Translations under genes and position numbers: made by a program
The notes under the pieces: model-generated
Database searches by the model: none
What the model was told of the DNA's origin: nothing
What the model saw: only the letters and a program-made list of their open reading frames with translations
Part shown: positions 1 to 23,852 of the stretch, piece after piece
Position numbering within the stretch: position 1 is the first letter of the stretch
Layout of the letters: every line of letters begins with the position of its first letter
Source: Butyrivibrio sp. UBA3740
Lineage (GTDB): Bacteria > Bacillota > Clostridia > Lachnospirales > Lachnospiraceae
DNA length: 23,852 nucleotides
Direction: 5' to 3'
NCBI GenBank assembly: GCA_002372465.1
Contig: DFGW01000193.1
Location: 1-23,852, forward strand

Positions 1-615
1 AGTCTTTTTACTGATGCCTCCTATCAGATAGAAACAAACAGAACTGGTAATCAGTATGATAAGGCAGGTAAGAGGAATCGCAGGAACTCCCTTGAGAGAC
101 AAAGGCAGTAGAATTCCGAATATGCACAGGATGGTATATATAAGTCCTGCAAATGCCTTTATTCCCTGTAAGCCGCCTATAATTGCAAGCGACAAGAAGA
201 ACAGCACCAAAAGGCCTATGATAAGCGGTACTCTGTCGTAATTATATACGCTGCAGTCATATATTCCTTCGCCTGTGGTATCTATCCTTACACAGAGTGT
301 ATCGCCCTCTTTGACATTCACATTATAAAGGGCACTGAAATAGTTGGGAATAAAACATACATCACCCTTATATCTTCCGGTAAGGATCTGAACCTTCAGC
401 TCCATACTGCCCTTAAGAACACCCTCCGTCTCTTCATCCGCCACAGTGTTATCCTCTGTGATGGCAAGAACTTTGGCATTCTCATATTCCGTGCCACTGG
501 CGCTTGTTGTGGTGTAACGGGGTCTGTCCCTGTTGACAAGGACAATGACCCCAATAAGCACCAAAGTAAATACAGTTAAAATTATGAAGTTTTTTATCAG
601 TCGTTTCTTTTCCAA
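1..615 (-). CDS. YibE/F family membrane protein (3' end outside window)
   Basis: Multi-pass membrane protein of the YibE/F family (PF07907), whose biochemical role is not firmly established. The visible 205 residues start with a lysine-rich tip and a first membrane segment at about residues 8-27. An extracytoplasmic stretch follows, with the family-typical pattern of an expression/leak region (residues 70-90, including TGRYKGD) and a beta-rich segment ending in YNYDRVP. Further membrane segments lie at about 129-148, 155-173 and 178-199. The reading frame is open to base 1, so the C-terminal part is missing. No ATG lies near the N-terminus; the best start is the TTG at 615, one codon after the stop of the giant gene upstream and in the same frame. 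The Shine-Dalgarno match is weak (GAAG), which suggests translational coupling. The family call is fairly sure; the start is inference. Confidence 0.8.
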   Translation of the reverse strand, partial: MEKKRLIKNFIILTVFTLVLIGVIVLVNRDRPRYTTTSASGTEYENAKVLAITEDNTVADEETEGVLKGSMELKVQILTGRYKGDVCFIPNYFSALYNVNVKEGDTLCVRIDTTGEGIYDCSVYNYDRVPLIIGLLVLFFLSLAIIGGLQGIKAFAGLIYTILCIFGILLPLSLKGVPAIPLTCLIILITSSVCFYLIGGISKKT

Positions 616-618
616 TTT

Positions 619-3600
619 TTACTTCACTATCAAAGCTGCAATAAGATGTTTGATTGCTACTCCAATACCTGCTGCTACTGCTGCAATTCCTGCAACAGCT
701 GCTGCAACCTTAACTCCCTTAGGAACTACAGAATCAGCTTTAGGTGTCTGCTCTTCTTCTATTGTTGTCTGCTCCTGATCAGGAGTCTGTGCATCATCTC
801 CGGTATTTTCAGAAGGCTGTTCGATCTGCTCTGCAGGTGTATCTGCAAGAGGAGTCTCTCCATCTTCGATTCCGGTAACAGTTCCAACAGTTTCTCCGTT
901 CTCGTCGTTGTCAGCATTGTCTTCTGTAGAAGCATTCTGCTTATTCTTGCCGGTAAGGGCATTAAATACAGACTTATATACTTCCTTTGCTGTATCAACT
1001 CCGGCTTCAACAGCATTCTTTACAGCACCAAGTACTGTTGGAGCAGTAGTCTGGCTGTTGCTGCTACTTGAAGAGCCTGAGGTTGAGCCGTTATTACTTG
1101 AGCCGCTGTCGTTTCCGCCATTGTCGGAGCTGTCGCTGCTTCCGCCTGATGAGCTGCCTGAGGATCCGCTTCCGCTGTTTCCACTGTGACTGCCACTTCC
1201 GCTGTGACCACTTTCCGGCAAAGCTTCCTTGACAAGCTGTATATCATCACAGTTTCTTACACGGAATACAGGAACTGATACTTCGCTGTCTCCCTCAGGA
1301 TGCATGTAAAGGACACCAACTGCAGAAACCTCTGCACCAACCTTAACAAAGTCTGCAAGTTCATTCTTACCTGTTGTTGCTGAGTAGATATATCCATCGA
1401 TGAAGATAGCAGCCTCTACTCCTGTATCATCCTTGAGCCAGAATTCTTCAATAGTCTTCTCATCTGAAGCATAGGCTACTCTTGTAACCTTACCGGTTGT
1501 CTTAAGAAGTGATCCGCCCAGTGCATCGTAGTCCATTGCATCCTTTGTAGTTACTTCCTTAGGCTCCCAAATCTTAGGCTCAGCATCAAGGATCTTTGAT
1601 GAGATAACCTTAAGCTCTTTATCTCCCTGGTACTGTGATACATATCCAACGATACGCATCTTGGTGCCAATAGCAAGACCGGGTGTTGCATAAGGGAATA
1701 TATCAATACCTGCTGTCTCATCCTGGAGATAGATAGTATCAAAGAATGTTGTGTTCTCGTTGTCTGTACCGCTGGTCACATATCCTTCTACTGCAAATAC
1801 TTCATTCATGGCACCGGCACGAGCCTGTGCAATTGTTGATGTAGGAAGCTCTACAGTAACACCATCAAGGATGTTGTTAACGATGGTGTAGTTTGTAAAT
1901 GGAAGTGAATCATTGTTATCCATCTCTGCCTTTACTTCAAAGTCAGAAACAAATACACCTCCGGCAACAGTGATACGTCCACCTGCCTTTGTCTTCTGAG
2001 TAGCAAGGAATGTTACGTTACCCTGATTGTCGTTCTTGATTCCCTTTACTCCGTTATCAAGAACACCGGGCTGAGCATTACCTGCTGCATCCTTGCAGTC
2101 AACTGAATAGGTTGTATCAAAGCCCTTTACAAGCCACTGTGCCTCTTCAACGAAGTCAGTTGCTGTGGCATTTGAAATATCTACTGAACATCCTGAGTAC
2201 TGGCTGTACTTCTGTCCTTCCTTTGTAACGTTTCCGTTTTCGTCTGTCTGAGGAAGAAATACCCCGTTAAAGAGTTCAGACTCGAGGTTATAGGTTGCAG
2301 GATACATTCTGTATACCTGTCCGCCGTTGTTTGTATCATCACAAACTTCATCTGAGCCCATGCGGATTGTGGATCCGATAGCTTCAAGGAGCTTGTTCTG
2401 CTCTGTTACAGTCTGGCAATCTGTTGAATCTGAGTAGTCTGCAAGACCACAAACGATAACTGATCCGCCATTTGCAACATAGTCCTTAACCATAGCGATG
2501 AAGTCATCACTAAAGTGTGAAACTGTGTAGTCACCTGCATTAGCTGTGCCGTTCTTCTTGGCAGGAGCTGAAACCACAAAGAGTGAAGCCTTAGCAAGTC
2601 TGTCAGCTGTAAGCTCTTTGCTGTCAGTAACAATCTCTGCTCTGATGTTCTTCTTGGCACAGATTGAAATAAATGCAGACATGTTCCCGCCGTAATATCC
2701 GGTTACATAGTCATTGTAATGTGTACCATCGATAATAACATCCGTTACCATGTCAGGAACTGTGTAACTAAGCTGAAGCTTATCGCTGTAAACCTTAGAA
2801 ACACCATTGAGTGTTGCGTTTACTGTTACCTCATAGGTAACCTGTCCTGCTTCGCTATAAACATAATCTGTCTTATAGGTAGCTGTTCCCTGAGGAGCCA
2901 CAGATGCAAGGCCTGCCTCCTCACCGGTAACATTTACTACCTCAGTAACCTTGTTATCAACATCCTTTACAACGATGTTGATGTTGTCAATCTTAAGCTC
3001 TGATTCCTCGTTGTTATAGAAATCAACGTTTACATCAAGGCTCTCTCCCTTAACAGGAAGAACTGTGTTGGTATAGGTCTTGTTGATACCGCAGGCCTCT
3101 ACCTCTCCTACCCATACAGGAGCTGTTACTGCAATGTTTCCGTCAGGCTCAGTGATCTTGAGGTAATAGTATGAGTAATGAGATGGAACTATGAAATCAA
3201 CAGTTTCGCTGTTTCCATTAACTTCCTTGGAAGCAATTGACTGTCCACCGTTTACAATAACTTCAACCTTACCGATCTTAGCATCTGTAGGATCTGTGAT
3301 ATCAGCCTTGATACTGAGGTGATCACCTACTGCATCCTTCTCAAGGATTGTTCCCATGATGTTGCCTTCAAGGGTGTAGTAGATTGAAAGGTCGTTATCC
3401 TCTGTAGCGTAGATGCGGTAGTTTCTCATTGCATCATAGATAGCTTCCTCATCATTTGTATCTGCCAGCATTACAGTACGTGCTGTGTTGGCATCTCCCC
3501 ACTTACCCTTGTGGTTATCCTGGTTGTTGGTAGGAGCAACGTGCCATCCCTTATCAAGAGCACGTGTGTAGTACTCGTATGAAGGGAAGTATCCTGAGGA

Positions 3601-6600
3601 ACCTATTGTTCCCTCACCGTTACCAACCTCGATCATGGTGATAAGAGCGTCATTCTCTTCTGAATAGTATGCAAAATCCTGGAAATCACCAAAGGTTGTT
3701 CCCGGATGGTTGAACTGGCTGATTGAATCAGGAACAGTTCTGAGCGCTTCATAATAATTCTGAAGTGCTGTTGAATATGTTGAAAACTGAGTCTGAGTAC
3801 GGCTCTGGAATCCCGGTGTATTAAAGGTATTCATATGACCAAGGCCGTTGGACCAGGTCATCTCATAGCCGTATGCACATGTAAAGTCTTCTGTTGTGTA
3901 CTGCTTGGCAAGATTGTGGGCGTATGTCCACTCATCTGTAGCATTCTTATCTACGTTCTGAGAAATAATAGATTCTTTCTCATTGTCAATAGAGTTACTG
4001 TGGTCAGTGATAACGATAAAATCGAGGTTATCAACCTTTGATGCATGTGCAAGAGCCTCATCAAGAGTTCCGGCACCATCAGAGATATTGGTGTGAGCGT
4101 GTACCTGACCAAAGTAAACATTGTACTTGTCGTTAAGTTTCTTAGTGTACTTCAGCGTGGAAACAGCACTGTCCTTGTATCCTGTCTTAACTGCCTTAAC
4201 CTGTATCTGGCAGGGAAGCTCGGTAAGCTGGATGGAGCTTGATGCCACTTTCCAGTCATCATGTGTCTCCTCTTCAGAAGCCGCCTCTTCCTCAGGCATT
4301 GTCTCCTCTGTTACTGCAGTATCTTCTGAAGTCTCTTTTGCCTTCTCCTCTTCTGAAGCATTGTCTTTGGCAATCTCTTCAGCAGTTCTGAATCTGTAAA
4401 GGATAGTTGCTCCCTTTGTAGCGGTCTTGAGTGAAACATACTGATCCTGGAAAACTGCACCGCCGTTAGGGTTAGCCTTAACAGCCGCAACCTGAGCCTG
4501 AGTGTACTGGTAGTTAACTACGATACTGTCTGCAAGTCCTGCCTTCTTTGCATATGCAGAAAGTGTAGCAGGAAGCTCTGAAAAGCTTACCTTGACTGCA
4601 TCGTCGTACTTAACAAATTCTCCTCCATTTACTGAATAGAAGATCTCAGCATCCTCAGTTGCAGAGGAAAGAGCTATCTCTTCTCCAAGAGCTACAGCTC
4701 CTGAAGCAGGGGAAGCTGTTACAAATCCGGTCACAGAATCATCAACTACAGGATTTGCCTGGATCTTAACTCCATCCAAACGGATAACTCCGCCATTGGC
4801 AGGAGCCTTATCTCCCTTAGCGCTCATGGTGCCGGCTACAGGAGTAAGTCTGATGTATACCTTCTCAGAATTAGCTGCTCCGCTTGGAATGTCAAAGTTG
4901 AAGGTTACATAGTATGTAGGTGCAAGGGATGTCTTTGCAATACCATCTGTGATATCTCCGGAACCGTTTACTTCAAATGGCTCCTGGATTGCCTTTCCAT
5001 TCTCGTCAACCTTATCGCCAGCCTTATAAGCTGTATATTTGTAGGAATACTTACCTGTGGTGAAGTTCTTGAAGTTCTCTCCATCTGTTGAATACTGAAG
5101 CTGGAAGGAACCTGCAGCAGTATTGGAAGCTCTCATTCTGAACTCCATACCAAGGTTTGCATAACCAAGAGTTGACAACTCAAACTGCATATAATCTGTC
5201 TCTGAGCTTACAACACCGATTGAGCCCATATAGTAATTGGTTGAGCCGGTTGTAGAGCTCTTGGCTGATGTCCATGGCTGAGAAGTCTTCCCATTTACAA
5301 CAGCTGTATACTTAGCGTTCTTGTCAAGCATATCGTTGGTCTCAAACAGATCACCATTGATATACTCAGCGCTGTTTTCTGCCTCATCATAGTGTGCATT
5401 TCCTGCCCACTGTGCAACAGCAAGGTTTACATCCTTGTCGTACTCAAGCCTTACGACCTTCTCACCCTCTTTAAGAGCATAGAAGTTGAATACATAAGCC
5501 TTATCCTCTTTAAATCCGTATGATGTAAATCCACTGTAATACTCAAGTGCAAGATCGTAAGATCCGTTCTTGCCATGAGCACTCATAAGATAGAAGTTAC
5601 CTTCCTTCTTATCGTCAGCGTCCTTAAGGTACCATACACTGTTGTCAGAAGCTGCTTCGTCAAGGGCAAGGCCACAGTATGTCTTACCTGAAGTCTCATT
5701 CTTCTCAACTGTAGCTGTCAGGTACTTGCCATCCTCTGACTTAAGAGTGTACTGTCCCTTATCATCAACTGAAACTGTAAGAACAAGTGCATTTAAATCC
5801 TTAGTCTCAAGTTTGCCCTCTAAAGGCTCTGCTGAAGCTGCTTTAAACTTACCGTTGCTCAGCTCTGAAGTCATAAGAGTCTTGCTTGCAGGGTAATATA
5901 CAACTACCTTGTCTCCGTTGTAGAACTGCCTTGTAAGGAGCTTTCCCTCTGTGCCAAGAGGCTCTTCCTGCTCAGCAGGCTTCTCACCTTCCTTAAGTGC
6001 ATAGAAGCTGAACGCATAAATGTTAGACTCCTTGAAGCCGAACAGGGAAAAGCCTTTGTAATACTCAAGAGCCTGTACGTTATCGTTGTACTTAACATTT
6101 ACGCTCTTTAAGTAGTACTTTCCATCCTCTGAAGCCTTTTCCTGAGACCATAGACAAGCATCTGTCTTCTCATCAGTAAGGATCAGGTTTGTATATGTCT
6201 TTTTCTTCCCGTCGCTCTGCTCTTTTTCTAATACTTCTCCTGCCAGGAACTTACCCTCAGCTGTCTGGAAAGAGTAGTTGCCCTTACCGTCAGCAGAAAC
6301 TGTAAATACAGCTGCATTAGTATCCTTGGTTTCAATAGTCTTATCTTCAGCTACTGTTACAGCGACATCTTTAAGCTTGCCGCTTGCAGCCTCGGCAGTC
6401 ATAGCCTTGCCATCTGTTGGATAATAGATAACAACCTCATCGCCATCATAAAGCTCTCTGGTAAGGAGCTTGGCTACTGTATTTTCAGGTTCCTGAACTT
6501 CTTCCTCTTCAAGCTCAGGGAAAGTAAATGCGTTAAAGGTATATGCTGTCTTGTCAGAGCCGGCAGTGTATCCGTAAACAGTAAATAACGCATTGTAGAA

Positions 6601-8463
6601 CTCCATATACTGTGCCTTGCTCTTATATTCAGCATTAACACTCTTTATAAGGAAAGCACCGTTATCCTCTGCCTCAATTGCCCAGAGACTGTAATCCTTA
6701 TCCTCTACTACCTTTTTATCTGCTTCAAAAGAGAGGCTATTGCCTGTCACTCCTGATGTGAGGTACTTTGTAACAACTGTATCATTCTCGGAAATATCAG
6801 TTGTTATGTAGTACTCTCCCTCTGTTTCTGCAGCAACAAGCTTTAACTTAGCGATTGCAGGCTCAATAGCCTCACCGTCCTCTGATGTTCCCAGAACCTT
6901 ACATGTAAGGTGAGAATCGTCGTTAACCTTAACATCATAGCCCTCAAGCTTTTTGCCGTTGGCAGTAGTTGTCATGGCCTTTTCGCCATCAAATACAAGA
7001 ACAAACTCTTTGCCCTCAGAAAGCTTGGTAATATCTGTGATCTTTGTTCCTTCAAACAGCTCGTAAGTAAAGTCAGCAACCTCACTCTTTACTGTCTCAT
7101 CACCCTCAACCTCAGCATATGCGGAGATTGTCATATCGCCTGTAACAGCGATCTTCTCGCTGTACTGCTTAAACTCCCCATCCTTACCTGTTGTGCTGTA
7201 GTAGATCTTAGCGCCTTCGGTAGCACATGTAAGTTCAACCTCTTCACCGAACTCTACCTTGCTGCCACTTACAATAGAAGCTTTAGGTGCATCAACTGTT
7301 ACGGCCTCTGAAGACTCGCCGTCAGCATAGTAGAAATGAATAACGAACTTATCATTATTCTTAAGCGTAAGGACAGAGAAAACATCCTTCTTGTTATCAC
7401 TTCCGATTCCTATGTACTGGAACTTGCCATCAGCATTATTAAGCTTTGTATAATTACTCTTTACGTTAAAGCCGCTATTAAGTCCTTCAAGCACCCACCA
7501 GGACTCATTTGTGCAGGTCTCACTAAATCCAAGGCCCTGCTTGAACTGGCTGGGGGTAGAAAGATATTTGCCTTCGGCATTCTTAAATGCCACAAGACCA
7601 TCCTTGGTCTCAACGGTAAGAACTTCAGCAGCTTCATTGACAATGAAACTGCCATTGTCGTCTTTAGAAAGAGCTGTTGTGCTGAGTTTAGCCTTAGAAT
7701 CAGATGGTACTGCTGTCAAAGCATAGCTCTGAGCAACAAGGATAACCTTGTCACCATCCTTCAGTTCGGTAGCCTCATCGCTGTATGTTGCATCAGAAGC
7801 CGCGTCTGTCTTAAGGGCATCGGTATTGGTCTCCTGAGATTTCTTAACAGTGTACTTAAACTCAACCGGATCAGCTCCGTCACTGCTGTTCTCATCAAGA
7901 GTTGCATAGGCCTTGATGGTCACATCCTCATCAACTACGATTCCCTTTTCAGGGTCGTACTGTCTGAATGCAGATCCACCGACGTTGTATTTGATAACAG
8001 CTCCCTCAACTGAAGAAGAAAGAACAACCTTGGTTCCCTTTTCAACCTCTCCTGCAGCCGGAGTGGCTGTTACAATAATCTTCTCATCTGCAGTATCTAC
8101 TGTTTCTGTAGCGCTTGGGGAAGTGCTTTCAGTGTTCTCCTCTGCAGTCTTTGTATCATTGGAAGCCTTGCTGTCATCAGCTTTTGCTTTATCTGAATCC
8201 TCAGCCTCCTCTGATTCCTCTTTTGTTTCACCATTTTCAGATGTGATGACCTGGTCTTCAACCTTCTCGTCGCCCGACTTACTGTCATCCGTTTGTAATA
8301 CCTTGTTGTCAGCTGAGGTTTCTCCTCCCGTGGTTGCGTCCTCAGCTGTAACAACAGTTGTTGGCTCCATTGCACTTGCGACAAAAAAAGCATTTCCGAG
8401 TGTAGAAAAAACAATCAGAAATGCTGCCACAAAGGCAAAGAATGCCCTTGTTACACGCTTCAT
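619..8463 (-). CDS. Giant secreted, membrane-anchored PHP-domain (CehA/McbA-like) metallohydrolase with chitobiase and OB-fold-like domains
   Basis: Predicted surface protein of 2614 residues. I place the start at the ATG at 8463, preceded by AAGGGAG, rather than at a GTG six codons upstream. Order of parts: signal peptide 1-31 (ASA/ME); acidic low-complexity 33-125; chitobiase/hexosaminidase C-terminal-like domain about 126-208; repeat A 230-380; second chitobiase-like domain 387-468; repeats B (470-652), C (664-823) and D (839-1000); a beta-sandwich region about 1008-1235; two more chitobiase-like domains 1245-1440, the last with a Glu-rich insert. A PHP metallohydrolase domain spans about 1447-1712, with H1455-A-H1457, D1487-H1488, E1534, H1543, H1586 and D1649-N-H1651 as likely metal ligands. 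Then come an Ig-like region to 1905, a Rossmann/GATase-like domain 1904-2070, two OB-like domains 2212-2412, a Ser/Gly linker 2417-2472, and a hydrophobic C-terminus 2590-2614 without LPXTG. A cell-surface phosphoesterase role is inference; the substrate is unknown. Confidence 0.88.
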   Translation of the reverse strand: MKRVTRAFFAFVAAFLIVFSTLGNAFFVASAMEPTTVVTAEDATTGGETSADNKVLQTDDSKSGDEKVEDQVITSENGETKEESEEAEDSDKAKADDSKASNDTKTAEENTESTSPSATETVDTADEKIIVTATPAAGEVEKGTKVVLSSSVEGAVIKYNVGGSAFRQYDPEKGIVVDEDVTIKAYATLDENSSDGADPVEFKYTVKKSQETNTDALKTDAASDATYSDEATELKDGDKVILVAQSYALTAVPSDSKAKLSTTALSKDDNGSFIVNEAAEVLTVETKDGLVAFKNAEGKYLSTPSQFKQGLGFSETCTNESWWVLEGLNSGFNVKSNYTKLNNADGKFQYIGIGSDNKKDVFSVLTLKNNDKFVIHFYYADGESSEAVTVDAPKASIVSGSKVEFGEEVELTCATEGAKIYYSTTGKDGEFKQYSEKIAVTGDMTISAYAEVEGDETVKSEVADFTYELFEGTKITDITKLSEGKEFVLVFDGEKAMTTTANGKKLEGYDVKVNDDSHLTCKVLGTSEDGEAIEPAIAKLKLVAAETEGEYYITTDISENDTVVTKYLTSGVTGNSLSFEADKKVVEDKDYSLWAIEAEDNGAFLIKSVNAEYKSKAQYMEFYNALFTVYGYTAGSDKTAYTFNAFTFPELEEEEVQEPENTVAKLLTRELYDGDEVVIYYPTDGKAMTAEAASGKLKDVAVTVAEDKTIETKDTNAAVFTVSADGKGNYSFQTAEGKFLAGEVLEKEQSDGKKKTYTNLILTDEKTDACLWSQEKASEDGKYYLKSVNVKYNDNVQALEYYKGFSLFGFKESNIYAFSFYALKEGEKPAEQEEPLGTEGKLLTRQFYNGDKVVVYYPASKTLMTSELSNGKFKAASAEPLEGKLETKDLNALVLTVSVDDKGQYTLKSEDGKYLTATVEKNETSGKTYCGLALDEAASDNSVWYLKDADDKKEGNFYLMSAHGKNGSYDLALEYYSGFTSYGFKEDKAYVFNFYALKEGEKVVRLEYDKDVNLAVAQWAGNAHYDEAENSAEYINGDLFETNDMLDKNAKYTAVVNGKTSQPWTSAKSSTTGSTNYYMGSIGVVSSETDYMQFELSTLGYANLGMEFRMRASNTAAGSFQLQYSTDGENFKNFTTGKYSYKYTAYKAGDKVDENGKAIQEPFEVNGSGDITDGIAKTSLAPTYYVTFNFDIPSGAANSEKVYIRLTPVAGTMSAKGDKAPANGGVIRLDGVKIQANPVVDDSVTGFVTASPASGAVALGEEIALSSATEDAEIFYSVNGGEFVKYDDAVKVSFSELPATLSAYAKKAGLADSIVVNYQYTQAQVAAVKANPNGGAVFQDQYVSLKTATKGATILYRFRTAEEIAKDNASEEEKAKETSEDTAVTEETMPEEEAASEEETHDDWKVASSSIQLTELPCQIQVKAVKTGYKDSAVSTLKYTKKLNDKYNVYFGQVHAHTNISDGAGTLDEALAHASKVDNLDFIVITDHSNSIDNEKESIISQNVDKNATDEWTYAHNLAKQYTTEDFTCAYGYEMTWSNGLGHMNTFNTPGFQSRTQTQFSTYSTALQNYYEALRTVPDSISQFNHPGTTFGDFQDFAYYSEENDALITMIEVGNGEGTIGSSGYFPSYEYYTRALDKGWHVAPTNNQDNHKGKWGDANTARTVMLADTNDEEAIYDAMRNYRIYATEDNDLSIYYTLEGNIMGTILEKDAVGDHLSIKADITDPTDAKIGKVEVIVNGGQSIASKEVNGNSETVDFIVPSHYSYYYLKITEPDGNIAVTAPVWVGEVEACGINKTYTNTVLPVKGESLDVNVDFYNNEESELKIDNINIVVKDVDNKVTEVVNVTGEEAGLASVAPQGTATYKTDYVYSEAGQVTYEVTVNATLNGVSKVYSDKLQLSYTVPDMVTDVIIDGTHYNDYVTGYYGGNMSAFISICAKKNIRAEIVTDSKELTADRLAKASLFVVSAPAKKNGTANAGDYTVSHFSDDFIAMVKDYVANGGSVIVCGLADYSDSTDCQTVTEQNKLLEAIGSTIRMGSDEVCDDTNNGGQVYRMYPATYNLESELFNGVFLPQTDENGNVTKEGQKYSQYSGCSVDISNATATDFVEEAQWLVKGFDTTYSVDCKDAAGNAQPGVLDNGVKGIKNDNQGNVTFLATQKTKAGGRITVAGGVFVSDFEVKAEMDNNDSLPFTNYTIVNNILDGVTVELPTSTIAQARAGAMNEVFAVEGYVTSGTDNENTTFFDTIYLQDETAGIDIFPYATPGLAIGTKMRIVGYVSQYQGDKELKVISSKILDAEPKIWEPKEVTTKDAMDYDALGGSLLKTTGKVTRVAYASDEKTIEEFWLKDDTGVEAAIFIDGYIYSATTGKNELADFVKVGAEVSAVGVLYMHPEGDSEVSVPVFRVRNCDDIQLVKEALPESGHSGSGSHSGNSGSGSSGSSSGGSSDSSDNGGNDSGSSNNGSTSGSSSSSNSQTTAPTVLGAVKNAVEAGVDTAKEVYKSVFNALTGKNKQNASTEDNADNDENGETVGTVTGIEDGETPLADTPAEQIEQPSENTGDDAQTPDQEQTTIEEEQTPKADSVVPKGVKVAAAVAGIAAVAAGIGVAIKHLIAALIVK
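5465..7775 (-). repeat. Four diverged copies of a 150-180 residue protein repeat
   Basis: Within the giant gene, four consecutive units share one layout. Each has an opening like LLTRxxYDGDxVVxYYP, a middle with GxYxxxxxxGKxL, a later Trp in a line such as SLWAIEA or SVWYLKD, and a closing like YYxGFxxxGFKEx followed by FxFYALKEGEK. Approximate spans are A 7325-7775, B 6510-7055, C 5995-6475 and D 5465-5948. C and D are clearly the most alike; A and B are more diverged, and a chitobiase-like domain lies between A and B. I do not recognise the fold; a carbohydrate- or polymer-binding module is a guess from its company. Confidence 0.7.
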
Positions 8464-8531
8464 AACATTTTCTCCCTTCACATTTTTCCCATACCGTCAG
8501 GTTCCCCTCCCAACGGCGTCAGCTGAAGAAG

Positions 8532-8561
8532 ATGTTATCAATATAGCGCTTGTTATGTCAA
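8532..8561 (-). promoter_or_regulatory. Probable sigma-70-type promoter for the giant gene
   Basis: On the minus strand a perfect TTGACA (plus coordinates 8556-8561) is followed 18 bases later by TAACAT (8532-8537), about 70 bases before the start codon. It lies in the 235-base gap between sfsA and the giant gene, where a new transcription unit would be expected. The -10 match is only 4 of 6. Confidence 0.5.
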
Positions 8562-8576
8562 CCGAAAACTGCGTAT

Positions 8577-8602
8577 TTACTGGGCTCGTGAAACACCAGT
8601 AA
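8577..8602. promoter_or_regulatory. Inverted repeat upstream of the giant gene's promoter
   Basis: TTACTGG (8577-8583) and CCAGTAA (8596-8602) form perfect 7-base arms around a 12-base loop. The repeat sits 15 bases upstream of the -35 box of the giant gene, so it could be an operator. It could also be part of a weak transcript end after sfsA, but no T-run follows, which makes an intrinsic terminator unlikely. Confidence 0.35.
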
Positions 8603-8698
8603 CCATCGAGTGTTCGGAAGAACGATTATCGCAAACCCTTGAAATATCGATACAAAAAATTAATTAAAAATGAAATAAAAATTAAAAAATTATAAACG

Positions 8699-9355
8699 TT
8701 ATTGCTTTTGAATCACCAGTTCATCCGCCCGAACACCGCATGGTAAGTGGATTATCTCCACTCCGGCCTCTACCGCTTCGTGAAACGCTTGCGTGAAACC
8801 AGGATCGGTTTCTTCATTGGGCTTTACTTCGAATATCCCTTCTCCCTGGATAACAAAGGCTACCATGGCATGGTATCCCTCTTTAAGAGCCCCGGTCAGC
8901 TCCCTCAGGTGCCTGGCTCCTCTTTCCGTAGGAGCATCTGGAAAATACCCATAGCCATTCCTGAACAAGGTACATCCCTTAACCTCCATGAGAAAGCGTT
9001 CGTCCCCTTTCTCCATGTAAAAGTCTATTCGGGAATTGCCATATTTGTACTCAGGCTTAACAAGATCATACTCACCAAGCCCCTCGAGCCACTCCTTCAC
9101 CACGGCATTCGGTGCCTGGGAGTCGATATTGATGATCCCTCCATCCTTTTCCACCGCGATCAGGTCATAGGGCGTCTTCCTCTCAGGATTCTGCGCTTTT
9201 TCAAGAAACACCTTATTTCCTGGGATCAGTAGTTCCCTGCATCTGCCGGTGTTCTTGACATGAACTACCGTATCCTTCCCATCCACAATCACGTTTGCAA
9301 TGAACCTGTTGGGCCTTGATATGAACTTTGCTTCAATTACATTTCCGTATTTCAA
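8699..9355 (-). CDS. sfsA: DNA/RNA nuclease SfsA
   Basis: SfsA family protein (PF03749), 218 residues, close to the usual family length. The N-terminal OB-like part holds the conserved HVKNTGRCRELL stretch at residues 32-43. The C-terminal part is a PD-(D/E)XK nuclease core with D111 (NSRIDFY) and E124-V-K126 (FLMEVKG) as catalytic residues. The conserved FPDAPTERGARHLREL segment follows at 138-153. The family was first named for sugar fermentation stimulation; nuclease activity is the better-supported function. The gene begins 10 bases after the stop of the radical SAM gene and is probably the last gene of that operon. No clear terminator follows; the 60 bases downstream are just very AT-rich. 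Confidence 0.95.
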   Translation of the reverse strand: MKYGNVIEAKFISRPNRFIANVIVDGKDTVVHVKNTGRCRELLIPGNKVFLEKAQNPERKTPYDLIAVEKDGGIINIDSQAPNAVVKEWLEGLGEYDLVKPEYKYGNSRIDFYMEKGDERFLMEVKGCTLFRNGYGYFPDAPTERGARHLRELTGALKEGYHAMVAFVIQGEGIFEVKPNEETDPGFTQAFHEAVEAGVEIIHLPCGVRADELVIQKQ

Positions 9356-9365
9356 GCTATATCCC

Positions 9366-10319
9366 TCATTCCAGAATCCCTTTGGTCTTCTTAGTCAGCA
9401 TGTTGAGAACTCTCTTTTTATCCGTGCTCCAAAGTGGTGCGATAAGAAGTCTCCTGGGTCCGTCACCGGTCATCCTGTGCACCACAGTTTCCTTTGGCAA
9501 AAGAGCTATCGCCTGAGCCACCAGATCGGTGTACTCTTCCATGCTCATAACATGAAAAGCCTCTTCCCCCTTAAGCTCATACTCCCTGCATATATCAGTG
9601 CCCCTTAAAACCTGGAGATTCTGCATCTTGATGCCATCAAGAACAGGCGATATATTCGATAAATATCGAATGGTATTTAACATATCTTCCGGTGTTTCTC
9701 CCGGCAACCCAAAGATGACATGAACAACTACTGTTATCCCAAACTCCTTAAGTTTCCTGTAGCTATCCTCAAAGGCTGACAGTTTATAGCCCCTTCGAAC
9801 ACGTCTGGCTGTATCCTCATAAATGGTCTGAAGCCCAAGCTCCACCCATACAGGTTTTATGGCTGAAAGTTCTTTTAACATAGAAAGAACTTCGGGGCCA
9901 AGGCAATCCGGCCTGGTGCCGATGGAAAGTGCCACTATATCATCACGGCTTATGGCCCTCATATAAAGGTCTCTCAGCCTTTTTACATCACCATAGGTGT
10001 TAGTGTAGGACTGAAAATATGCTATGAACTTACGGGCATCAGTCTTACTGCAGATAAGCGTCTTTGCTGCGTCTATCTGAGCATCTATGTCAATTCCGGA
10101 AGCTGCAAACTCTCCGGAACCTCCCTCTGAGCAGAAGCTGCAGCCACCTGTCAGTTTCTCTGCTCCATCCAGAGGCTCTCCAAAGTAGTACTCATCTCTT
10201 TTCCTGTCATAACAAATACTCCCGTCTCTGTTGGGGCAACCACACCCTGAGGAGAGCGAGAGTCTGTATACCTTTTCGCCGTATGTTCTCTTAAGATAGG
10301 TTGAAAGCTTTACGGGCAT
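9366..10319 (-). CDS. TIGR01212-type (YhcC-like) radical SAM protein
   Basis: Radical SAM enzyme of 317 residues resembling the TIGR01212/YhcC group, whose substrate is not established. The N-terminal LSTYLKRTYGEKVYRLSL and CPNRDG (residues 28-33) are typical. The cluster cysteines appear to be C28, C60 and C63 (GGCSFC), followed by SEGGSGEF. Later family motifs include SIGTRPDCL, VELGLQT and VIFGLPGETPEDML. Oddly, about 20 extra residues with another Cys (C36) lie between CPNRDG and GGCSFC, where most relatives have only about half a dozen. The start codon overlaps the end of hflX by 10 bases and the stop lies 10 bases before sfsA, so the three genes are probably translated from one transcript. 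Confidence 0.9.
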   Translation of the reverse strand: MPVKLSTYLKRTYGEKVYRLSLSSGCGCPNRDGSICYDRKRDEYYFGEPLDGAEKLTGGCSFCSEGGSGEFAASGIDIDAQIDAAKTLICSKTDARKFIAYFQSYTNTYGDVKRLRDLYMRAISRDDIVALSIGTRPDCLGPEVLSMLKELSAIKPVWVELGLQTIYEDTARRVRRGYKLSAFEDSYRKLKEFGITVVVHVIFGLPGETPEDMLNTIRYLSNISPVLDGIKMQNLQVLRGTDICREYELKGEEAFHVMSMEEYTDLVAQAIALLPKETVVHRMTGDGPRRLLIAPLWSTDKKRVLNMLTKKTKGILE

Positions 10320-11632
10320 TGAAGGTATTCCTCGTATCTGCCTATATCACGCTGGTCAAGAAGGGCCTGTACCTTTATGCCCTCTGGAAGGTACTCACTT
10401 GCCTTCACCAGTCCGCGCTTTTGCAGTTCGTTAAGGGCCGCCGCCTCGGAATAAGGAAGGAGCAGCTCACACTCTGTATGCCTTTCGGATATCTTTTCCT
10501 CGATAAGCTCCACCAGGGCGTCAAGACAAAGGTCATCCTTGGCACAGATGTATATGCGATCACCGGCAGCCTTGGGGATTTCCAGCATCATATGGCCGCC
10601 CTCCTGCTGCTCTTTCTGTACTATGTCAGCCTTGTTGAAAACATGAACAATAGGAATATCAACCACGCCGATCTCAGCGAAGGTGTCCCTGGTGACATCC
10701 ATATGCCAGCGGTACTCCTCGTCAGAAAAATCAACAACCTCCAGGATAAGGTCCGCATACTTCACCTCTTCAATGGTGGATCTGAAGGCCTTTACCAGAG
10801 AATGTGGAAGTTCACTTATGAAACCTACGGTATCGGTTAAAAGAAATGGTCGCTTCCCTTTAGGTTCTATGCTGCGGACAGAGGTGTCCAGTGTTGCAAA
10901 TAGCATGTCCTTTTCCAGAACCTGCTTCTCTTCCTTGTCATCGCCGTAGAGTCTCAAAAGGTTATTCATTATGGTAGATTTCCCAGCGTTGGTATAGCCC
11001 ACCAGTGAAACCTTGGGAACTCCCGAGTTTACACGTCTTCCCCTCTGGGTGCTGCGCTCCTTTTCCACTGCTTCCAGATCCCTGCGGAGCTCCGCCATGC
11101 GGTGCTCGATACGCCTTCTGTCCAGCTCAAGCTTCTTCTCTCCGGCACCTTTATTGGAGAGTCTTCCGCTTCCGCCTCCTTGTCTTGATAGGGATGTTTT
11201 CATATGGGCAAGTCTTGGCAGCATGTATTGAAGTTGTGCATATTCCACCTGGAGCCTTGCTTCCCTGGTCTTAGCTCTTTGGGCAAAGATCTGAAGTATA
11301 AGGCCGGTCCTGTCTATAACCTCGGTATCCAGCGCTTTCTCAAGGTTCCTGGCCTGCATTGGTGACAATGAATCGTTGAAAATGATGACGTCAATGTCAA
11401 ACATTTCAAGGGAAGCTGCGATCTCCTCGACCTTTCCGCTTCCTATATATGTGCTTCTGTCAGGGGATGGCAGGTTCTGGGTTGTCATAAGGGCAACTTC
11501 TATATCCAGGGCCTTTGTCAGCTCTTTTAACTCTGCCATTGACCTGTCAAATTCCGACTGACTGCTGCCTGTGTTAAGTCCCACCAGGAGTGCCCTGGTG
11601 GTCTTATCTTCTGATTCGTTAGTTAAATACAT
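10310..11632 (-). CDS. hflX: GTPase HflX
   Basis: Ribosome-associated GTPase HflX, 440 residues. The HflX-specific N-terminal domain includes SPDRSTYIGSGKVEEI (56-71) and DRTGLILQIFAQRA (107-120). A charged helical linker (163-200) leads to the G domain: P-loop GYTNAGKST at 212-220, DTVGFI at 267-272, NKAD at 333-336 and an SAK-like ICAKD. The family binds 50S ribosomal subunits and splits stalled ribosomes under stress. AGGAG lies 8 bases before the ATG. The gene starts 17 bases after the aldo/keto reductase stop and overlaps the radical SAM gene. Length and motif order match the family. Confidence 0.97.
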   Translation of the reverse strand: MYLTNESEDKTTRALLVGLNTGSSQSEFDRSMAELKELTKALDIEVALMTTQNLPSPDRSTYIGSGKVEEIAASLEMFDIDVIIFNDSLSPMQARNLEKALDTEVIDRTGLILQIFAQRAKTREARLQVEYAQLQYMLPRLAHMKTSLSRQGGGSGRLSNKGAGEKKLELDRRRIEHRMAELRRDLEAVEKERSTQRGRRVNSGVPKVSLVGYTNAGKSTIMNNLLRLYGDDKEEKQVLEKDMLFATLDTSVRSIEPKGKRPFLLTDTVGFISELPHSLVKAFRSTIEEVKYADLILEVVDFSDEEYRWHMDVTRDTFAEIGVVDIPIVHVFNKADIVQKEQQEGGHMMLEIPKAAGDRIYICAKDDLCLDALVELIEEKISERHTECELLLPYSEAAALNELQKRGLVKASEYLPEGIKVQALLDQRDIGRYEEYLQCP

Positions 11633-11649
11633 TCAATTCTCCTGTGGAG

Positions 11650-12687
11650 TTAATTTACTTTGCGATTGCCCGCCAGAACTTCCCTGTAATCCTCCAGGTT
11701 CTTCCTAAGAAGTGTAGGGATTTCCAGCTCATATGGGCACTTGGAAAGGCATGCGCCGCACCCGATGCAGTCCTCGATCCTCTCCATCTCTTTCTGCCAG
11801 TATTCTGAAAGCCAGCTCTCGCTGGGGGCTCTTCTGAGCATCAGGGACATACGATTGCAGTTGTTGATCTGAATTCCAACGGTACAAGGCATGCAATATC
11901 CGCAGCCACGGCAGAATTCACCCATAAGCTCTTTTCTCTCGGCTTCAACAAAGGCCTCGATTTCTGCGTCATAGGCCGGAGTATTGTCCATGTAGGAAAG
12001 CCACTCATCAAGCTCAGACTCGCGCTGGATTCCCCAGATGGGCACAGCTCCGTCAAACTGGCTCACATAGGCCATGGCTGCCTTGGAATTGGTGATAAGT
12101 CCGCCTGCAAGACCCTTCATGCAGATAAAACCCACGTTATTGGCGTTGGCAAGCCTTACAAGTTCTGCCTCCTGATCTGAAGCAAGATAGCTGAAGGGGT
12201 ACTGAACAGTCTCATATAGTCCAGATTCTATAAGTTCTCTGGCTACTCCCAGCTTATGGGCTGTTCCTCCGATGTGACGGATCTTGCCCTGTTCTTTGGC
12301 CTTAAGCATGCATTCATACATTCCTGTGCCATCTCCGGGTTTCCAGCACTGCCCCATGAGGTGGAACTGGTATATATCGATATAATCGGTCTTTAAATTG
12401 TTCAGGGAAGTATCCAGATGCTGCCAGAATTCCTCCGGTGTCTTGGCTCCGGTCTTGGTGGCGATAATTATCTCATCTCTTTTGACATAGCCGTCACCAA
12501 AAGCAGCGCCCACCTTCACTTCACTGTCGGTATAAGCCCTCGCTGTGTCAAAAAAGCGCATTCCGCCCTCATAAGCTTTTCTAAGAAGCTTAACTGCCTC
12601 CTCCAATGAAACTCTCTGAACAGGCAGCGCTCCAAAACCGTTCTGCGGAACCGTGATCCCGGTACGTCCAAGTGTAACATTCTTCAT
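11650..12687 (-). CDS. Aldo/keto reductase with C-terminal two-cluster ferredoxin domain
   Basis: Predicted oxidoreductase of 345 residues. The aldo/keto reductase barrel carries the usual tetrad D47, Y52, K78 and H109 (FDTARAYTD, TKTG, IYQFHLM). The C-terminal domain has two cysteine groups for 4Fe-4S clusters: C259-x2-C262-x2-C265-x2-C268 and C307-x2-C310-x2-C313-x3-C317-P. This architecture is common in anaerobes and suggests electron exchange with ferredoxin rather than only NAD(P)H; the substrate cannot be read from sequence. I choose the ATG at 12687, which has a near-perfect AAAGGAGG, over a TTG eight codons upstream that overlaps the lipoprotein gene. The lipoprotein stop lies 13 bases upstream, so the two are probably cotranscribed. 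Confidence 0.93.
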   Translation of the reverse strand: MKNVTLGRTGITVPQNGFGALPVQRVSLEEAVKLLRKAYEGGMRFFDTARAYTDSEVKVGAAFGDGYVKRDEIIIATKTGAKTPEEFWQHLDTSLNNLKTDYIDIYQFHLMGQCWKPGDGTGMYECMLKAKEQGKIRHIGGTAHKLGVARELIESGLYETVQYPFSYLASDQEAELVRLANANNVGFICMKGLAGGLITNSKAAMAYVSQFDGAVPIWGIQRESELDEWLSYMDNTPAYDAEIEAFVEAERKELMGEFCRGCGYCMPCTVGIQINNCNRMSLMLRRAPSESWLSEYWQKEMERIEDCIGCGACLSKCPYELEIPTLLRKNLEDYREVLAGNRKVN

Positions 12688-12700
12688 AAGATACCTCCTT

Positions 12701-13456
12701 TTAGTTGCCAAGTTGTTTCATGATATCTTCCACCGTCAGCTCTTTTCCCGTCCTGTCCTTGTAGAAATCCTCAAAGCTCTTGCCCTGATCTTCGGGATTC
12801 AAATCTACGTCCTTTGCATGTGACTTAAAAGAGCTATCGTCTGAAAGAAGTGCGTATGCAATATTGTGCTGAAGCCATTCATAGGCCATGTCCTCAGGTG
12901 TCCTGTAGGAAACCATGTCAACGCCATGTATCTGGTGCTCCTCTATGAGGGCCTGGCATATGATGGTTATATCTGCCTCATTGGTTATCTTGTAGGAGTC
13001 ATATATCTTCCATTTGTCAGGTGTATAGGCAGCGCTAAAGGTCTCACCATCATACTGGAAGGTGTAGCTTTGTCCGTTTCCGTCAGTATCAGTAAGTCCG
13101 ATATCTTCCGGGGATATGAGAATCCCTGCTTCGCCCGAAACTCCTTCTGTAGCTTTCTCCATGAGCTCCTGTCCCGACATGGCGCTTCCGTCTTCGGCTG
13201 CTGACATTATTTCATCCCGGACATCCTTGATGTGGTCCTCTGCCCCGGAGGTATGCTCGCTGATTGTTTCCGCAGCAGCGGATATCTCTTCCACTGCAGT
13301 GGATACCGAGTCCTTCAGACTTGCTTCCAGCTCTTCCCTGGTCTCGGATATAGCCTCCTTCTGATCCTCAGTAAGGCTTATTTTCCCGCAGCCTGTTAGG
13401 GTTGTAAATATAGCAGTCATGCATGCCGCCATAATAACAACTGTTCTCTTTTTCAT
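12701..13456 (-). CDS. Lipoprotein of unknown function
   Basis: Predicted lipoprotein of 251 residues. The start is the ATG at 13456 with AGAGGAG six bases upstream. The N-terminus is a lipoprotein signal: MKKR, a hydrophobic run and the lipobox LTGC with C23 as the lipid-carrying residue. Residues about 28-75 are a Glu/Ala/Ser-rich amphipathic helix, probably a coiled coil. The rest (about 115-251) is a small alpha/beta region containing SYTFQYDGETFSAAYTPDKW and an IHGVDMVSYRTPEDMAYEW stretch. I recognise no family. It is the first gene of a five-gene run ending with sfsA, but the partners (AKR, HflX, radical SAM, SfsA) do not point to a shared pathway. Confidence 0.85.
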   Translation of the reverse strand: MKKRTVVIMAACMTAIFTTLTGCGKISLTEDQKEAISETREELEASLKDSVSTAVEEISAAAETISEHTSGAEDHIKDVRDEIMSAAEDGSAMSGQELMEKATEGVSGEAGILISPEDIGLTDTDGNGQSYTFQYDGETFSAAYTPDKWKIYDSYKITNEADITIICQALIEEHQIHGVDMVSYRTPEDMAYEWLQHNIAYALLSDDSSFKSHAKDVDLNPEDQGKSFEDFYKDRTGKELTVEDIMKQLGN

Positions 13457-13467
13457 AATAAACTCCT

Positions 13468-13495
13468 CTGTCATTATCTATCCGTCTTATGACAG
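13468..13495. promoter_or_regulatory. Inverted repeat in the lipoprotein leader
   Basis: Perfect 7-base arms CTGTCAT (13468-13474) and ATGACAG (13489-13495) flank 14 bases, just upstream of the lipoprotein ribosome binding site. It could be an operator or an mRNA hairpin. I could not find a convincing -35/-10 pair in this leader. Confidence 0.35.
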
Positions 13496-13511
13496 TTCTT
13501 TTCTCCTCACA

Positions 13512-13589
13512 GACATTCCGCACTTCGTGCTCCATGTCCTTACGACCGGCAAATGAATTTGTATGCAAGCATCCATTCGCTTGCCGGTC
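13512..13589. repeat. Intergenic element made of two adjacent hairpins
   Basis: First hairpin at 13512-13538: GACAT pairs with ATGTC and GCAC with GTGC, with symmetrical tcc/tcc mismatches and a TTC loop. Second hairpin at 13544-13589: GACCGGCAA (13544-13552) pairs with TTGCCGGTC (13581-13589) around a 28-base loop. Only five bases separate the two. The layout resembles a REP-like or MITE-like dispersed intergenic repeat, but there is only one copy in this window, so the repeat class is inference. Confidence 0.5.
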
Positions 13590-13602
13590 TTGTGCGACAA
13601 AT

Positions 13603-13627
13603 AGAGCAGCTCGGGATGAGCTGCTCT
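13603..13627 (-). terminator. Probable transcript-end hairpin after the rubredoxin gene
   Basis: AGAGCAGCTC (13603-13612) and GAGCTGCTCT (13618-13627) form a perfect 10-base stem with a 5-base loop, 6 bases after the rubredoxin stop. On the minus strand it is followed by ATTTGT, a short and imperfect U-tract, so termination may be partial. Confidence 0.6.
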
Positions 13628-13633
13628 CAAAGT

Positions 13634-13792
13634 TTACGCTTCTGTTGAAAACTGATCCTTTCCTACGCCACACAGCGGACAGGTGAAATCATCCGGAAGT
13701 TCATCCCACTTGGTTCCGGGAGCAATTCCGTGATCCGGATCCCCTGCTGCCTCGTCATAAACATATCCACAAACAGTACAAACATACTTCAT
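13634..13792 (-). CDS. Rubredoxin
   Basis: Small one-iron electron carrier of 52 residues, the normal rubredoxin length. It begins [13 protein letters not shown] and carries the two CxxCG pairs: C5-x2-C8-G and C39-x2-C42-G (TCPLCGVGK). The usual [19 protein letters not shown] stretch lies between them. It would act in the cytoplasm, probably in oxygen or peroxide detoxification with a partner not in this window. AAAGGAG lies 9 bases before the ATG. It has its own predicted promoter, so it is likely transcribed alone, and ends at a strong hairpin. Confidence 0.97.
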
Positions 13793-13856
13793 AGCCGTAA
13801 TCTCCTTTCCGGTAATGAAAAGCCTAAAAACTTTTGCTTCAATGGTGCATACATAG

Positions 13857-13886
13857 ATTGTATCAATTTATACAGGGCAATTGCAA
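13857..13886 (-). promoter_or_regulatory. Probable promoter of the rubredoxin gene
   Basis: On the minus strand TTGCAA (13881-13886) and TACAAT (13857-13862) are separated by 18 bases, about 65 bases before the rubredoxin ATG. The -10 box matches consensus at 5 of 6 positions, the -35 at 4 of 6. Confidence 0.5.
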
Positions 13887-13901
13887 GGATATGGTGTATT
13901 T

Positions 13902-14378
13902 TTATTCAACGATATCCCCGTAGGTAAAGCGTGTCACTGACTGAAGATCTCCCGGGGCAAGCTCCACCTGAAATCCCACCTTTCCGGCGCTGACGAACAT
14001 CTTATCCAGGTCCCGGGCCGTCTCATGAACAAAGGTTGGAAACTGCTTCTTCATGCCAACGGGAGAGCATCCCCCATGAACATATCCTGTCAAGGGTAAA
14101 AGATCTTTTTGCTTTATCATGGCTATCGACTTCTCCCCTGCTGCCTTGGCTGCTTTCTTAAGGTCCAGCTCTGCCTCCACGGGGATGACGAAAACATAGT
14201 AGCCTCCGCTCTTTCCCTGTGTAACCAGGGTCTTAAAGACCTTGCCCGCATCCTCTCCAAGGATTGCAGCGATCTCCTGGCCTGTCATAGTGGCATCCGG
14301 CTCATAGGAGTGGCTTACGTATGGTATTTTCTTGCTTTCTAAAACCCTCATCACGTTGGTTTTCTCGTTGTTCTTCAT
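13902..14378 (-). CDS. ybaK: YbaK/EbsC family Cys-tRNA(Pro) deacylase
   Basis: Trans-editing enzyme of 158 residues, the usual length for YbaK. The family hydrolyses Cys-tRNA(Pro) made in error by prolyl-tRNA synthetase. Family signatures include GEDAGKVFKTLV at 41-52, with the conserved Lys K49, FVIPVEAELDLKKAAKA at about 63-79, and YVHGGCSPVGMKKQFP at about 99-114. The start lies 16 bases after the stop of the SMP-30-like gene, so the two probably form an operon. The ribosome binding site is only moderate (AAGGAT, 12 bases upstream). Assignment to the YbaK rather than the ProX subgroup is by general resemblance. Confidence 0.92.
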   Translation of the reverse strand: MKNNEKTNVMRVLESKKIPYVSHSYEPDATMTGQEIAAILGEDAGKVFKTLVTQGKSGGYYVFVIPVEAELDLKKAAKAAGEKSIAMIKQKDLLPLTGYVHGGCSPVGMKKQFPTFVHETARDLDKMFVSAGKVGFQVELAPGDLQSVTRFTYGDIVE

Positions 14379-14394
14379 GTTAAAAATATCCTTA

Positions 14395-15276
14395 TCATAG
14401 TACTACGTAGTCCGGAGGACAGCCTTTTGTATCCACCTTGCAGCTAAAGACGCATCCGTCGTATTCTCCTAAAAGGCCTTCTCCGCTGCTGGTGATAAGG
14501 AGTGTATCCATATCCTTCCCATAAAAGCAGCATGAGGTGGTGTTCTGTGCAGGAACATCAATCCGTCCCAGCAGTTCTCCTGTGACGGAGCTTCTCTTTT
14601 CTATCCTGCTTCCGCCCCAGATGGCTACCCAGAGATTGTCCTCGCTGTCTATGCACATTCCATCAGGGGTTCCGCCTTCAATCTCAAACAGAACCCTCCT
14701 GTTTGTGATATCTCCTGTGCTCTCATCGTAGTCATAGACAAATATAGCACTATATGGTGAATCGGAAAAGAAAAACCGATTCCTCTTAGCATTCCAGGCC
14801 ATTCCGTTGGATATCCTGGTGTTCGGCTGCATTATCTTTATGTTGTTCCCATCAAGGCGATACAGGTTTCCACTGGCTTCGTGGCCATCCTCCCAAACCG
14901 AGGAACCAAGAAAAAGGCGCCCCTTTGGATCAGCCTTGGCATCATTGGATCTCTGAAACGTTTCAAAGTAGCCGGTCATGTCCCGGACCTTCGATATCTC
15001 TTTTCCCTTACAGGTATAGAGCCCATCTGTTCCACAGACCAAATAGTCTCCTGGGGTCTTCATGGGAACGGCGGCTCCTATCTGCTGCCCGAAGTCTATG
15101 CACTCAAGGTTCTGGTCAGAAATATCGTCCTCGGTCTGCTCCTCAGGTGAAAAGACATATAGCTTTCCTGCAATTATATCCACAAAGGAACACTTTTCGG
15201 TCCTTGGGTCGTAAAAGGGCGACTCGCCCAGTCGATAACCTGTTTTGATAAGTGGCTTGGCGGTAAAGTTTTTCAT
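14395..15276 (-). CDS. SMP-30/gluconolactonase/LRE family protein
   Basis: Beta-propeller hydrolase-like protein of 293 residues. Metal-binding positions of SMP-30 lactonases are present: E18 in LGESPFYD, N157 in RISNGMAW and D205 in GTPDGMCID. The substrate-site motif RSNDAKADPKGRLFLG (109-124) also matches. The likely reaction is hydrolysis of a sugar lactone, but the substrate is not determinable. The start at 15276 has AAAGGAG 8-9 bases upstream and is preferred over an ATG ten codons earlier. It is the first gene before ybaK and is divergent from the Rpn-like gene. Confidence 0.92.
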   Translation of the reverse strand: MKNFTAKPLIKTGYRLGESPFYDPRTEKCSFVDIIAGKLYVFSPEEQTEDDISDQNLECIDFGQQIGAAVPMKTPGDYLVCGTDGLYTCKGKEISKVRDMTGYFETFQRSNDAKADPKGRLFLGSSVWEDGHEASGNLYRLDGNNIKIMQPNTRISNGMAWNAKRNRFFFSDSPYSAIFVYDYDESTGDITNRRVLFEIEGGTPDGMCIDSEDNLWVAIWGGSRIEKRSSVTGELLGRIDVPAQNTTSCCFYGKDMDTLLITSSGEGLLGEYDGCVFSCKVDTKGCPPDYVVL

Positions 15277-15306
15277 TGCTTCCAGCTCCTTTCCAAAGCG
15301 TCCCAT

Positions 15307-15470
15307 AATTCTTAAGAAATCTTAAGAAAGCGTTCTCTTGTCTGTTCGATTATCACTATGGTATATTTCTCTACGCGGTTCAACTTCTATGAACCTAAAG
15401 ATTCATGGCATTTCGCCAATGATTCCACTTGTAGCAGCTACATAAAACAATATAAAAGAAAGGATTTTTA
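15307..15470. promoter_or_regulatory. Divergent intergenic region with opposed promoters and a 10-base direct repeat
   Basis: Two candidate promoters face each other. Plus strand: TTGTCT (15338-15343), 18 bases, TATATT (15362-15367), toward the Rpn-like gene. Minus strand: TTGAAC (15378-15383), 17 bases, CATAGT (15355-15360), toward the SMP-30-like gene. They overlap and could compete. CTTAAGAAA occurs at 15311-15319 and again at 15321-15329, exactly 10 bases apart, each containing palindromic CTTAAG. A short hairpin TGTAG/CTACA (15430-15442) lies in the Rpn-like leader. Confidence 0.4.
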
Positions 15471-16394
15471 ATGCAAACTAACAACTTAATAACAGTTTCC
15501 CACATCACAGAAGAAGCGGCAAGAAAAAAAGTCAGCGAAATGAGCCTCATCAATGGTTTTCTTTTTGACAGTGTACTGGAGGATCAGGCTGATGCTATAA
15601 CCGTCACTCAAGCTATCCTTACAACCACCTTCAATAAATCCATAAAGGTAATCAATGTGTCTTCACAAAAAACTTATAACGCAGTAGATACAGATTTACA
15701 TGGAATCAGATTCGATGCACAGATAACTCCTGCAGATGATGGTTCATTAACAGCTACTATTTACGACGTAGAAATGGAAGACCGTGATTCAGACAGAGCA
15801 GAGCTTCCCAGACGTCTTCGCTATTACACTGCCTTGTCAGATGACAAACAAGTCAAATCAGGAAAAAGTTACAAAACGCTCCCTGATTTTGTAACGGTTA
15901 CAATAAGCTCATATGACCCATTTAGTGCCGGGGATATGTACTATGCTGCCCGCTCTGTAATCACCACTCACCCTTATATTGAGTACGAGGATGGTATCTT
16001 ACATGTATTTCTGTATTGCAAAGGCAAAATCAATGAAGACTTGGATGTTGAACATGGAAAAAAGCTAACGGAAATGCTAAAATATATCTTATCAGGAGAG
16101 AAACCAACCACCTTGAATACTGATATCGAGGCCATTGATGACATTGTTACACAGGTAAAGAAAAAACCGGAGGTAACCATAAACTATATGAAACAATGGG
16201 ACAGAGAAGATCATATTCGTACTGATACTAAGTTAGACGACGGATTAGGTTTTATTCTTTTTAGCCGAAATCACAATATTTCTGACGAAGATATTCGCTC
16301 TCACCTTGAAACGAATATGCATCTAATGCCTTATGAAATCGACAATCTCTTCAGAAAGGCTGATGCTGAAAAAGATGCTGTTCTGACCAAGTAA
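15471..16394 (+). CDS. Rpn family recombination-promoting nuclease / PD-(D/E)XK putative transposase
   Basis: Protein of 307 residues resembling the Rpn/PDDEXK-type transposase-nuclease families. The nuclease core lies in the N-terminal half: FLFDSVLED (30-38), GIRFDAQI with D82, then YDVEMED with E101-M-E103, followed by the typical LPRRLRYYTALSDD and the VTISSYDPF strand. Relatives commonly have E-x-Q or E-x-K here, so E103 in the third catalytic position is unusual. The C-terminal part (about 165-307) is mostly helical. Rpn proteins are linked to RecA-independent recombination and phage defence; which applies here is unknown. It is the only plus-strand gene, with its own promoter candidate, AAAGGA upstream of the ATG and its own terminator, as expected of an independently acquired unit. 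Confidence 0.8.
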   Translation: MQTNNLITVSHITEEAARKKVSEMSLINGFLFDSVLEDQADAITVTQAILTTTFNKSIKVINVSSQKTYNAVDTDLHGIRFDAQITPADDGSLTATIYDVEMEDRDSDRAELPRRLRYYTALSDDKQVKSGKSYKTLPDFVTVTISSYDPFSAGDMYYAARSVITTHPYIEYEDGILHVFLYCKGKINEDLDVEHGKKLTEMLKYILSGEKPTTLNTDIEAIDDIVTQVKKKPEVTINYMKQWDREDHIRTDTKLDDGLGFILFSRNHNISDEDIRSHLETNMHLMPYEIDNLFRKADAEKDAVLTK

Positions 16395-16416
16395 TAACTC
16401 CAATAATGCAATACCG

Positions 16417-16443
16417 ACCACAGGCATATGCCTGTGGTTTTTT
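16417..16443 (+). terminator. Rho-independent terminator of the Rpn-like gene
   Basis: ACCACAGGC, an ATAT loop and GCCTGTGGT, then a run of T (to 16443). The stem is perfect and lies about 25 bases after the stop codon. On the other strand A-rich bases precede the stem, so it may also serve the minus strand only weakly. Confidence 0.92.
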
Positions 16444-16475
16444 AATGTGACAATTATTTCAGTACTTCAATGCCA

Positions 16476-16985
16476 TCATGCTCTAAAATGAAGGAATTCC
16501 ACTAAAGCTTTGTTGTACTCCGGGATATCCGGCGGACGTCTTGCTGAAATGATGTTGCCATCAACGACAACTGCTTCATCAAGCCAAATCGCACCTGCGT
16601 TTGTCATATCATCTTTTATTCCGGGAGTACTGGTGACTTTCCTTCCCTTAAGCACATCAGCTGAAATAAGAACCCATCCGGCGTGGCAGATCTCACCAAT
16701 CAGCTTTCCCTCATCATTCATACTCTTTACGATTTCCAGGACCTTTGGAAAGCGCCTAAGCTTATCCGGGGCCCATCCTCCTGGGACAAGAACACCGTCA
16801 TAATCCTTGGGGTCCACTTCGTCAAAGGTCATAGCCACCTCACAGTGCACTCCGTACTTTCCTCTGTAGTCACCCTTTTTCTCAGCAACCATATCAACCT
16901 GTATGCCCTCTTCCCTAAGGCGCATCACAGGACACCACAGTTCCAGATCTTCAAAATCATCACTTACAAGTTGGATAATCTTCAT
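16476..16985 (-). CDS. DJ-1/PfpI family protein
   Basis: DJ-1/PfpI superfamily protein of 169 residues, typical for the PfpI/YhbO subgroup. The conserved acidic residue is E12 (DDFEDLE) and the nucleophile elbow is GEICHAGW with C100-H101. GVLVPGGWAPDKLR (64-77) and the DDMTNAGAIWLDEAVVVDGN strand (125-144) also fit. Members have been described as proteases, chaperones or glyoxal-adduct deglycases, and the activity is debated. AAGGAGG lies 6 bases before the ATG. The gene begins 51 bases after the acyltransferase stop with no visible terminator, so it may be carried on the polysaccharide operon transcript. Confidence 0.93.
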   Translation of the reverse strand: MKIIQLVSDDFEDLELWCPVMRLREEGIQVDMVAEKKGDYRGKYGVHCEVAMTFDEVDPKDYDGVLVPGGWAPDKLRRFPKVLEIVKSMNDEGKLIGEICHAGWVLISADVLKGRKVTSTPGIKDDMTNAGAIWLDEAVVVDGNIISARRPPDIPEYNKALVEFLHFRA

Positions 16986-17036
16986 TGATGTCCTCCTTAA
17001 ATTTGATGGAAACAGATTTAATAGCTTATTACATTT

Positions 17037-18047
17037 TCAGATTTTCAAAAATACGCTCGGTGCATAGATCAAATCGTACAGTCTTATTTTTTTATTTATT
17101 CTTAGCATTTTAATGATAGCACTGATCAAAAGAGGAATAAGTACGCCCAAGGTCACCGTAATTATAAAACCCAAAGCATAATTACTTATGTGCAGGGCAT
17201 TAAGCATAAATCCTATAGGTCGAGTGATAAACATATGCAGGGTATAAATCTCCAGACTAAATCTCCCAATAACATTGAAGAAATCCACTTTTATACAATA
17301 GTCATGGAACCATACGATTAAGCAGTAAGTCATCACCAGTGCACAAACAAAGCGCCAAAAACCAGAAGACAAAATGCCAGGTAATGAATATCGGCTGAAT
17401 GCTACAATTGAGCACACGATAAAACTGCAGCACTCTACGAATCTATTTACACTATTCAGTTTAGGATCATCATTCTGATAAACTCCCAGCAAAAAGAAGA
17501 ATCCATATTTTAGTACATAGAACAAGCCATATCCATCAATAGCTTCAAAAAAAGAAATATAGCAAAAAAGTGAAATAATCCCCCAAGTGCATATCAATAT
17601 TATTATATTGAATCTAAGCAAAAACGGAACAATCAGATACAAGACAATAAGTACGTACAAATACCAATATGGCGTTATTGGCTTAATGGGTATCAGAAGA
17701 ATGTCCCAAAAAGAGGCTTCTTTGATTACATGTCCCGTTGATAGGATCTTCAGAAGTATCTTTACCACACTAAAGATAGTATATATCCAAACAAAATTTA
17801 ATACGTGCGTACTAAGTCTTTTCTTATCTGTTACATGCTTTTCTTTGTCTAGGTAAGCCCGTTTGAACACATATCCACTGATCCAAAAAAACAGAGGCAT
17901 GTGGAAAGCATAGATAAGATCAAAAAAATTCCAGGCATATTTCGCATGATCATAAATACCATTTAATTCAAACCCATCAATAGCATGCCCAATGACAACC
18001 AAGATGATAGCAAAACCTTTTATGTCATCTATCCATTTTTCCCGCAT
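17037..18047 (-). CDS. Acyltransferase family 3 membrane protein
   Basis: Integral membrane O-acyltransferase (PF01757), 336 residues with about ten hydrophobic segments. Family signatures are WIDDIKGFAIILVVIGHA at 5-22 with H21, and FHMPLFFWISGYVF at 48-61 with H49. A late ending YTLHMFITRP is also typical. Such proteins move acetyl or related groups onto sugars of surface polysaccharides at the membrane. The gene starts 13 bases after the small ferredoxin gene with GAGG before the ATG. It is the last clear gene of the polysaccharide operon; decoration of the repeat unit is inferred from context. Confidence 0.92.
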   Translation of the reverse strand: MREKWIDDIKGFAIILVVIGHAIDGFELNGIYDHAKYAWNFFDLIYAFHMPLFFWISGYVFKRAYLDKEKHVTDKKRLSTHVLNFVWIYTIFSVVKILLKILSTGHVIKEASFWDILLIPIKPITPYWYLYVLIVLYLIVPFLLRFNIIILICTWGIISLFCYISFFEAIDGYGLFYVLKYGFFFLLGVYQNDDPKLNSVNRFVECCSFIVCSIVAFSRYSLPGILSSGFWRFVCALVMTYCLIVWFHDYCIKVDFFNVIGRFSLEIYTLHMFITRPIGFMLNALHISNYALGFIITVTLGVLIPLLISAIIKMLRINKKIRLYDLIYAPSVFLKI

Positions 18048-18060
18048 TTATCGCCCTCAA

Positions 18061-18258
18061 TCATTGACATTCATGTTTCTTTACCGGACATACTGACATG
18101 CAACTGTGGCATCCAACACATAACTTTTCGTCTATCATGGGATATAAGAAACCTTCCTCATCAGGTGTCATTGTGATAGCATTCGAAGAGCATATCTGCT
18201 GGCATGCAGAACATCCGCAACAATCATATTTAGTTTCAAACAGAACCGGTATTGGCAT
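18061..18258 (-). CDS. Stand-alone two-cluster (2x[4Fe-4S]) ferredoxin, matching the missing N-terminal domain of an FrhB-type protein
   Basis: Protein of 65 residues consisting only of a bacterial ferredoxin domain. Cluster motifs are C13-x2-C16-x2-C19-x3-C23 and C47-x2-C50-x2-C53-x3-C57-P. The connecting sequence DEEGFLYPMIDEKLC is the form seen at the N-terminus of FrhB-type proteins in glycan loci, not that of a general ferredoxin. The stop falls just after CPVKKHECQ, where the linker to the FrhB catalytic domain would normally start. AGGAG lies about 10 bases before the ATG, so this looks like a functional gene rather than debris. It probably supplies electrons to the FrhB-type protein encoded at 19672-20640; that pairing is inference. 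Confidence 0.85.
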   Translation of the reverse strand: MPIPVLFETKYDCCGCSACQQICSSNAITMTPDEEGFLYPMIDEKLCVGCHSCMSVCPVKKHECQ

Positions 18259-18292
18259 TTTTCAACTCTCCTGCCATCTAAAAATCAAAAGT

Positions 18293-19672
18293 CTATTTAG
18301 CTATTATTCTGAAAAGCAACTTTCTGCTTGAGATCATCGCGCCAAGGAATATTATCAGTCTTATCAAGAAAGCCGGTAATCCGTCCGTATAAAAGAAAAC
18401 AACCTGAAAAACAATTAAAGCTGTGTACAAAAAAAGTTTCTTCTTATCATATTTGAGAGTTATAAGTTTTCTGACATCAATTACCCTATAGATAAATGTC
18501 ACAAGATAACCGATTAACGTTGCCACAGCTGCCCCCATGATTCCGAAACGTGGAATAAAAAACAAATTTAAGCATATATTTGTCACAGAACCAGATAAAG
18601 AGGAGTAAAAAGCACCTTTAGTATATTTATATGTACTGTATAATGTTCCCACATTGCCTGCCAGGGCATGTACCATCACTGACACAATAAGAATTGCCAG
18701 GCAAGTCCAGGCATTATGGTATGCTTTATCAAAGAGAGCAATGATCATCTGTTTGCCAATTACCAGCAGCCCCAAAACACCTACCGACAAAAAGACAAAA
18801 TAATTATTAAATACCTCAGAATAGATCGCTCCGGCTTTCTCCTTTTCCTTCGATGTCTCTATTGAGGTGGTCTGCCAGGCCTGATAAAAAACCCTTTCAA
18901 ATGCACTGAGAATCGCCGGTATTTTATTGGAAACCGCATAAATACCTGCAGCTCCTGCGCCAAGAGTCATTCCTATGATATATCTGTCTGAGGCATTCAT
19001 GATCCACCACATCGCTGCAGTCGGTATCAGCGGAATACAATAACACAAAAAATCTGCGGCATATTTTTTTGAAATATTATCAACAGTGAGAAATCCCAGC
19101 ACCCCTGACTTGATTGTCAGATATACGCAAGAGCACAATAGTCCAGTGAAATATGCCAATGCCCACCCTTTGAATCCAAGTTTTAAACAAACCACCAGGA
19201 CAATACTGGCCACAGAAAGAGCGATTGCATTAATGATTCCGCTTAATCCGAATACCTTTATTTCCTTTAAGCCTCTTAAAAACTGCGAAAGTATCATATT
19301 TATAGCTGTCAGAGCCACGAAGCTTGAAGTAATAGCAATCTCCCATTTCCCAAATACAGCAGCGATGACAGCTGTCAAAATACAAACCAGAAGTCCCGGG
19401 AAGCTGATCCATAAAGACGTACAGACCACATTTCTTTTATCATAGGTTTCATCATTAGCATATCGAAAAGTAGCTTCATAAATATCAAGGCAAATAAAAG
19501 GAACAAACAGACCTATCGAAGCCGTTATGATATCTGAAATACCATATGCTTCCGGAGAGAGGAAAAAAGAATATAAAGGCGCAAGCAAAAATATCATCGC
19601 TTTGCTTCCAATATTGGAGACAGCGATAATGATTGTGTTCTTTTTTAACTCTTTATACCTTTCAGTACTCAT
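18293..19672 (-). CDS. Wzx-type polysaccharide flippase (MATE/MOP superfamily)
   Basis: Multi-pass membrane protein of 459 residues with about 12-14 hydrophobic segments, as in Wzx/PST transporters. It opens with KKNTIIIAVSNIGSKAMIFLLAPLYSFFLSPEAYG, a classic start for this family, followed by a charged loop and ATFRYANDE. The family moves lipid-linked oligosaccharide units across the cytoplasmic membrane. The ATG at 19672 shares its A with the TAA stop of the FrhB-type gene (TAATG), pointing to translational coupling. An alternative upstream TTG/GTG start would only lengthen the overlap. The substrate repeat unit cannot be read from the sequence. Confidence 0.92.
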   Translation of the reverse strand: MSTERYKELKKNTIIIAVSNIGSKAMIFLLAPLYSFFLSPEAYGISDIITASIGLFVPFICLDIYEATFRYANDETYDKRNVVCTSLWISFPGLLVCILTAVIAAVFGKWEIAITSSFVALTAINMILSQFLRGLKEIKVFGLSGIINAIALSVASIVLVVCLKLGFKGWALAYFTGLLCSCVYLTIKSGVLGFLTVDNISKKYAADFLCYCIPLIPTAAMWWIMNASDRYIIGMTLGAGAAGIYAVSNKIPAILSAFERVFYQAWQTTSIETSKEKEKAGAIYSEVFNNYFVFLSVGVLGLLVIGKQMIIALFDKAYHNAWTCLAILIVSVMVHALAGNVGTLYSTYKYTKGAFYSSLSGSVTNICLNLFFIPRFGIMGAAVATLIGYLVTFIYRVIDVRKLITLKYDKKKLFLYTALIVFQVVFFYTDGLPAFLIRLIIFLGAMISSRKLLFRIIAK

Positions 19673-20640
19673 TACTTTTCTTTTCCTACACCCCTCTTTA
19701 TGTAATACCATAACCAATCTATCACTGTAGGAGAGTAATACTTTTTAACCGAATAATAGCCCCCGTATTCTTTTACTGCTTTAAAAAATCTGTCTCTTTT
19801 TTTGCCGGGTGTAACACTTCGAGTAGCTGTCCAATTTCCCTTCATCAAGAGTTCTGCATCATATTCTCTGAAAGAAAGACCATCTTTTATATCATCAAAG
19901 ATTTCAAGAGCTTTAGGATTATGAAGCAATAATGCGGACAGGCCCTTATCATCATTTAATTCCTTATCAGCCTCTCCAATGCCCCAACAATCAGAAATCG
20001 TAAAGTCGCTCTTTCTCTCCAGTCCTTTGAAACGGCAACGGTAGCAAGAAGGTCTTATATTGTCGTACTGCAGATAGGAACGCATAAAAGGGTCCATTAT
20101 CCCGCGTCTGCGATATGTTCTATTCCCGGCTTCAATATTTACATACCACTTCTTCCAGCCTCTAAGCTTCTGTTTAAAAACAACCTTTCTTATTGGGCCA
20201 TTCTCTTTACTAAATGTTCTTATATTATCATTCCAGATTCCTGGAGATGCCACACCATGACAGACAAAATCCATAGTATAAAGTTTTTCGCTTAAGCCAA
20301 ATGATCCGATATAGGATAATAGCCCCTCGACCTGACAAGGCGTTCCAACAAAAAGAACAGTTTCCCCTGAGTCCAGATCTCTTTTAACTTTAAAGAATGT
20401 ATCTCCAAGATTACTTTGAGGATATTTTGAACCACGAAGCTTACCAAGATCACTGATACTTCTGCAACGACAATGGCTTACCCTGTAGTCATTATCAAAT
20501 GAAGCACCATATACCACTGCAGCATGTCTTGTAATCAAATACGCTGCTATGGAAGTGAATATTCCGCCCGATGTACTTTCAATTCTTATATCCAGATCAT
20601 CGTTATAGCAGGCATATGCTATCGGCCACTTTTCACCCAT
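19672..20640 (-). CDS. FrhB/FdhB-type Coenzyme F420 hydrogenase beta-subunit-like protein lacking its ferredoxin domain
   Basis: Flavin/Fe-S family protein of 322 residues (FrhB_FdhB N and C domains, PF04422/PF04432). Visible motifs are ESTSGGIF at 21-28, SKYPQS at 71-76, VGTPCQVEGL at 98-107, FVCHGVASPGIW at 125-136, C199-x2-C202 and SDFTISDCWGIG at 211-222. Relatives in glycan loci usually carry an N-terminal two-cluster ferredoxin of about 60 residues; here the protein begins directly at the linker (MGEKWPIAYACYND). The start at 20640 has GGGAG upstream and overlaps the acetyltransferase stop as ATGGGTGA. The family sits beside pyruvyl transferases in many capsule loci; a reductive sugar-modification role is inferred, and F420 use in this organism is unlikely. 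Confidence 0.9.
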   Translation of the reverse strand: MGEKWPIAYACYNDDLDIRIESTSGGIFTSIAAYLITRHAAVVYGASFDNDYRVSHCRCRSISDLGKLRGSKYPQSNLGDTFFKVKRDLDSGETVLFVGTPCQVEGLLSYIGSFGLSEKLYTMDFVCHGVASPGIWNDNIRTFSKENGPIRKVVFKQKLRGWKKWYVNIEAGNRTYRRRGIMDPFMRSYLQYDNIRPSCYRCRFKGLERKSDFTISDCWGIGEADKELNDDKGLSALLLHNPKALEIFDDIKDGLSFREYDAELLMKGNWTATRSVTPGKKRDRFFKAVKEYGGYYSVKKYYSPTVIDWLWYYIKRGVGKEK

Positions 20641-21238
20641 ACATTTCTCCCAAATGTCCCTGAGTCGCATTCTCCTTATGATGGATAACAGCTGGATTTC
20701 CAATTACCACAGAATGACTAGGCACATCAAAATTCACAAAGGTATTGGGGGCAATTAGTACATCATCACCTATTGTTATATTGCCTACAACTGTGGATCC
20801 GGTCCTTATGCAGACCCTGTTTCCAAAGGTAGGCACTCCCTTTCTCTTGCCTCTGATATCACGTCCTATGGTAACTCCATGAGTCAGCATGATTTCATTA
20901 CCAAACTTCACATTTCCATTGACCACGATCCTTCCCCAGTGACCTATGATCAGTCCTTCTCCTATAGTATGGTTCCCCATGAAATCTATTCCTGTTTTAC
21001 GTGCAAATCGCTTTAGCTTAATAGCATAAAAATAACGCCAGATGGTATCATAATTAGCCTGATACTTTCTGTATAGCAATACAGCCTTGTACTCATATTC
21101 TCGTTTCTTTGAATCAGGTAATCTATCCACATACCCTCTGAACGAAGCATTAAATACCTCATCCTTTTTTATCATTTCACTGTATTTTGAAAAATTGTAT
21201 TTATAAAAATGTAGTTTAAAAAAGTCCTGTTTATTCAA
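20633..21238 (-). CDS. Serine acetyltransferase-like hexapeptide-repeat O-acetyltransferase
   Basis: Protein of 201 residues. An alpha-helical N-terminal part (1-82) is followed by a left-handed beta-helix of hexapeptide repeats from about 83 to 190 (TIGEGLIIGHWGRI, IMLTHGVTIG, NITIGDDVLIAPN). Catalytic-type histidines are H100 and H120. The end ...SVVIGNPAVIHH is typical of sugar or serine acetyltransferases. In this operon acetylation of a sugar is likelier than cysteine synthesis. The start is TTG at 21238 with GGGGG six bases upstream, overlapping the pyruvyl transferase stop (TTGAATAA); the next ATG, at codon 22, has no ribosome binding site. Confidence 0.88.
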   Translation of the reverse strand: MNKQDFFKLHFYKYNFSKYSEMIKKDEVFNASFRGYVDRLPDSKKREYEYKAVLLYRKYQANYDTIWRYFYAIKLKRFARKTGIDFMGNHTIGEGLIIGHWGRIVVNGNVKFGNEIMLTHGVTIGRDIRGKRKGVPTFGNRVCIRTGSTVVGNITIGDDVLIAPNTFVNFDVPSHSVVIGNPAVIHHKENATQGHLGEMYG

Positions 21239-22364
21239 CTTGTTCCCCCAACGCTTCTTTCAGGTATTCCAGACTGTCTGATCTTTTTTCTTCAAGTATG
21301 GTACTCACTTCTGCATAATCTATCTCTGACATTTTTAGGTTTTGTAGTTCATCGGGCTCTTCAACAGCCCTGTCCGAAAGCCCCAGTAAGTTTAATACGT
21401 CTCTTTTCCTATGCTCAGATCCGCCTTTACCGCAGAAGGATACAAACTCCTTATGAAAATTTATAGCCAAAATTGTGCCATGATAAGAATCCGTCACTAC
21501 ACACTCAGCATTGTATAAGGCTTCCAAAAACTCTATAGGGCCATAATCTCTCATAATATCTGCACACTCTTTGGGGTAGCTTATATCACATGCCGGCGAT
21601 ACTACACGAATCCTGGCCTTGCGGTCCTTCGCAAACCTTATCACATTTTCTCTTCTTTTTAGCTGTTCATTGTAGCCGGCCAGAGAATAATAGAGTATAT
21701 ATGGTTCATTTTTCTTTTCCTTTAGATCCAGTTTCCGTATCCACTGATCTTTGCTTAATAAAAGTGTAGGATCAAGAACCATACTTACTTCCATGTTGCT
21801 CAGCCGGCTAAACAAATCTATGGAACTTTTTTCTCTAAAAGATACATAGTCAAAATCTTCTATCTTAGGTAAAATACTTCTTATCTCATCTTCCTTCATA
21901 GATCCAAAGGAAGAAGCATAGGAAACTTTCTTTCCGCCAAATCCCACTAACAGGTATGGGTCCATATACTTCCAGTCAACATACCTTAATTCCCAGGATC
22001 TTTTATTCCAGACCTGATCACTGCCGCTGATTATAGTGTCATATAAATCATAAAAATCCTTAGTATCCTCCAGCATGCTATACTCACCAACCGGTTTAAG
22101 ATAAGCACTAATAAATGATTCAAATCTGTCCTGACGTTTTTTTCTCTGCACATGATATGGAATACGTAAAAAATCTTTAGCAAAATTCTTAATGCCACAC
22201 TTTGTTCTATACAGTGCATAGTATGCCTTTTGGGCATCAGGTCGGTAATTGATTATGTTTGCAGAATATCCATTGTCCAAAAGTGTCTGACATAAGGCAT
22301 AGGCCTGGAGTTCTGACCCAAAGTTATAAGCTGCATGGTAAGTAATAATCCCAACTTTTTTCAA
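21231..22364 (-). CDS. Polysaccharide pyruvyl transferase family protein
   Basis: Protein of 377 residues matching PF04230. It begins with the family-typical KKVGIITYHAAYNFGSELQAYAL. ISGSDQVWN at about 112-120, SYASSFG and VVTDSYHGTILAINF near residue 290-305 are also conserved. Such enzymes transfer pyruvate ketals from phosphoenolpyruvate to sugars of surface polymers, although many family members are uncharacterised. The start is a TTG whose last bases form the TGA stop of the upstream ligase gene (TTGA overlap), with GGGGG eight bases upstream; the family alignment at residue 1 supports this start. The gene lies directly before the acetyltransferase and FrhB-type genes, a neighbourhood often seen for this family. 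Confidence 0.94.
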   Translation of the reverse strand: MKKVGIITYHAAYNFGSELQAYALCQTLLDNGYSANIINYRPDAQKAYYALYRTKCGIKNFAKDFLRIPYHVQRKKRQDRFESFISAYLKPVGEYSMLEDTKDFYDLYDTIISGSDQVWNKRSWELRYVDWKYMDPYLLVGFGGKKVSYASSFGSMKEDEIRSILPKIEDFDYVSFREKSSIDLFSRLSNMEVSMVLDPTLLLSKDQWIRKLDLKEKKNEPYILYYSLAGYNEQLKRRENVIRFAKDRKARIRVVSPACDISYPKECADIMRDYGPIEFLEALYNAECVVTDSYHGTILAINFHKEFVSFCGKGGSEHRKRDVLNLLGLSDRAVEEPDELQNLKMSEIDYAEVSTILEEKRSDSLEYLKEALGEQVE

Positions 22365-23635
22365 CTAACATACCCCCGGTCAAAAGATAATTCTATGCTT
22401 TCCCTGTTTAGGCACTCCGAATAAAAATACGCGATCAGGATCAGCATAATGAATGTGTACTGAATAACCGAAAAGAATAACATTACAAGCATTATTAAAG
22501 CAAAAATCATTCTCCTGCTGTCTCCGTTTTTCCAGGATTTCACGATGTAAAACCAAAAAGACAGTAAATAAATGCCTGTAAGAATCAATCCGCATTGCCC
22601 CATCAAAGAGCCTATTCCAGAAGCAGATCCTCCTGTCCCCATGTTAGCTCTTGCTCTATATGCGGGCATATACTTTAAATAGGCTTTAAAACTCCTATAT
22701 CCGCATCCGTAAAGTGGATTATCTTTCATAACCTTATATCCTTCAACTATACTAAGAAGTCTTCCTGACCAGCTTAGAGTTGAAGTGGCTTTCTGCATAA
22801 AAATAGCCACAAAAGATATTACTCTGACAATCAGAATCGCAAATCCCAAAATGAGTTTGACCCAAAACTGGTTTCTGGATTTCACCCTCAACAACATAAA
22901 ATCCACAACGTAAACAGTGATTCCCAACAACAGACCAGTAGTAGAAAATGTTGTAATAATCGCAATGTAAAAGATTACAACCTTGGCTTTACTTCTGGCC
23001 CCAACAAAAAGCTCCAATGTCATGGCAATGACAAGTGCCGCGCTGTACATAGGTGCCTCTGCAAAAAAGCCAATATTTCTTACTATTCTGGCACCAAAGA
23101 AATATTCAACCTGCCTCTCAACATAAACATAGGCATAAACAGGATATCTAAATGGATTCCCCCAATTTACATAGAAATAAGTTGTTGGTTTCAATAAATG
23201 TGCTTGTGATGCCAGTATCCAAAAAATAAGAGAAACTATCGCAATCACATACATCAGGTTTGTATACTTTTTGAAAATAGAATATGGGCAATTACTATCA
23301 AATAAAAAAACAAGCATTAAGAGGGGGAAAGTAACAAAAAACTTTACAACAAAGCCAAGCGGAGATGGACTAAATCTGCCATTGTTAAGATAGAGCATTC
23401 CAATGGCAACAAAATAGAATCCCAGAAACAGGATACAACGCCATAAATTGCCCAAAGAAACTCTGGCCTTATTAAGCTTAACTAGTAATAGCATCCCCAA
23501 CCCCACAGCAATATAAGGCGTAAAAGACGTAAAAGAAGAGCCTATTATCTTTGAATACACTGTGTTGCAATCAAGTATGGCTAAAAGAGCAATTCCATAT
23601 TCAAGTACATCAACAAGTTTAATTTTACTTTTCAT
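22361..23635 (-). CDS. O-antigen ligase/polymerase (Wzy-like) membrane protein
   Basis: Polytopic membrane protein of 424 residues with about ten to eleven hydrophobic segments. A hydrophilic loop at about 290-345 (WSGRLLSIVEGYKVMKDNPLYGCGYRSF) carries the family-typical pattern seen in O-antigen ligases and Wzy polymerases. The family joins oligosaccharide units on the outside of the cytoplasmic membrane. Overall similarity between members is low, so ligase versus polymerase cannot be decided; with a Wzx-type flippase in the same operon, polymerase is favoured. The ATG has only a weak GGAT upstream. The stop overlaps the TTG start of the next gene. Confidence 0.85.
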   Translation of the reverse strand: MKSKIKLVDVLEYGIALLAILDCNTVYSKIIGSSFTSFTPYIAVGLGMLLLVKLNKARVSLGNLWRCILFLGFYFVAIGMLYLNNGRFSPSPLGFVVKFFVTFPLLMLVFLFDSNCPYSIFKKYTNLMYVIAIVSLIFWILASQAHLLKPTTYFYVNWGNPFRYPVYAYVYVERQVEYFFGARIVRNIGFFAEAPMYSAALVIAMTLELFVGARSKAKVVIFYIAIITTFSTTGLLLGITVYVVDFMLLRVKSRNQFWVKLILGFAILIVRVISFVAIFMQKATSTLSWSGRLLSIVEGYKVMKDNPLYGCGYRSFKAYLKYMPAYRARANMGTGGSASGIGSLMGQCGLILTGIYLLSFWFYIVKSWKNGDSRRMIFALIMLVMLFFSVIQYTFIMLILIAYFYSECLNRESIELSFDRGYVS

Positions 23636-23652
23636 TTATGTATCCGATCTTT

Positions 23653-23852
23653 TTACAATAGGCTTTTGGCTAGTCTTCTTGCTGTAAAAAAAATATAAAC
23701 AAGTCTTGGTGAATTAACTTTTAACGCCCAAAACAATGTTTTATGGTAAGCTGAAAGCTTTTTATACTCCACTTTTTCAGAAATATTCTTGTAAGGATAA
23801 CAATGCATTACATCGCGCATTTCCCTATATGCCCCTTTGTTTTTCAGCATTG
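23653..23852 (-). CDS. C-terminal end of a probable glycosyltransferase (5' part outside window)
   Basis: The last 66 codons of a gene whose frame stays open through the right edge of the window. The residues are rich in Lys, Arg, Tyr and Leu, ending YIFFTARRLAKSLL. This basic, helical ending resembles the C-terminus of family 2 glycosyltransferases from capsule loci, but the fragment is too short for a firm call. It ends 17 bases before the start of the O-antigen ligase-like gene, so it belongs to the same operon. Confidence 0.45.
   Translation of the reverse strand, partial: MLKNKGAYREMRDVMHCYPYKNISEKVEYKKLSAYHKTLFWALKVNSPRLVYIFFTARRLAKSLL

Follow-up and report, generated by a model that had tools for sequence, protein, structure and literature searches.

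A putative dedicated free ferredoxin for a ferredoxin-less FrhB-type protein in a Butyrivibrio polysaccharide operon

Main

A polysaccharide operon of Butyrivibrio encodes an FrhB-type protein that lacks the ferredoxin domain built into many of its relatives and, as a separate gene, a 65-aa ferredoxin, which on the evidence of domains, motif and gene neighbourhood is likely to be a dedicated free ferredoxin and the putative electron donor in trans to that FrhB. That the detached pair recurs in related bacteria suggests that the ferredoxin is a helper dedicated to a redox enzyme, and this FrhB enzyme probably modifies surface sugars. Because free relatives of the ferredoxin recur with ferredoxin-less FrhBs, the pairing is more than chance. 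The detached ferredoxin names a likely electron donor, and a small testable complex, for FrhB-type proteins.

Results

A ferredoxin-less FrhB and a small ferredoxin in one operon

The window, that is, the whole stretch of DNA analysed, is an entire contig of 23,852 bases. The operon includes these genes:

22361..23635, minus strand: Wzy-like polymerase (Wzy_C at 29 bits, slightly under the cut-off of 31.7)
21231..22364, minus strand: PS_pyruv_trans protein (PF04230), typically encoded next to FrhB or fused to it
20633..21238, minus strand: hexapeptide acetyltransferase (EpsC/CysE-like; strong but below-cut-off NCBIfam matches), between the PS_pyruv_trans and FrhB genes
19672..20640, minus strand: FrhB-type protein, 322 aa, with PF04422 and PF04432 and without a ferredoxin domain (ORF, Pfam)
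18293..19672, minus strand: Wzx-type flippase (PF01943), between the FrhB and ferredoxin genes
18061..18258, minus strand: free 2[4Fe-4S] ferredoxin, 65 aa, P-x-L-[YF] type (ORF, Fer4_7 match, alignment, motif)
17037..18047, minus strand: membrane acyltransferase (Acyl_transf_3), the next gene after the ferredoxin

The FrhB and ferredoxin reading frames are both intact, with the domains that the first-pass annotation had assigned to them, and the wzx gene that it had placed between them was recovered. The order on the operon is FrhB, wzx and then ferredoxin downstream; the FrhB stop and the wzx start overlap (TAATG), and the gene starts read AGGAGAGTTGAAAA-ATG for the ferredoxin and GGGAGAAATGT-ATG for FrhB. 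Both genes are intact, and no simple frameshift could produce their order, as the first-pass annotation had argued; we therefore rejected a frameshift, or a break in the assembly, as the explanation. Both proteins were found on two contigs, the longer of 42,702 bases, which disfavours a one-off assembly fault. No full-length FrhB was found elsewhere, the window FrhB being the single PF04432 match in a genome that is 77% complete. The PS_pyruv_trans protein matches PF04230 at 117.7 bits (cut-off 25.3), identifying a polysaccharide pyruvyl transferase locus; it had no relative in the PDB (21 sequence matches, best E 0.23), and none of the operon proteins that were scanned matched a hydrogenase.

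The FrhB belongs to the FrhB/FdhB family by matches to PF04422 (residues 9-78, 29.7 bits, cut-off 22) and PF04432 (residues 93-255, 65.1 bits, cut-off 23.3), and no Fer4 family matches it, whether it is read as 322 aa or at its greatest length of 343 aa. Its start falls seven residues ahead of a conserved A-x-A-x-Y-N stretch, at the position of the linker in fused relatives, as had been proposed. Four cysteines, each a cysteine in 139/139 aligned FrhB domains, are probable ligands of the FrhB's own [4Fe-4S] cluster:

20335..20337, minus strand: FrhB Cys102
20260..20262, minus strand: FrhB Cys127
20044..20046, minus strand: FrhB Cys199
20035..20037, minus strand: FrhB Cys202

A basic C-terminal tail was ruled out as a peculiarity of unfused FrhBs (29 unfused versus 98 fused rows; length p 0.96, charge p 0.80).

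Fer4_7 (residues 13-60; 41.5 bits, cut-off 27) is one of the Fer4 families that the 65-aa protein matches, and its two CxxCxxCxxxC motifs together with a dicluster profile match identify it as a bacterial 2[4Fe-4S] ferredoxin; among the 25 NCBIfam matches listed for it, none reaches the cut-off. Three features mark its sequence:

18238..18249, minus strand: P-V-L-F (P-x-L-[YF]), residues 4-7, beginning nine residues ahead of the first cysteine (alignment)
18190..18222, minus strand: first CxxCxxCxxxC motif, C13-C23 (sequence)
18088..18120, minus strand: second CxxCxxCxxxC motif, C47-C57 (sequence)

Small frame, both cysteine motifs, the P-x-L-[YF] motif and an unfused FrhB in the locus place it in the free P-x-L-[YF] ferredoxin group, which is defined in the present analysis. 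It does not fit other ferredoxin families better: its nearest profile relatives are free ferredoxins beside unfused FrhBs, followed by the ferredoxin domains of Fd-FrhB fusions. A free-ferredoxin profile, built partly from the free ferredoxins themselves, the window's included, gave these at least 86 bits, versus 24 and 30 for two generic ferredoxins in the loci.

The detached pair recurs in related bacteria

The recurrent split pairs that the first-pass annotation had proposed to look for were found. Across 397 sampled genomes of the window's family, every small-frame match to the free-ferredoxin profile (14/14; frames of at most 90 aa, E <= 1e-20) had an unfused FrhB in its locus, at a distance of 5.2 kb or less in all 14. 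At the class level (391 genomes), three of four such small-frame matches had an unfused FrhB within 1.8 kb, and the large-frame matches among the loci returned were all Fd-FrhB proteins. Counting from FrhB instead (123 loci), a free ferredoxin of the window type was present in 23 of the 36 loci with an unfused FrhB, a set that still includes apparent broken fused genes (L069, L128, L132 and L125), and in 0/87 loci with N-fused FrhBs only. Genome searches scored 15 or fewer candidates per genome, so free ferredoxins may have been missed. Gene order is variable among the loci, the window's reversed order being one of several; a rule that the ferredoxin always lies downstream fails for L143 and L184, which have it upstream. 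L184 belongs to the same genus as the window.

No ferredoxin lies in the stretch examined for 8 of 41 unfused FrhB rows. These comprise L003 and the two of L123, which sit at contig ends; L129, whose contig ends 3.3 kb away; L187, which adjoins a fused paralogue whose ferredoxin carries the P-x-L-[YF] motif; L151 and L153, whose neighbour genes are of non-polysaccharide type; and the remaining row, L133, with a PS_pyruv_trans gene at the locus. The genomes of L123, L129, L133, L151 and L153 (G243, G042, G208, G353 and G014, respectively; 94-99% complete) held no free-ferredoxin profile match at E <= 1e-10 anywhere, suggesting that the FrhB of L133, and perhaps those of L123 and L129, lacks the partner, uses another one or needs none.

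Free ferredoxins and their FrhBs probably differ in history

The P-x-L-[YF] motif occurs in 23/28 small free ferredoxins, the five without it being three pieces of apparent broken fused genes and two generic ferredoxins. Candidates for broken fused genes were dropped from trees and motif counts (L069, L128 and L132, with 'Fd upstream', and L125 12189, 'downstream'), and the motif is present in 23/23 of the free copies kept, in both ferredoxins fused to the C terminus of FrhB, in the one ferredoxin fused to a PS_pyruv_trans protein, and in 1/99 N-terminal ferredoxin domains. We infer that it helps the free ferredoxin to dock; if so, it would be a simple, portable means of plugging one ferredoxin into different reductases.

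Trees in which the fused rows were partly hand-picked after a quick tree rejected a single clade of unfused FrhBs (p-AU 7e-6; cost 241.8 log-likelihood units). On the careful FrhB tree 8 changes have to be assumed, of which no fewer than 5 are forced, and one unfused clade appeared in 0% of 200 bootstrap trees; a 52-column slice of FrhB also rejects it (p-AU 0.0039; cost 87.6 log-likelihood units). A single clade of free ferredoxins was not rejected (p-AU 0.43; cost 2.4 log-likelihood units), in a poorly resolved tree that needs 3 changes and has one clade in 0% of 200 bootstrap trees. The FrhBs accompanied by free ferredoxins thus stem from several lineages, and the free ferredoxins themselves may be one clade.

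These histories bear on the earlier view that the two genes are halves of one rearranged protein. Its functional part, a ferredoxin in trans to an FrhB-type protein in a glycan operon and recurring as a pair, is supported. The split of one protein is probably the wrong history, as a common clade is rejected for the unfused FrhBs but may hold for the free ferredoxins, which share a motif; these motif-marked ferredoxins need not follow the FrhB tree, and the first 98 database relatives of the window FrhB listed, some of them fragments, carry no Fer4 annotation.

Repeated fission, in which each FrhB shed its own N-terminal domain as a free gene that later moved, with the motif arising convergently each time, seems doubtful to us. 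The scatter of unfused FrhBs in several places among fused ones would suit it, as would the lack of any bootstrap tree uniting the free ferredoxins and the existence of apparent broken Fd-FrhB genes. Against it, uniting the free ferredoxins costs very little compared with uniting the unfused FrhBs, in the full alignment and the slice alike, and the motif, universal in the kept free copies and nearly absent from N-terminal domains, is absent from the broken fused genes. More probably, a single ferredoxin lineage took the place of the built-in N-terminal domain repeatedly, in several FrhB lineages.

PS_pyruv_trans neighbours and fusions

A PS_pyruv_trans gene lies within 5 kb of FrhB in 67/92 loci by a local profile. 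Because a divergent branch escapes this profile (L012 matches PF04230 at 1e-31), 20 neighbours were selected by visual inspection in 18 of the 25 loci that the profile had left unmatched, and were scanned with Pfam; 13 loci gained a PS_pyruv_trans gene, L031, L053, L147, L151 and L153 did not, and L007, L013, L014, L049, L072 and L143 were left out. Pfam adds 14 loci, such that 81/92 loci with enough flank have PS_pyruv_trans beside FrhB. Fusions among these genes occur in several orders and link all three to a common task: two FrhB-Fd proteins carry this ferredoxin type at the FrhB C terminus, and in L019 it is fused to a PS_pyruv_trans protein, followed by a gene for a ferredoxin-less FrhB. 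An AF2 model of the natural FrhB-Fd fusion L028 (pTM 0.80) informs on the fold alone, FrhB being most of the chain.

The L019 fusion, together with L133, where an unfused FrhB occurs with a PS_pyruv_trans gene in a genome without such a ferredoxin, could mean that the ferredoxin serves another operon protein, such as the PS_pyruv_trans homologue, and that FrhB has another electron source. We regard this as improbable, as an unfused FrhB is the next gene in L019, two proteins are FrhB-Fd fusions, and free ferredoxins are lacking from loci with N-fused FrhBs only, though PS_pyruv_trans is usual there. Least credible is a general or unrelated ferredoxin in the operon by accident: short ferredoxins are common and the first single-sequence search gave one relative besides itself, but a profile search found 3879 similarly sized proteins at E <= 1e-3 (the weaker of which may be other ferredoxins), all the small-frame family matches accompany an unfused FrhB, and the large-frame class matches among the loci returned are all Fd-FrhB proteins.

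Discussion

With the ferredoxin as donor in trans, electrons would pass from its two clusters to the FrhB cluster, then to the FrhB flavin and the substrate, and the FrhB reductase so fed would work alongside the PS_pyruv_trans protein when the polysaccharide is made. We propose less confidently that these three proteins might form one functional unit whose product would be a reduced, pyruvate-derived polysaccharide decoration. For example, reduction of an enolpyruvyl ether might yield a lactyl (1-carboxyethyl) ether. The analogy is with the 8-vinyl reductase BciB, described (PMC4836224) as an FrhB-type FAD/Fe-S enzyme whose vinyl group substrate is reduced with reduced ferredoxin. That an exchangeable ferredoxin lineage docking through P-x-L-[YF] repeatedly replaced the built-in domain of FrhB and, in addition, that the three proteins are an undescribed ferredoxin-driven machine reducing an enolpyruvyl (or related) group to lactyl-ether or similar sugars is, as a joint proposal, speculative and rather unlikely; if true, it would be a MurA/MurB-like two-step for surface polysaccharides, with ferredoxin in place of NADPH. 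Lactyl ethers occur in Butyrivibrio polysaccharide, and a search of the open-licence literature did not find them there. In the accessible portions of that literature we found no function for FrhB-type proteins beside PS_pyruv_trans genes. The available text of a pyruvylation review (PMC6801904) mentions none of F420, ferredoxin, reductase and lactyl. Among the cps genes of a Klebsiella capsule survey (PMC4616057), one coenzyme F420 hydrogenase is counted and given no role.

Comparison with known systems

Part of the FrhB family carries a ferredoxin domain at the N terminus, according to the accessible part of one study (eLife 2013, PMC3591093). The window pair resembles the Fd-FrhB proteins of polysaccharide loci in its FrhB N and C domains, two-cluster ferredoxin and DEEGF-type connector. 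It differs in that no Fer4 domain precedes the FrhB domains in the same chain, the ferredoxin being a separate gene with a P-x-L-[YF] motif that is found in 1/99 N-terminal domains. In the FrhB-FrhG pair of F420-reducing hydrogenase, the ferredoxin domain is borne by a hydrogenase subunit, whereas the window partner is a 65-aa ferredoxin with Fer4 matches only, encoded in a polysaccharide operon. FdhB of the methanogen formate dehydrogenase complex (7bkb_E) belongs to archaeal formate metabolism, and the window FrhB to a glycan operon. BciB and the window FrhB are both FrhB-type, the substrate of BciB being chlorophyll.

An FrhB-type protein and a separate ferredoxin share a polysaccharide operon

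The window spans the whole of contig C71, from a 3.19-Mb, 77%-complete genome, and its minus strand carries a polysaccharide operon encoding a Wzy-like polymerase, a PS_pyruv_trans (PF04230) protein, a hexapeptide acetyltransferase, an FrhB-type protein, a Wzx flippase, a ferredoxin and a membrane acyltransferase. Two of these genes are considered here:

19672-20640, minus strand, FrhB-type protein of 322 aa
18061-18258, minus strand, 2[4Fe-4S] ferredoxin of 65 aa

FrhB and wzx overlap, stop to start, in TAATG; 34 bases lie between wzx and the start of the ferredoxin gene, and 13 between the ferredoxin and the acyltransferase. The FrhB-type protein contains PF04422 and PF04432 and has no Fer4 domain by domain scan, and the 65-aa protein shows both CxxCxxCxxxC motifs together with the DEEGFLYPMIDE connector, confirming the first-pass observation of an FrhB and a two-cluster ferredoxin as separate genes of one operon. 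Cysteines 102, 127, 199 and 202 of this FrhB are invariant in 139/139 aligned FrhB domains, so its own cluster site is probably intact. Outside the operon, an ordinary-looking aldo/keto-reductase-like protein (11650-12711) shows, by eye, cysteine motifs of ferredoxin type close to the C-terminus.

The window FrhB has 1514 database relatives at E ≤ 1e-3. Within the best 120 of these, the first 98 (window's own included) lack any Fer4 annotation and mostly measure ~320 aa, with some fragments; P0099 and P0101, the first Fer4-bearing relatives among the matches listed, share 46 and 48% identity with it. Judged from these sequences, the short FrhB is an established form.

Ferredoxin arrangement across FrhB loci

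The FrhB loci compared were drawn from public genomes (80 of 111 retained), from the window's family and from a few class-level genomes, excluding two duplicates and loci of about 3-4 kb. Because the 40 family stretches were hand-chosen (20 mostly for short frames, 20 mostly for long frames), locus counts are associations, not frequencies. Across 123 FrhB-bearing loci, ferredoxin was N-terminal on the FrhB chain (N-fused) in 89 rows, within a PS_pyruv_trans-ferredoxin-FrhB chain in 9 (local profile), free downstream of FrhB in 25 and upstream in 5, at the FrhB C-terminus (C-fused) in 2 and on the PS_pyruv_trans protein in 1; 8 rows had no ferredoxin and 4 were fragments. Broken fused genes probably account for three of the five upstream rows and for one downstream row.

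The free ferredoxin often directly follows FrhB (L004, L005, L006, L023, L029, L035, L048, L119-L122, L125, L126 and L127). It lies beyond wzx in the window, beyond wzx and an epimerase (PF01370) in L002, beyond a 471-aa protein, flippase-like by eye, in L186, and beyond two proteins, GlmM- and GlmS-like by eye, in L116 (10610-13958, FrhB unfused); in L117 it is 5.2 kb from FrhB. It is upstream in L143 and also in L184, whose genome belongs to the window's genus; the profile has no match at 1e-20 in four further genomes of this genus. At L004:8945-10951, L005:5970-7971 and L125:3537-5559, a pair of tandem unfused FrhB genes has just one free ferredoxin of this type in the locus, and one donor may serve two reductases.

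The motif P-x-L-[YF], searched as P-x-[LI]-[YF] within the 14 residues ahead of the first ferredoxin cysteine, is present in 23/28 small free ferredoxins. The other five are two generic ferredoxins and three fragments of fused genes that look broken; the generic pair scores 30 and 24 bits on the ferredoxin profile, the 23 motif-bearing proteins at least 86 and N-fused domains up to 89. Both C-fused proteins (2/2) and the ferredoxin-PS_pyruv_trans protein (1/1) have the motif, as does 1/99 N-fused proteins, the sole case (L187) adjoining an unfused FrhB. All 122 database free ferredoxins examined carry it, having been found using queries that contain it. A motif-bearing free ferredoxin occurs in 23/36 loci with an unfused FrhB (probable broken fused genes counted in) and in 0/87 loci whose FrhBs are all N-fused.

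Because these loci had been found via FrhB, the search was repeated from the ferredoxin profile A3, built from the same free ferredoxins, with at most 15 candidates scored per genome. It returned 14 matches in 397 family genomes (frames ≤ 90 aa, E ≤ 1e-20), most already known from the FrhB search, and 14/14 have an unfused FrhB in their locus; a 146-aa frame left out of this count is a broken fused gene. Among 391 class genomes there were four matches, three with an unfused FrhB within 1.8 kb (window, G614 and G688) and one, in G569, cut by a contig end; large-frame matches in the loci returned are ferredoxin-FrhB proteins. The pairing of a free ferredoxin with an unfused FrhB recurs beyond the window and, as a pairing in trans, is well supported by association.

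Some unfused FrhBs come from genomes with no free-ferredoxin profile match at 1e-10. These are L133 (9377-10423; G208, 94% complete), with a PS_pyruv_trans gene and flippase, and L123 (G243, 99%) and L129 (G042, 95%), both near contig ends. The same holds for L151:9654-10658 and L153:9226-10263 (G353 and G014), a distant ferredoxin-less clade beside a BCCT transporter or Cys/Met PLP enzyme that is probably a different reductase system. The L003 sequence stops 353 bases past FrhB.

FrhB, ferredoxin and PS_pyruv_trans are joined variously: as ferredoxin-FrhB, PS_pyruv_trans-ferredoxin-FrhB, ferredoxin-FrhB-PS_pyruv_trans (L062), PS_pyruv_trans-FrhB with a free ferredoxin (L023), ferredoxin-PS_pyruv_trans beside an unfused FrhB (L019) and FrhB-ferredoxin (L028 and L044). 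L028 is sister to two loci in which the ferredoxin gene directly follows FrhB (SH-aLRT 100, quick tree). Where 5 kb were available on both sides of FrhB, PS_pyruv_trans lay on the same strand within 5 kb in 67/92 loci by local profile; Pfam added 14 (L012 and 13 others), giving 81/92. Five of the remaining 11, scanned in part, had no match, and six were outside the scan.

One ferredoxin lineage or repeated fission

Unfused FrhBs are scattered over several places in a quick tree of 113 rows, which included 45 of the 89 N-fused rows drawn at random. A careful tree had 68 rows, with near-copies dropped and fused rows picked partly by quick-tree place; its 28 unfused FrhBs included four database short forms known by sequence without locus. 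It needed 8 changes, at least 5 of them forced. Unfused FrhBs grouped in 0/200 bootstrap trees, and their single clade was rejected (p-AU 7e-6, 241.8 log units). The ferredoxin tree covered 26 free or displaced and 49 N-fused sequences over 52 columns that begin at the first cysteine and so exclude the motif; it was poorly resolved and needed 3 changes. Free ferredoxins formed one clade in 0/200 bootstrap trees, and a single clade was not rejected (p-AU 0.43, 2.4 log units). In a power control, a 52-column FrhB slice fixed before the test still rejected one clade (p-AU 0.0039, 87.6 log units). Together these results favour, without proving, a single ferredoxin lineage serving several FrhB lineages rather than repeated fission. 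The first-pass history of one protein split into two genes in reversed order with wzx between is probably wrong, as the unfused FrhBs are not one clade and the free ferredoxins may be.

Proposed function

In the loci compared, most FrhBs, whether fused or unfused, have a basic C-terminal tail of ~40 residues that may contact a membrane; its median net charge in the main groups is +7 to +8. As no redox step is needed to form a pyruvate ketal, the tie between PS_pyruv_trans and a redox partner suggests that the product is reduced. Some FrhB family members are described as carrying a ferredoxin domain on the same chain, and in Frh it is on FrhG (PMC3591093); by this domain logic, the free ferredoxin would pass electrons to FrhB. 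An FrhB-type enzyme, BciB, is described as drawing on reduced ferredoxin for the electrons with which it reduces a vinyl group (PMC4836224). With that reaction taken as a model, it is a chemically plausible guess that an enolpyruvyl ether is reduced here to a lactyl ether.
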